Assembly: GCF_001708965.1 (NCBI RefSeq)
Contig: NZ_LVJW01000006.1
Coordinates: 496,001-560,000, forward strand
DNA: 64,000 nucleotides
Direction: 5' to 3'
From: Candidatus Thiodiazotropha endoloripes
GTDB lineage: Bacteria; Pseudomonadota; Gammaproteobacteria; Chromatiales; Chromatiaceae
Below the pieces are notes generated by a model. That model ran no database searches, was not told where the DNA came from, and saw only the letters and a list, made by a program, of their open reading frames with translations. A program made the translations under genes and the position numbers. Positions 1 to 64,000 of the stretch are shown piece by piece (within the stretch, counting starts at the first letter, position 1; each line of letters starts with the position of its first letter).

Positions 1-103
1 TACCTGCATAGATGGCCTGAACTTCCGCACTCTGTTGCTGTTTCGATGGTCGTGGAATCTTGTTACCAATCAGATGTTCAATCGAGTCTTTGATATAGCT
101 CAT
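1..103 (-). CDS. nosH: NosH/NapH-like ferredoxin-type protein, N-terminal fragment
   Basis: Only the first 34 codons lie in the window; the gene continues beyond its left edge. The start ATG (103-101) follows a good AAGGAG ribosome binding site and comes just after the nosG stop codon, so the two are translationally close. The visible residues are a hydrophilic leader (MSYIKDSIEHLIG...) and no membrane span or Fe-S motif has been reached yet. The name is inferred from position: in clade II nos clusters nosG is followed by nosH, a polytopic membrane iron-sulfur protein that passes quinol electrons to NosG. A different cluster member cannot be excluded. Confidence 0.5.
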   Translation of the reverse strand, partial: MSYIKDSIEHLIGNKIPRPSKQQQSAEVQAIYAG

Positions 104-104
104 C

Positions 105-995
105 TCATGACTCCTTGACCGTATCGGCGTTCTTATCCAGATCGACCACAATGGCAGCACTCTCCACCGGGCAGATCATCTCGCAGACACCACATCCGAC
201 ACACCCTTCCTGCACCACTGGTTTCATACGCACTACCCCATCCCCCAACTCAACCGGTTCAAGTGTAATGGCATGTTTTGGCGGACAGGCATTGCCTATC
301 TGTTGTGCCACCCGGGCAACCGGTTGGTCTGTTTTTTCTGATTCCGCTGCTTCGCATTGGGTGATTCGAATCTCGATCGGACATTGACGCACACACAGAT
401 CGCATATCTCAAGATCATAGGGGTGGTCTGAAACCGGTATGGGGTTCCACCGATCGACCTCTTCATATCGCAACAATCCCCGGTAGTCTGCACCTCGCGC
501 CTGCCCCTTGAAGCCCTTCCCCTGCATTGCCAAACAGGCCTTGGGCCTCGCAAGCCGGGCAAAACCCATACGCGTATCGGCTGGATAATCCAGATCATGG
601 GTCAGTGCACCGGTTGGACAGGCCAATACGCACTGCAGACCGTCACAAGAGAAGTCACAGGCCTGCTCACGGGCATCGATATAGGGCACACCGATACCGA
701 ATCCATCCAGCAGATCAGCCAGTTTAATCGCCTCCACAGGACAGACCTGAACACACTGACCACACTTGATACACGAAGCATAGAACTGCTGCTCATCTTG
801 CGGCGTCTTAAGTGCACCGGGGGGACGCAGGCGTAATGAGGTGCCTTGCAACACAGGAACATAACCCAGCATGGAGGCACCAATCATACCGGCAGCCAAT
901 ACTGAGGAGCGTAAAAACTCCCGACGACTCTGTGCTTTGCGCTTTGGTGTCAGCGTAGGCTTTTTTCTCTTTACGGATTGCTTGTTGTCACTCAT
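105..995 (-). CDS. nosG: NosG/NapG-like periplasmic 4x[4Fe-4S] ferredoxin
   Basis: Predicted exported iron-sulfur protein that would work with NosH as a quinol dehydrogenase feeding periplasmic nitrous oxide reduction. The N-terminus carries a twin-arginine signal (SRREFLRSS followed by a hydrophobic stretch). Four cysteine clusters follow: CIKCGQCVQVCP, a CDGLQCVLACP type, CDLCVRQCP and CVGCGVCEMICP, matching NapG-family ferredoxins. The start chosen is the ATG at 995, preceded by AGAGAA about eight bases upstream. A TTG at 1013 would add six residues and overlap the nosD stop but lacks a ribosome binding site. The gene lies 14 bp after nosD and just before nosH. NapG itself is an alternative name, but no napA, napB or napC is visible and the nosD/nosZ context favours NosG. 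Confidence 0.85.
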   Translation of the reverse strand: MSDNKQSVKRKKPTLTPKRKAQSRREFLRSSVLAAGMIGASMLGYVPVLQGTSLRLRPPGALKTPQDEQQFYASCIKCGQCVQVCPVEAIKLADLLDGFGIGVPYIDAREQACDFSCDGLQCVLACPTGALTHDLDYPADTRMGFARLARPKACLAMQGKGFKGQARGADYRGLLRYEEVDRWNPIPVSDHPYDLEICDLCVRQCPIEIRITQCEAAESEKTDQPVARVAQQIGNACPPKHAITLEPVELGDGVVRMKPVVQEGCVGCGVCEMICPVESAAIVVDLDKNADTVKES

Positions 996-1009
996 GTCGT
1001 TTTTCTCTT

Positions 1010-2452
1010 TCAACGCCCGAGCGACTCGCGCAGAGCACGATAGGCATCGTATGTCTCTTCCGTATCGGCTTGAATCTCTGTTTCATTGACAACCGGAGTG
1101 ACTTGATCTGGTTCATCAACACTCGCCACCTGTTCTGCCAGGTCAGACGACATCATCGGTTGCTCGTCACGCACCAGCATATTGGGTTGAGTAAACGGCG
1201 CCAGACGTTCGAGAAAATCCATCACTTCAAGAACCGGGGAACCTTTGAAAAAACGGGCTGAGGGTACGTCCATCCAGATTCGATCGGCATAACTGAAAAG
1301 TTCATAAGGCTTGTCACCGACCTGATCACGATTCTGGTCAAAACCCTCATAGTCATCCCAGTAGTTTCCCTGCCACAGATTACGGTTGGCTGTTTTACCA
1401 CCACCAGAGACAGCGACTTGAGTAATGTTACCTTTAAAGCGATTGTTTTTCAGAGTATTGCCGGTCCAGTCGTTAAGGAAGAGAACCCCAATACCACTGT
1501 AGGCGACCAGATTGTTTTCAAAACGATTCACGGTATCGGGTTGGTAGGGAGAGACATCCAGGTAGAGCCCTGTGGCGCAATAGAGTATCTGATTACCTGT
1601 CACCACCACATCCGAGGTCTCCTTGAAACCGATACCCATGCCGGTGGCGCCGGTTGCATGGGCAATATAGTTGTTCTTCAGGTGTACTCCATCGCTGTAC
1701 ATCACAAAGATACCGACAGAGTTATCCTCATAGTGATTACCAACAACTTCATTATATTGAGCATACATGAAGTGCAGGGAGTAACGACCACCTCGGGCGT
1801 CGTTCCGCGCAATCAGGTTATCCCTTGAGTACCAAACCACCATATCACGTGAATCCCTAATGATATTGTCTGTGATCTTGTTATCAAAGCTGTACCAAAG
1901 TCGAATCGCATCACCCCTGATACCTAAATCGAAGGGCTTTGATGAAATTCGATTGGCACGTACGATATTGTTTTTAGATTGCTGCAGATCTACGCCGAAC
2001 AAACAGTTATCGATCACATTATCCTTGATCACATTGAAATCGCCGCGCACCTGCACACCCGAATCGATTGTGTTATGCGACTCACCGGAGTTGGTTAAAT
2101 GTAGGTTCTTTATGGTTGCGCCATCCGTATCCAGAACAACCACCGAACCCTTTCCACCCGCATCGATGGTAACCTTCCCCTGTCCATCCACCGTAATTGC
2201 ATCGCTTATGGTAACCGGACCAGCGTAAGTTCCAGGAGGCGGAATGAGAATACCACCGGGCTCGGTATTATCGACAAGCGTTTGAAAAGACGGATAGGGT
2301 TCTGTTGACGCAAAAGCATAAGACACAGTTATAGACAACAGCAGCAGTAACGCTACCGACAAGAGGGCCTGTCTGTCCACTGCATTTACAACAACCAATT
2401 TACCACTCTCAATTGGTTTATTGTAAAAAGTGATCTTCAATTTCAGGTTCAT
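1010..2452 (-). CDS. nosD: NosD, periplasmic copper-site maturation protein of nitrous oxide reductase
   Basis: NosD is required with NosF and NosY (an ABC transporter, not in this window) for building the CuZ site of NosZ. The 480-residue product has a hydrophobic export segment at about residues 28-47 ending in AFA, then a long run of short parallel beta-helix (CASH/NosD-type) repeats rich in NxI, GxxL and NxxxGI patterns to about residue 380. The tail is acidic and variable. The roughly 27 residues before the hydrophobic segment are long for a signal peptide, so a start inside the frame (a GTG among the valines near residues 19-21) is possible; no strong ribosome binding site precedes the ATG. 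It lies between the NosB-like gene and nosG, all on one strand with short gaps, so probably one transcript. Confidence 0.9.
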   Translation of the reverse strand: MNLKLKITFYNKPIESGKLVVVNAVDRQALLSVALLLLLSITVSYAFASTEPYPSFQTLVDNTEPGGILIPPPGTYAGPVTISDAITVDGQGKVTIDAGGKGSVVVLDTDGATIKNLHLTNSGESHNTIDSGVQVRGDFNVIKDNVIDNCLFGVDLQQSKNNIVRANRISSKPFDLGIRGDAIRLWYSFDNKITDNIIRDSRDMVVWYSRDNLIARNDARGGRYSLHFMYAQYNEVVGNHYEDNSVGIFVMYSDGVHLKNNYIAHATGATGMGIGFKETSDVVVTGNQILYCATGLYLDVSPYQPDTVNRFENNLVAYSGIGVLFLNDWTGNTLKNNRFKGNITQVAVSGGGKTANRNLWQGNYWDDYEGFDQNRDQVGDKPYELFSYADRIWMDVPSARFFKGSPVLEVMDFLERLAPFTQPNMLVRDEQPMMSSDLAEQVASVDEPDQVTPVVNETEIQADTEETYDAYRALRESLGR

Positions 2453-2503
2453 GAGTTAGCCAATAGAGACCACATCAATTCACACTTCAAATCGTGATTA
2501 AGA

Positions 2504-3691
2504 CTATTCCTGTTTCTGTTTGAACTGCTTAAATCGAATCAATGCCGCTGCTGCCAGAATCAAAGAGGACAATACCATCAGACCAAATCCCTTGTAGGGA
2601 TAGGAGTGAGTTGTAAACTGCGCAACCTTGCCGTCACCGAAAACCGTTGGCATAAACGGTTTTACGGAAAACGCCCCCATATCATTGAGGGTATGTCCGT
2701 ACCACCAGAGCCAGGCTGAGTAGTCTATGACAAAAATAACCGGTAGAGCGATTGGCACCAACACCAACAGCCAGTAAAAAAGTCCACCATTCTTTCGTGC
2801 ACCGAACAGCAACAGAACCATGGCGCCCAACAAGCCGATAAAAACGACATGGATTGCCAGCTTGAGATTCTTCACCATCGGCACTATCTCTTCCTGGTTG
2901 TTAAAATAACGACCAAGACTCTTCGCATAATGCCAGGACATGACTTGGAAGGCACTACCATTCCAGGGCGCCATCTGATCGGATTTTACCTGATCAATAT
3001 CATAGGTCAGTTTGAGCTGCTCGATGAGATGAGATTTTTTTACCTCACCCTCTTTTGCCTGCTCCCGTTTCGCCTTTTCAACCTGTGATGGCAGGATCAC
3101 CTCAACACCCGACTCCTCCAGAGAATCCTTGAGCACACCGGTAATACCACCAATTACGATTTCAGGCTCACTGCTTTCCGAAGTCGCCTCCTGATCGAGC
3201 GATGTCACCAGAGCACTGACATAACCGGTATTCAACAGCTTGAATCCACCATCGCCATACAACGCAAACCCCATCCATACCGCGATAACGGTAAATCCGC
3301 CACCTAGAATCATAATCCTCAGTTTCGGCTTGATACACACAAAACCCAATAACATGACACCCATGAATACCATCAGGAACTGACCGAAACCTCGCTCGAC
3401 AGGCCCACCTGCAGCGATCGGATACATACCGACATAGTGGTTGATGGTGTCCATCTCATGCACACAGTCCAACGCCTCATCCTCAGCGATCTCCGCTTTT
3501 TCCTGTTTCTCACAACCGTTGAATACACCATTCATATGAAAGTGAATTCTTACACCATCGGGAAAGGATTCAGCTGGATAATTTGGTGCAGTCAATGAAA
3601 CCCACCATATCGGTGTATAGAATATGACAGTCAGTAGCCCCAATGCGGCCAGGGTGAGCACGGCTACTTGAAGCGTTTGCTTAGACGGCAT
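2504..3691 (-). CDS. NosB-like polytopic membrane protein of the nos cluster
   Basis: A 395-residue integral membrane protein with about six hydrophobic spans: roughly residues 7-31, 105-122, 126-147, 278-297, 305-327 and 370-388. A periplasmic segment after span 1 contains HFHMNGVFNGC and a second Cys (LDCVHEMD), candidates for metal or heme contact or a disulfide. The long loop between spans 3 and 4 includes a Lys/Glu-rich stretch. Its place between the nos cytochromes and nosD matches the family called NosB in clade II clusters such as that of Wolinella succinogenes; the molecular function is not established. The assignment rests on context and topology rather than on a recognised motif. 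Confidence 0.65.
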   Translation of the reverse strand: MPSKQTLQVAVLTLAALGLLTVIFYTPIWWVSLTAPNYPAESFPDGVRIHFHMNGVFNGCEKQEKAEIAEDEALDCVHEMDTINHYVGMYPIAAGGPVERGFGQFLMVFMGVMLLGFVCIKPKLRIMILGGGFTVIAVWMGFALYGDGGFKLLNTGYVSALVTSLDQEATSESSEPEIVIGGITGVLKDSLEESGVEVILPSQVEKAKREQAKEGEVKKSHLIEQLKLTYDIDQVKSDQMAPWNGSAFQVMSWHYAKSLGRYFNNQEEIVPMVKNLKLAIHVVFIGLLGAMVLLLFGARKNGGLFYWLLVLVPIALPVIFVIDYSAWLWWYGHTLNDMGAFSVKPFMPTVFGDGKVAQFTTHSYPYKGFGLMVLSSLILAAAALIRFKQFKQKQE

Positions 3692-3867
3692 GATGATTCT
3701 CTTGAAATGAAGTAAACAGGCTTGAGTGGCGTATCCATTCAGGCATCTTACGGGTTGGATCGAGGACCCAACCTATCTGCTGCTTGCTACCACACTCCAG
3801 AGCACAGAGATTGTCAAAAGGGAGAAAAACCTGGCTCAGGGTGCGAAGCAGAGCAACGATCAATGCA

Positions 3868-4617
3868 CTAGTCGTAGTCAGGGTTCTGCCAATCCTTGGA
3901 AGGTGCAAGCAACTCCTTGGGCACTTGCATACGCGAGACATAGTTAATAACCATTTGCATATCCTTGTCGGAGAAGTTCTTGATCTGCTCTACCATCTCC
4001 GGGTTTGCATTGCGACGCTTGCCGTCACGAATCCACTCAAACTGACGCAGCATGTAGGCATAGTGTTGACCATGGATCTTCGGATAGAACTTTTCATCGT
4101 CACCTTCACCATTCGCGCCATGACACTGAGTACAGTTGTCATCATACAGCTTCTTGCCTTCAGTGAACTCAGGGAACAACTGATTCCATGGCCCCTTACC
4201 ATTATCCGGATTCATCGGTAACTTGGCGATGTATGCGGTAACATCGGCAACCAGTTGTGCGGGTTTGATCTCACCGGCATGATATCCTGAGGCAGCCATA
4301 ATCTGATCATCCAAAGCGAATGGATACATGGTGGGATTATCCCGGTTCTGTGCCCGGATATCCGCCAGCTGTTTGATCAAGACGTTACGATGCTGCCCGG
4401 CGAGTTGAGGGAAGGTTCCATCCGAAAGCCCCCAGCCTTCCAACAAGTGGCAGGCAGAGCAGACTTCATAAACGGCAATTCCCCGTTCCCGGTCAGGGGT
4501 CAGCAACATGGCTTCGTCTTTTTCGCCACCAGCCTCATTCCATCCAGCACCAGCACCGCCACAAGCAAGTAGACCCAATGCTATGGTCACTGATTTGATT
4601 ATCGGATTAACATTCAT
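3868..4617 (-). CDS. Diheme c-type cytochrome, probable lipoprotein, nos-associated
   Basis: A 249-residue cytochrome c with two heme-binding motifs, CSACH (Cys53-His57) and CTQCH (Cys162-His166), each in its own cytochrome c class I-like domain. The N-terminal sequence ALGLLAC places a lipobox-type cysteine at residue 19, so the protein may be lipid-anchored on the periplasmic side. The likely role is electron transfer from the NosGH quinol dehydrogenase to NosZ, like the NosC cytochromes of clade II clusters. It has its own perfect FNR-type box about 130 bp upstream of the start, suggesting separate induction as well as readthrough from nosZ. A cytochrome c4-type carrier for another oxidase is the alternative. 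Confidence 0.85.
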   Translation of the reverse strand: MNVNPIIKSVTIALGLLACGGAGAGWNEAGGEKDEAMLLTPDRERGIAVYEVCSACHLLEGWGLSDGTFPQLAGQHRNVLIKQLADIRAQNRDNPTMYPFALDDQIMAASGYHAGEIKPAQLVADVTAYIAKLPMNPDNGKGPWNQLFPEFTEGKKLYDDNCTQCHGANGEGDDEKFYPKIHGQHYAYMLRQFEWIRDGKRRNANPEMVEQIKNFSDKDMQMVINYVSRMQVPKELLAPSKDWQNPDYD

Positions 4618-4740
4618 GATTCATTTCTCCACTCCCCTGTGATGCAAGGGGATCATTTAGCTTCTTAGCCTGGCGCCAATACGTAAATAATATTGTTTCA
4701 AGAACTGTTCACAGTGTGCCACGGGGTATATTAGATAACT

Positions 4741-4754
4741 TTGATATACATCAA
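4741..4754. promoter_or_regulatory. Perfect FNR/Dnr-type box upstream of the diheme cytochrome
   Basis: The sequence TTGATATACATCAA matches the consensus TTGAT-N4-ATCAA at all ten defined positions. It lies in the 173-bp spacer between the two cytochrome genes, centred about 131 bp before the start codon of the diheme cytochrome on the minus strand. Regulation by FNR, Anr or Dnr is inferred from the match and the respiratory context. Confidence 0.75.
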
Positions 4755-4790
4755 ACTGGATACCCCGATTACCGCTTCTAAGTGGCCCTT

Positions 4791-5114
4791 TCAAAGCGTG
4801 CTCAACCAATCGGCAATGGCACGCATCTCCTCGTCATTGACCAATCCCATTACACCTTTCATGGCGGCTGATTGACCATTACTGCGGACGCCTGACTTGA
4901 TATCTTTCATCTGATTGTAGGCGTAGTCTGCGTTTTGACCCGCAAGCTTTGGATAGATCGGCATAATCGGAGTTTGTGCATCTTTACCATGACATGACCA
5001 GCATGTTTTGGTTTTATAGAGCTCTGCGCCATCAGCGGCTTGAGCATTCGTGGTAACAGCCGATACCAGCAACAGTGCAGTTCCGACAAAAAAGAGCTTT
5101 GAAATTTTCAACAT
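4791..5114 (-). CDS. Small monoheme c-type cytochrome, nos-associated
   Basis: A 107-residue periplasmic cytochrome c. A Sec signal peptide (KLFFVGTALLLVSAVTTNAQA) is cleaved near residue 26. One heme motif, CWSCH (Cys38-His42), follows, and methionines near residues 80-90 (MKGVMGLV) can supply the sixth ligand. This size and layout fit the monoheme NosC1-type cytochromes of clade II clusters that deliver electrons to NosZ. It sits directly downstream of nosZ, separated by a 182-bp spacer with a hairpin that may lower its expression relative to nosZ. Confidence 0.87.
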   Translation of the reverse strand: MLKISKLFFVGTALLLVSAVTTNAQAADGAELYKTKTCWSCHGKDAQTPIMPIYPKLAGQNADYAYNQMKDIKSGVRSNGQSAAMKGVMGLVNDEEMRAIADWLSTL

Positions 5115-5246
5115 ACTAATTTCCTCTTTTGAAATGAGCGGTTATGTTCCGATGAGGGAACTCATAAACGTTTAGGCAAGTGACTTCAGTGATATATTTG
5201 CTCAATTAAACCTTGCCAAAATTGTGCCAATAAAATGGTTAAACGC

Positions 5247-5272
5247 AGAAAGGGGCCCTAAGACCCCTTTCT
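5247..5272 (-). terminator. Hairpin downstream of nosZ, possible attenuating terminator
   Basis: A perfect 9-bp stem, AGAAAGGGG against CCCCTTTCT with an 8-base loop, lies 25 bp after the nosZ stop. On the minus strand it is not followed by a clean T run, so it is more likely an mRNA-stabilising or partly terminating structure than a full stop. That would favour nosZ over the cytochrome genes. Confidence 0.5.
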
Positions 5273-5296
5273 CTTCAGTGCTCAAACTTGAGCCGG

Positions 5297-7594
5297 TTAT
5301 TTGACCTTTTTAGCTCCATGCTCTTCCAGGAAGGTCTTTGCGCGTAACCCAAGATCAGCCGTTTTCACTTGATATTGCCACCATTGACCTGCCCACAGGG
5401 TGGCGTTCTGGTAGTCACCCTTCGCAGCGAAACCTTCAGACTTTTTCTTGGCCTCTTCTGCAAAACCCAGCTGGTCTGTTGCATCTTCCACCAAGGCTAC
5501 GACTTCAGGGAAGTCTTTGTAGTTATGACTGGTGATGAAGCCGACAACGGAATCGATAACAGCTTGAGTATCAATATTGGTCTTCACCTGTTTCTCATAG
5601 TCAGCCTGGGTATACTTGGTACCTTCCTGTATTTCGGTTGTGGTGGCCACGTACCCTTTTGGTTTGACTAACAGGTAACCCTGCATTTCCAGATGCAAGG
5701 CGGAGCAGAACTCGGTGCAGTAGTAGGGATAGACACCGGCTTTATCCGCTTTGAATGTAGCCGAGACTGTCTTACCAGGTTCGATCGAGAGATTTACATT
5801 CTGACCGTAGAGTGCAAATCCATGGGTCTCATCTTGGGCGCGTTCCAGATTGGTAAGATGAATGGATACCGTTTCACCCTCTTCCACTTCGATGATTTCC
5901 GGAGTGATATGGGAGCGGATCACTGTACCGTAGACATGTACGATACCATCATCACCTCGTACAACCTTCTCACGTCCGGCTCGTGTCTTGTAGGGTGACT
6001 TCTTGTCAGAACGACTGTCCCAACCAGACTTATAGCGTACAGCGGGCTTCAGTTTGTCTGCTTTGATGGCGACCACATAGTGTGGTTCACCCAAAGGTAA
6101 CGGCATATCGTAGAGCAACTGCATCTTGTCACCGCTGATATCGATCAACTGATGATTCTGCGGGTGCAATGGGCCGACCGGATTGAAGCGATCAATTGCA
6201 AGTTTATTCAATGAAACAAGATATTTACCATCCGGTGATACGGAATCACCCTCCATCGCAACCAGATGACCGATATTGTAGTGGATATGCAATTGATCCA
6301 GCACCTTACCTTCACAATAGTCCCACTTGGTTACCATTGAGTCGACATAGATCGAGGTATAGACCACACACTCCTTGGCATCGTATTGGGTATGCAGAGG
6401 ACCAAGCCCTACCTGAACCTGAGTATGCAATGCATCTTTCATTGCTATGATCGGGATACCATAGGGATCCTTACCTTCAAACTTCTTCTCTTTAATCGCT
6501 TTTTGTATCTTCTCCCAGCTGTAGACCCAGGCATGGCTGTCCAGCTTACCGGAGACGATGATATGAGTGCCGTCCGGACTGACGTCAACACCATGCGGAC
6601 TTTTTGGTTCTGGAATCAGATAGAGCAGACCTTCTTTGACAGCCTGCTCCATTGGGATCATGTAAGCACCCTTGGACTTCTTTACTTTGCCGGCAGCAAC
6701 CAGCTCGGCAGCTTTTTTCCAGTTTGTCACATGCAGAAAATCGGTATCCTTTTGTGAACAGCCTGCTTCAAAAGGAGGGCGTCCACGCTCGATACCACCG
6801 ACATATCTTTCAGAACAGAAAGAGTTTGTGAAACCCCAACCCATGGAAGGCCCCTTGCCCGCATCGGAAAGGTCTTGACTATAGGGAGGCAATTCAAAGG
6901 TGAACGACTGCGAAGGATCCAGGCGACCCTTTTTATCGTCAAACTTCCAGTAGGTTACTGCGCCACGGTATTTATCGTTAAACTCCTCCAGCGGTACAAA
7001 TTCATCTTCAAACGGTGCTGCATACTGGGAAGCTTCCATCACATATTCGGTATTCGGTGTAACAAAAGCACCACCATGTTCCGATTTCATGAATGGATTG
7101 ACCACGATCTGTTTGGTCTCGAAATCGTGCAGATCGATAACCGCCATACGTGGGTTGGCTTTATCATTGATAAACAGATATCGGCCGTTGTATTCCCCAT
7201 TGGTCTCAGAGAACGCCGGATGGTGGGTATCGCCGTAGTTGATATCCTTACCCTGTATTCTACCTTGGGCCAGTACCGCTTTTGACTCATCATCAAACCC
7301 GTAACCCTGCCAGGGTTCAGGTGTGAAAACAGCAATATATTTCAGTATCCTCATCGATGGGATACCGTATACGATGACCTGTCCGCTCTGCCCTCCGGAG
7401 CTGAAAGCCAGGTATTCGTCACGCCCTCCCGTTGGCGTATAGGTTTTCGCTGCCGCTAGCAGATCCTTCTGTGATAGTCCACGCGCTTTCATGACATCTT
7501 CAAGCGCCGACTGGGACCATGCATTGGTTGCAGCTGTCAAGCCAATCCCCAAACCTATGCCCAATGCGGATATACGTTTCAAACTATTGTTCAT
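5297..7594 (-). CDS. nosZ: Nitrous oxide reductase, Sec-exported clade II type
   Basis: Periplasmic copper enzyme that reduces N2O to N2. The 765-residue product starts with an ordinary Sec-type signal peptide (NSLKRISALGIGLGIGLTAA...AWS) with no twin arginine, a hallmark of the atypical (clade II) enzymes. The beta-propeller carries the DTHHPAFSETNGEY motif (Asp122, His124, His125) expected of CuZ ligation. The cupredoxin domain has the CuA motif CTEFCSALHLEM (Cys626, Cys630, His634, Met637). About 105 residues follow the CuA domain (from GYVATTTEIQ onward). They look helical and contain no CXXCH, unlike the cytochrome c tail of the epsilonproteobacterial enzyme. A near-perfect FNR-type box lies 87 bp upstream. 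First gene of the nos transcript. Confidence 0.97.
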   Translation of the reverse strand: MNNSLKRISALGIGLGIGLTAATNAWSQSALEDVMKARGLSQKDLLAAAKTYTPTGGRDEYLAFSSGGQSGQVIVYGIPSMRILKYIAVFTPEPWQGYGFDDESKAVLAQGRIQGKDINYGDTHHPAFSETNGEYNGRYLFINDKANPRMAVIDLHDFETKQIVVNPFMKSEHGGAFVTPNTEYVMEASQYAAPFEDEFVPLEEFNDKYRGAVTYWKFDDKKGRLDPSQSFTFELPPYSQDLSDAGKGPSMGWGFTNSFCSERYVGGIERGRPPFEAGCSQKDTDFLHVTNWKKAAELVAAGKVKKSKGAYMIPMEQAVKEGLLYLIPEPKSPHGVDVSPDGTHIIVSGKLDSHAWVYSWEKIQKAIKEKKFEGKDPYGIPIIAMKDALHTQVQVGLGPLHTQYDAKECVVYTSIYVDSMVTKWDYCEGKVLDQLHIHYNIGHLVAMEGDSVSPDGKYLVSLNKLAIDRFNPVGPLHPQNHQLIDISGDKMQLLYDMPLPLGEPHYVVAIKADKLKPAVRYKSGWDSRSDKKSPYKTRAGREKVVRGDDGIVHVYGTVIRSHITPEIIEVEEGETVSIHLTNLERAQDETHGFALYGQNVNLSIEPGKTVSATFKADKAGVYPYYCTEFCSALHLEMQGYLLVKPKGYVATTTEIQEGTKYTQADYEKQVKTNIDTQAVIDSVVGFITSHNYKDFPEVVALVEDATDQLGFAEEAKKKSEGFAAKGDYQNATLWAGQWWQYQVKTADLGLRAKTFLEEHGAKKVK

Positions 7595-7681
7595 CGTTCC
7601 CCGTCCCCGTGATTATAAAGAGAAGACACATTTGATATATGCCGAGTAGAAAGATATTCAACAAATGCCCCGTCAACCTCA

Positions 7682-7695
7682 TTGATTTAAGTCAA
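7682..7695. promoter_or_regulatory. FNR/Dnr-type box upstream of nosZ
   Basis: Read on the minus strand this is TTGACTTAAATCAA, matching TTGAT-N4-ATCAA at nine of ten positions. The centre is about 94 bp before the nosZ ATG. A class II site at -41.5 would put transcription start near 7647, with AT-rich sequence (GAATATCT) suitable as a -10 region. Oxygen- or NO-responsive control is inferred. Confidence 0.72.
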
Positions 7696-7872
7696 ATGTC
7701 AAAATGACAAGGCAATTTAGAGGCAGAAATTTTTAGTTTTTTGTATCAACTGCCAGACCAATACCACAAAGAGATACCACGAATACTCAATTGTAAGTAC
7801 TCCTGTCTATCACAATTTCAATAGATCAAATTTTTTAATAATGGATGTGTGTGAGCAGGTATTACTGGTCCG

Positions 7873-9318
7873 TTACTCAAGCAGCCGGTCAAGTTTGGAT
7901 GCAAGTACCTGAGGAGAGATTCCATGTGCGAATTTATTAATGAACCGGCCACTCGGATCGAGCAGATAGAGACTGGCAGTATGATCCATCAGATAGAGAT
8001 CAGGATCGTCAGATGCCTCATCCACGCGCTCGAATCTGGCTTTGAACTGACCGGCAACCCGTTCAATCATCGCTTCAGATCCTGTAACACCAATCAGACG
8101 TTCGTCGTAATACTCGACATACTTCTTCATTACCGCAACACTATCCCGCTGCGGATCAATCGTAATGAAGTAGGGTTGAAACTGGGTTGCTTTGTCACCC
8201 AGTTCATTCAGCGCCTGAAACATGATCTGCAGAGAGGTTGGACAGATATCCGGGCAGTAGGTATAACCAAAGTAGACAATTGCAAACTTACCCAGCATGG
8301 TTTCATTGCTCACCAGTCGGCCCAGATGGTCAGTTAACAAAAACGTCCCTTTACCAATACCCTCGGCGGCAACCAATTTATCCTGCTGAGCAGCACTCCT
8401 GGCCTTTCTCGCCTGCACCATATCAGCATTCAGGCAACGCTTTATCTCATCCGTATTATGCGCCATGAGTTCAAAGTAGAGATCAGGACCAGGTGACAGT
8501 CCAATGCCGAAACTATTCAAAACACCCTGATTGATATCGGTCTCCTGAGTCAATAGAGCAAGATGCTGTGTTGGGAAACCACGCTCAGATAACAGGCACA
8601 CAGCTTCACCGGAAGCGATCCTCTCACGTATCCGCAACAATCCTCTGGCGTCTGTCTGTTGTGTCGGCGAACCGCTCAGGTGATCAAGCACTTTGAGGGC
8701 GTAGGCCTGTTCAAAATATTGCAGGGTGTCATGATACTGAATACCCAGCCCCGCTTTCATTCCCCGATAACCATACTCATATTCACGGTCGATGCGCGCC
8801 AAACGGGCCAGCACGGTCTGCCGGTTACGTTCATACAGATGTGTACGTTTCGTATCCATTTGCTGCAGGATAAGTGTCAGATCATCAAGCATAATCATCA
8901 GATTACGATTATCCAGCCAAAAGTGTGGATCGCGCTGTTGTTGCTGATGTCGGGATGGCAACACCTTCAACCCGGAATGGGACAACAACTCAATCACCTC
9001 AGTATCTTTCCCCAGCTCTTCTATCGACTTTGCAAGTGAAGATTCCAATTCCGAACCGACCCAGAACAGCAGATCGGCTTGCTGCATGCGCTGCCACTGT
9101 TCAGGTGAAGGTGTAAACTGATGGGGCAATTGGCTATCGTCGATCAACAGTTCAGGCTCACCAATCCCTAACATCAGGCCTGACAGAATGGAATGCAGTG
9201 GCTTGATCGTTACCACAACCCGAAACTCACCCTCGGCTTCTGTCCCATTACCCACCAGCGGCCACAACCAGGCAGAAAGCATCAACAGGATCAGGCCATA
9301 TTTTCTGTTATTGCTCAT
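7873..9318 (-). CDS. ZnuA-like metal-binding protein fused to a SCO1/SenC copper chaperone domain
   Basis: One uninterrupted 481-residue frame joins two periplasmic metal proteins. After an export signal (hydrophobic residues 8-22), residues about 30-300 resemble the cluster A-I solute-binding proteins for Zn/Mn. Three metal-ligand histidines are in place: His66 (LPHQFTPSPEQ), His132 (DPHFWL) and His196 (YHDTLQYFEQ). The usual fourth carboxylate position appears as Asn268, and the His-rich loop is replaced by a short Gln run. Residues about 318-481 form a SCO domain with the copper-binding pair Cys355-x3-Cys359 (TYCPDICP) and His446 (LMDHTASLYL). The start overlaps the stop of the small upstream gene (ATGA), and an FNR box precedes that unit. 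A role in copper delivery to NosZ or an oxidase is inference. The nearest single-domain alternatives would be ZnuA or SenC alone. Confidence 0.88.
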   Translation of the reverse strand: MSNNRKYGLILLMLSAWLWPLVGNGTEAEGEFRVVVTIKPLHSILSGLMLGIGEPELLIDDSQLPHQFTPSPEQWQRMQQADLLFWVGSELESSLAKSIEELGKDTEVIELLSHSGLKVLPSRHQQQQRDPHFWLDNRNLMIMLDDLTLILQQMDTKRTHLYERNRQTVLARLARIDREYEYGYRGMKAGLGIQYHDTLQYFEQAYALKVLDHLSGSPTQQTDARGLLRIRERIASGEAVCLLSERGFPTQHLALLTQETDINQGVLNSFGIGLSPGPDLYFELMAHNTDEIKRCLNADMVQARKARSAAQQDKLVAAEGIGKGTFLLTDHLGRLVSNETMLGKFAIVYFGYTYCPDICPTSLQIMFQALNELGDKATQFQPYFITIDPQRDSVAVMKKYVEYYDERLIGVTGSEAMIERVAGQFKARFERVDEASDDPDLYLMDHTASLYLLDPSGRFINKFAHGISPQVLASKLDRLLE

Positions 9319-9656
9319 GGCCTCTGATACACCGCATTCAATTTTTCAATCGCCAGATCAACCTGTTGCTTCAATCTATCGGTTGAGGGACAAACCCGAT
9401 TGTCATTGATGAACGCCATAAACGATTTATTGGTCTGATAATCAAACAGTTCTCCCAATTGGCGTTGTTTGGGTAGCGTGTTCACCAAGACCTGTTTGAT
9501 CCTTTGTGTCTGATCAACTCTTCCACACTGCAGGGCAACACCATTCAGCGAACCAAGCGCACGAATGGCTGCTAACTGATCATCGCTTGCAGCTTCCGCT
9601 CGAACCACGCCGAACAGGATTGACAACAGCAACAGGATTCGTGGAATCATGAGCAC
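9315..9656 (-). CDS. Small secreted protein of unknown function, first gene of the ZnuA-SCO unit
   Basis: A 113-residue protein with a clear signal peptide (IPRILLLLSILFGVVRAEA) and a mostly helical mature part of about 90 residues. It contains two cysteines (ALQCGR and NRVCPS) that could form a disulfide or bind a metal. No known domain was recognised. It overlaps the ZnuA-SCO fusion gene by four bases, so the two are translationally coupled, and it is the first gene after a perfect FNR-type box. This suggests a periplasmic helper in metal or heme delivery during anaerobic respiration; that role is inferred from context only. Confidence 0.8.
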   Translation of the reverse strand: MLMIPRILLLLSILFGVVRAEAASDDQLAAIRALGSLNGVALQCGRVDQTQRIKQVLVNTLPKQRQLGELFDYQTNKSFMAFINDNRVCPSTDRLKQQVDLAIEKLNAVYQRP

Positions 9657-9661
9657 CTCTT

Positions 9662-9692
9662 AGGGCCTGTTGACACTGATTCGACCGGGCGG
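9662..9692. repeat. Diverged copy of the 31-bp REP-like repeat
   Basis: Begins AGGGCCTGTTGACACTGATT, matching the repeat family of 27896 and 28793 in its left two thirds, but the right arm is degenerate. It lies just upstream of the 113-residue protein gene. Confidence 0.5.
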
Positions 9693-9817
9693 GTCCGGAA
9701 GCCAAACCATCCGTGTATGACAGGGCCAACCCGGGTCCTACAAATCACCAACATCTTCGGCTTGATAGAATTTTTGATACTGAGGCTCTATTAAACCTTA
9801 AGGTTTCCTCGAACGAT

Positions 9818-9831
9818 TTGATTGATATCAA
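9818..9831. promoter_or_regulatory. Perfect FNR/Dnr-type box upstream of the ZnuA-SCO unit
   Basis: TTGATTGATATCAA matches TTGAT-N4-ATCAA at all ten defined positions. It is centred about 168 bp before the start of the 113-residue protein on the minus strand and about 67 bp after the stop of the pentapeptide-repeat gene, so the leftward unit is the likely target. Confidence 0.72.
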
Positions 9832-9891
9832 ACTGCAGAGTTTATTGCGCCAAGGGCTGCTGGAGTCTGTTTTATTGTAAATAACAACGGG

Positions 9892-10671
9892 TTAGTGATT
9901 ATCTGAAATCCCAGGAAAATCTCTCGCCACCCCTTTTGCCCCTGTCAGATCGACAGACTGAACCCGTGCATTGACAAACCGCGCTCCCTCAAGATTGGCC
10001 TCCCTGAACAGGGTCTCGGTCAAGGCCACGCCATTCAGCAGAGAGCCTGACAAGTCCGATTGGGAAAAATCCGCCTGCTCCAGGGCCGCACCGGTCAGTA
10101 CGACCTGGCGTAGACTTGTCCTCCTGAGGGTACTGCCAATGAGAACAGCCCGCATCATAAATGCGTGATCAAAAACACTATCATCCAACTGACTCTCCTC
10201 CATTGAGATATCCTTCATATTGGCGTTGGAAAAATTAGCGCCGCTTGCACTGGCCTCATTGATACTGGCACCAAATAGGTAGGCATTGGTGAAATTGCTT
10301 TGATTGAGAGAGCTTTCATCAAAATTAGTATGAAACAGATCCGCATCGGTAAAATCGGCGGCATTCGCCGCGCAACCAGAGAGCATTGCCCACTTTAAAT
10401 CCGCTTTCACCAGGATTGCCCGGGAAAGGTTACAATCGATCAGCCGGGCATTTTGAAAATTGACACCACTCAACCGACTACCCTGCAGGTCAACTCCATT
10501 GAGATCCCGACCGCTGAAATCACAGTGGGTATAGTCATGCCTGGATACCGGCGAGTCACAATCCCCGATCGGCATGGGCTGTGGAGGTGTCTTGCCTGAC
10601 GACAGTATCGGCATTGTCAATAAAAGTGAAAACACGATTTGTTTGATCACCTTTCCTCCGAGAGAAATCAT
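9892..10671 (-). CDS. Secreted pentapeptide-repeat protein
   Basis: A roughly 259-residue protein with an export signal (KQIVFSLLLTMPILSSG) and then about 35 consecutive five-residue repeats of the A(D/N)LxX type (for example FSGRDLNGVDLQGSRLSGVNF), from about residue 50 to the end. Such repeats fold as a right-handed quadrilateral beta-helix; they do not themselves indicate an activity. The mature N-terminus has two Cys residues (GDCDSP and THCDF) and more occur in the repeats. The start is uncertain: an ATG at 10671 has no well-spaced ribosome binding site, while a GTG at 10650 lies just after GGAGGA and leaves a typical signal peptide. The ORF extends to a TTG at 10683. It precedes the FNR-controlled unit on the same strand, but the 235-bp spacer suggests separate transcription. 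Confidence 0.85.
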   Translation of the reverse strand: MISLGGKVIKQIVFSLLLTMPILSSGKTPPQPMPIGDCDSPVSRHDYTHCDFSGRDLNGVDLQGSRLSGVNFQNARLIDCNLSRAILVKADLKWAMLSGCAANAADFTDADLFHTNFDESSLNQSNFTNAYLFGASINEASASGANFSNANMKDISMEESQLDDSVFDHAFMMRAVLIGSTLRRTSLRQVVLTGAALEQADFSQSDLSGSLLNGVALTETLFREANLEGARFVNARVQSVDLTGAKGVARDFPGISDNH

Positions 10672-10683
10672 CACCTGTAACAA

Positions 10684-11037
10684 TGTATCTTCTTCAACTG
10701 TTTAAAGGCACTATAGGCAGCCGCTTGATTTTTGAAAAGGTAGAAGCCGTCTGTTGTCAAACTTGATCAGCCACCCTTTACAATTTTGCGTTGATTCGAC
10801 CGCCACGTCTGCGGATAGCGAAGCTAGCGCAATAGTGATTCGTCGTGCACCAAGGCATTATTTGTCTGCAAGCATGGTGAATGTAAGTTACACAAAACAG
10901 CACTACAGGATAGAATGTCCCTATTTCAGGCAGTGTAACCTCACTGTTATGAATTGAGATTGAAATTTCTATAAAATACAGCGCCAATACAACAGACTGA
11001 GTTTCAACAGGATCCTTCTCTCTTTGGGAAAGTTTTG
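10684..11037. other. Divergent intergenic region
   Basis: About 350 bp between the leftward pentapeptide-repeat gene and the rightward MipA-like gene. No convincing gene, repeat-family copy or regulator box was seen. It must contain both promoters. Confidence 0.5.
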
Positions 11038-11877
11038 ATGACACACAACACCGTTTTACGAATATTCTTGGTCACTCTACTCATCGCACCACTTTCAAGC
11101 CTCGCGGAGGAGAAACCTCTGTGGGAGGCCGGAATTGGCATTGGTGCAATGAGCTTTCCTGCCTATCGAGGCTCTGACAAGACACACAACTTCCTGCTGC
11201 CTGTACCCTATTTCGTCTATCACGGTGACTTTCTCAAGGCTGACCGCCATGGTATCCGTGGCAGTCTGTTCGATTCGGAGCTGGTTGATCTGACACTGAG
11301 TTTTTCCGCTTCACCGCCAACCAACAGCGACGATATCGATGCCCGTGAGGGTATGCCTGACCTCAAAACCACCTTTGAGTTTGGGCCCCAGATCGACCTC
11401 ACCCTGTGGCGCAACGAGAACCGGACACGTTCACTCAGACTGCGAATGCCTGCCCGTGCCGCATTTACGGTTGAACGTTCATCAGAGTCCATCGGCTGGG
11501 TCTTTTCACCCAGACTCAATCTGGATATCACCGACCTCCCAGCAATGCCTGGTTGGAATCTTGGTTTTGTCGCCGGACCGATCTATGCCACTGAGGATCA
11601 GCACGACTATTTCTATGGAGTTGATCCCCAATATGCGACGAATGAACGACCAGCCTACCAAACCAGTGGGGGTTACAGTGGCAGCCAGTTTCTATTTACC
11701 CTATCCAAGCGCTTTGAACGCACCTGGGTTGGTGCATTTGTCCGTTATGATACTCTGAGCGATGCCGTCTTCGAAGACAGCCCACTGCTCACCGAGGATA
11801 GCTTTGCAGCAATCGGGGTAGCCATAAGCTGGGTGATCAGTGAATCAAAGACACGGGTCAATGTGGAAGATTACTGA
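11038..11877 (+). CDS. MipA/OmpV-family outer membrane protein
   Basis: A 279-residue outer membrane beta-barrel. A Sec signal (VLRIFLVTLLIAPLSSLA) is followed by the family-typical opening WEAGIGIGAMSFPAYRGSD and a LPVPYFVYHGDFLKADRHGIRG segment. Alternating hydrophobic strands run to the end, but the last residues (VNVEDY) do not form the usual terminal Phe. MipA/OmpV proteins act as scaffolds for murein enzymes or as small-molecule outer membrane proteins; the exact role here is unknown. The ATG at 11038 is chosen over the TTG immediately before it because GGGAAAG lies at suitable spacing. It stands alone between wide spacers. Confidence 0.85.
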   Translation: MTHNTVLRIFLVTLLIAPLSSLAEEKPLWEAGIGIGAMSFPAYRGSDKTHNFLLPVPYFVYHGDFLKADRHGIRGSLFDSELVDLTLSFSASPPTNSDDIDAREGMPDLKTTFEFGPQIDLTLWRNENRTRSLRLRMPARAAFTVERSSESIGWVFSPRLNLDITDLPAMPGWNLGFVAGPIYATEDQHDYFYGVDPQYATNERPAYQTSGGYSGSQFLFTLSKRFERTWVGAFVRYDTLSDAVFEDSPLLTEDSFAAIGVAISWVISESKTRVNVEDY

Positions 11878-12016
11878 TACCCAGCCAGAAAACACAACCC
11901 TTGTCTGCCAGAGAAAATCTGATACCGTAGGCTCCACCAGTTCGCAGCTTGGGTAGGTCTGCAGGCTCCACCCTGACCGGGTTCCAGCAGAATCAAGATA
12001 GAGGCAGAGATAGAAT

Positions 12017-12331
12017 ATGGCGACAATAAGAAAAGATTTTGACTCCTACAAAATCTGGCAATACAGCGGTCATAAATATGAGGCCGTGGTCTACTGTTTC
12101 CATGACAACGTTAGAGTTGGCGAACTGATATTCCTCAAGGATGACGTCAAACCACCTCAGAATAGACTACAATCAGACAAACCAGTCATCCATTTCCCGA
12201 TCAGTCGATTCAACGACATTATTTCAATCCTCAGACATGAGAACCCACTCTGCCTGTTTCTCAACCTGGAGAAACAGATCGGTATGGTCGCCACCTCAGA
12301 GCATGAGCCGATTGGTGAAGAAGAGAGCTGA
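12017..12331 (+). CDS. Hypothetical cytoplasmic protein, 104 residues
   Basis: An unrecognised small protein without signal peptide or membrane span. It opens MATIRKDFDSYKIWQYSGHKYEAVVYCF, suggesting a small alpha/beta fold with alternating strands (ELIFLKDD, VIHFPIS), and ends in an acidic EEES tail. A purine-rich stretch (AGAGGCAGAGATAG) upstream of the ATG may serve as ribosome binding site. Amino acid composition is ordinary for a real protein. No operon partner; a REP-like repeat lies about 170 bp downstream. Confidence 0.65.
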   Translation: MATIRKDFDSYKIWQYSGHKYEAVVYCFHDNVRVGELIFLKDDVKPPQNRLQSDKPVIHFPISRFNDIISILRHENPLCLFLNLEKQIGMVATSEHEPIGEEES

Positions 12332-12721
12332 GGCGGGGAAATCCCAACTACTATATGCGCCTTGATCGGGCCAACTGAGCATTCTCAAATCCTGCTATTA
12401 AACCGCAGGTGATAAACACATGATCCATTCAATCCAGTACAACGACACGAATCTCCCCCCTGGACACTCACTTCATGAGCAGGCCTTTTGAGGCTCATTA
12501 GTTAGGGCCTTGTAACACGAATCCAACAGGCCCTGAGCCGTTCTTAATAATTAAGCAGTTCTTAATAATTCTGGGCTAGTTTGATCATGTTGACCCGATT
12601 AGCGGCTGTGCATCCGGATGGCAGCTTCTATCCAGGCTATTGGGTTATCCATCCATGCCACACACAGTCGCACCAATGTCAGGGATCAACCTAAAACAAT
12701 CAATAAAACAGGGAGATACGG
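12332..12721. other. Spacer with one REP-like repeat and a short duplication
   Basis: No gene is convincing here. It holds the repeat copy at 12504 and a 13-base direct duplication, GTTCTTAATAATT, at 12540-12552 and 12558-12570. Confidence 0.55.
12504..12534. repeat. Copy of the 31-bp REP-like palindromic repeat
   Basis: Starts AGGGCCT and ends AGGCCCT (7-bp inverted arms) with a family-like core containing CACGAATCCAA. The core differs slightly from the consensus copies at 27896 and 28793. Confidence 0.75.
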
Positions 12722-13621
12722 ATGAGATCATATCCAAATCAAAAAACGGCCAAATTTGTCATTGCAAGCCTATTCTTTTCGACCTCAATCACCGTGACCA
12801 CGCTTACGATCGCACAGGATGGAGAGTCAGATGGTAACAGATACTATCTGGAGCGCTTCTATCAACAGGATATCAGTTCTGCCAAAGCCTATTTAGGCAT
12901 GCTGGGTAAACTTAAAGAAGATCGCGCTGAGGATGATTCGGAAAAAGAGGATGATGATGAAAAAATTACCATCATCGATGTCAGAGACGCCACTGAATAT
13001 CGTATGGGTCATCCTAAAAAAGCCATTCACATGCCATACCCACGGATCTATAGAGAGTGTGTCGATAACATGAGGACAGAAGATGGGGCCTGCGCCAGTG
13101 GTACGGTCTATCAGGTCAGGCAGGATCCGGAGAGCCTGTTTCTGCAGATCGAAGGAAGAATAGAAGACAAGCAGACACCAATCGCCACGCTATGCCGAAC
13201 CGGCTTTCGCAGCGTGCTTGTTGCAAACATTATCTCCAAGCCAACGACAATCTGTGATCTGAAAGGTTATACCGGAAGTGAATATGATGATTGCATTACC
13301 ACATACCAGGATAGAGGCTATGAAAATGTCTCCAATATCTGGCAGGGATTCGTCGGTCAACCCATGGCTGGGATCATCAGTTCCAGCGGCAGTCGATACG
13401 TTGTCGGCGATGATCAGACATTGACAGACCTAACCCTTGCTGACGGTTCCATGGCAAAGGGCTTTGTCGCCTATGATCTCGATTTGAATAATGACGGAAC
13501 CATCAGTAGTGATGACAAGGATGGGTGGCGCTACCATCAAAATCTACCCTATTCGACCAAGATGAAAAGAAAACTGATCAACGCAGAAGCTGACGCTATG
13601 GGCTATTACGACCTACCATGA
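12722..13621 (+). CDS. Exported rhodanese-domain protein with an EF-hand loop
   Basis: A 299-residue protein with a long N-terminal export segment (residues 10-31). Residues about 66-80 form a very acidic linker (EDDSEKEDDDE). A rhodanese domain follows (IIDVRDATEYRMGHPKKAIHMPY) with the catalytic loop CRTGFRS at Cys158-Ser164. This CxxGxRS pattern keeps the active-site cysteine and the loop arginine. Near residue 254 there is a canonical 12-residue EF-hand calcium loop (DLNNDGTISSDD). Additional cysteines (residues 113, 124, 178, 191) may form disulfides. It has a good ribosome binding site (GGGAGATACGG before ATG). Sulfur transfer in the periplasm is plausible but not demonstrated. It is monocistronic, followed by a hairpin terminator. 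Confidence 0.85.
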   Translation: MRSYPNQKTAKFVIASLFFSTSITVTTLTIAQDGESDGNRYYLERFYQQDISSAKAYLGMLGKLKEDRAEDDSEKEDDDEKITIIDVRDATEYRMGHPKKAIHMPYPRIYRECVDNMRTEDGACASGTVYQVRQDPESLFLQIEGRIEDKQTPIATLCRTGFRSVLVANIISKPTTICDLKGYTGSEYDDCITTYQDRGYENVSNIWQGFVGQPMAGIISSSGSRYVVGDDQTLTDLTLADGSMAKGFVAYDLDLNNDGTISSDDKDGWRYHQNLPYSTKMKRKLINAEADAMGYYDLP

Positions 13622-13627
13622 CTAAAA

Positions 13628-13662
13628 AACCCACCTGGATCACAATTCGATTCAGGTGGGTT
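13628..13662 (-). terminator. Rho-independent terminator, stronger on the minus strand
   Basis: A 10-bp perfect stem (AACCCACCTG / CAGGTGGGTT). On the minus strand the hairpin is followed by TTTTTT, so it best ends the leftward Tyr/Gly-repeat gene; it also lies immediately after the rightward rhodanese gene and may serve both. Confidence 0.8.
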
Positions 13663-13704
13663 GAAACTCGTGGTCAAGACAGGATGACCAGAGCATCAAA
13701 AGCT

Positions 13705-14136
13705 TCAGTTATAACACTTGTATCTTCTTCCGGAACCAAGATACAGATGACTGTCATAACAGTTTCTACGACGCATCTTCTTTCTCATCTTTTTACGTAA
13801 AGATTCGATACTACCCTGCTCATATCCATCCTCATAACCGTGGCGGTCACCCTTTCTGGTACCTTTTCTGTAGCCCTTTTCATAACCGACCTTGTAACCG
13901 CGTATGTACTCTTTTTCATCGAATGACCTTTTCGAGTGCATACCATAGTATCGATCCTTGCCATCACGATAGCCTTCACGATAGCTGCGTTTGTAAGCCT
14001 TGATATAACCATCTTCCAATCCGTCGCTGTAACCGGCGTCATAACCCTGCTCATAGGCATTGCTCATTGCCGAAGATGTGCCCACATAAAAGAGAAGGAT
14101 CAATGTTGATAAAGTAATCGCTGCTGCACGTTTCAT
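13705..14136 (-). CDS. Secreted Tyr/Gly-repeat protein (YxxGYxxG repeats)
   Basis: A 143-residue exported protein: signal peptide (AAAITLSTLILLFYVGTSSA), then about ten short units of the form GYxxGYxxG/EGYRDG from about residue 30 to 110. A very basic stretch (LRKKMRKKMRRR) and a C-terminus with two cysteines (NCYDS and YKCYN) follow. The four-residue spacing of Gly and Tyr/Lys resembles the helical repeat seen in Yae1-like and other GxxxG-rich proteins, but no function is known. The ATG at 14136 has GGAG seven bases upstream; the alternative at 14151 has none. A terminator hairpin with a T run follows the gene. Confidence 0.78.
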   Translation of the reverse strand: MKRAAAITLSTLILLFYVGTSSAMSNAYEQGYDAGYSDGLEDGYIKAYKRSYREGYRDGKDRYYGMHSKRSFDEKEYIRGYKVGYEKGYRKGTRKGDRHGYEDGYEQGSIESLRKKMRKKMRRRNCYDSHLYLGSGRRYKCYN

Positions 14137-14378
14137 TGTTAGCTCCATCATTGTGTCTGTACTATGGAGCTTAATGGAGGGCGTATTAACGGAAGCTGAA
14201 CGAGATTGTCGATATCCGAACCGGGGATCGTACGATCAGAATGGACCAACATGGCGCTGCCAGCTGCCCTCGCTATACTGAGCAATCATCAGACGAACAC
14301 CTGAGTTGGCTCAATCCCGCTCGACACCAGGAGGAAACATCCCCCCCTGGTGAGAAACAAGTCCCGAACAGTGACTGG

Positions 14379-15197
14379 TTAGAGATAGGCCCGTTTGATC
14401 GAACGAACAGCTACAGCGCCGTCAAGCAGGGCAAGCAACAGAACCACCAGGTTGGAGAGTGTCGGAATCGGCCGCGCAGCACCCGGGAATCCCGGACCAC
14501 CCTGGTCCACAATCACTCCATCATCCCCGGTATCATCACCCAACACATTGTCAGCCAGGGTGAACGAAGCTGTTGCTACCATTGATCCGGCCGTACCGTA
14601 GACCACACCCGGCAGGGTATACCAGGAAGCAGAAGGCCCACCGGGCGGTACCGGACCATACTTCCTGTAAACACTCGATACCAGAGAGGTCGCACCAGGC
14701 ATATGGTAGTAGACGGTAATATCAGCGGTTTCACAAGGCAGGGTAAATTCCAGCAAGCCATAGGGATAGAGATAGCCGAATGGATCCGCTGCGGGCATTG
14801 AGCCAATCGCTACAGCTGCCACCGCCTGTGCGGTGGCACAGCCTCCCCCAACCTCCAGGGTGAGATAGCCGCTCCCGGTCGCATCCGGCAGGGAACTGAC
14901 ATTCGACTGGAGACTGTCGGCGGTACCGTCATTATTGCCATCACCACCGTTTGGCCCGGCATCCTCAACCGCCAAAGCCACGCCATCACCATCATCTGCC
15001 ACTGTGGTAAAACTGATCTGGGGCCCATAACCAGTACCAATGCCATTGGTGGCAAAGGCTCGTACAGAATAGAGGGTTGAAGGCACCAGACCTGAGATAT
15101 TGCTGACGAAGGCGCCTAAGCCAGTACCATCCGAGCTGCAGGTGTCAGCGACCGTTGGATTCATGAGGAGACTCCAGCAGACTCCACGTGCAGTAAA
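14379..15197 (-). pseudogene. C-terminal remnant of a large surface protein with IPTL-CTERM sorting signal
   Basis: The frame opens in the middle of a fibronectin-like module: FTARGVCWS, then NPTVADTCSSDGTGLGAF and YSVRAFATNGIGTGYGP. A choice-of-anchor-type domain follows, then a C-terminal IPTL-CTERM signal, PIPTLSNLVVLLLALL plus a basic tail. There is no signal peptide. The reading frame closes at a stop only a few codons upstream of the recognisable homology, so the front of the gene has been lost. The only in-frame ATG (15164) lies inside the module. I read this as a decayed, 5'-truncated copy of an exported adhesin-like protein; a short expressed protein is less likely. Confidence 0.7.
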
Positions 15198-15520
15198 AGA
15201 CCTTGTAACCTTGTTGACTCATTCCCTGTTTTGAATAACCCTTCCAGTTACATGATATACAAAGTGAATTTAATCTCAGGATCATAACTGACCAGTAATA
15301 TTGATACCTTGCTATCCAACAAAGTGTTTGAGTGTTGAACTTTTCACCGAATAAGAAGTATCCATTATGGATGCTGAATCTAAATCTATTTTGCTAACCC
15401 ACACCAATTATAAGCACAACTTTATTTGTTTACCGTTCAACTGAAATCAATCTGTCATATTTACGTCATCCTCAACCATTATCGTTGACAAACTTTTATT
15501 TTTTTAATATGGAAAACAAT
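15198..15520. other. AT-rich spacer, putative truncation junction
   Basis: About 320 bp without a convincing gene, between the truncated IPTL-CTERM remnant and the beta-helix gene. Homology to the remnant stops abruptly near 15197. No terminal inverted repeats or transposase remnants were seen. Confidence 0.45.
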
Positions 15521-16753
15521 ATGAACAAACCTTCACTGTTATCACTCCTGATTGCCGCCTCCTTCAGCTCCCAGGCATTTGCCGATTCTGTCGTTGTTTA
15601 TGATGAGAGCTCTCTTCAAGATGCTTTTCAACAGGCTTCATATAATCCGGACATCGATGAGATCATCTTTAAAAGAAATTCCCACATCAGCTTGAGCGCT
15701 CCGGCTATCTATAGCGGTGAGCAATCCATCACCCTGATCGGTAGGGGTTCAACCATCGATGGTTCTGCTGCTGGTAGTTTTGTACTTGATGCCGATCTTA
15801 CTGCCATAACAGAAGACGCTACCCTGATATTCGAGACTGCTGCAGAGGTGAAGATCAAGAACCTGAAGGTAATCAACAGTGCCACCAGAGGCATTGTGGT
15901 AAACGTTCCTGCTGATGCATCAGGTGATGATGTATCAGTAAACCTTGACCGCGTTACTATTTCAAACTCTGCCCTTTTTGGTCTCCACGTCGATGATAAT
16001 GCCGATGCCTTTGATGATGGTACATCCGGTTCCATGTTGGGTATTGAATTAAAGTTGACCCGTTGTACATTTGAGTACAACGGTACCGGCGCAATCGATT
16101 TTGATGGTGTTCGGGTTGATGAGAGAAGTCTTGGTGATATCTATGCTTTTATCTCCAACACCACGATTGACAATAACGGTGGTGACGGTATTGAGCTGGA
16201 CGAGGCTGGTGATGGTAATGTGGAAGTTTACATGAATCGGGTCTCACTCAACGACAATGGTTTCTACAACGAGGAAGACCTGGACGACGGATTTGACATC
16301 GATGAAGCAGACGACGGTGATATACAGGCACACTTGACCAACCTGGTCGTCAACAACAACATGGATGAGGGTTTGGATTTTGATGAGGCTGGCAATGGTG
16401 ACATTGAAGCAAAATTCAAACGTATTACCGCACTCAACAACAATGATGAAGCCATCAAACTTGATGAAGAGGATGCCGGAGACATCGAAGCCAAATTGAC
16501 ACGGGTTAATGTCGAACAGAGTGGTGATGATGGCATTCAGTTCACCGAGCTTGGAGAAGGCAAAATAGAGACCGTCCTTAAATCCGTTCGTGCCCTTGAT
16601 AACAATAAATATGGTATCAAGATTGAGCAGTGGGTTGTGGAAGATGAGGCTGAGCATGCTGAAGAAGCAGGCTCATTGACCTTGAAAAGAGTCGAACTTG
16701 CAGGCAACGGCAATGGAGACGAAGTAAAAACGAATAATATTGAAATGGATTAA
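15521..16753 (+). CDS. Secreted acidic beta-helix repeat protein
   Basis: A 410-residue exported protein. The start MNKPSLLSLLIAASFSSQAFA gives a textbook signal peptide and has GGAA nearby; in-frame codons upstream (15485, 15509) would put charged residues before it. The mature protein is strongly acidic and is built of parallel beta-helix coils. From about residue 200 the coils form a regular repeat of roughly 30-35 residues combining N-N-N/D-x-G-(I/L)-x-(F/L)-DEAGDGD-(I/V)-EAxxxR. The Asp-rich turns could bind calcium. There is no catalytic motif that I recognise. Related architectures are polysaccharide lyases and adhesins, but neither can be claimed. It is monocistronic and ends in a hairpin. 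Confidence 0.85.
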   Translation: MNKPSLLSLLIAASFSSQAFADSVVVYDESSLQDAFQQASYNPDIDEIIFKRNSHISLSAPAIYSGEQSITLIGRGSTIDGSAAGSFVLDADLTAITEDATLIFETAAEVKIKNLKVINSATRGIVVNVPADASGDDVSVNLDRVTISNSALFGLHVDDNADAFDDGTSGSMLGIELKLTRCTFEYNGTGAIDFDGVRVDERSLGDIYAFISNTTIDNNGGDGIELDEAGDGNVEVYMNRVSLNDNGFYNEEDLDDGFDIDEADDGDIQAHLTNLVVNNNMDEGLDFDEAGNGDIEAKFKRITALNNNDEAIKLDEEDAGDIEAKLTRVNVEQSGDDGIQFTELGEGKIETVLKSVRALDNNKYGIKIEQWVVEDEAEHAEEAGSLTLKRVELAGNGNGDEVKTNNIEMD

Positions 16754-16764
16754 TAATAAAATGA

Positions 16765-16802
16765 GATGCACAGTATTCACTACCATTTGAATACTGTGCA
16801 TC
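16765..16802 (+). terminator. Hairpin terminator after the beta-helix gene
   Basis: A perfect 14-bp stem (GATGCACAGTATTC / GAATACTGTGCATC) with a 10-base loop, 11 bp after the stop codon. Only a weak T run (GGTTTTC) follows. Confidence 0.7.
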
Positions 16803-17313
16803 GGTTTTCAGTTGCGGCATCTGATGTCAGCCGTTTTGACGAGCTGAGCTTTGTTAACTCAACCGATTCGAATTTGCGAACTACAAACCCCTCTCATACA
16901 TTGGTTTGGCCTATAAAGTCATACTTCATACTAATGCCAGCCTGAATTTCAGGTTACACCCGCCACTCGCTTAAATTGCAATACGACTCCTGTGTAGTAG
17001 TAGAACTACCCATAACCATATAGGGTGCCTGGTTAATTAGCCGCCAAAAATACCTAACCTTCACCATTTCAATAACTTAAGTAATATCTCAATCGTATTT
17101 GCAGTAGTAACCTAAGCCTCATCATGCTATTAATATTGATCAGGACAGCGATGTGACTGATACTGAATAGCGCCAGGATGCCTTCCCAATGTACTTGAGT
17201 ATTAGCCTATTACTGTCTGGGTAATTAACAGTAGTATCAATAACAACGTAAATCAATTGTTATATAACCATATATAGCAAGCGGCTTGGCTTCTCAGTTG
17301 TAGTAATATTGAC
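16803..17313. other. AT-rich spacer, no gene seen
   Basis: About 510 bp with scattered stop codons on both strands and no recognised repeat, RNA or operator. It contains the promoter of the PAS-GGDEF gene, which I could not place. Confidence 0.5.
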
Positions 17314-18225
17314 ATGTTTGAAACATTTGATTTTTTGAATTTAGTACTTGATACAATAACCGACCATATCGCTGTTATTGATGATCAGGGAACCATTATT
17401 TATGTCAACAAATCGTGGATCGATTTTGGATTATCAAATGGTATTCCTGAGAATACCGAGTGGGTAGGTGTCAACTACTTTGACGCCTGCGCGCCCCGGG
17501 ATGGTGCTGAGGAATTGAGCGTAAAGAGTGACATTGAAGATGTGATCAATGGGAAAACCCGATCTTTTTACCATGAATACCCATGCCACTCCCCCACTGA
17601 AAAGCGTTGGTTTCAGATGCGGGTCAACGCGCTTGAATTTGACAAATCACGCATTGTAATTATTGATCATAGCAACATAACAGAACGCAAAATTGCAGAG
17701 GAGCAGGCCTTATATCTCTCAAGAATTGACAGCTTGACCGGCCTTTCAAACCGTCGCCATTTCGATGACTTCCTGACAGATGAGTGGAAACGCTGTATTC
17801 GTTCACAAATGCCTATCACAATGGCTATGATCGATATCGACTTCTTCAAACATCTCAATGATTCATCAGGACATCATGCCGGAGATGAATGCCTGGAAAC
17901 CATAAGCGACATTATGAAAGAGTTCGCCAAGAGGCCCAGTGATGTCTGCGCTCGTTATGGCGGGGATGAATTTGTGATTGTTTATGGTAACTCAGCCATG
18001 GATGAATCCTTGGTGTTAATGCTGAAGTTGATGGACACAATCCGCAAAAAAGAGATTCCCAATCCCGATTCACCCATCAGCAGCAATATTACAGTATCCA
18101 TCGGTCTGGCCACTGCCTATCCCGACATTGACTCCACTGAAGAAGATATCATCAAAGCGGCGGACACACTACTCTATAAAGCCAAAGATGGCGGTCGTGA
18201 CCATATTGAGTTTGCCACGATCTGA
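17314..18225 (+). CDS. PAS-GGDEF diguanylate cyclase
   Basis: A 303-residue cytoplasmic protein predicted to make cyclic di-GMP. Residues about 1-125 form a PAS domain (DHIAVIDDQGTIIYVNKSW) ending in the PAC-like ITERKIAEEQ linker. Residues about 135-303 are a GGDEF domain with DSLTGLSNRRHF, the metal-binding DIDFFKHLND and an intact active site, YGGDEF (Gly216-Phe220). An RxxD inhibitory site (Arg207-Asp210) precedes the active site by exactly five residues, so product inhibition is expected. No membrane span. It is transcribed alone. The PAS ligand is unknown. Confidence 0.92.
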   Translation: MFETFDFLNLVLDTITDHIAVIDDQGTIIYVNKSWIDFGLSNGIPENTEWVGVNYFDACAPRDGAEELSVKSDIEDVINGKTRSFYHEYPCHSPTEKRWFQMRVNALEFDKSRIVIIDHSNITERKIAEEQALYLSRIDSLTGLSNRRHFDDFLTDEWKRCIRSQMPITMAMIDIDFFKHLNDSSGHHAGDECLETISDIMKEFAKRPSDVCARYGGDEFVIVYGNSAMDESLVLMLKLMDTIRKKEIPNPDSPISSNITVSIGLATAYPDIDSTEEDIIKAADTLLYKAKDGGRDHIEFATI

Positions 18226-18290
18226 GCTATAGCAAGGATCTCTTTGTTGGGCAGACAAGCTAATAATAGAGCTTTAGGTTTTCACTCAAC

Positions 18291-19466
18291 TCAATCTGTC
18301 TGACCAGGAAACTCTTTGATATAGAGATCCTGTTTTGAGTAGGGTATCTCAACACCCTCCTGCAGAAACAATTTGTATATCGTACTGTTCAGCATGTCGA
18401 CGACTCTGCCTCTCAACTCAGGGTTATCAACCCAACACAAAAGCTCAAAGTCCAAGGAAGAGGCTCCAAAGGTGCGAAATCTCACCCTCGGTTCCGGATC
18501 ATGACAAACCGCCTCATTCTCTTCTGCGATGGTGAGCAGAATACTCTTTACCTTATCAATATCGACACCGTAGGCAACACCAACTGCCACCCTTATTCTG
18601 TACTTGGGATAGGGTCCACCAGACTCATTCACCACTTTCGAGTTACCCATTATTGCATTGGGTATGGTTACTTCAACATCATCCCTGGTTAATAACCGGG
18701 TACTTCGGATACCAATACTCGTCACCTTCCCTCTTAATCCCGTCCCGTCATCCAAAACAATATAATCACCTATTTTATAGGGTGTATCCGCCATGATAAA
18801 AACCCCGGAAAAGAGATTCGCCAAGGTATCCTTAGCGGCGAAACCAACTGCGATACCGATGATACCAGCGGATGCCAACCAGGCTGTCATATCGATATGC
18901 CAGGCCTGAAAGATGAAATAGACCGCAAAGATAAAAAATGTAATTGCGAACAGATTGGTGAAGAGTGGAAGTGTTTGCGGACGTATCACAGCATGATCAC
19001 TTGCCCGACTACTGGCGACCTGCAGCAGTAGCTTGGATAGCCGTATCGCAAACAGCATCCAGAGGAAAACCAGCACCGAAGTAACGATTGACAATAAGAT
19101 ATTGTTGAGCTGATCTCCCAGTGATGAAACCGTAGAAGCCACCAGTAAGCCGATAAGCGTTACTGTCCAGAACAGTGGCGCTTTCAGCATCATAATGATT
19201 TTATCGTCAACATGACTGGCAGTTCTTGCTGCCAACCGGCGTATGATCGGCAAAAAAACCCAGGTTAGGAGTTTTGCAATGAGGATAAAAAAAACAAAGA
19301 TCAGGATACCCTTTACCCAGGGGTAACCTCCAAAGATCTCCATTACCGGATCTAGAACCTCCGGTGCATCGATAATTTCAACCAACCCCTCGACACTGTC
19401 GTTAATTGGTGAATCCGCGATTTCCATCCCTTCCGCTTCAGAGGCTTCTTGGTCTTTTTCTGGCAT
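18291..19466 (-). CDS. MscS-family mechanosensitive channel
   Basis: A 391-residue inner membrane channel. An acidic N-terminal region (residues 1-45) precedes four or five hydrophobic segments. The pore helix region (WLASAGIIGIAVGFAAKDTLANLFSGVFIM) is followed by the beta domain (YKIGDYIVLDDGTGLRGKVTSIGIRSTRLLTRDDVEVTIPN), the hallmark of MscS, and a C-terminal alpha/beta domain. It probably relieves hypo-osmotic pressure or works as a ligand-gated variant. The ATG at 19466 has AAGGTGATGAA upstream. Its end converges with the PAS-GGDEF gene. Confidence 0.92.
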   Translation of the reverse strand: MPEKDQEASEAEGMEIADSPINDSVEGLVEIIDAPEVLDPVMEIFGGYPWVKGILIFVFFILIAKLLTWVFLPIIRRLAARTASHVDDKIIMMLKAPLFWTVTLIGLLVASTVSSLGDQLNNILLSIVTSVLVFLWMLFAIRLSKLLLQVASSRASDHAVIRPQTLPLFTNLFAITFFIFAVYFIFQAWHIDMTAWLASAGIIGIAVGFAAKDTLANLFSGVFIMADTPYKIGDYIVLDDGTGLRGKVTSIGIRSTRLLTRDDVEVTIPNAIMGNSKVVNESGGPYPKYRIRVAVGVAYGVDIDKVKSILLTIAEENEAVCHDPEPRVRFRTFGASSLDFELLCWVDNPELRGRVVDMLNSTIYKLFLQEGVEIPYSKQDLYIKEFPGQTD

Positions 19467-19663
19467 TTCATCACCTTATCAGCCATTGCAATTAAGGTGA
19501 AGTTATATACAGGTTTAAACGCTTTTTCAATAAACCAAGCAACAGACATAGTTCGATAAATAAAGATACTTCAACCAATACTCCGACAATCTTGAAGTAT
19601 TTCTCCTGCCTGATGAGTGTAAAAAAGGTATTCAGTTCGTTCCAGAATGGCGGTCGCTACATA

Positions 19664-20602
19664 TCAAGACAACCCATACGGGCGATTGATTGCCATTGAC
19701 ATTTGACTTTCGATTGCCGTCAACAGCTCATACCTTTTTCTGTACATTGAGCGTTTCCGGGAAACGATCAGATGAGACGGCTTTTTCACTGGGTACACAG
19801 AGAGCTTATAAAAGCCGTCTTGACAACAACGCCCACCCCGCTCCTCCCATACCTGATCATAATCAAGACGCTTCAGTTCCGATTTGTTTTTAAAAAGATA
19901 AAAATAGTGATTATGCTGATGCTCTGCTTCCTGCACGGCAAATATCCAATCAATGCCAAACTGCTTACAAAATATTTGAAACAGTTCGACCATCAGGTCG
20001 CGAGGCCTTATACCATAAAGTTTTTTTGTTATATCCCTGTAGATCTCTGTCACATGTTTCATCCTTCTTCCCTGGATCGCGCCAATAAAAGCGTGTAACC
20101 GATTCGATTGGGATTTTACTATGGAGAAAGCGATTGAAAACAACCTCTCCTCATAAATGTAAATATTCAAAACCAGCATACCCTCTCTCAGGAAGATACC
20201 TTCTTTATCGAGCACAAGTCGCATACCCGGATAGTAGTTATCCAGATCAACCACCTCTTTTCGCTCATATCTATCCAGATTCAGGTAACCGAGTTCCCCA
20301 CCAATCAAGGAAAAGTGCGTGTGCAAGGATTCCAAACGCTTGACCATCCCCCAACTGGCACACTGATATGGCCAAAACACACTGGGTACGGCTTCCGGAT
20401 GATTTTTAAGCAGAAACTTTAATTGATCGTAGTTGTTTTTTGATAAGAACAGGAGTTCCTTAAGGTTAAGAACAACCATCAGGAAATAGGCGATACGGGA
20501 TTTGAAGTAGCCATATTTAAGCGGACTCAACTGCGATTTGCGATTCGCAGAGTCTATTGTCATAGCATTCGACAACGTGTACAGAAACACAATCTTATCC
20601 AT
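19664..20602 (-). CDS. VirK/YbjX (DUF535) family protein
   Basis: A 312-residue protein resembling the DUF535/VirK family. Conserved-looking features are the central GMVLVLNIYIYEERLFSIAFS stretch and IGAIQGRRMKHVTEIYRDITKKLYGIRPRDLMVELFQIFC, followed by the H-x-HYFYLF strand and a C-terminal region ending RKRSMYRKRYELL. Members are linked to virulence or membrane functions in enterobacteria, but the biochemical activity is unknown. The ATG at 20602 follows AGGGATGATTCTT and is preferred over the ATG at 20611 and the TTG at 20626. It is probably monocistronic. Confidence 0.75.
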   Translation of the reverse strand: MDKIVFLYTLSNAMTIDSANRKSQLSPLKYGYFKSRIAYFLMVVLNLKELLFLSKNNYDQLKFLLKNHPEAVPSVFWPYQCASWGMVKRLESLHTHFSLIGGELGYLNLDRYERKEVVDLDNYYPGMRLVLDKEGIFLREGMLVLNIYIYEERLFSIAFSIVKSQSNRLHAFIGAIQGRRMKHVTEIYRDITKKLYGIRPRDLMVELFQIFCKQFGIDWIFAVQEAEHQHNHYFYLFKNKSELKRLDYDQVWEERGGRCCQDGFYKLSVYPVKKPSHLIVSRKRSMYRKRYELLTAIESQMSMAINRPYGLS

Positions 20603-20715
20603 AAGAATCATCCCTATTAGCTTCAATTGAATTTGAGGCTATTAGCCGAACAGGAAGCGTGTGGTTAATGCAAACAATTCCTGTCTAACACGACCATTCT
20701 GATCACATACTGACT

Positions 20716-20746
20716 AGGGCCTGTTAATACTCATCCAATAGGCACT
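20716..20746. repeat. Copy of the 31-bp REP-like palindromic repeat
   Basis: AGGGCCTGTTAATACTCATC at the left end and a slightly changed right arm (AGGCACT). Located in the spacer between the DUF535 and outer membrane protein genes. Nearby, 20799-20855 can form an imperfect CGGCCCG...CGGGCCG stem. Confidence 0.7.
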
Positions 20747-20910
20747 AACAGATCGATACAATCAAATGTGATTTCGATGCTGTAAATCTGTAAGAGAGCG
20801 GCCCGGTCACCGAATGGATCTGTAGACTCACACTGCGTGGTGATAAGACGGGCCGATGCTGTTATTAGCAGCCCAAGTAGCTCAAAACCTGAAGATCAAC
20901 TACAACTGAG

Positions 20911-21474
20911 CTAAAAACGGTATCCCAGCTTTCCGAAGAGACGGGCATTTTTCAGGTCATCATTGATATCATCCAGCTCTTGAGTCCATTGATACCTTGC
21001 TTCTGCACCCAAGAAGAGTTGTTCGCTCATTTTGTAGTGAAGACTCACCCCACCCTGCAGAGCAAAGGCACCCTCATTAACATTACGACCATCAGCATCG
21101 ATGTAACCAATTCCCGGCCCAAATCCGATCGAAAATCGATTATCCACACGATAGAGATAGTGCGGATTCATCTCGAAACTCGTAATCTCGAGCCCGCTGT
21201 CATCATAGTGTGAGTAGCTGAATTGCTGGCGAATTGTGGCGTTGGGTGGTTCAACAAGAAGACAATCGAAGGATATCTCCAAGCCAAAAACAAGATCCGT
21301 ATCCAATCCATGGGTCTGCGGATCCATAATGCCACCAGTGACTGACAGGGTTAGGTCCGGATTAAACCCATCGCTCTTAACCGGGAGAAACCCCCACTCT
21401 TGTCCGGCACTGAGTGTCGGAGCAGTCGAGATCAATCCAGCGCTTAAAATCAGTCCTATAACGGATTTCTTCAT
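20911..21474 (-). CDS. Small outer membrane beta-barrel protein
   Basis: A 187-residue protein: signal peptide (KKSVIGLILSAGLISTAPTLSA), then alternating amphipathic strands typical of an 8-stranded barrel, ending in the outer-membrane signature ARLFGKLGYRF with a terminal Phe. The loops are acidic and Asn-rich. It resembles OmpW/OmpA-like porin-family proteins, but the substrate is unknown. The ATG at 21474 has AGGAAGAAATT in front; the longer frame from 21507 starts with TTG and would put charged residues ahead of the signal. Confidence 0.82.
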   Translation of the reverse strand: MKKSVIGLILSAGLISTAPTLSAGQEWGFLPVKSDGFNPDLTLSVTGGIMDPQTHGLDTDLVFGLEISFDCLLVEPPNATIRQQFSYSHYDDSGLEITSFEMNPHYLYRVDNRFSIGFGPGIGYIDADGRNVNEGAFALQGGVSLHYKMSEQLFLGAEARYQWTQELDDINDDLKNARLFGKLGYRF

Positions 21475-21565
21475 AATTTCTTCCTGAAATTTGTTCTTTA
21501 AAGTCAAGTGCGCTGAATGATATCGAACTAAGCTCCGGTAGTTTGTGATTTATTGTCAATTTTTA

Positions 21566-21661
21566 AGGGCCTGTCAGCACGAATCCAAGACAACCTGTTG
21601 TGCCTTGCTGAGCATAAAAACAACCCCGGCAGGACGTATTGGATTCGTGATAACAAGCCCT
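21566..21661. repeat. Inverted pair of REP-like repeats (BIME-like unit)
   Basis: A forward copy at about 21566-21592 (AGGGCCTGTCAGCACGAATC) and an inverted copy at about 21637-21661 (ending AACAAGCCCT) enclose about 45 bp. The arms can pair into a long hairpin. It lies in the spacer between the outer membrane protein and DUF302 genes. Confidence 0.7.
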
Positions 21662-21689
21662 AGCAAGTTGTACAACAACTCAAAGCCGA

Positions 21690-22079
21690 TTACCGCTCGA
21701 TCGCATCACGTACCCGCTCCAGTCTCTGGCGGACATCCATAGCCATATCGCCGACCTCAGGTTTCTCGACCAGTTTCAGCACAGCGACCGGATCCATGAA
21801 TGCCACTGTTACAGAGCCATCCTCCTCCTGCCGGACGACCACATTGCATGGCAATAGCAATCCAATATCCGGTTCGGCATCTATCGCCTGATTGGCCAGG
21901 GGGGGATTACAGGCACCCAGAATCTTGTAGGGTCTTTTTTCGATTCCGAGTTTCTCTTTCAGTGTTGCCTTGACATCGATTTCAGTCAGCACCCCGAAAC
22001 CTTCAACTTTCAGTGCTGCAACTACACGCTGCTCAATATCATCGATATTCCCATCAAGGCGAGACTTAAAGCTGTACAT
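21690..22079 (-). CDS. DUF302 domain protein
   Basis: A 129-residue protein belonging to DUF302. It has the family opening (DIEQRVVAALKVEGFGVLTEIDVKATLKEKLGIE), the cysteine segment YKILGACNPPLANQAI and the LLPCNVVV strand, giving two conserved cysteines. No signal peptide. DUF302 proteins are frequent in sulfur and metal oxidisers, but the function is unknown. GAGGAG lies upstream of the ATG at the correct distance. Confidence 0.88.
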   Translation of the reverse strand: MYSFKSRLDGNIDDIEQRVVAALKVEGFGVLTEIDVKATLKEKLGIEKRPYKILGACNPPLANQAIDAEPDIGLLLPCNVVVRQEEDGSVTVAFMDPVAVLKLVEKPEVGDMAMDVRQRLERVRDAIER

Positions 22080-22082
22080 TGG

Positions 22083-22501
22083 ATGATCTCCTCGTTGTTC
22101 TTATTACCTGGCGTCAAACCATATCGTTTCCAGACACACCAAGGCCACTCTTTGCATATCAAGCATTGGGGTAAGCCCCTCCAACCTGATCAAACAGTAT
22201 TCTATTTTGACATATCCATGCGGAAATTGAGTATCCCGAATAGGGGGGGGCAGAAAGAATCCCGGGTGTGGATTCCCGGCAGCTTGACAGTTCAGGTTCT
22301 GCCTAAGCGTGCAGGTCTTTTAAAATCAAACGGTTAGGGATTTCAAGAAAAGCCTGAACCAAACCTGTCAAGGTGCCGGGCCAATCACTCGACGAATTTT
22401 CATCAAATTCAATAAATTCAATGAGCTGCCGCTAAACCGGGAATACACCTGAGTAATATAGGGCTCTTATCCAGGGCCACTAAACCTGAGAGATCAGACC
22501 A
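22083..22501. other. Divergent spacer, no gene seen
   Basis: About 420 bp between divergent genes. It contains an eight-G run near 22243 and no recognised repeat, RNA or regulator box. Confidence 0.45.
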
Positions 22502-22822
22502 ATGAAATCGAAACTGACAGTCGCGCTACCCTGGGTTCTATTCGTCCTGGTCTTCGCCCTGTTGACACTGAGCGATCCAGCAATGGCGAATAAATTTGAG
22601 ACCATTGGCGGCGGCGTTCAAGGCTCAACAAAAATCAAGGTTGAGTATCTGATCACGATCGCTTACGTGGCCAGCGCCATTTTCATGATTGCCGGCATAT
22701 TGGCTATTGCGCTGCACAATCGCAATGCGCAAACCCTGAACTATACAATGTGGAAATCCTCAGCGGCGATGTTCTTCATACTGAGCATTGGCATGGCAGC
22801 TGCCGGTTATTATATGTCCTAG
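22502..22822 (+). CDS. Small membrane protein with signal peptide and two membrane helices
   Basis: A 106-residue protein. A hydrophobic export segment (residues 8-29, ending PAMA) is followed by a short polar stretch with GGGVQGSTKIKVEYL, then two strong membrane helices (about residues 48-68 and 85-105) separated by HNRNAQTLNYTMWKS. The layout resembles TrbC/VirB2-type pilin precursors, but no conjugation genes are near, so that is only a shape similarity. Function unknown. Its stop codon coincides with the first bases of the repeat element that follows. Confidence 0.7.
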   Translation: MKSKLTVALPWVLFVLVFALLTLSDPAMANKFETIGGGVQGSTKIKVEYLITIAYVASAIFMIAGILAIALHNRNAQTLNYTMWKSSAAMFFILSIGMAAAGYYMS

Positions 22823-22958
22823 GGCCTGCACCTGATAAAGCGCCACTCGGCGTTGCTCGTCACTCATTTGGAACAACCAAACTACGCGCCTCGCGCCTTG
22901 ATTGGCGCTTTGTCAGGCACAACAGGGGCTATTGGATTAGCATTAACAGGTCTTAGGC
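22821..22958. mobile_element. Composite MITE-like repeat element
   Basis: The element begins AGGGCCTGCACCTGATAAAG and ends with an inverted member of the REP-like family (22927-22958). Near-perfect inverted ends (CCTGATAAAGCGCC at 22831-22844, against GGCGCTTTGTCAGG at 22904-22917) enclose about 60 bp of non-coding sequence with further CG-rich short palindromes (GCGCC/GGCGC). No open frame. This fits a non-autonomous miniature element or BIME; no transposase is in the window. Confidence 0.55.
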
Positions 22959-22970
22959 CAATAACACCGA

Positions 22971-23639
22971 TCAGATTGAACCATTCGCCGGGGGTACGAC
23001 ATAGAAAAAAACAGAGAAAAAGTGCAGCACGCTACCGGCCAGTACAAACAGATGCCATACTGCATGATGGTAGGCCAAGCGCCGCCAGATATAGAAAATC
23101 ACCCCAAGGGAGTAACATAGGCCACCAGCCAGCAAGAGTACGATCCCACCAACTTCAACGGCGTCGATCAACGGCTTGATCGCAATCACCACCAACCAGC
23201 CAAGCCCCAGATAGAGTGACAGAGAGAGCCATTTCAGGCGCACATCCCTCAACAGCTCCAGCAGTATACCGACGATGGCAAAACCCCAGACCAGACCAAA
23301 CAGGGTCCAGCCCCAGCTGCCGCGCAAATTGACCAGCGTGAAAGGTGTATAGGTACCGGCGATCAGTAAAAAGATCGCGGCATGATCGAATCGCTGCAGC
23401 AGTTTTTTCGCTCTCGGCATGGGGATGCCGTGGTAGAGCGTGGAGGCGGTATAGAGCAATATCAGGGTTGCGCCGTAAATACTGCAACTGGTGATATGCC
23501 AGACATCACCATACAGCGCCGCATAGGTTACCAGCAACGCCAATCCGGCAACACTCAGCAGAACACCGATTCCGTGGGTGACCGCATGAGCAATCTCTTC
23601 GCCCAATGTGTACTGGCTTCCTGTAATCTCGGACTGCAT
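22971..23639 (-). CDS. Hemolysin III family (PAQR-like) membrane protein
   Basis: A 222-residue protein with seven predicted membrane helices. The family signatures are all present: EEIAHAVTHGIG at the start, STLYH in helix 2, DHAAIFLLIAGTYTPF, and HAVWHLFVLAGSVLHF near the end. The conserved His/Asp residues could form a metal site as in PAQR receptors. The bacterial family has been called hemolysin III but is more plausibly involved in membrane fluidity or lipid homeostasis. It is transcribed alone. Confidence 0.92.
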   Translation of the reverse strand: MQSEITGSQYTLGEEIAHAVTHGIGVLLSVAGLALLVTYAALYGDVWHITSCSIYGATLILLYTASTLYHGIPMPRAKKLLQRFDHAAIFLLIAGTYTPFTLVNLRGSWGWTLFGLVWGFAIVGILLELLRDVRLKWLSLSLYLGLGWLVVIAIKPLIDAVEVGGIVLLLAGGLCYSLGVIFYIWRRLAYHHAVWHLFVLAGSVLHFFSVFFYVVPPANGSI

Positions 23640-23695
23640 AGCAGGCCTCCTTTCGAGCTGTTGCCAGCGAGAATATCACAGATGCCATTTGTCCA

Positions 23696-24205
23696 CTATT
23701 CAGCAAAATCGAGTCGTTCCTGGATCTTCTCCAGCCCTTTTGCCGCACACTGCTCATCCCTTTCGCCACCCGGAGCACCACTGACACCGATCGCTCCTAA
23801 CTGGTAACCACCTGATTCAATTGGCAGTCCACCCTGTAACACCAATACACCCGTGACATGATTCATCTCCTGTTGGATATCCCGGCGGTTGTCACGAAAC
23901 TCCCCGGAGGCTATCCCGGAGAGTATCACCGCATTGGCTTTGTCCCTGGCGATCTGAAGGGTGAATCGACTGGCATGCACATCCCTGAAAACGGCGGTTT
24001 CGGCTCCATCCCGATCCACCACCACGGCGGTGACCTGATAACCCTCTGCACGACAGGCGTCCACCGTATGCTTGACCAGCTGCCAGGCCAGGTCAGGATG
24101 AAGTCTTTTAACCGTAACCACATCCCCTGCCGCGACCAGGCCGGCAAACGGCATCAGACTGCAGATAACTGCAAGCACAAAAGCTCTGAACATCATCGAC
24201 AGCAT
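23696..24205 (-). CDS. Exported HbpS/GlcG-family heme-binding-like protein
   Basis: A 169-residue protein with a signal peptide (FRAFVLAVICSLMPFAGLVAA). The mature part has the GlcG/HbpS fold pattern: ACRAEGYQVTAVVVDRDGAETAVFRDVHAS, then DKANAVILSGIASGEF, and the C-terminal VLVLQGGLPIESGGYQLGAIGVSGAPGGERDEQCAAKGLEKI. HbpS binds heme in other bacteria; here the heme ligand is not identifiable from sequence alone. It starts six bases after the PilZ gene stop, so the two are cotranscribed. The N-terminal Met choice (first, fourth or fifth codon) is uncertain. Confidence 0.85.
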   Translation of the reverse strand: MLSMMFRAFVLAVICSLMPFAGLVAAGDVVTVKRLHPDLAWQLVKHTVDACRAEGYQVTAVVVDRDGAETAVFRDVHASRFTLQIARDKANAVILSGIASGEFRDNRRDIQQEMNHVTGVLVLQGGLPIESGGYQLGAIGVSGAPGGERDEQCAAKGLEKIQERLDFAE

Positions 24206-24211
24206 ACCCCT

Positions 24212-24619
24212 TTAGGTTGGAAACTCCCCGGCAAACTTCTCAATCCACTCGATGGCTGCCTCCTCTCCGCTCAGAGAGCGACCTTCACTGGTTTTCACAC
24301 TCTGCTTGTAGTGTTCGATATAGCACAATTGCTCAACCATACGCACGGCATAGGCGGTCTCTTCTCCAATAAATTTCACCCCGATCAGGTAGCAATCCTC
24401 CTCCTGCCTGGACCAGACAACCACACCGGTAGCATGAAACTGAGGTGGCGTAATCGGGATGGCAATGTGAATTTCCGTACCCGGCTCTATATGATCATCA
24501 GTCAGAAAACAGAGTCCACCTTCACTGTAGTTTGTCAGTTTTTTACGGTGCGCAGAGGCCCTGCCACCCAATTGAAAATCGATGGGTACATCGGTGGGAT
24601 GTCTGATATATAGGCGCAT
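24212..24619 (-). CDS. PilZ domain protein
   Basis: A 135-residue cytoplasmic protein with a single PilZ domain, a c-di-GMP receptor fold. The N-terminal arginines RLYIRHPTDVPI resemble the RxxxR part, and NYSEGGLCFL is the (D/N)xSxxG motif; both binding elements are present. The C-terminal third (YIEHYKQSVK...) is helical and Lys/Glu-rich. It is the first gene of a two-gene unit with the HbpS-like protein. Confidence 0.88.
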   Translation of the reverse strand: MRLYIRHPTDVPIDFQLGGRASAHRKKLTNYSEGGLCFLTDDHIEPGTEIHIAIPITPPQFHATGVVVWSRQEEDCYLIGVKFIGEETAYAVRMVEQLCYIEHYKQSVKTSEGRSLSGEEAAIEWIEKFAGEFPT

Positions 24620-24920
24620 GGCGTTCTTGATTGCTCAGAAGATGGTTACCAGCAGGCTTTGTTGAGTCAAGCCATTCAATTCAAAACTAATCCCGGTGAT
24701 AGCTGCTTTATCATTATCAACACATGCTGCTCGCCGCTGAATGATGATCGGCTCCTCAGAAGGAATAATGAGGCCAACAACTTTAACAAAAGCAAAGGTC
24801 AGATCTTTTTTCAAGGTTGCCAGGGATTTTATCCGCCCTCAAAGGTCATAAACTGTAAACCGATAAGTTGCCACTCGCCCAGACTTGCATGTTGATAAGC
24901 ATCCCCACAAAATCACTTCT
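24620..24920. other. Divergent spacer before argE
   Basis: About 300 bp between the leftward PilZ gene and argE. An open frame at 24659-24895 has protein composition unlike a real gene and no ribosome binding site. No repeat or operator recognised. Confidence 0.45.
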
Positions 24921-26066
24921 ATGAAATTTCCCAAATATATTGAAATGATGAGCCAGCTGATCGGCTCTGCTTCGGTAAGCAGCGTCAATCCCGAATGGGA
25001 CATGGGTAACGGTGCTGTGATCGAACTACTGGATAGCTGGTTTGGTGCACTGGGTTTCGAGACCGAGATCCTGCCTGTTCCCGGCCGCCCCGGAAAACTG
25101 AACCTGATCGCCTCCTACGGCCGAGGCAGCAATGGACTGGTACTCTCCGGACATACCGATACAGTCCCTTTCGATGAGGACAAATGGAGCTCGGATCCAC
25201 TCAAGCTGAGTGAACGGGAGCAACGACTCTACGGCATCGGCACGGCGGATATGAAAGGTTTTTTCGCTGTCATCCTTGAGGCCGTCAGAGAACTTCCGCT
25301 CGATCAACTGAAGAAACCCCTGGTAATAGTGGCCACCGCCGACGAAGAGAGTGACATGTGCGGCGCCAAGTCATTGCTGGATCTGCATCGTCAGTTGGGC
25401 CGCCATGCCGTCATCGGTGAACCCACCGGCCTGAAGCCGGTGCGTATGCATAAGGGGGTCTCGATGGAATCCATCATACTCACCGGCCAATCCGGTCACT
25501 CCAGCAATCCACAGCTTGGCAGAAATGCACTGGATGGTATGCAACTGGTCCTTGGTGAGGTATTGAATTGGCGTATGGAGCTTCAGCGTCGTTATACCAA
25601 TCCGGCATTTGATATCAATGTACCCACCCTCAATCTGGGCCATATTCATGGGGGAGACAATCCAAACCGGATCTGTGGCAAGTGCGAACTTCAATTCGAT
25701 CTCAGATCCCTACCCGGCATGGATATGCAGTTGCTCAGAGCAGAACTGAGTGACCGCATCGAATCCTGTCTCTCCGAAACCGGTCTTGAGTGGCAGTACA
25801 AACCACTGTTCGATGGGATACCTGCCGTAGAAACCCCGGCAGAGGCAGCGATCGTCAAAGCAGTGGAGAAATTTACCGACACCCAGGCGGGTGCCGTGGC
25901 ATTTGGTACCGAAGCACCCTATCTGAACAGCATGGGCATGGAGACGGTGATCTGTGGTCCGGGAAGTATCGATCAGGCTCACCAACCGGATGAATATATA
26001 CCCCTCGAACATATTCAACCTGCGATTAACCTGATACAGTCACTGATCAGGAAGTTTTGTTTATAG
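24921..26066 (+). CDS. argE: Acetylornithine deacetylase
   Basis: Zinc peptidase-family (M20) enzyme that removes the acetyl group from N-acetylornithine in linear arginine biosynthesis. The roughly 381-residue product has the metal site residues SGHTDTVPFD and GTADMKG. The TADEESDMCGAKSL segment carries the catalytic Glu, and the HKGVSMESIILTGQSGHSSNPQLGRNAL dimerisation lid and C-terminal GPGSIDQAHQPDE follow. Starts are weakly marked: the ATG at 24921 gives the family-typical MKFPKYIEMM, while the frame extends to a TTG at 24885. It is followed 27 bp later by argA. Confidence 0.93.
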   Translation: MKFPKYIEMMSQLIGSASVSSVNPEWDMGNGAVIELLDSWFGALGFETEILPVPGRPGKLNLIASYGRGSNGLVLSGHTDTVPFDEDKWSSDPLKLSEREQRLYGIGTADMKGFFAVILEAVRELPLDQLKKPLVIVATADEESDMCGAKSLLDLHRQLGRHAVIGEPTGLKPVRMHKGVSMESIILTGQSGHSSNPQLGRNALDGMQLVLGEVLNWRMELQRRYTNPAFDINVPTLNLGHIHGGDNPNRICGKCELQFDLRSLPGMDMQLLRAELSDRIESCLSETGLEWQYKPLFDGIPAVETPAEAAIVKAVEKFTDTQAGAVAFGTEAPYLNSMGMETVICGPGSIDQAHQPDEYIPLEHIQPAINLIQSLIRKFCL

Positions 26067-26093
26067 ACAGCAGCTTAGGGCTATTTACACAAG

Positions 26094-27422
26094 ATGAAAA
26101 AACGCGATCAAAAACTGCAAGACATGTTTGTCGACTGGTTTCGTGGTTCATCCCCCTATATCCACGCGCATCGCGGACGAACATTTGTGATCACCTTTGG
26201 TGGCGAGGCTGTCACTGGCAGTGGTTTTGACAACCTGATTCACGATATCGCTCTACTGCATGGTCTGGGTATCAGACTGGTGTTGGTGCATGGCGCCAGA
26301 CCGCAAATCGAAGAGCGTCTACAAACCAGAGGCGTTGAAACCCAGTTCGTCGATGGTTTGAGAATCACCGATGACCCGGCACTGACCTGTGTCAAAGAGG
26401 CTGCCGGTGCAGCGCGGGTTGAGATAGAGGCCCTGCTCTCAATGGGTCTTGCCAACTCACCCATGGCCGGGGTAAGGATTCGCGCCGCTTCAGGGAACTT
26501 TGTCACCGCCAGACCGCTGGGCGTCAAAGACGGTATCGACTATGGCCATACCGGCGTGGTGCGCCGGGTGGATGCCGCTGGCATTGAACAACGGCTTGAA
26601 TCCGGAGCAATCGCGATCGTGCCGCCGCTGGGCTATTCACCCACCGGCGAAGTCTTCAACCTCAGCTACGCTGATGTGGCCGCCTCGGTAGCCACGGCCC
26701 TGGGTGCAGACAAACTGATTGCACTTGTCGAGGCCAAGGGAGTCACCGATTCACGCAAACGACTGATCACCAGTCTCTCGCCTCGTGAAGTGGACAAATT
26801 GTTAACCACCCGGAAAAAGCTCTCCGAAGACCTGAAACAGAATCTGAAAGCAGCAGTCTCTGCCTGTCGCAGCGGCGTCAAACGTTGCCATCTGATCGAC
26901 AGACAGCTGGATGGGGGGCTGCTCAAGGAGCTGTTTACCAGAGATGGTATCGGCACCCTGATATCGGCCGAACCCTATGAGGAGACCCGTACAGCCCGTA
27001 TCGATGACGTGGTGGGTCTGCTTGGGCTGATCGAACCTCTGGAAGAGAAGGGTATCCTGGTAAGACGCTCCAGAGAGCTGATAGAGACTGAAATTGACCG
27101 TTTCACCCTCATGGAGAGGGACGGCATGGTGGTTGCCTGTGCCGCTCTATACCCCTACCAGCAGGAGTCGATGGCTGAGTTGGCCTGTGTCGTGGTTCAC
27201 CCGGAATACCGGGGTAGTGACCGGGGTGAACGTTTGCTTGCCCACATGGAGGCAGTCGCCGCCAAACAGGGTATCCGTAACCTGTTCATCCTCACCACCC
27301 AATCAGCGCAATGGTTCAAGGAGCGGGGCTACTTACCAGGCACCCTGAAGGAGCTGCCGATGCTGAAACGTAAACTCTATAATTATCAGAGAAAATCCAA
27401 GGTTTTCATCAAGTCCCTTTAA
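26094..27422 (+). CDS. argA: N-acetylglutamate synthase
   Basis: First enzyme of arginine synthesis, transferring acetyl from acetyl-CoA to glutamate. The 442-residue two-domain protein has an N-terminal amino acid kinase-like domain (VITFGGEAVTGSGFDNLIHDIALLHGLGIRLVLVHGARPQI) that serves for arginine feedback. A C-terminal GNAT domain follows (AELACVVVHPEYRGSDRGERLLAHMEAVA). Length and layout match classical ArgA. It sits 27 bp after argE, so both are probably one operon. Confidence 0.95.
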   Translation: MKKRDQKLQDMFVDWFRGSSPYIHAHRGRTFVITFGGEAVTGSGFDNLIHDIALLHGLGIRLVLVHGARPQIEERLQTRGVETQFVDGLRITDDPALTCVKEAAGAARVEIEALLSMGLANSPMAGVRIRAASGNFVTARPLGVKDGIDYGHTGVVRRVDAAGIEQRLESGAIAIVPPLGYSPTGEVFNLSYADVAASVATALGADKLIALVEAKGVTDSRKRLITSLSPREVDKLLTTRKKLSEDLKQNLKAAVSACRSGVKRCHLIDRQLDGGLLKELFTRDGIGTLISAEPYEETRTARIDDVVGLLGLIEPLEEKGILVRRSRELIETEIDRFTLMERDGMVVACAALYPYQQESMAELACVVVHPEYRGSDRGERLLAHMEAVAAKQGIRNLFILTTQSAQWFKERGYLPGTLKELPMLKRKLYNYQRKSKVFIKSL

Positions 27423-27571
27423 GACGACAGCGGGCGTTTCCTAGCCGGAATATAAGGGTTTTTCCGGCCCACACAGGGAGATCCCTTATTTCCTTACTAT
27501 TTTACTCTGTTATACCTCACATCCAGCTGCTAAAAAATAGAACATAATCAATTCCTGCTCAGGAGCGGACA

Positions 27572-27712
27572 ATGGAAGACAACGATCTGGATGTGCTGCA
27601 ATTATGCGGGTATAGCTTGATCGTGCTCGGGTTTCTTGCCCTGCTGATCAACCATGTCAGTGTACTCATGGGCAATCCCTGGTTGATACCCGATTTCATG
27701 CGTCTGTATTGA
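27572..27712 (+). CDS. Very small membrane protein, 46 residues
   Basis: A short open frame with a good ribosome binding site (AGGAG eight bases before the ATG). The acidic N-terminus (MEDNDLDVLQLCG) is followed by one hydrophobic helix (YSLIVLGFLALLINHVSVLMG) and a short tail (PWLIPDFMRLY). Nothing overlaps it on the plus strand. An antisense frame exists but lacks these features. The single-helix layout is like many small regulatory membrane proteins; the function is unknown. Confidence 0.55.
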   Translation: MEDNDLDVLQLCGYSLIVLGFLALLINHVSVLMGNPWLIPDFMRLY

Positions 27713-27895
27713 AAAGAGCACCACACAGAACCTGACACTATCTTATGGCTGTCCGCCTGGGCAGTCTCATTGCTACGATTCTGCCTGGGAACCACCTGCA
27801 TTAACCAGTCAACAACCGAATCCATCTACTGAGACCAGGCTCGATAGTCACTGTGGATTGATACGCTGCTACCTTTCTACGATGAATGAACAACC

Positions 27896-27926
27896 AGGGC
27901 CTGTTAACACTAATCCAATAGGCCCT
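27896..27926. repeat. Consensus copy of the 31-bp REP-like repeat
   Basis: Left arm AGGGCCT and right arm AGGCCCT are perfect 7-bp inverted repeats around a 17-base core that begins GTTAACAC and contains TAATCCAAT. It is identical to the copy at 28793. Confidence 0.85.
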
Positions 27927-28221
27927 AGAGTTCAAAAAGCAAATTATTTCAATTGACTTTCATTTCAGGATAGAAAAGTACTATTAACTTAAAAAGCCAA
28001 TATTAATCTTTGCGTGATAGAGTCAGAGTCGCCCTTTTTCTTAATCATTCAGTTTTTCCCGGCGCCTTCGACAGAACCAATACTGCTTAAAGTATTAATT
28101 CCCGGATTATTGACAGAAAGGTCTGCTGGGCTGGGGCTTACTGGCTTTTTTTAGACAAAGTGTGATTAATATGATCAGTGCTTAAATAGTTTTCAGGATA
28201 TTATTAACAGGGAGCTGATAG

Positions 28222-28689
28222 ATGGGATATTTGGTTTGGACAAAGGAACTTGAAACAGGAATCGAAGTCATTGATGGACAGCATGAACGTATCGTCGACT
28301 ATATCAATAAACTCCATGACGCCAGATTGAACAATGATCTGACTGCGATTGGTGACATCATTGCAGCAACCGTCGATTACACATTGTCTCACTTCAGTTT
28401 CGAAGAAGCACTGATTGAAGATGCCGGATATGAATTTGTGAGGCCCCACAAAAAAGTTCATGAGTTGTTTATTCGCAGAGTCTCAGAATTTCAGGATCGT
28501 TTCAAAAATGGCGAAGATATCTCTGCGGAACTGCACGACCTATTGGCCCGCTGGCTGTTCAATCACATACGCAACGATGATGCCGCGTATGTTAAAGCGG
28601 TAAAAATCAACATGCTTGAGATTGCTGCCGACAAGGGGAAGCAAGGCGGGTTTGCAAAATCGTTGAAGCGCCTCTTCGGTGGTAAATAG
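28222..28689 (+). CDS. Bacteriohemerythrin
   Basis: A 155-residue non-heme diiron oxygen-binding protein. All ligand motifs are in place: IDGQHERIVDYIN (first His), LSHFSFEEALIEDAGY (His and Glu), RPHKKVHELF (two His), and WLFNHIRNDD (His and Asp). This matches the HxxxE...HxxxH...HxxxxD pattern. About 20 residues beyond the domain are basic. A role in oxygen sensing, delivery or detoxification in a microaerobic lifestyle is probable. The gene stands alone, flanked by two identical REP-like repeats. Confidence 0.94.
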   Translation: MGYLVWTKELETGIEVIDGQHERIVDYINKLHDARLNNDLTAIGDIIAATVDYTLSHFSFEEALIEDAGYEFVRPHKKVHELFIRRVSEFQDRFKNGEDISAELHDLLARWLFNHIRNDDAAYVKAVKINMLEIAADKGKQGGFAKSLKRLFGGK

Positions 28690-28792
28690 ACGCCTATGGC
28701 TTGAGTGCTGATCCAGCCAACTCAAGATTAGAAAAAGAGCACTACAGAGGATTTTACCGGGCCTCAGAATTCAGCGGGTTGCGTAGAGTTCT

Positions 28793-28823
28793 AGGGCCTG
28801 TTAACACTAATCCAATAGGCCCT
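28793..28823. repeat. Consensus copy of the 31-bp REP-like repeat
   Basis: Identical over all 31 bases to the copy at 27896-27926; the two flank the hemerythrin gene in direct orientation about 870 bp apart. Confidence 0.85.
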
Positions 28824-28840
28824 GATAATAGCCCTCAGGA

Positions 28841-30004
28841 TCAGTGTTCGACGACTTTATCCCCGCACAGAAAATAGCGGTCCTTACCCTCATGCTTTGC
28901 ATTGTCGCGACGCGTGTTTACCACTTCCAGCATTTGTGACCACTCCTCGATATTATCGGCCACACGTTCGCAGACACTGATACTGGCAGTGACCGGACTG
29001 CCGTCAGGCAGTGTACCCAATCCTTTACTGTGTATGCGTTTCACCGTGATTGCAGCCCCGTCGCAGTCGGTACCGGGGAGCAACAGCAGAAACACCTTTT
29101 CACCCCATCGCACCAACATATCACTATGTCTGAGATCATCGTGCAGAATATCGGCGGCCTCAACGACCACATGATCGTATGTAGCATAATCGAATTCAGC
29201 AATGATGTTTTCCGCATTGTCCAGATCGACCAAGGCGATACTCAGGTTTCCCCCATGGACATGAGCCTGCTCGAACGCTTTGACCAGGCTCTGCATTCCG
29301 GATTTTCTCGTCTGCGCCCCGGTTACGGGATCATGGTCTGCTCGGGTGATCAGCGCAATCATGTATTGCAGTTGCAGAGTCGCGGCAAACAAGACCACAC
29401 CCAGAATGATGCAAAGCAGCCACAGCATTGCAAAAATCTGGTCCACTGGCACCGTGGCATAGTAACTCCAGCCGGTTATTGTCAGCACAACCAATAACAG
29501 CGAGATGACCATACCTTCGATGACCGATAATGGAAATAATCCAATCAGACCAATCGCCACATAGGGCAGTATGGTATAGAGCTGGAGTGCCAATTGCCCC
29601 ATTTCCTGATCGGTAACCGGAGTTAAAAAATGTGCCGAGGCAAAGAAAGTCAGCGGCAGGTTGATCAACAAACCACCCAAGATCAACAGATTCTTCTTCA
29701 GATCATTTTCAGCTGTTTTGTAACGGGATAGATAGTAAAAATGGCCTGTTGAGATCAATCTGATCACTACAATGGGTAACAAGACATCCATTGGCAGCAG
29801 CAGATAGTCAACTATGATCCACAGGGGTATCAAAAGGGTAAACAGTGATGCCACGAAACGAACCCGATCACCGATCAGGATCGCTCTGTGTTTTTTCATA
29901 TAGTCGGGGTGGTCTTCCGCAGAGAGAAGATCGTCCAACTCCTGCATCGAATAGATACGTGAATTTACACCGAGATGTTTGATATATGAGTGCACCAATG
30001 ACAT
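28841..30004 (-). CDS. Membrane protein with degenerate GGDEF domain
   Basis: A 387-residue protein. About six membrane helices fill the region around residues 50-215. A C-terminal GGDEF-type domain follows, keeping the fold landmarks (DHDPVTGAQTRKSG, IALVDLDNAENI, DMLVRWG). The active-site motif is replaced by WGEKVF (about residues 300-305), so it almost surely cannot make c-di-GMP. It may bind the nucleotide or act as a sensor or partner of an active cyclase. The ATG at 30004 is preferred; the longer frame begins with a GTG at 30061. Confidence 0.85.
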   Translation of the reverse strand: MSLVHSYIKHLGVNSRIYSMQELDDLLSAEDHPDYMKKHRAILIGDRVRFVASLFTLLIPLWIIVDYLLLPMDVLLPIVVIRLISTGHFYYLSRYKTAENDLKKNLLILGGLLINLPLTFFASAHFLTPVTDQEMGQLALQLYTILPYVAIGLIGLFPLSVIEGMVISLLLVVLTITGWSYYATVPVDQIFAMLWLLCIILGVVLFAATLQLQYMIALITRADHDPVTGAQTRKSGMQSLVKAFEQAHVHGGNLSIALVDLDNAENIIAEFDYATYDHVVVEAADILHDDLRHSDMLVRWGEKVFLLLLPGTDCDGAAITVKRIHSKGLGTLPDGSPVTASISVCERVADNIEEWSQMLEVVNTRRDNAKHEGKDRYFLCGDKVVEH

Positions 30005-30108
30005 TTGATTAAATCGCCCCAAGCCCCGAATTCTGCATAGTATACACCACCCCACCAACACTCATATTAAATCCTGTTGCTGCATGATCAGATCCCGTTA
30101 CTCCGGAC

Positions 30109-30145
30109 AAAAAAAAGCGGCAGTTGCAATAAATCAACTACCGCT
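30109..30145 (-). terminator. Rho-independent terminator after the DUF5666 gene
   Basis: On the minus strand AGCGGTAGTTG pairs with CAACTGCCGCT with one mismatch, and eight T residues follow. It lies about 80 bp after the DUF5666 stop. Confidence 0.82.
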
Positions 30146-30227
30146 AACTTTGGCAAATTCGTCCTTGAATCAGGGGTTACAAAAGCTACCTCAAAGTACC
30201 GTTTGATCAACAGGTTGATTCAACAGA

Positions 30228-31685
30228 TCAATCATCCAGTTCGACCTTATCGATGGTGCCATCGAAATTTTCATCCTTCAGCTTGATGGTACTACCAACG
30301 CTCAGTTCGGAGAAAAACTGCTCCATGCTCACGGAGTCGTCATCAATCTCATATTCAGCTGACGAATCAACCGGAAAGGTCACGCCAAGCAGGGTCACAG
30401 AGGTGCCTGAGGCATAGGCTTCGAGCGGAGCTTCTATCTCTGTTTCCGAGAGCTCATCCTCTCGATTCGCCTTCACTGCGGTGAGTTCACCGGCAGACTG
30501 GATCGCTTCAATTTCGATGAAATCTCCAGACATCAGCTCACTCAGGTTGAAGCTGTCATCATCATCCAGGTCCGAATCCGAGTCATCTTTGTAGTAGGTG
30601 GCATTGTTGAACTGCACCATTAAAGTTCTACCGCCACCCAGATCCAGCGTCACCGTACCATTCTTCTCATCACTCGCCGTCACACTGCCGACAGCCGCTT
30701 CTATTTCAATCTCTCCCCCTTCTGACTCAACCTTTTCGGCAACCAGAAGCTCGCCCTGCATATGACCTTCCACTTCGAGTCTCATGCCGGCTGTCAAGCC
30801 GCCCTCAAGGCTTGAAGGCTTATAGACAGTGGTTGGGGAGACAACGAATTCAACGCCATCCAGTGAATAGACCTGATCACCACTGACCACCAGAATACCT
30901 TCCAGAGAGATGTCCTCATCACGATCCTCAAGCCGATCACTATCTTCCGTCTCTATATGGACGGCTTCCAGAATACCGCCCCGGTCTCTCAACTCCACTT
31001 CCACAAACAGTCCGACCGGATCCTCTGGAATCTCGAGTTCTACCTGGTCACTCAATGGATAGGGGCCTGCAATCGAGCCATTCTGCAGCACCAGAGCAAT
31101 GCCATTCTCATCATAGGAGGCCACAGTTCCTTTGATCTCAAAATCATCTTCACCATCAGACTGTAATTCAATGCGTGATGCGACGATCTGACTTCCATCG
31201 AAGTAACCACTTACTTCCAACTCCTGCCCTTCGGCCAGACTCTGGTAGCTGGCGCCATCATCAAATACGGTTTCATTGATGTCAGCCTGCACAGCCATTC
31301 CCAAAATGGTAAAGGTTGTAACCGTATCTCCCCGGACCAGGCTTCCATTATCGATCGGCCCCTCCAGGTCATCATCATATTCAATATGTTCCGCTATCCC
31401 TGTCATACCATCTTCACTGACCTGCCCTTCGACCCGTACCACCATGCCCAGGCCCAGAGCACTGTCATCGAACTCCTGCTCGCCATCCACCTCGTAGCTG
31501 GTCTGGCTGGTATCAAATTCAATTCCATTCACATACACACTGCCGAACCCGTCGATTTTACCGACAGTTGTCACCGATGAATCACTGTTGCTACTGCTAC
31601 TGTCACCACCACCTCCGCCACCACAGGATCCAAGACCGGTGGCAATGGCAACCATCAAACAAGAAATTTTCTTATACCGTGTCAT
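30228..31685 (-). CDS. DUF5666-repeat lipoprotein
   Basis: A 485-residue probable lipoprotein: signal with the lipobox LGSC at Cys21, then a Gly/Ser-rich linker. Several DUF5666-type OB-fold modules follow (VGKIDGFGSVYVNGIEFD, GMVVRVEGQVSEDG, GTVASYDENG, and similar through the C-terminus). It is markedly acidic throughout, including an SDSDLDDDDS stretch. Function unknown; such proteins often accompany surface polysaccharide or adhesion functions. It is transcribed alone and ends in a strong terminator. Confidence 0.85.
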   Translation of the reverse strand: MTRYKKISCLMVAIATGLGSCGGGGGGDSSSSNSDSSVTTVGKIDGFGSVYVNGIEFDTSQTSYEVDGEQEFDDSALGLGMVVRVEGQVSEDGMTGIAEHIEYDDDLEGPIDNGSLVRGDTVTTFTILGMAVQADINETVFDDGASYQSLAEGQELEVSGYFDGSQIVASRIELQSDGEDDFEIKGTVASYDENGIALVLQNGSIAGPYPLSDQVELEIPEDPVGLFVEVELRDRGGILEAVHIETEDSDRLEDRDEDISLEGILVVSGDQVYSLDGVEFVVSPTTVYKPSSLEGGLTAGMRLEVEGHMQGELLVAEKVESEGGEIEIEAAVGSVTASDEKNGTVTLDLGGGRTLMVQFNNATYYKDDSDSDLDDDDSFNLSELMSGDFIEIEAIQSAGELTAVKANREDELSETEIEAPLEAYASGTSVTLLGVTFPVDSSAEYEIDDDSVSMEQFFSELSVGSTIKLKDENFDGTIDKVELDD

Positions 31686-32105
31686 GGCCTTTCCTCCCGC
31701 TGGTTAGGGCCAGATGCGTTGAAGCATTCCTTAATTAAATTTTAATAATTGGGAATTATTTCCCAATATTGCAAATTATAGCGCTCATTCTCATAACTTC
31801 AAGGAAAAAAGAATCCTTTAGTAACAAACTAACTTATTGATTTATTGAAATTAAAAAAATTACAGCGTTTTTTTACAATTGAGCGAACCGGTCTGATGGC
31901 GTGTCAGACTGGCAAATCAGAGTGATTTATGAACCCGGCAACCAATTTCATAAATGTGAGGAATGCATACCTGCCTTTGAACAAGACTTGATCCAGAAAG
32001 ATGGTTAACCCCCATCCTCAAACACCACAACGGCGGGTATGGAGAGATTTACTGCGGCTGAAATCAAACAATTTGAAGCCCCCGGGTTGAGAGCAGTGAT
32101 TAAGA
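31686..32105. other. AT-rich spacer, no gene seen
   Basis: About 420 bp between two leftward genes. Poly-A/T runs are frequent at 31720-31870. It must hold the promoter of the DUF5666 gene. No repeat copy found. Confidence 0.5.
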
Positions 32106-33890
32106 TTAGATCTCAATACTTTCCGGGGGAGCGACTTTCAGGACCTCTTCGATGGTGGTCAGGCCTTTCATCACTTTCTGCGCGCCACTCAGGCGCAGTG
32201 GCCGCATTCCATCGCTGATTGCCTGACGGCGCAGCTGATTGATATCACAGTCACTGGTGATCAGGCGCTTGATTGCAGAGTTGATCACCATCATTTCATA
32301 GATACCGACCCGCCCGTAATAGCCTGTCTGTCGACACTCAAGACAGCCCACCGGTTTACACACAGTGGTGGGTTTGTTCTTCGCCCGCAGCGGAGTGATC
32401 ATCGTCTCCCACATCTCCTCATTGAGGGGAACGCGCTCTTTACAGTGGGGGCACAAGGTACGGGTTAAACGCTGTCCAAGCACTCCCAACAGGGTGGCTT
32501 TCAAGAGATAGGGCGGTACACCGATCTCCAATAATCTGGTAATCGCCGATGGCGCATCGTTGGTATGCAGGGTGGAGAATACCAAATGACCTGTCAGCGA
32601 AGCCTGCACGGCCATCTCAGCGGTCTCACGATCCCGGATCTCACCCACCATGATGATATCCGGATCCTGCCTCAACAGGGTTCTCACACCACTGGCAAAA
32701 TCGAGATTGATATTGTGCTGCACCTGCATCTGATTGAAACTCGGCTCCACCAGCTCGATCGGATCCTCCACCGTGCAGACATTAACCTCCGGTTTAGCCA
32801 GCTCTTTGAGGGTTGTATAGAGGGTGGTGGTTTTTCCCGAGCCGGTTGGCCCGGTCACCAGAATGATACCGTTGGGTCGGCTGATCATGTCGCCCCACTG
32901 AGCAGCCTCAGCCTGAGAAAAACCCAGTGCGCGATAGTCTTTGACCAGCACTTCCGGATCGAAAATCCGCATCACAAGCTTTTCACCAAACGCGGTGGGC
33001 ATGGTGGAGAGACGCAACTCCACCTCCCCCCCCTGATTGCTGCGGGTCTTCAGTCGGCCGTCCTGGGGACGGCGCTTCTCGGAAACATCCATACGACCCA
33101 GAATCTTGATCCGAGAGGTGACCGCAGTACCGACGGAGGGGGGAATCTGGTAGACCATCTGCATCACCCCGTCGATACGGAATCGAATATTGGTCTGGTT
33201 ACGGGTCGGTTCGATGTGGATATCACTGGCTCGCTGGTTATACGCGTACTGCAGCAGCCAGTCGACGATATTGACCACATGCTGATCATCCACGTCCAGC
33301 TTGCCACTGCGCCCCAGCTCCATCAGCTGTTCCAGGTTCTGCACCCCGGAAGGTCCCGCCTCCTGGCTGTCGTCATGGGCCGCCCGCACAGATCTCGAGA
33401 GACTGTAGAACTCGACCAGATAGCGCTCGATCTCAATCGGGTTGGCGATCACTCTGGTAATCGCTTTATTGAGAATCGGCGTAAGCTCCATCTCCCACTC
33501 GTTGAAAAAAGGCTCTGCCGTGGCAATCACCACCTCATCGGGTTTGACCTCCAGGGCAATGATGTTGAATCGCTTGGCATAGGCGTAGGACATCACGGCG
33601 GTGATCGCCGGAACATTGATCTTCAGCGGATCGATATGGACCAGGGGAAGATTCACCCGCCGCGCCAGCCAGTCGGTCAACAGTTCAAGATCGAGGATTG
33701 TCTGGGGATTACGCTGATCAGGCCACTTGTGTTCGGCAATCATCACCAGTGGATGACTGGTCCGCTTCGCTCCCTGATTGACCGCACTGACTGTCTCCGC
33801 CAGCTGTTTTTCGATCAATCCGTCTTCCACCAGCCAGTCGAGCAGATCAACCAGTTCCAACTGCCGATCATTGATTGTTTGATATATCAT
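32106..33890 (-). CDS. GspE/PilB-family secretion or pilus assembly ATPase, orphan
   Basis: A 594-residue ATPase of the type II secretion/type IV pilus family. An N-terminal MshEN/GspE_N-like region (1-160) precedes the ATPase domain. That domain carries Walker A GPTGSGKTTT (Lys353), the Asp box DPIELVEP, Walker B IIMVGEIRD and the His box FSTLHTNDAP. A zinc-binding tetracysteine module has two pairs, Cys480/Cys483 and Cys516/Cys519 (CPHC...CLEC). No pilC, pilD, gsp or other assembly genes are adjacent, so I cannot assign it to PilB, GspE or MshE. Confidence 0.9.
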   Translation of the reverse strand: MIYQTINDRQLELVDLLDWLVEDGLIEKQLAETVSAVNQGAKRTSHPLVMIAEHKWPDQRNPQTILDLELLTDWLARRVNLPLVHIDPLKINVPAITAVMSYAYAKRFNIIALEVKPDEVVIATAEPFFNEWEMELTPILNKAITRVIANPIEIERYLVEFYSLSRSVRAAHDDSQEAGPSGVQNLEQLMELGRSGKLDVDDQHVVNIVDWLLQYAYNQRASDIHIEPTRNQTNIRFRIDGVMQMVYQIPPSVGTAVTSRIKILGRMDVSEKRRPQDGRLKTRSNQGGEVELRLSTMPTAFGEKLVMRIFDPEVLVKDYRALGFSQAEAAQWGDMISRPNGIILVTGPTGSGKTTTLYTTLKELAKPEVNVCTVEDPIELVEPSFNQMQVQHNINLDFASGVRTLLRQDPDIIMVGEIRDRETAEMAVQASLTGHLVFSTLHTNDAPSAITRLLEIGVPPYLLKATLLGVLGQRLTRTLCPHCKERVPLNEEMWETMITPLRAKNKPTTVCKPVGCLECRQTGYYGRVGIYEMMVINSAIKRLITSDCDINQLRRQAISDGMRPLRLSGAQKVMKGLTTIEEVLKVAPPESIEI

Positions 33891-34229
33891 CGATTCATCA
33901 AATCCAGATGCCTACAATCATAGTCTACAGGTCCCGAACCGCAGTTATCCATCCTCTCCGCACACAGGCATTGCGGAGAATAAGACAACAAACTCCAAAG
34001 AAAATTGATAACACGTCCTATACGCAGAGTTAACGGCCGTTTCCCTATTATTTACAATCCTCAATCGAATCCACATCATTTACACGCCGTAACGACGGTG
34101 ACACAGATCAGCGGATAGACAATACGCTTGAAATAGCGCGTAACGACAACTGACTGTATTTATATTACTTTTCTCAGCAAGAAAACTCAGTGAAACAGGA
34201 TTTACAGGACAAGCAGAAAGCCAGTTATA
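33891..34229. other. Divergent spacer, no gene seen
   Basis: About 340 bp between the leftward ATPase and a rightward small gene. No repeat or regulatory palindrome recognised. Confidence 0.45.
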
Positions 34230-34643
34230 ATGTTTGGTATGCAAAAAATCGATACCGGCAAAGTCACCCTCAGCCTGGAAGAGAACCGCTATGTCCTCGC
34301 GGTTATCTACACCAATGAGGAGATCGAAAAAGAGGATGTCAAATCGGTCACCGACTACCTTGATCAGTTTAAGGAACCCATTCCAATCGTGATTGAGCGT
34401 ACAGGACACTACTCAATTTCAGTAATGGTGCAGATCGTTATGTTGCAGCAGACAAAAAACCGTTTGAAAGCAGCTGCCTTTGTCGAGCGGAATAACCGTG
34501 ATGCACTGATGACCCGAATCGCGGCCAGCACCTATTTCAAGGACATCGAGGTAAAATCCTTCTTCAAAAAGCAGGAAGCTGTGGCCTGGCTGATGGAAAA
34601 CTATGCCACGGAGCCACTTCTAGCCGACTCATCACCTTCATAA
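34230..34643 (+). CDS. STAS-like domain protein
   Basis: A 137-residue cytoplasmic protein with alternating strands and helices (KVTLSLEENRYVLAVIYTNEEI, then DQFKEPIPIVIERTGHYSI and FKDIEVKSFFKKQEAVAWL). The layout resembles the SpoIIAA-like/STAS-SEC14 fold. No phosphorylatable serine context could be identified with certainty. Function unknown. The start may be the ATG at 34230 or the one three codons later. Its last 6 bases overlap the end of the convergent Lrp-family gene. Confidence 0.68.
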   Translation: MFGMQKIDTGKVTLSLEENRYVLAVIYTNEEIEKEDVKSVTDYLDQFKEPIPIVIERTGHYSISVMVQIVMLQQTKNRLKAAAFVERNNRDALMTRIAASTYFKDIEVKSFFKKQEAVAWLMENYATEPLLADSSPS

Positions 34644-35099
34644 AGGCAGAGCGGATTTATCCACGACCCGACGCAATACAAAGCTGGAATGAACACCGGT
34701 CACACCCTCGATTCTGGTGATCTTGTTCAATAACAGCGCCTGATAGTCATCCATGTCACGCACCACCACCTTGATCTGATAGTCGGCGTCCTGACCGGTT
34801 ATCAGCAGACACTCCAATACCTCGGGCATAGCCTCGATCCTTGTTTCAAAATTCTCGAACCTTTCCGGGGTATGCCGATCCATTGAGATATGCACCAAGG
34901 CCATCAGATTCAGGCCAAGCTGCTTGCTGTCCAGATGGGCACGATAGCCTGCGATCACCCCGGAATCCTCCAATGCCCGCACACGACGCAGACAGGGGGA
35001 AGACGAGAGACCGATCCGCTCAGCCAGCTCCTGGTTACTGATCCGTCCCTCCTGCTGCAAGATCTGCAGAAGATGCCTGTCGTAACGATCCAGATTCAT
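34638..35099 (-). CDS. Lrp/AsnC-family transcriptional regulator
   Basis: A 153-residue regulator. An N-terminal winged helix-turn-helix (DRHLLQILQQEGRISNQELAERIGLSSSPCLRRVRALEDSGVI) is followed by the RAM effector-binding domain (ALVHISMD... VLECLLITGQDADYQIKVVVRDMDDYQALL). This closely fits Lrp/AsnC proteins that sense amino acids. It is divergent to leuA across a 270-bp spacer, so control of leucine synthesis and of itself is a natural hypothesis. Confidence 0.93.
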   Translation of the reverse strand: MNLDRYDRHLLQILQQEGRISNQELAERIGLSSSPCLRRVRALEDSGVIAGYRAHLDSKQLGLNLMALVHISMDRHTPERFENFETRIEAMPEVLECLLITGQDADYQIKVVVRDMDDYQALLLNKITRIEGVTGVHSSFVLRRVVDKSALPL

Positions 35100-35315
35100 T
35101 GCATATTTCTCAATTAAGTCCTAAACAGCAATTTTATTTCTTTATATTACTTTATTTTAGCAGTTATTTCCATTTTCACTCAATATCTGGACACAATTAG
35201 CAACCATTCACCCGCAGAATTGCATTAGGATTCCCACATGGCCACAAGTCATAACAACCGCTCTTAATCCAAAAGATGCAGAGCACATGAGGCGCCCCAC
35301 AAGGGCCACTACCCC

Positions 35316-35335
35316 TGTCATGAAAATCCATGACA
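35316..35335. promoter_or_regulatory. Small perfect palindrome before leuA
   Basis: TGTCATG and CATGACA are a perfect inverted repeat separated by six bases, about 35 bp before the leuA start. It could be an operator half-site for the divergent Lrp protein or an mRNA hairpin; I cannot tell which. Confidence 0.4.
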
Positions 35336-35369
35336 GCCACACAGCAAGGACCCCTGCCAGGAGACAACC

Positions 35370-37037
35370 GTGAGACGTTTCGACCACACAAAATATCGAG
35401 CCAACCCGGCCACCCCGATGCCGGGTCGCCAGTGGCCTGACAACACCATTGAAGCGGCCCCCATCTGGAGCAGTGTCGATCTGCGTGATGGCAATCAGGC
35501 TCTGCTGGAGCCTATGAACGTGACTCAAAAGCGGCGTCTGTGGAATCTCCTGGTAAGGCTGGGGCTGAAGCAGATCGAGGTTGGCTTTCCCTCAGCCAGC
35601 CAGCCCGATTACGATTTTGTCCGCATGTTGATCGAGGACGATCTGATCCCTGAGGATGTCACCATCCAGGTGCTGGTGCAGGCTCGCGAATCTTTGATCA
35701 AGAAGACCTTCGAGGCATTACGCGGCGTCCGCAGAGCGATCGTACATGTCTACAACTCCACTTCCACAGTGCAGCGGGAACGGGTTTTCAAGCGGGACCG
35801 GGATGGCATCAAGGCGATTGCCGTTGAGGGTGCTGAAATGGTCAAAAAAGAGGCGGCCAACCACCCCCAGACCGAATGGATCTTTGAATACTCCCCTGAA
35901 AGCTTTTCCAATACCGAATGGGACTACGCAGTGGAAGTCTGCGATGCGGTGATCGATGTCTGGCAGCCCAGCCCGACAGCCCCCTGCATCATCAACCTGC
36001 CGGCAACCGTCGAGAGCTCCATGCCCAACCTGTTTGCCGACCAGGTGGAGTATTTCTGTCGACAGGTATCGAGACGGGACTCAGTGGTGGTCTCGGTACA
36101 TACCCACAACGACCGGGGCAGTGCCGTGGCCGCCGCCGAGCTGGCGCTGCTCGCCGGTGCCGACCGGGTCGAGGGCACTCTGCTGGGCAATGGGGAGCGA
36201 ACCGGCAACATGGACATTGTCACCATGGCGATGAATCTCTATAGCCAGGGAATCGATCCCAGGCTCGACCTCTCCAATCCGGATGAGATCATCCAGGTCT
36301 ACCGTGACGCCACCGGTCTGCCGGTCCACCCACGCCATCCATGGATCGGGGAACTGGTCTATACCGCATTCTCCGGATCCCATCAGGATGCGATCCGTAA
36401 ATGTCTGCATGAGCAGCAGGAGCAGGAACCCTGGCAGGTCGCCTATCTGCCGATCGATCCACGGGACATTGGTCGCGACTACCAGGCGGTGATACGGGTC
36501 AACAGCCAATCCGGGAAAGGTGGTGTCGCCTATGTTCTGGAGCGGGACTATGGTCTGGTATTGCCCCGTTGGCTGCAGGTGGAACTGGCCAACATCGTGC
36601 AGCAGGAGTCGGAACAGCATCGGGGTGAGGTCAGCAGTGAGACCATTCATGAGCTGTTCACCCAGCACTTCGTCAGCCGACAGGGTCCATACCAACTGGC
36701 GGGGTACCGCATCGATCGCCAGTCCGGCTCAGAGGAGATCCAGGCCGAATTACAAACTGAATCGGGCATAGCCACCATCAAAGGCGAGGGTAAAGGTGCA
36801 ATATCCGCTTTCATCGATGCTTTGTCCCAACGGAGCGGCGCAGCGATTCAGGTCATCGATTATGTGGAACACGCGATTGGCGAGGGTGCGGATGCCGAAG
36901 CGGCGGCGTATGTCCTGTTGAACTATATGGGGCACCGTACAGCCGGCGCATCGATCAGCCGGGACACGGTCAATGCCTCATTGAATGCGGTGCTCTCCGC
37001 AATCAACCTGGCGATGACCGAACAGCAGGCTGCCTGA
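35370..37037 (+). CDS. leuA: 2-isopropylmalate synthase
   Basis: First enzyme of leucine synthesis, condensing 2-oxoisovalerate with acetyl-CoA. The 555-residue product has the HMGL-like TIM barrel with WSSVDLRDGNQALLEPM, the HTHNDRGSAVAAAELALLAGADRVEGTLLGNGERTGN motif (metal-binding His pair), and a C-terminal LeuA allosteric domain (GYRIDRQSGSEEIQAEL). The long form fits the LeuA2-like subfamily. Translation starts at GTG with AGGAGACAACC in front. The gene stops just before a bidirectional hairpin. Confidence 0.95.
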   Translation: MRRFDHTKYRANPATPMPGRQWPDNTIEAAPIWSSVDLRDGNQALLEPMNVTQKRRLWNLLVRLGLKQIEVGFPSASQPDYDFVRMLIEDDLIPEDVTIQVLVQARESLIKKTFEALRGVRRAIVHVYNSTSTVQRERVFKRDRDGIKAIAVEGAEMVKKEAANHPQTEWIFEYSPESFSNTEWDYAVEVCDAVIDVWQPSPTAPCIINLPATVESSMPNLFADQVEYFCRQVSRRDSVVVSVHTHNDRGSAVAAAELALLAGADRVEGTLLGNGERTGNMDIVTMAMNLYSQGIDPRLDLSNPDEIIQVYRDATGLPVHPRHPWIGELVYTAFSGSHQDAIRKCLHEQQEQEPWQVAYLPIDPRDIGRDYQAVIRVNSQSGKGGVAYVLERDYGLVLPRWLQVELANIVQQESEQHRGEVSSETIHELFTQHFVSRQGPYQLAGYRIDRQSGSEEIQAELQTESGIATIKGEGKGAISAFIDALSQRSGAAIQVIDYVEHAIGEGADAEAAAYVLLNYMGHRTAGASISRDTVNASLNAVLSAINLAMTEQQAA

Positions 37038-37050
37038 CAGATACGATGAA

Positions 37051-37085
37051 AGGTGGCCTGCCTGTCAGACAGGTCAAGGCCACCT
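37051..37085. terminator. Bidirectional hairpin between leuA and yceI
   Basis: Nested stems AGGTGGCCT/AGGCCACCT and CCTGTC/GACAGG form a strong hairpin between the convergent ends of leuA and the YceI gene. T runs on either side are weak. Confidence 0.55.
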
Positions 37086-37127
37086 CAATCAACCCGCCAG
37101 CCAAAAGCAGAGCGGACTGCTGATCAG

Positions 37128-37700
37128 CTACTGGCGAATTCCTTCAATCGAGAGTTCCAGTTCTACTGTTTTAGAGGCTGGCCCCAAATCGAATGGGATA
37201 CCGAAATCGGCCAGGGCAATCTCAGTGGTGCCAAAGAAGCCGCGACGATAGCCACCCCAGGGATCGTCACCATGCCCGATATGCTGCACATCGATCTCCA
37301 CCGGCTTGGTGACACCACGCAGGGTCAACTCACCCTGCAGACTGGCCTTGCCATCACCCAGCTCCTTGAAGCCGGTAGAGACAAATTTTGCGGTCGGATA
37401 CTTATCCACGTAGAGGAAGTCTTCCCCACGAAGGTGTTTATCACGCTCGGCGTGATTACTGTCGACGCTCGCCGGTTTGATATCGACCATCACTTTGGCT
37501 GCTGCAGGATTCTTTTCGTCATAGCTGAACTGACCACTGAAATCGTTGAAGCGACCAAACAGCCAGCTATAACCCAGATGCTTGATTCTGAACTGTATGA
37601 AGGCATGAGCGCCTTTTTTATCAATGGTGTATTCCGCAGCATGTAACGGCAGAACAACGGCAAATGAAAGTAAACCCAATAACAAATATCGCTTAATCAT
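37128..37700 (-). CDS. YceI-family periplasmic protein
   Basis: A 190-residue exported protein (signal [20 protein letters not shown]) of the YceI lipocalin-like family: [63 protein letters not shown], and [16 protein letters not shown]. YceI proteins bind polyprenyl or quinone-like lipids. The ATG at 37700 has AGGAG at ten bases; the longer frame would start with a TTG. Together with cytochrome b561 upstream it probably forms a quinone-linked redox system. Confidence 0.92.
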
Positions 37701-37810
37701 TTCCAAGTACTCCTAAGTAGTATTTCGGGGATCACTCCCCGGCAAAAAAACCAGCAGACAAAACCTTCCAGATCAATCTGCTGATGGATCTCTTCTTGAA
37801 GAGTGTCCCG

Positions 37811-38410
37811 CTAGGCTTCAACCCGGCCTCTCTTCAGTTGTTGGGTAATGGTGGCAACCCGGGTGCCGTAGGCTTCCGCCGTAGCCAGGTCACCGGTGGA
37901 AGGTGCATCTCCGGGATTGACCTGAAAACTGGCCGCCATTGGGCCTATATAGGAACCAAGCCGATTCAACACTTCCGGTCCTGGACCCTGAATATGGTTC
38001 ATTGATTCCGGATCACTGGCTGCCGGATGCATCCCCAGGCTGACGAAGATCATGCCTTGTTGCATGGCATTGATCATGAGGCCGACCAGGGTGTTCATCT
38101 TGTCGCCCGAGAAGGAGCTCGAGTTGGTAAAGGCGCCGGCCACCTTGTCCTTCCAGGCCTGGGTGAACCATTTGGCCGCAGCAGTTTCGAGAAACTTTTT
38201 CATCTCAGCCGACATACTGCCCATATAGGTCGGACTGCCGAAGATAATGGCATCCGCATCATCCAGCCGATCCAGATCGGCTCCAGCCTCCTCTGCGGTG
38301 AGCAGCAGGGCTTCAACACCATCGACAGCGGCGGCTCCCCGCTCCACGGCTTCTGCCTGTAACTTGGTATGCCCAAATCCGCTGTGATAGATAATGGCCA
38401 CAGTTGTCAT
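37811..38410 (-). CDS. Flavodoxin/WrbA-like NAD(P)H-quinone reductase
   Basis: A 199-residue flavodoxin-family protein. The FMN-binding loop (YHSGFGHTKLQAEAVERGA) follows strand 1, and AIIFGSPTYMGSMSAEMKKFLE and NSSSFSGDKMNTLVGLM are the other conserved segments. Most likely a WrbA-type quinone reductase, though single-domain NAD(P)H oxidoreductases look similar. GGAGAAATCGCT precedes the ATG. It lies within the leftward pirin-b561-flavodoxin-yceI unit. Confidence 0.9.
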   Translation of the reverse strand: MTTVAIIYHSGFGHTKLQAEAVERGAAAVDGVEALLLTAEEAGADLDRLDDADAIIFGSPTYMGSMSAEMKKFLETAAAKWFTQAWKDKVAGAFTNSSSFSGDKMNTLVGLMINAMQQGMIFVSLGMHPAASDPESMNHIQGPGPEVLNRLGSYIGPMAASFQVNPGDAPSTGDLATAEAYGTRVATITQQLKRGRVEA

Positions 38411-38462
38411 AGCGATTTCTCCTCATACTGAATTGAATCATTGGTTTGATTGTTCATATTGA

Positions 38463-39008
38463 TTAGCGACCCAACATCCGCAGCAGGGTCTGGTCACGAT
38501 CAAAAAAGTGGTGCTTGAATGCGGCTAACAGATGCAGTGCGGAGACCACAACCACACTCCAGGCCAGATAGAGATGCACCTTCCCGGCGATATCCTCCTG
38601 TTGATCCAGACCACTGATAGTGGCGGGGATGGCAAACCAGTCGAACACCTCCAAAGGCCTGCCATCGGCGGTCGAAATCAGATAACCACTGACCATCAAC
38701 AGGAACAGCATCAGATAGAGCAGCAGATGAACCCACACGGCAGTCACTCGTTCATAGGGTTTGTGGCTCTGCAGATGGGCCGGCCTTGGGTTGCCAAGAC
38801 GCCAGATCAGCCTGAACAGCAGCACAAAGAACAGCATCACGCCGATTCCTTTGTGCCACCAGGGTCCAAGCTGATACCAGGCATCGTAGTAACCTAGGCT
38901 GCGCATCCACAGGCCCAGACCGAACAGGCCGTAGACGGTAACGGCCACCAGCCAGTGCAGACCGATGGCCACCGCACCATAACGCTCCCTATCATTCCGC
39001 ATCCTCAT
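38463..39008 (-). CDS. Cytochrome b561
   Basis: A 181-residue inner membrane diheme cytochrome of the YodB/CybB family with four membrane helices and conserved heme histidines: AIGLHWLVA, WWHKGIGV, TAVWVHLLLYLMLF and KVHLYLAWSVVVVSALHLLAAFKHHFF. It transfers electrons from or to membrane quinone. Its ATG overlaps the pirin stop codon by one base, so translation is coupled. Confidence 0.93.
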   Translation of the reverse strand: MRMRNDRERYGAVAIGLHWLVAVTVYGLFGLGLWMRSLGYYDAWYQLGPWWHKGIGVMLFFVLLFRLIWRLGNPRPAHLQSHKPYERVTAVWVHLLLYLMLFLLMVSGYLISTADGRPLEVFDWFAIPATISGLDQQEDIAGKVHLYLAWSVVVVSALHLLAAFKHHFFDRDQTLLRMLGR

Positions 39009-39853
39009 CAGAAGCGACCCTCCTGGTAGTCACTGAAAGCCTGTTTGATCTCATCCTCGGTGTTCATCACGAAGGGACCGCCTCGGGCAATCGGTTCACC
39101 CAGCGGCTCTCCCGCAACCAGTATCATCCGGCTCGGCTGTTGCGCTGTGATCTCTATCCCAGGCGCTTGATCCAACACCGCCAGCCTCCTGCCGCTCAGT
39201 GATTGCCCACCGATCTCAACAGCACCACTCAGCAGATAGACAAATGCGTTGTAGTGGGCTTCGATCGGCTCGATAAACTGTGCACCCTCCTCAAGCGTTA
39301 TATCGAAGAAGCGTGCAGGCGTCTTCAGATCCCTTACCGGTCCCCGGGTATGCTGTGAGGTCTCACCGGCAATGACCCGAATCTCGACACCGTCGCTCCG
39401 CTGTTCCAGGGGGATCTCCTGTTGATCAAACTCCTGGTAGCGGGGCTCTGTCATTTTGTCTCTGGCCGGCAGATTGACCCAGAGCTGAAAGCCGGCCAGC
39501 AGCCCATCCTGCTGTTGCGGCATTTCCGAATGGATCACACCCCGGCCTGCGGTCATCCACTGCACACCGCCGGTTTGCAGAATCCCGGTGTGACCTGCAT
39601 TGTCCCGGTGTTCCAGCTTACCGGCCATCAGATAGGTCACGGTTTCAAATCCACGGTGCGGATGGGGTGGGAAACCACCGATGTAGTCATCCGGGTCGTC
39701 TGAACGAAAATCATCCAACAGCAGAAACGGATCGAGTTGCATCAACTGTGGCCCACCAATCAGGCGGGTCAATCGAACACCCGCACCATCAGCGGTCTCC
39801 TGTCCGGTGAGAATCTGCTGCACAGAGCGTGTTTTATTGAGTACTTCCGACAT
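39008..39853 (-). CDS. Pirin family protein
   Basis: A 281-residue bicupin. The N-terminal cupin carries the metal-binding pattern FPPHPHRGFETVTYL and HRDNAGHTGILQTGGVQWMTAGRGVIHSEMP, typical of pirins; the C-terminal domain has the HTRGPVRDLKTPARFFDITLEEGA segment. Pirins can act as quercetinase-like dioxygenases or regulators. GGAGGTTGCC precedes the ATG at 39853. First gene of a unit transcribed away from the LysR regulator. Confidence 0.93.
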   Translation of the reverse strand: MSEVLNKTRSVQQILTGQETADGAGVRLTRLIGGPQLMQLDPFLLLDDFRSDDPDDYIGGFPPHPHRGFETVTYLMAGKLEHRDNAGHTGILQTGGVQWMTAGRGVIHSEMPQQQDGLLAGFQLWVNLPARDKMTEPRYQEFDQQEIPLEQRSDGVEIRVIAGETSQHTRGPVRDLKTPARFFDITLEEGAQFIEPIEAHYNAFVYLLSGAVEIGGQSLSGRRLAVLDQAPGIEITAQQPSRMILVAGEPLGEPIARGGPFVMNTEDEIKQAFSDYQEGRF

Positions 39854-40051
39854 GGCAACCTCCAAGCTAGAAACCTAGCGTTTCAATTGGTTATAGGCAG
39901 ATTGTAGATTGCTATTTCAGGATATAAAGACAGTAAAATAGGAAACACTATTGCATTATTTGCAACAATAACCGATCCTATACGAACAAATGTCCTAATT
40001 ATTCAGGAAATTCCAAAGGTTGCAGACCTTTAACATGTGGGGAGTCGGCGC

Positions 40052-40978
40052 ATGAATCGCCTGGAGTCTCTGGAGAGTTTTGTCGCTGTTGTGGAATCCG
40101 GCCAGTTCACCATCGCTGCGGATCGATTGGGAATCGGTAAATCGGTGATCAGCCGGCGTGTCTCCGAGCTGGAAGAGCATCTGGGCGCCCTACTGCTGCA
40201 CAGGACCACCAGAACCCTCTCGTTGACCGACGCGGGCCGGGAGTTCTATCCCCGGGCGGTTCAGGTTCTCGAGGATCTGGATGAGGCGGAACAGTCGGTT
40301 TCCCGCTCCCAGCAGGACCTGAGTGGACGACTACGTCTTGCCGCGCCCCTCTCCTTCGGCCTGTTTCATCTGTCCAATGCACTGAACGGCTTCAGCAATC
40401 AACACCCTCGTGTGGTACTGGACATCGATCTCAATGACAGTGAAGTGGATCTGGTGCAGGAGGGGATCGATCTGGCACTGCGGATTGGGGATCTCGACAA
40501 CTCCACCATGGTTGCCCGCCCCCTCGCACCGATCAACTTTGTACTCTGCGCCAGCCCGGAGTATCTGCAGCGTATGGGCACTCCAGACTCAGCAGACGAT
40601 CTTGCCGGGCATCGGGGGCTCTGTTACAGCAATCTACCGGAACCGCAGAAGTGGCCCTTCATCGACCCGACAGGTCGAGCGCAGACAGTCCGCATTCCTC
40701 TGCAGATGCAAGCCAATAATGGTCAGCTCCTGCTGGATGCGGCCAGCACAGGCCAGGGGATCTGTCTCTCACCTACATTCATTGCCTATCAGGCGATTCT
40801 GGATGGTCGTTTGCAACCGATCCTTACCGACTACCATATACCCCCGGTCACAGCCTATGCAGTCTACCCGAACCGCCGTTTCATTCCCCAACGGGTAAGA
40901 GCTCTGGCTGATTATCTAAGGCAGCAGTTCGGTGATCACCCCTATTGGGATGAAGGATTGGAGTATGTCATCTCATGA
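40052..40978 (+). CDS. LysR-family transcriptional regulator
   Basis: A 308-residue regulator: helix-turn-helix at residues 1-60 (MNRLESLESFVAVVESGQFTIAADRLGIGKSVISRRVSELEEHLG) and a two-lobed effector-binding domain (LRLAAPLSFGLFHLSNAL... LDIDLNDSEVDLVQEGIDLALRIG). It is divergent to the pirin-b561-flavodoxin-yceI genes, so probably controls them; the inducer is unknown. Start at 40052 with GGGGAG upstream; a GTG at 40037 would add five residues. Its stop overlaps the next gene's end by six bases. Confidence 0.92.
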   Translation: MNRLESLESFVAVVESGQFTIAADRLGIGKSVISRRVSELEEHLGALLLHRTTRTLSLTDAGREFYPRAVQVLEDLDEAEQSVSRSQQDLSGRLRLAAPLSFGLFHLSNALNGFSNQHPRVVLDIDLNDSEVDLVQEGIDLALRIGDLDNSTMVARPLAPINFVLCASPEYLQRMGTPDSADDLAGHRGLCYSNLPEPQKWPFIDPTGRAQTVRIPLQMQANNGQLLLDAASTGQGICLSPTFIAYQAILDGRLQPILTDYHIPPVTAYAVYPNRRFIPQRVRALADYLRQQFGDHPYWDEGLEYVIS

Positions 40979-41329
40979 GATGCCGGAGTGATCGATCTGC
41001 TTAAGAAAAGTCACCACATCACAATCTTCCACGACCTTTAATATATCAGAAGGGTGTTGTGCCCCTCCCTCTCCCATGGCTTCAGCAACTCTTGTTTTCA
41101 ATTCGCGCTGATAAGCCTTTAACAGGATCACGACCTGATCCCTGGCAAATTGCTGTGGAATAGCCTGCTGTCCCTCGTCATGGCCTTGCAACAGGGTAAC
41201 TTCGGCTGACCGGCGGATCATGCAGGTCTTGCCACTCTCCTCCTCGGAAGCGGTCATCGGTCCTGTTTTGGTATATCGCTTCTCCTGATAGATAAATTTC
41301 TGCCCCGGTTTGAGAAGAGGAAAGCGCAT
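40973..41329 (-). CDS. Hypothetical cytoplasmic protein, 118 residues
   Basis: An unrecognised protein without signal or membrane span. The N-terminal half looks like a small beta structure (MRFPLLKPGQKFIYQEKRYTKTG, CMIRRSAEVTLLQG) similar in feel to a DNA- or nucleotide-binding SH3-like fold; the C-terminal half is helical. A conserved-type pattern could not be identified. It ends convergently with the LysR gene (6 bp overlap). Confidence 0.6.
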   Translation of the reverse strand: MRFPLLKPGQKFIYQEKRYTKTGPMTASEEESGKTCMIRRSAEVTLLQGHDEGQQAIPQQFARDQVVILLKAYQRELKTRVAEAMGEGGAQHPSDILKVVEDCDVVTFLKQIDHSGIS

Positions 41330-41472
41330 AAAAAAACCTCACAACGAAATCCTATCAATTGAGTAGCAGGTCACTTTGACCGCACTCCTGAAAACAGCGG
41401 ATGATTTTAATCTGCCGGCACAGGCTTATAAACAATGATGCCTGAGAGATGAGATCGAGCCATTGTTGACGC

Positions 41473-43044
41473 TCACCTCATCAAACGCTGTAACACCGTT
41501 GCCAAAAAACCGTTGGGGGGAAAGTTCTCTGTCTCAATACTCAAAGCCAGCAGACGCTCTTCGGCAGTCAGCGGTTCAGCACCACTTAGCTGCAGATCCA
41601 ATACAGAGAGATCCGCCTCGGAAGCATCCCCGCCCTGTTGTTGCCTGGCAATAAGCCGCTGCTGTAATTGAGCACTGGAGGCTTGGCAATCCAGAATCAG
41701 CAATGGCACCTGAAGGCGATTGGCGAGCTGATGAAAGAGGCCTCTCTGCCACCCTTTGAGAAAGGTTGCATCGATGATTACTGAGAAACCCGCCTGTAAC
41801 AGCCCTGTGGCCAATCCCGCCAGGTGGTGATAGGTCGTCCTGGTTGCCTCCAGGCTATAGCGTTTTGGAGCCGCCTTCCCGCCGCCACCCTCGGGTGGGG
41901 GAAAGAGTCGCTTTCTCTCGACATCCGAGCGAATCCTGATCGCCATCAGCTGTTCGGCCAGTTGACCGCTGACGGTGCTCTTGCCTGCCCCCGACACGCC
42001 ATGGGTGATCACCAGAGAGGCCGGTGGGTGACAAACCAGCTTTTCTGCCAAGCTGAGATAGCTCAGATACTCTTCCAGATTGGACATCTTATCCGCCGGG
42101 GAGAGGTCCGGTTGGCAGGTCCGGATGGCACTGACCTTGGCCCTGACCATGGCACGATAGAGCAGATAGAACCTGAGCAGAGGCAGTCCGGCATAATCGC
42201 CCGTCTCCTCAAGATAACGATTCAACAGCTGATCCGCTAACGGATAGAGTCCACGATGCTGCAGATCCATCAACAAAAAGGCGATATCGCTGAGGGTGTC
42301 GATCCAACGCAAGTCGGGATTGAATTCAATCCCGTCAAAGGGGGTGATCCTCTGCTGATAGAGCACGATATTGCCCAGATGAAGATCACCATGACACTCT
42401 CTGACCGATCCCGCCAGATAGCGTTCTTCAATCAGTTCAGCATGTTGCTCTGCCTGATATTCGGTCCAGTTCTGCAGCGGATTGAGACGCTCGCTCTCCA
42501 ACAGCGGCTGTTTCAACTCCCTAATCACACGGAAGTTCTCCATCATCGGCACAATCACCTTCTCCACACCACCCCGAGGCAACCCAGATGCCCTGTCGGC
42601 ACGCCGATGAAAATCGGCGATCATCAACGCAAGCCGATCGACAAGCGGGGGGTCCAGGGTCAATCTGTCAAACAGATCCTGTTGACGAAAGCGGGCCATC
42701 TTCAACGCAAACTCCTGCACCTCCCGTTGGCCACCGATCTCCGGCTGCTCCAAGGAACCCCTTATCGCAACGACATCTAGGTAGAGCTGGGGCGCGAAAC
42801 GCTGATTGAGACGCAGCTCCTCGGCACAGCAGAGTTGCCGTCTCTCCAGGGTGGAATAGTCGAGAAACCCCAGATTCAAGGGCTTTTTGATCTTGTAGAC
42901 AAAATCCCCGATCAGCAGCAAGTGGGATATATGGGTCTCGATATGCTCGACCCGTTCGACCCCATGACCAAAACAGTCCGGATGTGCCAGCAACTGAGTC
43001 ACAAGCTGATTTTGTCTCGCCAGATCTCTCATGTCGCCGGTCAT
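41473..43044 (-). CDS. Bifunctional aminoglycoside phosphotransferase-like / AAA nucleotide-binding protein
   Basis: A 523-residue fusion. Residues about 20-330 are an APH-type kinase fold: FVYKIKKPLNLGFLDY, then CHGDLHLGNIVL as the catalytic Brenner motif and FDGIEFNPDLRWIDTLSDIAFLLMDL with the metal-binding Asp. Residues about 345-523 are a P-loop kinase domain with HGVSGAGKST (Walker A) and DATFLKGWQR. Such fusions are widespread and uncharacterised; despite the name they need not confer drug resistance. It is transcribed alone, on the minus strand. Confidence 0.87.
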   Translation of the reverse strand: MTGDMRDLARQNQLVTQLLAHPDCFGHGVERVEHIETHISHLLLIGDFVYKIKKPLNLGFLDYSTLERRQLCCAEELRLNQRFAPQLYLDVVAIRGSLEQPEIGGQREVQEFALKMARFRQQDLFDRLTLDPPLVDRLALMIADFHRRADRASGLPRGGVEKVIVPMMENFRVIRELKQPLLESERLNPLQNWTEYQAEQHAELIEERYLAGSVRECHGDLHLGNIVLYQQRITPFDGIEFNPDLRWIDTLSDIAFLLMDLQHRGLYPLADQLLNRYLEETGDYAGLPLLRFYLLYRAMVRAKVSAIRTCQPDLSPADKMSNLEEYLSYLSLAEKLVCHPPASLVITHGVSGAGKSTVSGQLAEQLMAIRIRSDVERKRLFPPPEGGGGKAAPKRYSLEATRTTYHHLAGLATGLLQAGFSVIIDATFLKGWQRGLFHQLANRLQVPLLILDCQASSAQLQQRLIARQQQGGDASEADLSVLDLQLSGAEPLTAEERLLALSIETENFPPNGFLATVLQRLMR

Positions 43045-43066
43045 GTTTGCGTAATCCCTTGACTAA

Positions 43067-43086
43067 ATATTAGATAGTGCTAATAT
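43067..43086. promoter_or_regulatory. Palindromic operator overlapping a promoter before the DUF2892 gene
   Basis: ATATTAG-N6-CTAATAT is a perfect 7+7 inverted repeat. It overlaps a promoter-like pair, TTGACT at 43060 and TAATAT/TATAGC around 43081-43089. AT-rich palindromes of this kind are bound by ArsR-family repressors such as BigR/SqrR, which often control DUF2892 genes in response to sulfide or persulfide. No such repressor gene lies in the window, so this is inference. Confidence 0.6.
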
Positions 43087-43196
43087 AGCGTCCACTTTTT
43101 GATCGTATGCAGCAGGTTACGATCCTCCACGCCGTTTAACGACATGCATACAAACGGTATTAGACTGATCAAAACTTACAGTTTAGAGGCCATTTC

Positions 43197-43397
43197 ATGA
43201 ATATCGACCGTATTGTGCTTGCCTTCGCAGGCTTTGCCATCCTATTGAGCGTAGCACTCTCACACTACCATCACCCCTATTGGTTGTTCTTTACCGCCTT
43301 TGTCGGCATCAACCTTTTGCAGTCCGCATTCACAGGTTTCTGTCCTCTGGCGATGATCCTGAAAAAACTGGGTCGCAGCAGCGGCTCCGCTTTCTGA
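43197..43397 (+). CDS. DUF2892 (YgaP-like transmembrane) protein
   Basis: A 66-residue inner membrane protein with two hydrophobic helices ([20 protein letters not shown] and [27 protein letters not shown]), the exact DUF2892 pattern including the FTGFCPL motif with its cysteine. Members are paired or fused with rhodanese domains and are associated with sulfide handling. It lies alone downstream of a palindromic operator. Confidence 0.9.
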
Positions 43398-43448
43398 TCC
43401 AATATTACCCTTAACCGAATGGTTGGCATGGCGCAAGGATGCGCCAGT

Positions 43449-44789
43449 TTAGTCGACCTCAGTCTCCTCCACCTCAATCGGTTCCGCCTGCAGATCATGT
43501 GCTGTCGCTGCAGTGATCTTCACCTTGATGAAGTCACCTGGCTCAAGCTCCCATCCCCCCGGAATGAATACCCGCCCATCGATCTCCGGTGCATCGGCTG
43601 AACTGCGGGCAATGAGCTGTTTCTGATTCACTTCGTCAATCAGCACAACCATCTCCCTACCCACTTTGGCTTGCAACCGCTGCCGACTGATCTCTGCCTG
43701 TACCTGCATGAAACGGGCCTGTCGCTCTTCCCTGACCTCCAGAGGCAGCGCCCCGGGCAGTTGATTGGCGGCCGCTCCATCCACCGGGGAGTAGGCAAAA
43801 CAGCCGACTCGATCGAGCTGGGCCTCCTGAAGAAACGCCAGCAGGTCTTCAAATTCCGCCTCAGTCTCGCCCGGAAAACCGACGATGAAGGTACTTCTCA
43901 GGGTCAGTTCGGGACAGCTTCTGCGCCAGCGGGCGATCCTCGAAAGCACTTTTTCCGTAGCCGCCGGTCTTCTCATCTGTTTGAGCACGCGCAGGTTGCC
44001 GTGTTGCAAGGGCATATCGAGATAGGGAAGGATATGGCCATCAGCCATCAGTGGTATCAGGTCATCCACATGAGGATAGGGGTAGACATAGTGCATCCGT
44101 ACCCAGGCCTGCAACTCACCCATGGCGGCGGCCAGGTCCTTCAGTTTTGAACTCACCGGCCGGCCCTGCCAGAAATCGGGGCGATATTTCAGATCCACTC
44201 CATAGGCACTGGTATCCTGGGACACCACCAGTAGTTCCCGAACACCGGACTCGACCAGGCGCTCCGCTTCCAGCATCACATCACCAAACGGGCGGCTCAC
44301 GAGGGGACCCCGCAGATCCGGGATAATGCAGAAACTGCAGCTGTGATTACACCCTTCGGAGATCTTCAGATAGGCGTAGTGCCTGGGTGTCAGTTTGATC
44401 CCTTCAGGAGGCAACAGGCTGGTGAAGGGATCATGCGGGGCCGGGATTTGATCATGCACCGCCTCGACCACCTCCTCATAGGCGTGGGGACCGGTTACCG
44501 CCAGCACTTTCGGATAGGCGGTTCTGATTCTGGACTCATCCTTACCCAGGCAACCAGTAACGATCACTTTGCCATTCTCCTGCAACGCCTCACCGATCGC
44601 CTCCAGCGACTCTTCCACCGCAGAGTCGATAAAACCACAGGTGTTGACGATCACCAGATCGGCCTCTTCATAACTGCCGATAAGATCATAACCTTCGGCG
44701 CGCAAACGGCTGAGAATACGTTCAGAATCCACCAGGTTTTTGGGACAACCCAATGAGACAAAACCGATATTCTTACCACTATTTGGCAT
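43449..44789 (-). CDS. rimO: Ribosomal protein S12 methylthiotransferase RimO
   Basis: Radical SAM enzyme that methylthiolates the conserved Asp of ribosomal protein S12. The 446-residue protein has three domains: the N-terminal UPF0004 domain with three cluster cysteines ([31 protein letters not shown]), the radical SAM core with [12 protein letters not shown], and a C-terminal TRAM domain ([33 protein letters not shown]). The sequence is clearly RimO-like rather than MiaB-like. The ATG at 44789 follows GAGGTTGGCT; another ATG lies four codons upstream. Confidence 0.94.
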
Positions 44790-44801
44790 AGCCAACCTCA
44801 T

Positions 44802-45124
44802 TCAGGAGAATCATTAACATCAGACTCGATCAGCCTCTTTTCTCCCCACCATAGTTACAGATGACGCCAGTTTAATCTGTTCAGAAACGGGTTCATACCA
44901 AACACATCCAAAAAACATGGGTATGCGGCTGATTCCGCGTTGCGAAATTCAAAAATTGGCATCAAGAGAGGGAATCGATCAGTTGGGCTGATTTATTGGT
45001 TTGGGCAGATCTTGATGATCCCCTCGCCATATAAAGGGGATCGATCAACTTGCCTCATTAATGTGGCACGTCGTTCGGACATATTGAAACTACAGTTCCG
45101 CTCTGCAAGAGATAACCAACTACC
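44802..45124. other. Spacer upstream of rimO, no gene seen
   Basis: About 320 bp; a frame on the plus strand at 44940-45353 is not supported and overlaps the small gene on the other strand. No repeat copy found. Confidence 0.4.
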
Positions 45125-45319
45125 TCAGGACAGGGATCCGGTGTTCTCAGCAGCAGACAGCTCAAAGGCTGGATTCAGACGTTCCGCAGCCCGTTCAATG
45201 GTCGATGGCTCCAGAACCCCCCCGTTACGTTTCAAAAGTATCATGGCATCGAGCAGGGACATCTCCTCAACATCATATAACGGCAATCCGTTTGCTGGTA
45301 ATATTTCTTTATTATTCAT
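45125..45319 (-). CDS. Hypothetical small protein, 64 residues
   Basis: A short frame with a plausible ribosome binding site (AAAGGT eleven bases before the ATG). The product opens MNNKEILPANGLPLYDVEEMSLLDAMILL, has a helical middle and an Ala/Glu-rich tail. No signal or membrane span. It is divergent to the ketopantoate reductase-like gene. Function unknown; it may be a chance frame. Confidence 0.45.
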   Translation of the reverse strand: MNNKEILPANGLPLYDVEEMSLLDAMILLKRNGGVLEPSTIERAAERLNPAFELSAAENTGSLS

Positions 45320-45434
45320 AATGATATATACCTTTATTAATCCTGTTGGTTAACTTATATGTTAGACCGTTAAAAAAATAATGCAAATCCGCTATGATGC
45401 GGGCTCCATATAGATCACCCACAGCAAGCCGAGC

Positions 45435-46211
45435 ATGTCAGATAACAGTAAAGAGATCATTTTAATTGGAGTTGGTGAAATCGGTGGTGTACTCGCCAAG
45501 GGTTTCCTGCGCCTGGGTTACACCATCCACCCGGTCACACGGGGCATGCGGATAGAAGAGAAGGCAGCACAAGTCCCTGATCCTGCGCTGGTGATCGTTG
45601 CCGTTGGTGAAGCCGACCTGCCCGCTGTCCTGGCCGACCTGCCGGACAACTGGCGATCCCGTATCGGCCTGCTGCAAAACGAACTGCTGCCTGATGATTG
45701 GCGTGAAACGGTCAATCCCACAGTGATCTCCATCTGGTTTGAAAAGAAACCCGGCATGGACCCTAAAGTGATCATCCCTTCACCCGTATTCGGGCCACAG
45801 TCGGCACTGATGGAGGAAGCTCTGCAGCAGGTCAACATTCCGACCAAAGTGTTGACCGATGAAGCGCAACTGCTGTTTGAACTGGTAACCAAAAACCTCT
45901 ATATCCTGACAACCAATCTTGCCGGATTGAAAACCGGCGGCAACGTTGCTGAGCTGTGGAAAAACCACCAATCTTTTGCCGAGTCTGTTGCCCGGGAGGT
46001 CATTCAGCTTCAGCAGGTGCTCACTGGACAATCCTTGGACACGGAAGCTTTGATCGATGCCATGCTGGAGGCTTTCGAGGGCGATCCCCAACACAAATGC
46101 ATGGGCCGAAGTGCACCGGCCCGACTCGAGCGTGCCCTGGCACATGCCCGACAGCATGGACTGGCACTGCCGCAACTACTCAAGCTGGAACAGACCCTGG
46201 CAAGCGCATAA
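45435..46211 (+). CDS. NAD(P)-binding protein, ketopantoate reductase-like
   Basis: A 258-residue protein with an N-terminal Rossmann fold (IILIGVGEIGGVLAKGFLRLGY) and a mostly helical C-terminal domain (LFELVTKNLYILTTNLAGLKTGGNVAELW... AREVIQLQQVLTG), a layout like ApbA/PanE ketopantoate reductases and related beta-hydroxyacid dehydrogenases. The usual PanE catalytic motifs are not clear, so the substrate is uncertain. It is followed four bases later by fkpB, suggesting an operon with ispH. Confidence 0.78.
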   Translation: MSDNSKEIILIGVGEIGGVLAKGFLRLGYTIHPVTRGMRIEEKAAQVPDPALVIVAVGEADLPAVLADLPDNWRSRIGLLQNELLPDDWRETVNPTVISIWFEKKPGMDPKVIIPSPVFGPQSALMEEALQQVNIPTKVLTDEAQLLFELVTKNLYILTTNLAGLKTGGNVAELWKNHQSFAESVAREVIQLQQVLTGQSLDTEALIDAMLEAFEGDPQHKCMGRSAPARLERALAHARQHGLALPQLLKLEQTLASA

Positions 46212-46215
46212 CCAG

Positions 46216-46665
46216 ATGAACAAAGCACCCCTTAGAATCGATCCAGGCTATCGTGTGACCATGCACTTCTCCCTGACCCTGAGCGATGGCACCGAAGTGC
46301 TCTCCACCTATCAGGAATCACCACTGGAATTCACCCTTGGAGATGGCACCATGGAGCCGCTGCTTGAGTATGCAGTGCTTGGCCTGAAGGCCGGTGATGA
46401 GCAGACTCTGGAGGTCTCCGGCGACGAGGTCTACGGACCACGGGATGAAGCCAAATACCATTGGCTTAAACGCACTGACTTCCCACAGGATATGCCGCTG
46501 GAGGAGTCCCAGGTGGTCGCCTTCTCCACAGCCCAGGGCGAGGAGATTGCAGGCACTATACTGGAGCTTAATGAGGATCAATTACTGCTGGACTTCAACC
46601 ACCCCCTGAGCGGCAAGACCTTTCACTACCGGGTATCCATCATCAGCGTTGAAATGGCGGAATAA
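46216..46665 (+). CDS. fkpB: FKBP-type peptidyl-prolyl isomerase, SlpA/FkpB type
   Basis: A 149-residue cytoplasmic SlyD/SlpA-like isomerase: [22 protein letters not shown], then [39 protein letters not shown] with the characteristic inserted chaperone domain between strands. No metal-binding His tail, so SlpA rather than SlyD. The start at 46216 (ATGAACAAAGCACC) lies four bases after the previous stop. FkpB is conserved next to ispH in gammaproteobacteria, which fits here. Confidence 0.88.
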
Positions 46666-46669
46666 CACC

Positions 46670-47614
46670 ATGCAACAGATTTTACTCGCCAACCCACGGG
46701 GATTCTGCGCCGGTGTAGACCGGGCGATCGAAATTGTCGAACGGGCCCTGGACCAGCTGGGTGCCCCGATCTATGTCCGACATGAAGTGGTGCACAACCG
46801 ATTCGTGGTGGAGAGCCTGCGGGAACGGGGAGCCATCTTCGTCGACGAACTTGAACACGTACCGGATGGACATACGGTTATTTTCAGCGCCCATGGTGTC
46901 TCACAGGCGGTGCGTGAAGAGGCCAAACTACGCCAACTCAGAATCTTCGATGCAACCTGCCCTCTGGTGACCAAGGTTCACCTGGAAGTTGCCCGTCGCT
47001 GCCGGGATGGCTACGAGGTGATCCTGATCGGCCACAGGGGACACCCGGAGGTCGAAGGCACCATGGGACAATGTACCCAAGGTGAGGGCCAATCCCATAT
47101 TCACCTGGTGGTCACGACACAGGATGTGGAACAGCTACAGATCGACAAGACCGAGAAAATCGCCTTTGTCACCCAAACCACACTCTCGATGGATGACACC
47201 CAACAGATCATCAAGGCACTGCAGCAGCGCTTTCCCAATATCACCGGGCCGAAAAAGAACGATATTTGCTATGCGACGCAGAATCGCCAGGATGCGGTCA
47301 AGGCGCTGGCAAAAAGCTGTGACCTGGTACTGGTCGTCGGCTCACCCAACAGCTCCAACTCAAACCGGCTCCGGGAGATTGCCGAAAAACATGGCCTGCC
47401 CGCCTATCTCATCGACGGCGCCGAGGATATCGACCCGGCCTGGCTGACAGGTAAGCAGACCATCGGTGTGACCGCTGGCGCTTCAGCTCCGGAGATTTTG
47501 GTCGCAAGTGTAATAGAGCAATTGAAGGGCTGGGGTGCGCAAGTGGTTGTCGAGGCCCAGGGGAAGAGTGAGGAAGTGGTGTTTGCTCTACCGAAGTCAC
47601 TGGCTGGTCAGTAA
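46670..47614 (+). CDS. ispH: 4-hydroxy-3-methylbut-2-enyl diphosphate reductase
   Basis: Last enzyme of the non-mevalonate isoprenoid pathway, an iron-sulfur protein making IPP and DMAPP. The 314-residue product has the three cluster cysteines in [28 protein letters not shown] and [13 protein letters not shown], and HGVS/GHRGHPE histidine motifs. The start at 46670, five bases after the fkpB stop, gives the family-typical [11 protein letters not shown]. The longer frame from 46649 overlaps fkpB. Confidence 0.96.
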
Positions 47615-47862
47615 CCACCATCGATTCAGTATCTGTTCACTGTGATTGGGCCGGGTCACCCTCGGAACACCATCTGAGAGATTCACCAGTAGCGGTGGAA
47701 TACCCACCCACCCCTGGATACTACTTACATTCCTACCGAAATCCTCATATTGTCCTGATTTTGGTGAATTTTTCGATGTGTGGGGCTGCTACACCGATAA
47801 ACGGTATGACACGACCAAATCGCATAATCTAAGCTATTGGTCAGAATAGGTGAGGTTTAAAT

Positions 47863-48303
47863 ATGAAAGGGACAAAGGGTTTTACAATCGTTGAACTGAT
47901 GATAACAGTGCTCGTGCTCTCGATCGTGCTGTCCGTTGGTATACCCGCATTCTTGAATCTGTCAGAGCGAACCTCTGTTGCCACCACAAGTAATGAACTG
48001 CTGGCAGGGGTACTTCTGGCCAGAAGCGAGGCCGTTCGCCAGGAAGCGAATGTAATTTTCACACCACGAGCTGATGGATGGGATGTAGATACAGGTCTTG
48101 TAAACCTGCTTACTCACACTGTGGATAGTGACTATGTGACGGTCAATGGCAACCCAGTCACCTACAACGCACGCGGCAGGGCTGCTTTAGCCAATACAGA
48201 CTCCATATCCGTCAGTTTCGACGGTGAAGTAAAATCCAGAGTCTGCCTCAGTCTCACCGGTCGCCCCTTCATCAGATTGGCAGAGGACGGAGTATGCCCA
48301 TGA
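47863..48303 (+). CDS. fimT: Minor type IV pilin FimT/GspH-like
   Basis: A 146-residue pseudopilin. The prepilin peptidase site KGFTIVELMITVLVLSIVLSVGI is at the very N-terminus (Gly6-Phe7, Glu11), followed by a GspH-type globular domain with a C-terminal cysteine pair (SRVCLSL, DGVCP). It is the first gene of the minor pilin operon. Confidence 0.9.
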   Translation: MKGTKGFTIVELMITVLVLSIVLSVGIPAFLNLSERTSVATTSNELLAGVLLARSEAVRQEANVIFTPRADGWDVDTGLVNLLTHTVDSDYVTVNGNPVTYNARGRAALANTDSISVSFDGEVKSRVCLSLTGRPFIRLAEDGVCP

Positions 48304-48872
48304 TTAACAAATGCACCCCGATACCTAGCACCAAGTGTCGAGGCATGACATTGATCGAAGTGCTTGTGGCAGCCGTGATCATCGGCGTTGGCCTGCTTGG
48401 CGTGGCATCGCTTCAAATCACAGCACTGCAAGGAGCGAGTAATGCAGATTACAGATCCAGGGCAACTGATCATACCGCTGCACTAGCAGACCGCATGAGA
48501 GCCAATCTTTTTGGTGTGGACGCCAATGACTATATCTCCGATGTCCCCGCTGATTGTACAGCACCGCCCGATGAGATCTGCGCCATGACCCCAGACGATA
48601 CCAGTACCAACGGTATAACAGATTGTACACCAGCGGAAATGGCGGCCTTTGATCTGTGGGAGGTCAGTTGCAGAAATGGCGTTCAGACATCTCTGCCTGG
48701 TGGCGAGATGATTGTCTCCTGTATCGATAACGATGCAACGGATGCCGACCCCTGCTCCCCCGTTTCAACCATGGTGGTCACCATCACCTGGCAGGTACAA
48801 AGCGATACCGCAAACCCTGAAACTGAGACTGTAGTTACCAGCATAGTGCCCGGTGCACCCAGAGAGGAATAA
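48294..48872 (+). CDS. pilV: Minor type IV pilin PilV
   Basis: A 192-residue minor pilin. The prepilin motif CRGMTLIEVLVAAVIIGVGLLGVASLQ lies at residues 16-42, followed by the PilV-type helix (GASNADYRSRATDHTAALADRMRAN) and a Cys-rich, variable globular part with about nine cysteines (disulfides expected outside). It overlaps the fimT end by ten bases; a second ATG lies two codons later. Confidence 0.9.
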   Translation: MPMINKCTPIPSTKCRGMTLIEVLVAAVIIGVGLLGVASLQITALQGASNADYRSRATDHTAALADRMRANLFGVDANDYISDVPADCTAPPDEICAMTPDDTSTNGITDCTPAEMAAFDLWEVSCRNGVQTSLPGGEMIVSCIDNDATDADPCSPVSTMVVTITWQVQSDTANPETETVVTSIVPGAPREE

Positions 48873-48873
48873 G

Positions 48874-49680
48874 ATGCAGAACTTATCTAATATTCGCCGG
48901 CAAGCAGGTGTCTCCCTCATCTCCCTGATAATCGCAAGCGCAATCGGTTTCTTCATCATTGGTGGAGCCGGCAAAGTTTACGTAGACAGTAAGAACACCT
49001 TTAATGCCAGGTCCGCCCTCGCGGCTGCCACGGAAAATTACCGCTTCGCATTTCAGGATATGCGCCGGGTACTGGTGATGGCTGGTCGAGGGATCATTCC
49101 GGAAAACGACAATGACTCCACCTATGGTGTTACCGACAACGGTCTACGCACCTTTCCAGAGATCAGTACCGACGGAATCCAGGATATCGATTCGAATGGG
49201 TCCAGCGTGATTGCGGTTCGCTATGCCTCAGGCCCAGCACCCTGCGGCCTGGCCGGCACCCTGGGTGGAACTGTTGCCGATACCATCACTGTGCGTTTCT
49301 ATCTCAATACTGACGGCGACCTGATCTGTGAGGTACCCGAACGCAATTATGCTCAACCCCTGGTTTCCGGAATTGCCCGTATGCGGGCATTATACGGCAT
49401 AGACACTGACGGCGACGGCCTTGCCAATCAATATTTCACCGCAACAGCCGTTGACGATGAGGCACGCTGGGTCAACGTCGTTGCCATTCGCATCGGCATA
49501 GTCGCCGGTTCTGGAGAAGGTCAGGAACTGCCTGAAATTTACCAACCCTCTACTGCTGAACCCATGGATGTAATGGGTGCCACCTTCACCCCGACAGAGA
49601 CCAGCAGAGCCTATAAATCATCAAGCACCACCATTACCTTGAGAAATCTGCGTAATGGCATCAACAGACAAGCCACTTAA
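48874..49680 (+). CDS. pilW: Minor type IV pilin PilW
   Basis: A 268-residue minor pilin with the prepilin site RRQAGVSLISLIIASAIGFFIIGGAGKVY near residues 9-35. Here the +5 residue after the cleavage Gly is Ser instead of the usual Glu, as happens in some PilW proteins. The globular region follows FAFQDMRRVLVMAGRGI with two cysteines. GAGGAATAAG precedes the ATG. Transcribed with the other minor pilins. Confidence 0.88.
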   Translation: MQNLSNIRRQAGVSLISLIIASAIGFFIIGGAGKVYVDSKNTFNARSALAAATENYRFAFQDMRRVLVMAGRGIIPENDNDSTYGVTDNGLRTFPEISTDGIQDIDSNGSSVIAVRYASGPAPCGLAGTLGGTVADTITVRFYLNTDGDLICEVPERNYAQPLVSGIARMRALYGIDTDGDGLANQYFTATAVDDEARWVNVVAIRIGIVAGSGEGQELPEIYQPSTAEPMDVMGATFTPTETSRAYKSSSTTITLRNLRNGINRQAT

Positions 49681-49699
49681 TAGGGTTTGGAAGCGAAAA

Positions 49700-50218
49700 A
49701 TGAGACAGCACAGACACATGATCACATCTACGAACCGTCCGGCAAGAGAGCGTGGTTTCGCCTTGGTCATCAGTATGATCCTGCTCGCTATTATCACACT
49801 TCTGAGTGTCAGTTCGATGCGTAATACAAACATCGAAACAAAGATTGCGGCCAACCATCAGCTCAAGGAGCTAAGCTTTCAAGCTGCTGAAAACGCCCTT
49901 TCGATCGTTACCGGAACATCAACCAGTGACCTGGTGACTGACTACAACCTTGATGTACCAAACGTCATTGGACAGACACTCACCACTGGCAACTTTTACG
50001 AGTCAAGCGGCGTCACTGATCAAGCGGACATTCGCGCCAATATCGATATGACCTATGAAGATTTCATCGATCCAAAGCAGGGAATGGGCAACAGGCTCTT
50101 TTCCGGCTACCAGTTTGATGTTTCAACCCACCTATTCCAAGTGGATGCTTTTGGCCATGTTGGCAACAGCGGATCTCAAACCCACAACAGGATGCAGGTT
50201 GCACTGATCAGGCAGTAA
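49700..50218 (+). CDS. pilX: Minor type IV pilin PilX
   Basis: A 172-residue minor pilin of the PilX type: RERGFALVISMILLAIITLLSVSSMRNTNIETKIAANHQLKELSFQAAENAL, with the prepilin glycine and the PilX-typical NxxIETKIA and AE helix, but without the Glu at +5. The start at 49700 (GGAAGCGAAAA before ATG) is preferred over the ATG at 49655, which lies in the preceding gene. It is directly followed by pilY1. Confidence 0.88.
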   Translation: MRQHRHMITSTNRPARERGFALVISMILLAIITLLSVSSMRNTNIETKIAANHQLKELSFQAAENALSIVTGTSTSDLVTDYNLDVPNVIGQTLTTGNFYESSGVTDQADIRANIDMTYEDFIDPKQGMGNRLFSGYQFDVSTHLFQVDAFGHVGNSGSQTHNRMQVALIRQ

Positions 50219-50228
50219 GGAGCACAGT

Positions 50229-53060
50229 ATGTTATTCACGAAACAGACACCTCAATTCAAACACCAACTGCCTTCATTTTGCAGCGCGCTGATCCTCAGC
50301 CTCTCTGCACAGATCTCTGTGGCAGACGATATCGAGATCTACCTGCAAGAGCCACCAGATCCCGTACCGCCGAATGTACTGTTCGTACTTGACGAATCCG
50401 GCAGTATGAGCTCCGGCTCACCCTCCCGGAGAAACCAGCTGGTCGACGCGATGACAGGCGTGGTCAATAACCCGGATCTTGCCAACACCAACGCGGCGCT
50501 GCTCGGTTATACAACCCGCTGGGGTAACAACGGCACCCTCTACATGCGCGCTCATTCCGGTGAGTTCAAGCTATTCGATGGTAATGAATCCAGCTTCACT
50601 TCTCAGGTCTCCAGCCTGCAAACCATCAGCTATACCCCGACGGTTAAGGCAATGGAAGCTGCGGTAGACTGGTTCCGCCGCGATCGTACCTTTACCGACT
50701 ATTTCGGTAACAGCATGACCTCACCCATCGACGGTGATCCGGAAGACAACTGGTGCCGACCCAACCACATCGTATTGCTCTCTGATGGTGCGCCAAACTC
50801 CAATTCACCAACCAGTGGACAAGCCTACGGACTGACATCCTACGAAGGAACCAATTGTGTCCGTAACTCCACCTCAAGATGGCAAAACGGTCGATGCGCA
50901 AAAGAGATTGCGCGCTGGGCATACACCACCGACCTCGAAGAGGGAACAGGCTGGCATGAGACCCAGAACATTACTACCCATACCATCGGTTTCGACACTT
51001 CGACCGGCAGTAGCACGGAAATCTTCCTGCAGAGTCTGGTAGGCGATGATGCCGGTGGCGGTAACTACTATCAGGTAGACAGTAACGCACCAGCTGACAG
51101 TGTCACCGGCCTGTCAAATGTTCTGACCTCTATCATTGTCGACGCTCAGGAGTCCATCCCCTATGCCTATACGGCTCCAGTGATTCCTTTCAATCCTGAC
51201 AATGCCGCAATCAGTGGTGATCGTATCTACATACCGCTGTTTGTGCCGTCAACAACCACCTTCTGGAAAGGCAACCTGAAAAGCTACAGTTTTGCTGTGA
51301 GCGACGGCAACATTGTCATTCTTGACGAATTAGGCTCTTCAGTGGTTAACGAAGCCTATGAGTTCACCGGCTCTCAAGACTATTGGAACGACTCATCCGA
51401 CGGTGGCGAAACCCTTGAGGGTGGCGCCGCATCACACACGGGTTCACATGGAATCCGTAACTTATATACTAATCTGAATGGTAGCGCCCCGCTGTCTGAC
51501 TCCACCAATCGGGTTATCTTCAGTAATACGGCAATCACCAACGCCATGATGGGTGTTGCAACAGATGAAGAGCGTGTGGATCTGCTTAACTGGATCACCT
51601 GGGATCCGACCTGGACTATCAACAATACGGATGAAGAGCCGCATACCGGGGTAATGGGCGCTCCCATACATACTCAACCGGCCGTTGTTAACTATGCGGC
51701 AGGCGACGTAGTCCTGTTGCCCACCAGTGAAGGTGTCCTTACTGCTATCGATGCTGATACGGGCGCAGAACTCTGGGCCTTCATGCCGGTAGACTTTTTG
51801 AGTGAAATCAACACAATCAAAACGAACAATCCATCAACCACCCCCTTCTACGGCCTGGATGGCCCACTCACTGTTTACGAGGTTGGTAGCAGTAAGATGG
51901 CCATTGTCGGCATGAGACGTGGTGGCAAAAAGTACTTTCTGCTCGATGTTACCAATAGGGATGCACCAGTCTTTGTAAGAGAGATTGCAGCGGCTAGCGA
52001 TGTCAATTTCTCTGGTCTTGCACAAACCTGGTCAAAGCCTCTGTTTGTAAACATCAACGTTGGAGGCACTGCAACACCGGTTCTGATCTTTGGCGGTGGC
52101 TATGACACGGATCAGGATACGGCGACATCACGATCTGCTGATGATGAAGGTAACTTTATTTTCATCGTGAATGCTACTGACGGCAGTCTGTTGAGAACCG
52201 TCTCCAATTCTGGAGCGGATATCACCGTCAGCAATATGACCAACAGTATCCCGAGTGATGTAATGACCATCGACATCGATGGTGACGCCATGGTCGATCG
52301 AATCTACGCCTCTGACGTCGGCGGCAGGATCATTCGCGTGGATGTCGACTCCATGTCGGGAGCGGTAATTGCCGATGTAAACTCGAGCGGTGGATTCAGA
52401 CGCTTCTTCAATACACCGCAAGCCGGTTACTACTCCAAGGGTGGTGTACAGTTTGTTTCGATCCTGATCGGTTCCGGCAACAGAACAGATCCATTGGACG
52501 GAAGCACAACCGACCGCTTCTACATGATCAAGGATCGGGCGGTTTGGAATCCGCCTACAAGCTACACAACTGTTACACAGTCGATGCTTCTCAATGCGAC
52601 AAACACACCACCAACCCGATCCGATGTTCTAAATCCGGCTAACGGCGGTTGGTATTTTGATCTGTCGAATACGGAAAAATCCTATTCGAAAGCCATACTC
52701 TACAACTATGCCGTTATATTCACCACATTCAGTGCAACACGTGCCGATGACTTGGGAGACTGTGAAGCACGAGGTTCAGCCGGTACAGCCAGAGTCTATG
52801 CCGTTGACATGATAGACGCCAATGCAAAATTCAACTGGAATGGCGGCAGTGAAGACAACCTGACGGTCAATGATCGTTCTGACACCTTGAACATGCTTGG
52901 AATCCCACCATCACCCATGCTGGTATTCCCAGGCGACCTCGATGACCAGGGCGGCCAAATCCTCGGTAATAAAGTCCACTTGCTGGTCGGTATTGAGAAA
53001 AAACGTGATTGGGATGATTATTTCTTACCCACCTACTGGGAAGAGGTTATAGATGATTAA
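50229..53060 (+). CDS. pilY1: PilY1-like pilus tip adhesin
   Basis: A 943-residue exported adhesin and regulator of pilus extension. After a signal peptide (FCSALILSLSAQISVA) a von Willebrand A domain contains the metal-dependent site DESGSMSSG (Asp55, Ser57, Ser59) near residues 50-330. The C-terminal part (about 400-943) is a PilY1-type beta-propeller, beginning near GAPIHTQPAVV and including a DxDxDxxxD calcium-binding loop, DIDGDAMVD. At 943 residues it is shorter than the Pseudomonas protein. Cysteines are few, with one pair in the vWA domain (WCRPN, NCVRN). It sits in the standard place between pilX and pilE. Confidence 0.93.
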   Translation: MLFTKQTPQFKHQLPSFCSALILSLSAQISVADDIEIYLQEPPDPVPPNVLFVLDESGSMSSGSPSRRNQLVDAMTGVVNNPDLANTNAALLGYTTRWGNNGTLYMRAHSGEFKLFDGNESSFTSQVSSLQTISYTPTVKAMEAAVDWFRRDRTFTDYFGNSMTSPIDGDPEDNWCRPNHIVLLSDGAPNSNSPTSGQAYGLTSYEGTNCVRNSTSRWQNGRCAKEIARWAYTTDLEEGTGWHETQNITTHTIGFDTSTGSSTEIFLQSLVGDDAGGGNYYQVDSNAPADSVTGLSNVLTSIIVDAQESIPYAYTAPVIPFNPDNAAISGDRIYIPLFVPSTTTFWKGNLKSYSFAVSDGNIVILDELGSSVVNEAYEFTGSQDYWNDSSDGGETLEGGAASHTGSHGIRNLYTNLNGSAPLSDSTNRVIFSNTAITNAMMGVATDEERVDLLNWITWDPTWTINNTDEEPHTGVMGAPIHTQPAVVNYAAGDVVLLPTSEGVLTAIDADTGAELWAFMPVDFLSEINTIKTNNPSTTPFYGLDGPLTVYEVGSSKMAIVGMRRGGKKYFLLDVTNRDAPVFVREIAAASDVNFSGLAQTWSKPLFVNINVGGTATPVLIFGGGYDTDQDTATSRSADDEGNFIFIVNATDGSLLRTVSNSGADITVSNMTNSIPSDVMTIDIDGDAMVDRIYASDVGGRIIRVDVDSMSGAVIADVNSSGGFRRFFNTPQAGYYSKGGVQFVSILIGSGNRTDPLDGSTTDRFYMIKDRAVWNPPTSYTTVTQSMLLNATNTPPTRSDVLNPANGGWYFDLSNTEKSYSKAILYNYAVIFTTFSATRADDLGDCEARGSAGTARVYAVDMIDANAKFNWNGGSEDNLTVNDRSDTLNMLGIPPSPMLVFPGDLDDQGGQILGNKVHLLVGIEKKRDWDDYFLPTYWEEVIDD

Positions 53061-53481
53061 TTCAAGAAGTAAGATGCGTGGCTTTACATTGATTGAAGTA
53101 TTGATTGCCGTAGCAATCGTCGGCATCATTGCCGCCATTGCCTACCCTCAATATGCCGATTCAATTCGCAAAGGACGACGTAATGATGGCATGGCAGCCC
53201 TTTTGGATGCTGCTCAGAAACTGGACGTTTTCCGGGCTCGTACAGCCAGCTATACTGATGTTCCAGGCAATGCCAACATCAACACTACCAGCCCTGAAGG
53301 TTACTACGATGGGCTTACGATTATTCCAGGCACCTGTGGCGATATCACTAACTGCTACTCGATTGAGATCAACGTTACGACCAAGGATGGCCAGAATGAA
53401 GACGATGTCATTGCCTACCGAATCAACTCGGCCGGACTCAAGGAGAGGAATGAAGGTGGCTGGGTAGAAGGTTGGAAGTAG
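53053..53481 (+). CDS. pilE: Minor pilin PilE-like
   Basis: A 142-residue type IVa pilin with the site RGFTLIEVLIAVAIVGIIAAIAYPQYADSIRKGRRNDGMAALLDAAQKLDVFRA at its N-terminus, a globular domain with one cysteine pair (GTCGDITNCYS) and a Trp-rich end. It overlaps the pilY1 stop by eight bases and closes the operon. By position it corresponds to PilE, not the major pilin PilA. Confidence 0.9.
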   Translation: MINSRSKMRGFTLIEVLIAVAIVGIIAAIAYPQYADSIRKGRRNDGMAALLDAAQKLDVFRARTASYTDVPGNANINTTSPEGYYDGLTIIPGTCGDITNCYSIEINVTTKDGQNEDDVIAYRINSAGLKERNEGGWVEGWK

Positions 53482-53525
53482 AGCGATAAACATCTGGTCT
53501 GATCTACTGATTAGACCTATCCCCC

Positions 53526-53559
53526 AGGATCCACATCGATTGATGTGGATCCTTTTTTA
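53526..53559 (+). terminator. Strong Rho-independent terminator of the minor pilin operon
   Basis: A perfect 12-bp stem (AGGATCCACATC / GATGTGGATCCT, loop GATT) directly followed by TTTTTT, 44 bp after the pilE stop. Confidence 0.92.
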
Positions 53560-53705
53560 TTTCATATTTTCTCAGTTATGGAAAGTCCTCGAATAAGCCG
53601 AAACCAGTCCACTATGTATGTTATTCTAAAACCTCTAAACAGGATTTAATATGTTCAAAACGGGTTAGATCCTGTGCCCCTGAATCAAAAGGCGATAAAG
53701 CTAAC

Positions 53706-54794
53706 ATGACAGACTGTCTCATCGTTGGTGGCGGGATCATCGGCATGCTCACTGCACGGGAACTCTCTGCTGCAGGCATGGATGTCACCTTACTCGAACA
53801 GAGTCGTATTGGCCGGGAATCCTCCTGGGCCGGTGGGGGAATCATCTCCCCGCTCTACCCTTGGCGATATACCAACTCCGTCAATGACCTGGCAGCCTGG
53901 AGTCAGCAATCCTATCCATCCCTTTCTGAGGAACTGAAGGAAGCCTCAGGTATCGATCCAGAGTACACAATCAGTGGACTGTTGATCATTGATCCTGAAG
54001 ATATCGACAAGGCCGTGGATTGGTCATTCAACCGCAAACAAAATCTCAAACTCATTGATGGTAGCGATCTTACCAGTTATGAGCAGACACTGGAGATTGA
54101 CGCCAAGCAAGGCATCTGGATGCCCGATGTTGCCCAAGTACGCAACCCCAGATTGACCCAATCCCTTTACAAAGCCATCAATGACAAAGTTCAAATCCAC
54201 CAGCATTGCAAAGTGGATGAGTTAATCGTAGAAAACAGACAGGTCAAAGGGGTTGAAACTGACAAACAGCGATTCGAAGCTGACCGGGTAGTGATCTGTG
54301 CCGGCGCCTGGAGCCGAACGCTACTGCAATCACTTGCCACGCCACCCACGATCGAACCGGTACTTGGGCAGATGATTATTTTCAAACATCAGCCTGAAAG
54401 GATTACCCGGATCACACTCCACCAGGACCGCTACGTAATTCCCCGACGTGATGGCCGGGTTCTGGTTGGCAGCACGCTGGAACACAGAGGGTTTGAAAAA
54501 ACCACAACAGAAGCGGCAAAGCAGGAACTCAAAACTTACGCTCTGAACCACTTTCCGGAATTGGCCCATGCTGAAATTGAGCACCATTGGGCAGGACTGC
54601 GACCAGGTTCACCCAAAGGTATCCCATATATTGGAGAGCTGCCAGAAATCTCTGGTCTCTATGTTAATGCAGGTCATTTCCGTAACGGTGTTGTACTTGG
54701 CCCAGCCTCATGCCGTCTTCTTGCAGACATTGTCCTAGAACGGCCACCAGTACTTCCAAGCCAACCTTACAGCCTTGATGCGAAAAGATTTTAA
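53706..54794 (+). CDS. thiO: Glycine oxidase ThiO
   Basis: FAD enzyme that converts glycine to iminoglycine for thiazole synthesis in thiamin formation. The 362-residue protein has the dinucleotide fold GGGIIGMLTARELSAAGMDVTLLEQ at the N-terminus, a substrate domain with RIGRESSWAGGGIISPL, and the family ending HWAGLRPGSPKGIPYIGELPEISGLYVNAGHFRNGVVLGPASCRLLADI. No thiS, thiG or TPP riboswitch is adjacent. Some D-amino acid oxidases look alike, so the name is moderately sure. Confidence 0.87.
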   Translation: MTDCLIVGGGIIGMLTARELSAAGMDVTLLEQSRIGRESSWAGGGIISPLYPWRYTNSVNDLAAWSQQSYPSLSEELKEASGIDPEYTISGLLIIDPEDIDKAVDWSFNRKQNLKLIDGSDLTSYEQTLEIDAKQGIWMPDVAQVRNPRLTQSLYKAINDKVQIHQHCKVDELIVENRQVKGVETDKQRFEADRVVICAGAWSRTLLQSLATPPTIEPVLGQMIIFKHQPERITRITLHQDRYVIPRRDGRVLVGSTLEHRGFEKTTTEAAKQELKTYALNHFPELAHAEIEHHWAGLRPGSPKGIPYIGELPEISGLYVNAGHFRNGVVLGPASCRLLADIVLERPPVLPSQPYSLDAKRF

Positions 54795-54851
54795 TAATAA
54801 ATTCCGATAGTTAAGCCCAGAACACATGAATACGTCCAGATAATACAGGCT

Positions 54852-54880
54852 AGACCACGTGATCAAGATAGGTCTATAAT
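54852..54880 (+). promoter_or_regulatory. Promoter of the tRNA-Thr gene
   Basis: A consensus -10, TATAAT (54875-54880), preceded by a -35-like AGACCA with about 17 bp spacing, followed by a GC-rich discriminator (TGCCCGCC), as expected for a stable RNA promoter under growth-rate control. Confidence 0.65.
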
Positions 54881-54892
54881 TGCCCGCCTTCA

Positions 54893-54968
<76 letters not shown>

Positions 54969-55092
54969 TCCATCACCTACCCTGCCGCCACTCATAAGTG
55001 GAAATTTTCTGTTGATGAATTAAGCTATCTTCAGGCCAGAACATCAGCTATTATCTGCTGCCATTTCTCTCTCAGGAGCCGATCTACTCCCC

Positions 55093-55428
55093 ATGCGCCT
55101 TTTTAAAATCGTCTTTTTAAATCAGGGGAAAGTCTACGAAATCTTCGCCCGCACCGTTCGCCAGGGTGAGCTCTATGGTTTCGTGGAGGTTGAGGATCTG
55201 ATCTTTCAGGAAACCAGCAGTTTGGTCGTGGATCCATCGGCTGAGAAATTGAAAGAGGAGTTCTCAGGCGTGCAACGAACCCGCATACCGATCCACTCCG
55301 TGATCCGTATCGATGAGGTGGAAAAACAGGAGCATGGCCCGGGTAAGATCATTGAGATTGATGCGGATTCCAATATCACGCCATTTCCCAACCATTTTAT
55401 CAATCCAAAAAACAATCCAGAGAAGTAA
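55093..55428 (+). CDS. DUF1820 family protein
   Basis: A 111-residue cytoplasmic protein of the gammaproteobacterial DUF1820 family: RLFKIVFLNQGKVYEIFARTVRQGELYGFVEVEDLIFQE, EKLKEEFSGVQRTRIPIHSVIRIDEVEKQ. It probably forms an SH3/Sm-like barrel. Function unknown. The ribosome binding site is the CAGGAGCC stretch upstream. Confidence 0.88.
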   Translation: MRLFKIVFLNQGKVYEIFARTVRQGELYGFVEVEDLIFQETSSLVVDPSAEKLKEEFSGVQRTRIPIHSVIRIDEVEKQEHGPGKIIEIDADSNITPFPNHFINPKNNPEK

Positions 55429-55506
55429 CTCGCCTATTGCGATTACGCATTGATCCATAGAGCGGAATATTGAGAATAACGGTGTACTCCACTACTCCCT
55501 CTCAAT

Positions 55507-56076
55507 ATGAAACAGTTTACCTTACTACTCACAATCCTCCTGCTTGTCAGTGGCTGTTCTGAGCATAACTCTGATGCTTCAGACGCTGAATTTTCAGCAA
55601 ATCCGCCGTTGATCGTTGCTGCTGAAGCCGGCGACCTACCAACCATACGCAAATTGATTGAGGATCAGAGCCCCGTGGATGTGCAGGATGCCTGTATGTG
55701 GACGCCACTTATGAAAGCCTCGCTGAATGGTCATCTGGAAGCGACTCAACGTCTGCTCGATGCAGGAGCCAATGTTAATCAGGTCGATAAGGGTGGTTAT
55801 TCAGCCATGATGCTGGCAGTTTCCAATAACCATCACCGGATCGCCGAGCTGTTGTTAAGCCATGGCGCGGATGTCAACCAAATTGAGACAACAGGCGGTT
55901 GGAGCGCGCTGATCTGGGCAGCAAAACTGGGACACACAGATTCGGTAGCAGTCCTGCTTGCACATAACGCCAACACCACTCTCAAAGACTTCGATCATAT
56001 GAACGCCTTGGATTGGGCAACAAAAAATCAGCACAACGAAATCTTGGCCTTGTTCGAAACCCAAGATTCGCAATAA
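55507..56076 (+). CDS. Ankyrin-repeat lipoprotein
   Basis: A 189-residue exported protein with a lipobox (LLLVSGCSEHN, Cys17). Four ankyrin repeats follow (PLIVAAEAGDLPTIRKLIEDQ, TPLMKASLNGHLEATQRLLDAGANVNQVD, SAMMLAVSNNHHRIAELLLSHGADVNQ, SALIWAAKLGHTDSVAVLLAHNANT). It is likely a periplasmic protein-binding module. The ribosome binding site is weak. Confidence 0.9.
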   Translation: MKQFTLLLTILLLVSGCSEHNSDASDAEFSANPPLIVAAEAGDLPTIRKLIEDQSPVDVQDACMWTPLMKASLNGHLEATQRLLDAGANVNQVDKGGYSAMMLAVSNNHHRIAELLLSHGADVNQIETTGGWSALIWAAKLGHTDSVAVLLAHNANTTLKDFDHMNALDWATKNQHNEILALFETQDSQ

Positions 56077-56302
56077 GTATCATTTATGATCTACCCCAGC
56101 TGAATGGGTTACTGATTAATTTGATTAATACCTTAACTCAGTAATCTGGCAAGCTTACGCCACACACACTTAACATAATTCTGTGTAAATACCGGATTCA
56201 CTGATCTGGATCATCAGTAGATGCGGGATGAAATTCTAAGATGTACCGACGAGATGGAAATCTCTCTTCATGATCTGGGCTTTTGTTCTGGAGGTGTATC
56301 CC

Positions 56303-56755
56303 ATGCCAAGCCGTATTACCAATGATCAAAGTCTTCGCGATGCCATAGGCCAGCTCTCAGCGACACAACAACGCGCCTTGGCGGGTAAGTTTGTGGCCAG
56401 TGTCGAACATTTGAGTGCTGACCCAAGGGTTTCCAGAGCCGTTCAGGCCGCTACCAATCCGGAGCTGAATCCCCAGGAGATCGAAGCTGCATACAAAGAA
56501 GTCAAAAGCTTTGCCACACAAACCTATACCGCATGCGGCCGGGATGCTGACTGGGCAGCTCAAGCTGAACACTTTGTCGCTGCCGCTGCGGCAGCCTCGC
56601 TTGCGCCTGATGAACCCGATGAGAGCAAAGGTGCCTGGCGCGCCGCCATGCAGGCAAGGATGGCTAAGAACTGCGAAATGATTCTGAACAATGAAGGTGG
56701 GTTGGCCAACGAATCTGAAAGGCAGTATGAGTTAGCTGAGGCATTCATACCTTAA
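56303..56755 (+). CDS. Hypothetical alpha-helical protein, 150 residues
   Basis: A soluble helical protein (MPSRITNDQSLRDAIGQLSATQQRAL...), rich in Ala, with one charged AxxAxxA stretch (AEHFVAAAAAASLAPDEPDESKGAWRAAMQARMAKNCEMIL) and two cysteines. GGAGGTGTATCCC lies directly before the chosen ATG; the longer frame from 56270 has no such site. No family recognised. It converges on pilU. Confidence 0.7.
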   Translation: MPSRITNDQSLRDAIGQLSATQQRALAGKFVASVEHLSADPRVSRAVQAATNPELNPQEIEAAYKEVKSFATQTYTACGRDADWAAQAEHFVAAAAAASLAPDEPDESKGAWRAAMQARMAKNCEMILNNEGGLANESERQYELAEAFIP

Positions 56756-56772
56756 CCACTTAGCTTCTTAAA

Positions 56773-56832
56773 CCAGTCCGCAAATCAACACCATCGCTTG
56801 ACGACTGTTAGTGGCGTTCAATTGCGGACTGG
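56773..56832. terminator. Long-loop inverted repeat between convergent genes
   Basis: CCAGTCCGCAA at 56773-56783 is the exact inverse of TTGCGGACTGG at 56822-56832 (11 bp stem, 38-base loop). It lies between the 150-residue protein gene and pilU, so it could stop both. There is no T run. Confidence 0.42.
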
Positions 56833-56837
56833 ATTGC

Positions 56838-57962
56838 TCAACTCTTGCCATCCATCAAGGTGATTCCGTTCAGTCCGTCAACCAGCGAGTCGCTGGTCTG
56901 GCTGGCCCCAAGCTTTATCATCAGGCGCACATCATTGGCCGAATCCGCATGAGCCAGTGCGTTTTCGTAGCTGATAACCCCCTCTTCATAGAGTCGATAG
57001 AGGTGCTGATCAAACGTGATCATGCCAAGCTCGTTAGATCGCTTCATCAGCTCTTTGAGTTTGTGAATCTCACCTTTACGGATCAATTCTGAAGCCAGGG
57101 GTGTATTGAGCAATACCTCAATCGCTGCACGCCGACCACTACCATCAGCTTTTGGTATCAGCTGTTGAGCCACGATCGACTTCAGGTTCAGCGACAGATC
57201 CATGAATATCTGTTCCCGATGATCCTCTGGAAAGAAGTGAATAATCCGGTCCAGCGCCTGGTTGGCATTGTTCGCATGCAGGGTTGAAAGACAGAGATGG
57301 CCAGTCTCAGCGAATGCAATCGCGTGTTCCATGGTCTCCCGGGTACGAATCTCGCCAATCAGTATAACATCAGGGGCCTGACGCAGGGTATTCTTCAGTG
57401 CCACCTGATAGGACTCGGTATCGATACCGACCTCCCGCTGGGTGATGATGCACTGATTGTGGTCATGCATGAATTCGATGGGATCTTCAATGCTGACGAT
57501 ATGGCCGTCCCCACGATTATTTCGATAGCCGATCATGGCGGCCAGAGAGGTCGACTTACCGGTACCCGTCGCCCCGACGAAGATCACCAGGCCACGCTTG
57601 GCCATGGAGAGATCCTGCAGTATTGAAGGAAGATAGAGGGATTCAAGGCTCGGGATATTGGTCTCTATACGTCGCAGTACCATGCCCACCGCATCCCGCT
57701 GGACAAAGGCGCTGACACGAAACCGACCAACCTTTTTTGCACTGATGGCAAAGTTGCATTCATGGGTTTCATCAAACTCTTTCTGCTGGGCATCGGTCAT
57801 GATGCTGTAGGTCAGTGTTTTGGTCTGCTGAGCGGTCAGTGCCGTCTTGTTGACCGGATGAATCTTGCCATCAACTTTGATTGAAGGCTCCCGTCCAGCG
57901 GTAATGAAGAGATCCGAGGCCTTGTTCTTGACCATCATGGCTAGGAGTGTGTTCAGTTCCAT
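56838..57962 (-). CDS. pilU: Pilus retraction ATPase PilU
   Basis: A 374-residue AAA-type ATPase of the PilT/PilU group: GATGTGKSTSLAAM (Walker A, Lys136), HIVSIEDPIEFMHDHNQCIITQREVGIDTESY (Asp box), VILIGEIRTRETMEHAIAFAETGHLCLSTLHANNANQALDRIIHFFP (Walker B and His box). The C-terminal extension past the ATPase core is typical of PilU. The start at 57962 follows GAGGACAAGACT; the longer frame from 58004 has an unlikely acidic leader. It is downstream of pilT across a spacer with a REP-like repeat. Confidence 0.93.
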   Translation of the reverse strand: MELNTLLAMMVKNKASDLFITAGREPSIKVDGKIHPVNKTALTAQQTKTLTYSIMTDAQQKEFDETHECNFAISAKKVGRFRVSAFVQRDAVGMVLRRIETNIPSLESLYLPSILQDLSMAKRGLVIFVGATGTGKSTSLAAMIGYRNNRGDGHIVSIEDPIEFMHDHNQCIITQREVGIDTESYQVALKNTLRQAPDVILIGEIRTRETMEHAIAFAETGHLCLSTLHANNANQALDRIIHFFPEDHREQIFMDLSLNLKSIVAQQLIPKADGSGRRAAIEVLLNTPLASELIRKGEIHKLKELMKRSNELGMITFDQHLYRLYEEGVISYENALAHADSANDVRLMIKLGASQTSDSLVDGLNGITLMDGKS

Positions 57963-58030
57963 AGTCTTGTCCTCTTTACACTCGTATTCATAGGCTGATC
58001 CCAAAGCGTCAGCTGTTGGGACGAGAGCCT

Positions 58031-58063
58031 GGGGCCTGTTGACACGATTTCAATCGACCCTGG
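58031..58063. repeat. Diverged REP-like repeat between pilT and pilU
   Basis: GGGGCCTGTTGACACGATTT matches the left part of the family; the right arm is changed (ACCCTGGGG). Confidence 0.5.
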
Positions 58064-58120
58064 GGTTCTACCTGCAAGAGTGATTGTTAATCCTGATTGT
58101 ATTAATGATACAACATCAGA

Positions 58121-59155
58121 CTAAAACTGATCCTTGTTCTGCGCTTTTGCCTTGGCATCCAGACGGCTGACCACACCCTTCTGTACCAGCTCTTTCAGCG
58201 CCTGGTCCATGGTCTGCATGCCTGCCGCCTGACCGGTCTGAATCGCTGAATACATCTGCGCCACCTTATCCTCACGGATCAGATTTCGGATCGCCGGTGT
58301 ACCCACCATAATCTCCCAGGCGGCGATTCGACCTCCACCGATCTTTTTCAGAAGGGTCTGGGCGACCACCGAGCGCAAAGACTCGGAAAGCATGGAGCGA
58401 ACCATCGACTTCTCACCAGCCGGGAACACATCGATGATACGGTCGATGGTCTTCGCTGCCGAACTGGTGTGCAGAGTCCCGAATACCAGATGGCCGGTCT
58501 CGGCCGCTGTCAGTGCCAAACGGATGGTTTCAAGGTCACGCAACTCACCCACCAGGATGATATCCGGATCCTCACGTAGCGCAGAACGCAGAGCTTCGGC
58601 GAAACCCAGGGTATCCCTGTGGACCTCACGCTGATTGATCAGACACTTTTTACTGCTGTGGACGAATTCGATCGGATCTTCGATGGTAAGAATGTGGGAG
58701 TAATCATTGTCGTTTTTGTAGTCCATCATGGCGGCAAGCGTCGTCGACTTACCGGAACCTGTCGGGCCGGTAACCAACACCAGTCCACGAGGCACATCGA
58801 CAATGTCCCTGAAGATCTGAGGGCAGCCCAGATCATCCAGGGTCAACACCTTGGAGGGGATGGTACGAAATACCGCGGATGCGCCACGGGCCTGATTGAA
58901 GGCATTGACACGAAAGCGGGCAAGCCCGGGGATCTCAAAGGAGAAGTCGTTTTCCAGAAACTCTTCAAAATCCTTTCGCTGCTTGTCGTTCATGATGTCA
59001 TACACCAGGGCATGCACCACCTTATGTTCAAGCGCCGGAACGTTGATGCGGCGAATGTCTCCATCTACACGGATCATTGGCGGCAAACCAGCGGAAAGGT
59101 GTAAATCAGATGCGTTGTGTTTGACACTGAAGGCCAATAGTTCAGCGATATCCAT
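58121..59155 (-). CDS. pilT: Pilus retraction ATPase PilT
   Basis: A 344-residue ATPase driving pilus retraction and twitching. It has an N-terminal PAS-like domain, then GPTGSGKSTTLAAMMDYKN (Walker A, Lys136), ILTIEDPIEFVHSSKKCLINQREVHRDTLGF, and VGELRDLETIRLALTAAETGHLVFGTLHTSSAAKTIDRIIDVFPAGEK with the AIRNLIRE motif near the C-terminus. Together these are diagnostic. It is divergent to yggS, the standard gammaproteobacterial arrangement. Confidence 0.96.
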   Translation of the reverse strand: MDIAELLAFSVKHNASDLHLSAGLPPMIRVDGDIRRINVPALEHKVVHALVYDIMNDKQRKDFEEFLENDFSFEIPGLARFRVNAFNQARGASAVFRTIPSKVLTLDDLGCPQIFRDIVDVPRGLVLVTGPTGSGKSTTLAAMMDYKNDNDYSHILTIEDPIEFVHSSKKCLINQREVHRDTLGFAEALRSALREDPDIILVGELRDLETIRLALTAAETGHLVFGTLHTSSAAKTIDRIIDVFPAGEKSMVRSMLSESLRSVVAQTLLKKIGGGRIAAWEIMVGTPAIRNLIREDKVAQMYSAIQTGQAAGMQTMDQALKELVQKGVVSRLDAKAKAQNKDQF

Positions 59156-59409
59156 TCATTCCCCCGTTGTACTCAGGCTTGTCAAGCCTACCATTGTTGA
59201 TCGCAAATCGTGGTACTCTATCTCCAGCCGGACGGCCATTATCCCCTTATCGACATCCAGACAGATATATTTAACCGGCGCCTGGACTTGAAATGGCATC
59301 AGCCTGACCGCATTTGCAGTGTAGAACGTACTACGGGATTAATGATATACCAAACCGCCTGACAATTAACTTTTCGCCCTGCAAACAAGGCATAGGCCTG
59401 AAGACGAAC

Positions 59410-60123
59410 GTGACAGACAACACCGTATCAACTCCCGATCAACTGCGACAACGCTTCGAGGCTGTAGAGCAGCGCATCCAGCAGGCAACCGCAGCCTGTC
59501 AGCGGGAAACCGACTCTGTGGAGCTGCTGGCCGTCAGCAAGACCCGCAGCAGCGAGGAGATTCGCGCACTGGCCGTCCTGGGCCAGAGAATGTTCGGTGA
59601 AAACTACCTGCAGGAGGCGATAAGTAAAATCGAGCAACTGGCCGAGCTCAACCTCTGCTGGCATTTTATCGGCCGTATCCAGAGCAACAAAACCAGGCCG
59701 ATCGCCGAACACTTCGACTGGGTACACAGTGTCGCCAGCCTGAAACACGCCACCCGCCTGAGTCAACAGCGCCCGGAGGGGATGTCGCCCCTGAACATCT
59801 GCCTGCAGGTGAATACCAGTGGCGAGGCGAGTAAGGACGGGCACTCACCAGAAGAGCTGGCACAATTGCTACCCGCCTACCAACAGCTGGACAGGATCAT
59901 TGTCAGGGGATTGATGACCATACCGGCACCGGTTGCAGAGACTGAAGACCCCAAGCAGTCACTGAAACTGTTACACATATTGCGTGACCAGCTGAAGACA
60001 GCGGATAATCCCCTGAACACCCTATCCATGGGAATGTCTGACGATCTGGAGGATGCAATCTGCGAAGGTTCGACCATCGTCAGAATCGGCACCGCAATTT
60101 TTGGCCCGCGAAACTATAACTAG
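59410..60123 (+). CDS. yggS: YggS-family PLP homeostasis protein
   Basis: A 237-residue PLP-binding protein (COG0325) controlling free pyridoxal phosphate. The PLP lysine lies in SVELLAVSKTRSSEEIRAL; FGENYLQEAISKI, WHFIGRIQSNKTRPIAEHFDWVHSV and TLSMGMSDDLEDAICEGSTIVRIGTAIFG are the family motifs. Start: the GTG at 59410 (GTGACAGACAACACCG) gives the family-length protein, while the longer frame from 59314 includes an unlikely Cys-rich leader. It begins the yggS-proC-yggT-yggU unit. Confidence 0.93.
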   Translation: MTDNTVSTPDQLRQRFEAVEQRIQQATAACQRETDSVELLAVSKTRSSEEIRALAVLGQRMFGENYLQEAISKIEQLAELNLCWHFIGRIQSNKTRPIAEHFDWVHSVASLKHATRLSQQRPEGMSPLNICLQVNTSGEASKDGHSPEELAQLLPAYQQLDRIIVRGLMTIPAPVAETEDPKQSLKLLHILRDQLKTADNPLNTLSMGMSDDLEDAICEGSTIVRIGTAIFGPRNYN

Positions 60124-60202
60124 TGTGGTGCCCCATGTTAAGTGACAATAGTAGAAGCCTCACTTGGCACCTGTACAAAATCCATACGGACAGAACCGCA
60201 GC

Positions 60203-61039
60203 ATGAAAAGCGATAAAATTACATTCATCGGTGGCGGCAACATGGCAACCAGCCTGATCGGCGGCCTGATCGCCGACGAATATGAGAATCGGGCGATCAC
60301 TGTCAGTGATCCAGACCTGGACAAGTTGAGCCAGTTGGCCGCCCGCTATGGCGTTACCACCGAACCGGACAACAATCTGTCCGTGGCTCAGGCTGAAATC
60401 GTAGTGCTGGCCGTCAAACCCCAGATCATGGAGCCAGTGGCCCGGGCATTGGCCCCGGCGCTGCAGCAAAACAAACCCCTGGTCATCTCTATTGCGGCGG
60501 GAATCACAGCTGGTGCACTGGCCGATTGGCTCGGCTCAGAGCTGCCGCTGGTACGCAGCATGCCCAACACACCGGCGATGATTCAATCCGGTGCGACAGG
60601 ACTCTATGCGGGTGCATCGGTAAACGAGCATCAGCGAAATCAGGCTGAGAGCATTCTGCGCGCCGTCGGAATGACCCGCTGGGTGGAGGATGAATCCCTG
60701 ATCGATGCCATAACGGCGGTCTCCGGCAGCGGGCCTGCCTACTTCTTCCTGGTCATGGAAGCCATGGAGGAGTCGGCCAGAGCCCTGGGGCTGGATGAGG
60801 AGAGTGCCCGGCTGATGACCCTGCAAACCGCGCTGGGCGCAGCCCGTATGGCGATCGAAAGCAGCGACTCCCCGGCCCTGTTGAGGCAGAAAGTGACCTC
60901 TCCCGGCGGCACCACGGAACGGGCATTGGGCATCCTCGAAGCGGGGGGATTGCGCACACTGTTCAATGAGGCTCTGCAGGGTGCGGCAGAACGCTCCCGG
61001 GAACTCTCCGATCTACTAGGACATAAAGAAAATGGGTAG
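60203..61039 (+). CDS. proC: Pyrroline-5-carboxylate reductase
   Basis: Last step of proline synthesis. The 278-residue NAD(P)-enzyme has the Rossmann fold GGGNMATSLIGGLI, VVLAVKPQIM, RSMPNTPAMIQSGATGLYA and the dimer helix region ITAVSGSGPAYFFLVMEAMEESARALGLDEE, plus KVTSPGGTTERAL. The ATG at 60203 is used; the longer frame adds an unlikely leader. Its last bases overlap the yggT start. Confidence 0.95.
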   Translation: MKSDKITFIGGGNMATSLIGGLIADEYENRAITVSDPDLDKLSQLAARYGVTTEPDNNLSVAQAEIVVLAVKPQIMEPVARALAPALQQNKPLVISIAAGITAGALADWLGSELPLVRSMPNTPAMIQSGATGLYAGASVNEHQRNQAESILRAVGMTRWVEDESLIDAITAVSGSGPAYFFLVMEAMEESARALGLDEESARLMTLQTALGAARMAIESSDSPALLRQKVTSPGGTTERALGILEAGGLRTLFNEALQGAAERSRELSDLLGHKENG

Positions 61040-61610
61040 CAGTTATCTCACCAACCCAGTGGTGTTTCTGGTTCAGACCCTGTTCGGTCTCTACATTCTT
61101 GCCATTCTGCTGCGGTTTCTGCTGCAGATCGTGAAAGCGGACTTCTATAACCCGATCTCTCAGTTCCTGGTCAAAGTGACCAATCCACCGCTGAAACTGC
61201 TGCGCCGGGTGATTCCCGGGTTTGGCGGCATCGATCTCTCATCCCTGATCCTCGCCTGGGTGTTGAAGACCGCGGAACTGTTTATTGTGATCCTGATTGC
61301 AGGACAAAGCGCCAGCCTGCTGGGCCCTTTGCTGCTGGCCATCCCTGAACTTATCGAACTGACCATCAACATCTTTCTGTTTGCCGTACTGATCCAGGTG
61401 ATTCTCAGTTGGGTCAGTCCCGGTAACTACAATCCGGCGGTGAGCCTGCTCTACAGTCTCACAGGACCGGTTATGCGACCTGCACAAAAACTGCTGCCAC
61501 CAGTCGGTGGCCTTGACCTCTCACCGATGCTGGTAATGATCGGCCTGGTACTGCTCAAAATGCTTCTCATTCCGCCCCTGCAGCAACTCACCACCAGCCT
61601 CATTCAATGA
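61032..61610 (+). CDS. yggT: YggT family membrane protein
   Basis: A 192-residue inner membrane protein made of two repeated YggT modules, each with a hydrophobic helix, the motif NPISQFLVKVTNPPLKLLRRVIP (first) and NPAVSLLYSLTGPVMRPAQKLLPPVGG (second), and a further helix. It overlaps proC by eight bases and yggU by four, so translation is coupled. Linked to osmotic or division functions in the literature. Confidence 0.94.
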   Translation: MGSSYLTNPVVFLVQTLFGLYILAILLRFLLQIVKADFYNPISQFLVKVTNPPLKLLRRVIPGFGGIDLSSLILAWVLKTAELFIVILIAGQSASLLGPLLLAIPELIELTINIFLFAVLIQVILSWVSPGNYNPAVSLLYSLTGPVMRPAQKLLPPVGGLDLSPMLVMIGLVLLKMLLIPPLQQLTTSLIQ

Positions 61611-61891
61611 GCTGGTACCAATGGCAGCAGGATGATCTGATTCTGCGCCTGAGGATACAGCCAAAGGCTTCCAGGGACCGGTTTATAGGCCCCTACGGGG
61701 ATAATCAGTACAAAGTGTCGATTACCGCCCCACCCGTGGACGGACAGGCCAACGACCGGCTGTTGAAGTTCATTGCCAAGACTTTCGACCTGCCACGCAG
61801 CAGAATCGAACTGCTCTCCGGAGAGAGCTCCCGTAGTAAGTGCCTGAAACTAAAGTCCCCAGGGTGTCTGCCGATAGAAATTGAGAAGTGA
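61607..61891 (+). CDS. yggU: YggU/DUF167 family protein
   Basis: A 94-residue cytoplasmic protein: LRLRIQPKASRDRFIGPYGDNQYKVSITAPPVDGQANDRLLKFIAKTFDLPRSRIELLSGESSRSKCLKL is the DUF167 signature nearly end to end. Function unknown. It starts with an ATGA overlap with yggT and ends the conserved cluster. Confidence 0.94.
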   Translation: MSWYQWQQDDLILRLRIQPKASRDRFIGPYGDNQYKVSITAPPVDGQANDRLLKFIAKTFDLPRSRIELLSGESSRSKCLKLKSPGCLPIEIEK

Positions 61892-61992
61892 GACTGGGGC
61901 TATGGCACCAGGCTTGTTCCTCTAGTATTATTATTCCTACAGCTGAACCGGATAGTGGAATACTCCTTCCGGCTAATGTGAGACTGGGGCTA
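61888..61992 (+). repeat. 15-bp direct repeat flanking the spacer before the dynamin-like gene
   Basis: GTGAGACTGGGGCTA occurs at 61888-61902, spanning the yggU stop, and again at 61978-61992, just before the dynamin-like start. The 90-bp unit looks like a footprint of a small duplication or a lost insertion. Confidence 0.6.
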
Positions 61993-61996
61993 GTGC

Positions 61997-63973
61997 ATGG
62001 AAAAAGTAAGATTTCAAGAACAGTTACAAGCTTACGAGCAGTGGAAAAAGGATATCATCAACACTATTGAGGAGTATGGTCCCTGGCTGGAAGAGAACGG
62101 CATGTCCTCCGAGGATATCCAGCAGCGCATCAATCATACTCTCGGTACGCTGAAAAACGATAAGCTGACCATTGCCTTCGTTGCAGAGTTCTCCCGCGGC
62201 AAGACTGAACTGATCAACGCCATATTTTTTGCCGATTACGGTCGCCGACTGCTGCCTTCGGACGCCGGTCGCACCACCATGTGTCCGACCGAGATCTTTT
62301 ATGATGACGAGCGGGATGAGGCCTATGTACGCCTGCTGCCCATCGAAACCCGTCTGCAGGACAATACCCTGTCCCAGCTCAGGCACGATACCAAGCAGTG
62401 GGTCCACTATCCCTTGGAGACCGACTCCGTAGAGCAGATGCAGGCGGCTCTGAGCGAAGTGGTACAGACCAAAGAGGTCCCCCTGGAGGAGGCCAAACAT
62501 CTTGGTCTCTACAGTCCGGACCTGCATCCGCATCAGAATCAGCCACCTGAAACTGTCGAGATCCCAAAATGGCGTCACGCACAGATCAGTTTCCCCAACC
62601 CGATGCTGAAAAAAGGCCTGACCATTCTCGACACCCCCGGACTCAACGCACTGGGAACAGAGCCTGAGCTGACGCTCAACATGTTACCCGCCGCACAGGC
62701 CGTACTGTTTGTACTTGGCGCGGATACCGGCGTGACCCGCAGCGACATGGAGATCTGGCAACACCATATCAAGGGTTTCCAGACCGGCCGGCAACGTGGC
62801 CTGATGGTGGTGCTGAACAAGATAGACACCCTGTGGGACGATCTCAGAGAGCATGAGGACATTCATGAGGCGATCCGCAACCAGCAGACCAATACAGCTG
62901 AATTGTTAGGTGTTGAACCGAATGTTGTCTTCCCGATCTCTGCGCAAAAGGGGCTGCTAGCTAAAATCAAAGGCGAAAAACAGCTGCTTGAGAAAAGCGC
63001 CCTGCTCGACCTGGAGAACTACCTTGGCCAGGACGTTCTGAATATCAAACAGCAGATCATTCTCGATACCGTCAGTGCCGATGTGGGTCAGATGCTGGAC
63101 AACAGCCGCAGTATGCTCTCCGGCAAACTGAATGACACCAAATACCAGCTCGAGGAGCTTGAAGAGCTCAGCGATAAAAGTGATGACGTAATCACCAATC
63201 TGATGGAAAAGACCCGCAGTGAGCAGGCGCAATACCTACGGGACGTGGACACCTTCCAGCAGAGCAGGAAACAGCTAAAGCAGCAGGCCAATCTGCTTAC
63301 TGAGATTCTCAGTCTCGAAGCATTAGAGGGCACCATCGAACAATCACGCAAGGATATGACCAACAGCTGGACCACCAGCGGCATGAAGAACTCGATGAAA
63401 AACCTCTTCGATGAGACCCGCCGCACCATGCTCAAGGTGGTCAATCAGAGTGAACAGACCCGAAAGCTGATTCGTGCTATCTACCGCAAATTTCAGAATG
63501 AACACGGCTTTGCGGTTGTGCAGCCGAAGATGTTCTCAATCGTGAAGTATCGCGTTGAACTGGAACTGCTTCATCAGGAAGCGGAGATCTTCAGAAACAG
63601 CCCGGTAACAGCCATGATGGAACAGAACTTTGTGGTTAAAAGATTCTTCTCAGCACTGGTCAAACGGGCTCATGATATCTTCAAACGGGCCGACGAAGAG
63701 ATCAACCAGTGGCTCGGATCCACACTGGAACCACTGGTTATCCAGATCAAGGATCATAAGGAGATGATGGAGAAACGTCTGACCAATCTGCAGAAGATCG
63801 GCCAGTCCCGCAATACCCTGCAATATCGGATTCTGGAGCTGCAGGAGCAGTATACCGAGCTCGCCAGACAGCTGACCGCACTGCGTAATATGTCGAACCG
63901 ACTGAGCAACAGCCGGCCCCTGCACCATGCGCAGCGACAGAAACCAACCCTGGTCAAGCAGAACGTCGGCTAA
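61997..63973 (+). CDS. Dynamin-like GTPase
   Basis: A 658-residue protein. An N-terminal helical segment (1-50) precedes a GTPase domain with AEFSRGKTELINAIFF (P-loop), a conserved threonine region RRLLPSDAGRTTMCPTE (switch I), LTILDTPGLNALG (G3) and VVLNKIDTLWDD (G4). Long helices follow (about 350-490) with a heptad-like pattern (TKYQLEELEELSDKSDDVITNLMEKTRSEQAQYLRDVDTF). The P-loop reads SRGKT where many dynamins have GxGKS. Bacterial dynamin-like proteins remodel membranes; the function here is unknown. It is preceded by the direct repeat described separately and ends near the window edge. Confidence 0.88.
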   Translation: MEKVRFQEQLQAYEQWKKDIINTIEEYGPWLEENGMSSEDIQQRINHTLGTLKNDKLTIAFVAEFSRGKTELINAIFFADYGRRLLPSDAGRTTMCPTEIFYDDERDEAYVRLLPIETRLQDNTLSQLRHDTKQWVHYPLETDSVEQMQAALSEVVQTKEVPLEEAKHLGLYSPDLHPHQNQPPETVEIPKWRHAQISFPNPMLKKGLTILDTPGLNALGTEPELTLNMLPAAQAVLFVLGADTGVTRSDMEIWQHHIKGFQTGRQRGLMVVLNKIDTLWDDLREHEDIHEAIRNQQTNTAELLGVEPNVVFPISAQKGLLAKIKGEKQLLEKSALLDLENYLGQDVLNIKQQIILDTVSADVGQMLDNSRSMLSGKLNDTKYQLEELEELSDKSDDVITNLMEKTRSEQAQYLRDVDTFQQSRKQLKQQANLLTEILSLEALEGTIEQSRKDMTNSWTTSGMKNSMKNLFDETRRTMLKVVNQSEQTRKLIRAIYRKFQNEHGFAVVQPKMFSIVKYRVELELLHQEAEIFRNSPVTAMMEQNFVVKRFFSALVKRAHDIFKRADEEINQWLGSTLEPLVIQIKDHKEMMEKRLTNLQKIGQSRNTLQYRILELQEQYTELARQLTALRNMSNRLSNSRPLHHAQRQKPTLVKQNVG

Positions 63974-64000
63974 GCAAAGCAGAAGCGTTATTTAATAACA

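Follow-up and report, generated by a model that had tools for sequence, protein, structure and literature searches.

The window analysed here, a 64,000-nucleotide stretch of the Candidatus Thiodiazotropha endoloripes genome, encodes on its minus strand a 481-residue protein in one open frame (7873..9318) that joins a ZnuA-like domain to an SCO1/SenC domain. Pfam assigns residues 34-295 (8434..9219, minus strand) to ZnuA (E 5.3e-42; 144.5 bits against a cut-off of 29) and residues 324-459 (7942..8349, minus strand) to SCO1-SenC (E 3.1e-45; 153.8 bits against a cut-off of 22.8); against the NCBIfam ZnuA equivalog, the protein scores 107.1 bits, under the cut-off of 268. An AlphaFold2 model built with 61 relatives in the alignment had a mean pLDDT of 89.7 and a pTM of 0.66, and Foldseek matched the two predicted halves to ZnuA (2osv, TMt 0.90) and ScoI (4wbj, TMt 0.88). 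Three histidines of the first half align with the ZnuA site, namely His66 (9121-9123), His132 (8923-8925) and His196 (8731-8733), and Cys355 (8254-8256), Cys359 (8242-8244) and His446 (7981-7983) of the second half align with the SCO copper site; all six codons are on the minus strand.

The gene directly upstream, p113 (9315..9656, minus strand), overlaps the fusion ORF by 4 bases and encodes a predicted helical protein of 113 residues with an N-terminal hydrophobic stretch and invariant Cys44 and Cys89. Upstream of p113 lies a gene for a pentapeptide-repeat protein, recognized by Pfam (9892..10683, minus strand). On the other side, nosZ (5297..7594, minus strand) begins 278 bases downstream of the fusion and encodes a clade II Sec-type nitrous oxide reductase (TIGR04246, 881.9 bits against a cut-off of 625) carrying CTEFCSALHLEM, which we take to be the CuA-type motif. 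The remaining nos cluster follows, with two cytochromes c and nosB-like, nosD and nosG-like genes (105..5114, minus strand) assigned from profile matches and sequence, and it extends out of the window on the left, where nosH-, nosF-, nosL- and nosY-like genes are found; the names nosB and nosF come from sequence and position only.

The sequence-only reading had reported a perfect FNR box here, and an FNR/Dnr-like box, TTGATTGATATCAA, indeed lies upstream of p113 at 9818..9831 as an exact match to TTGATNNNNATCAA, which we take to be the FNR consensus. A box with one mismatch is found upstream of nosZ (7682..7695), and the window holds 12 FNR-like matches with at most one mismatch, compared with 3.6 expected. 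A second exact TTGATNNNNATCAA box is located inside the nos cluster at 4741-4754, where it separates the genes of the two cytochromes c. Among the 72 of 77 p113 genes with at least 150 upstream bases, the box was exact in 10 stretches, and allowing one mismatch raised the count to 19; it is thus tied to some lineages.

The joining of two normally separate families is genuine, and neither a frameshift nor an assembly join accounts for it. A full-length fusion is present in 21 of 22 Ca. Thiodiazotropha genomes, the window's own included; the sole exception in the genus, G014, has neither the fusion nor nosZ. A scan of further named genomes with the patterns RDP[FHY]FWLD and YFEQAYAL gave 126 loci; the best 80 of them were retained, and these came from Thiodiazotropha, Sedimenticola, tubeworm symbionts, a Thioglobus, a Thiohalomonas MAG and others. 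The fused frame was open at 79 of these 80 loci (some ending at contig ends) and broken only at L165; the frame at L137 is intact. In a class-wide sample, scoring up to four candidates per genome, full-length fusions were found in 7 of 369 genomes, and a phylum sample of 398 genomes searched in the same way added two from another class, G521 and G539, the latter with a copy that ends with its contig. We rejected a plasmid-borne source, as none of the 508 matching plasmid records covered more than 80% of the query. No description of a ZnuA-like/SCO fusion was found among the literature candidates, judged in part from their titles and the starts of their abstracts.

The SCO half is uniform throughout this family. 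Cys355 and Cys359 are kept in all 82 rows that cover this part and His446 in 80 of 80, such that the Cys-x3-Cys pair and histidine pointed out in the window protein prove invariant. The window's own genome has at least four further SCO-type matches, and a different division of labour is therefore possible.

The same cannot be said of the ZnuA-like half. The sequence-only reading held that both halves keep their key residues, which is correct for the window's clade (6 of 83 family rows and 6 of 20 genus rows) but not for the family at large. Histidine at all three ZnuA ligand positions occurs only in the window protein and five close relatives; the full site is missing in 77 of the 83 rows, including 14 of 20 in the genus, mostly with tyrosine or phenylalanine instead. 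In an 80-row table that leaves out L137 and the frame-broken L165, position 66 is Tyr in 38 rows, Phe in 19 and His in 10; position 132 is Phe in 46, Tyr in 24 and His in 9; and position 196 is Tyr in 33, Phe in 26 and His in 19. Ordinary ZnuA proteins of the class, taken as the best ZnuA-like matches of the class search (16 of 18 aligned rows entered the tree set), keep all three histidines in 16 of 16 cases, and a ZnuA encoded elsewhere in the window's own genome has both the complete site and a His-rich loop. Unfused ZnuA-like relatives in G038 and G343 have a degenerate ligand site as well. By eye, a further ZnuA-family gene of the window's own genome (L197, C3:22242-22928), which adjoins a rhodanese-like ORF, also appears to lack the three histidines, and such loss is therefore not unique to the fusion family.

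The absence of the His-rich loop, proposed from the window protein, was confirmed in the sequence alignment. The acidic ligand is likewise absent, as had been claimed, but this is not diagnostic, since the residue before the first histidine is non-acidic in 18 ordinary ZnuA rows. A history in which the metal site was lost, and apparently came back in the window's clade, seems likelier than the changed metal preference suggested earlier. We saw no zinc importer genes (znuBC) alongside; the annotated neighbours, which do not include every ORF, are nos genes and the pentapeptide protein. Cys241 and Cys295, the only conserved cysteine pair of the ZnuA-like half, are invariant and common to ZnuA, and Glu181, Tyr184, Arg185, Gln204 and Ala207 are invariant in the fusion family (82 of 82) and not common to ZnuA. 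The dN/dS of the ZnuA part was 0.06-0.10 in the six of seven pairs that were computable, five of the six lying within the three-His clade and the single outside pair having saturated dS. The ZnuA-like half is thus under purifying selection, and its degeneration does not look like decay.

In a tree of 98 rows, the six-row three-His clade (support 100) is nested within the genus (19 rows, support 99). The three-His label requires two changes on this tree, a loss followed by a regain, and the same is true with the three ligand columns removed; the single ligand positions changed more often (5, 3 and 9 changes). As the three-His clade sits inside the genus, we favour regain of the site in the window's clade over its simple retention. 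Retention is nevertheless left standing by an AU test in which a tree placing all non-three-His rows on one side was not rejected (p 0.26), and for this reason regain is favoured but not proven. Gene conversion from a true ZnuA seems the less likely route to the site: the residues surrounding each histidine remain family-type, and point changes therefore fit better. Tyrosine and histidine codons are one base apart. The three-His site in the window's clade looks re-formed and constitutes a putative metal site.

The distribution of the module follows that of clade II nosZ. In the class sample, a clade II NosZ scored over the cut-off in 21 of 369 genomes, and all seven genomes with a full-length fusion were among them (7 of 21 NosZ-positive genomes versus 0 of 348 others; Fisher 6.7e-10, kinship ignored). 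The association extends to p113, which was found in 11 of the 369 genomes, 10 of them with clade II NosZ (Fisher 3.3e-13, kinship ignored). The eleventh, G232, carries p113 and a fusion start that ends at a contig end, together with a NosZ match of 473.9 bits, under the cut-off, in a genome that is 87% complete. Both fusion genomes from outside the class have NosZ over the cut-off. A NosZ search of further genomes took in 50 of the 80 loci; 42 of these 50 fusion-bearing genomes have a NosZ match, 39 over the cut-off, and the eight without a match are all titled MAG. Co-occurrence with clade II nosZ, the absence of which from other genomes would have spoken against the sequence-only reading, is thus found well beyond the window. 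Conversely, 14 of the 21 class genomes with clade II NosZ have no fusion, and the fusion is therefore not essential for NosZ.

The placement of the fusion next to nosZ, part of the same reading, holds for all 20 genus genomes in which both were found but not for every relative. At 39 of the best 80 of 126 loci, the examined flanks contain nos genes; in most of these cases nosZ directly follows the module, or the module closes the cluster at its far end, past nosY. No nos gene was seen in the examined flanks of the other 41, though many contigs are short. In both Sedimenticola and G024, genes of housekeeping type surround the module.

The overlapping 113-residue partner noted at the outset proved to be a nearly constant companion of the fusion. 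p113 is directly upstream at 77 of the 80 loci (best 80 of 126), the other three fusions beginning near a contig end. Its predicted structure is helical (pLDDT 91.8), with no sequence or fold match in the PDB and, for the window copy, no Pfam match; an assignment to DUF3218 was rejected as too weak, with two of 61 scanned members matching at a best E of 2.9e-4. In G343, p113 and SCO share one frame and a ZnuA-like gene is on a separate contig, and in G038 and G149 p113 adjoins an SCO gene with no ZnuA-like half beside them. These arrangements indicate that p113 goes with the SCO half. The p113-SCO fusion at L174 8377-9267, where the ZnuA-like gene is likewise encoded on a different contig, is found in a genus of which two more members were sampled, both with the ZnuA-SCO form.

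Genes for copper chaperones or thiol oxidoreductases adjoin the module at a few loci. SCO and PCuAC genes are directly upstream in L156 and L178, and a PCuAC gene in L144; L178 also has a DsbA-like gene. The order DsbB-DsbA-p113-fusion is found in L128 and in L203, which is from another class, and the unfused ZnuA-like gene of G038 adjoins DsbA-like and CcdA-like (DsbD_TM) genes. Such neighbours occur at 7 of 98 stretches, where the queries were drawn from these same loci, L128 and L176 are one place and one stretch carries an unfused gene.

We thus observe a conserved fusion in which the SCO site is invariant and the ZnuA site degenerate. Purifying selection acts on it, and the module is linked to nosZ and, in a few places, to PCuAC, SCO, Dsb or CcdA genes. 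With moderate confidence, we propose that the protein is an SCO-type copper/thiol chaperone for clade II NosZ, most likely for its CuA site, with a ZnuA-derived half that serves for docking or as a scaffold, and that it acts with p113. The SCO half would provide the working copper/thiol site in the periplasm, with clade II NosZ as its client. The N-terminal half would descend from a ZnuA-type zinc-binding ancestor recruited as a docking or scaffold domain, whose metal site is missing across most of the family; as the ZnuA site is lost in most relatives, the front half is probably a docking or scaffold domain and not a second metal carrier. The product of the overlapping neighbour gene, p113, may work together with the fusion.

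The CuZ site of NosZ is served by NosL. We regard CuA as the likeliest client: in P. denitrificans, SenC2 and PCuAC contribute to N2O reduction when copper is low, and, according to the portion of the report available, deletions of senC2 and pcuC lower this activity (PMC7558416). Two points, from the available part of another report, speak against a CuA client: in P. denitrificans, copper by itself is enough to reconstitute the CuA site, and under copper scarcity NosL may deliver metal to that site as well (PMC6530538).

Other readings of the module were weighed against this one. The window protein itself, with His66, His132 and His196 as well as the SCO site, suggests a relay in which copper or zinc is first bound by the ZnuA-like half and then handed over to the SCO half for NosZ, and the three histidines are present throughout its six-member clade. 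We consider such a relay improbable: the SCO half is unchanged whether the full three-His site is there or, as in 77 of 83 rows, missing, and the same genome encodes a separate ZnuA with three histidines and a His-rich loop. Movement of copper from domain to domain, raised by the sequence-only reading, hence finds no support as a general mechanism. Somewhat less improbable, although still unlikely, is that the ZnuA-like half docks a thiol oxidoreductase instead of NosZ and so keeps the SCO (or CuA) cysteines in the right redox state. The Dsb and CcdA neighbours of G038, L128, L203 and L178 are consistent with such a role, as is a TlpA-ScoI mixed disulfide structure among the Foldseek matches; these neighbours are few, however, even with the PCuAC cases counted among the 7 of 98 stretches, and the Cys241/Cys295 pair is one that ZnuA also has.

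The client could also be a different copper enzyme, such as a CuA-type cytochrome oxidase, with the nosZ link arising from a common anaerobic lifestyle. ScoI-like chaperones are described for cytochrome oxidase in the part of the source available (PMC7558416), 41 of the best 80 of 126 loci have no nos gene beside the module, and G232 lacks a NosZ over the cut-off. Against this, the full-length fusion is confined to NosZ-positive genomes in the class sample (7 of 21 versus 0 of 348), nos genes lie alongside at 39 of the 80 loci, and the one genus member without the fusion, G014, is also without nosZ, all of which makes an oxidase client very unlikely. Returning to the NosZ chaperone with a docking half, we tentatively extend it to a possible, though doubtful, history: a metal-binding fold may have lost its metal and become the metal-free docking partner of a NosZ copper chaperone, after which the three-His site may have been re-formed by point changes in one clam-symbiont clade. 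If true, a metal-binding front half would have been restored inside an existing chaperone.

The nearest known systems each share part of this architecture. SCO/SenC chaperones (ScoI, SenC2, human SCO1) have the same fold (4wbj, TMt 0.88), the CxxxC motif with a distal histidine and an expected CuA-type client, but here there is a ZnuA-derived N-terminal domain, a 113-residue partner gene and co-occurrence with clade II NosZ. ZnuA and other cluster A-I metal-binding proteins share the fold (2osv, TMt 0.90), the cysteine pair and many structural residues, whereas here 77 of 83 rows lack the full three-His site, there is no His-rich loop, no zinc importer genes were seen alongside and the domain is fused to SCO. 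Another Foldseek match, 7jj9, which we take to be AdcA with its ZnuA-like and ZinT-like domains, also combines a ZnuA-like domain with another domain for metal handling in one protein; its structure, unlike the case here, was solved zinc-bound, and its second domain is unrelated to SCO. The P. denitrificans senC2/pcuC/Pden_4445 system likewise includes an SCO-type protein that aids N2O reduction at low copper, and its PCuAC has counterparts adjoining our module at three loci; NosZ there is Tat-exported, however, and the available portion of the report mentions no ZnuA-like domain or p113 (PMC7558416). A B. azotoformans senC gene upstream of nosC3 similarly places SCO in a nos context, although no fusion is mentioned in the part of that source available (PMC3475470).

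The fusion, a conserved chaperone whose occurrence follows that of clade II nosZ, provides a concrete gene set for tests, together with its recruited ZnuA-type domain, mostly metal-free, and its unclassified partner; to our knowledge, little is known of how clade II organisms fill the CuA site. The reductase eliminates nitrous oxide, a strong greenhouse gas, and fails under copper shortage, as the available parts of two reports and general knowledge of the field have it (PMC7558416, PMC6530538). The fusion family also forms a natural series, with ligands present, partly lost and lost, in which to ask what a metal-binding fold does after metal loss.

Several minor observations concern the surroundings of the module. 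Beyond the window's left edge, the nosY-like gene is followed by one for a 175-residue protein without a Pfam match (L167 8308-8835), and cluster 35 proteins in L107, L120, L156, L163 and L168 occupy a similar place and look alike by eye. In the Lamellibrachia barhami symbiont (L105), the full NosZ match is closely followed, on its downstream side, by a second, partial one that covers model positions 348-578 (G393:C1:4062334-4063041). Finally, the pentapeptide-repeat protein looks secreted, and 21 of the best 80 of 126 loci encode a relative of it ahead of p113, in some cases separated from p113 by a gene; these loci belong to Thiodiazotropha and to certain other lineages.
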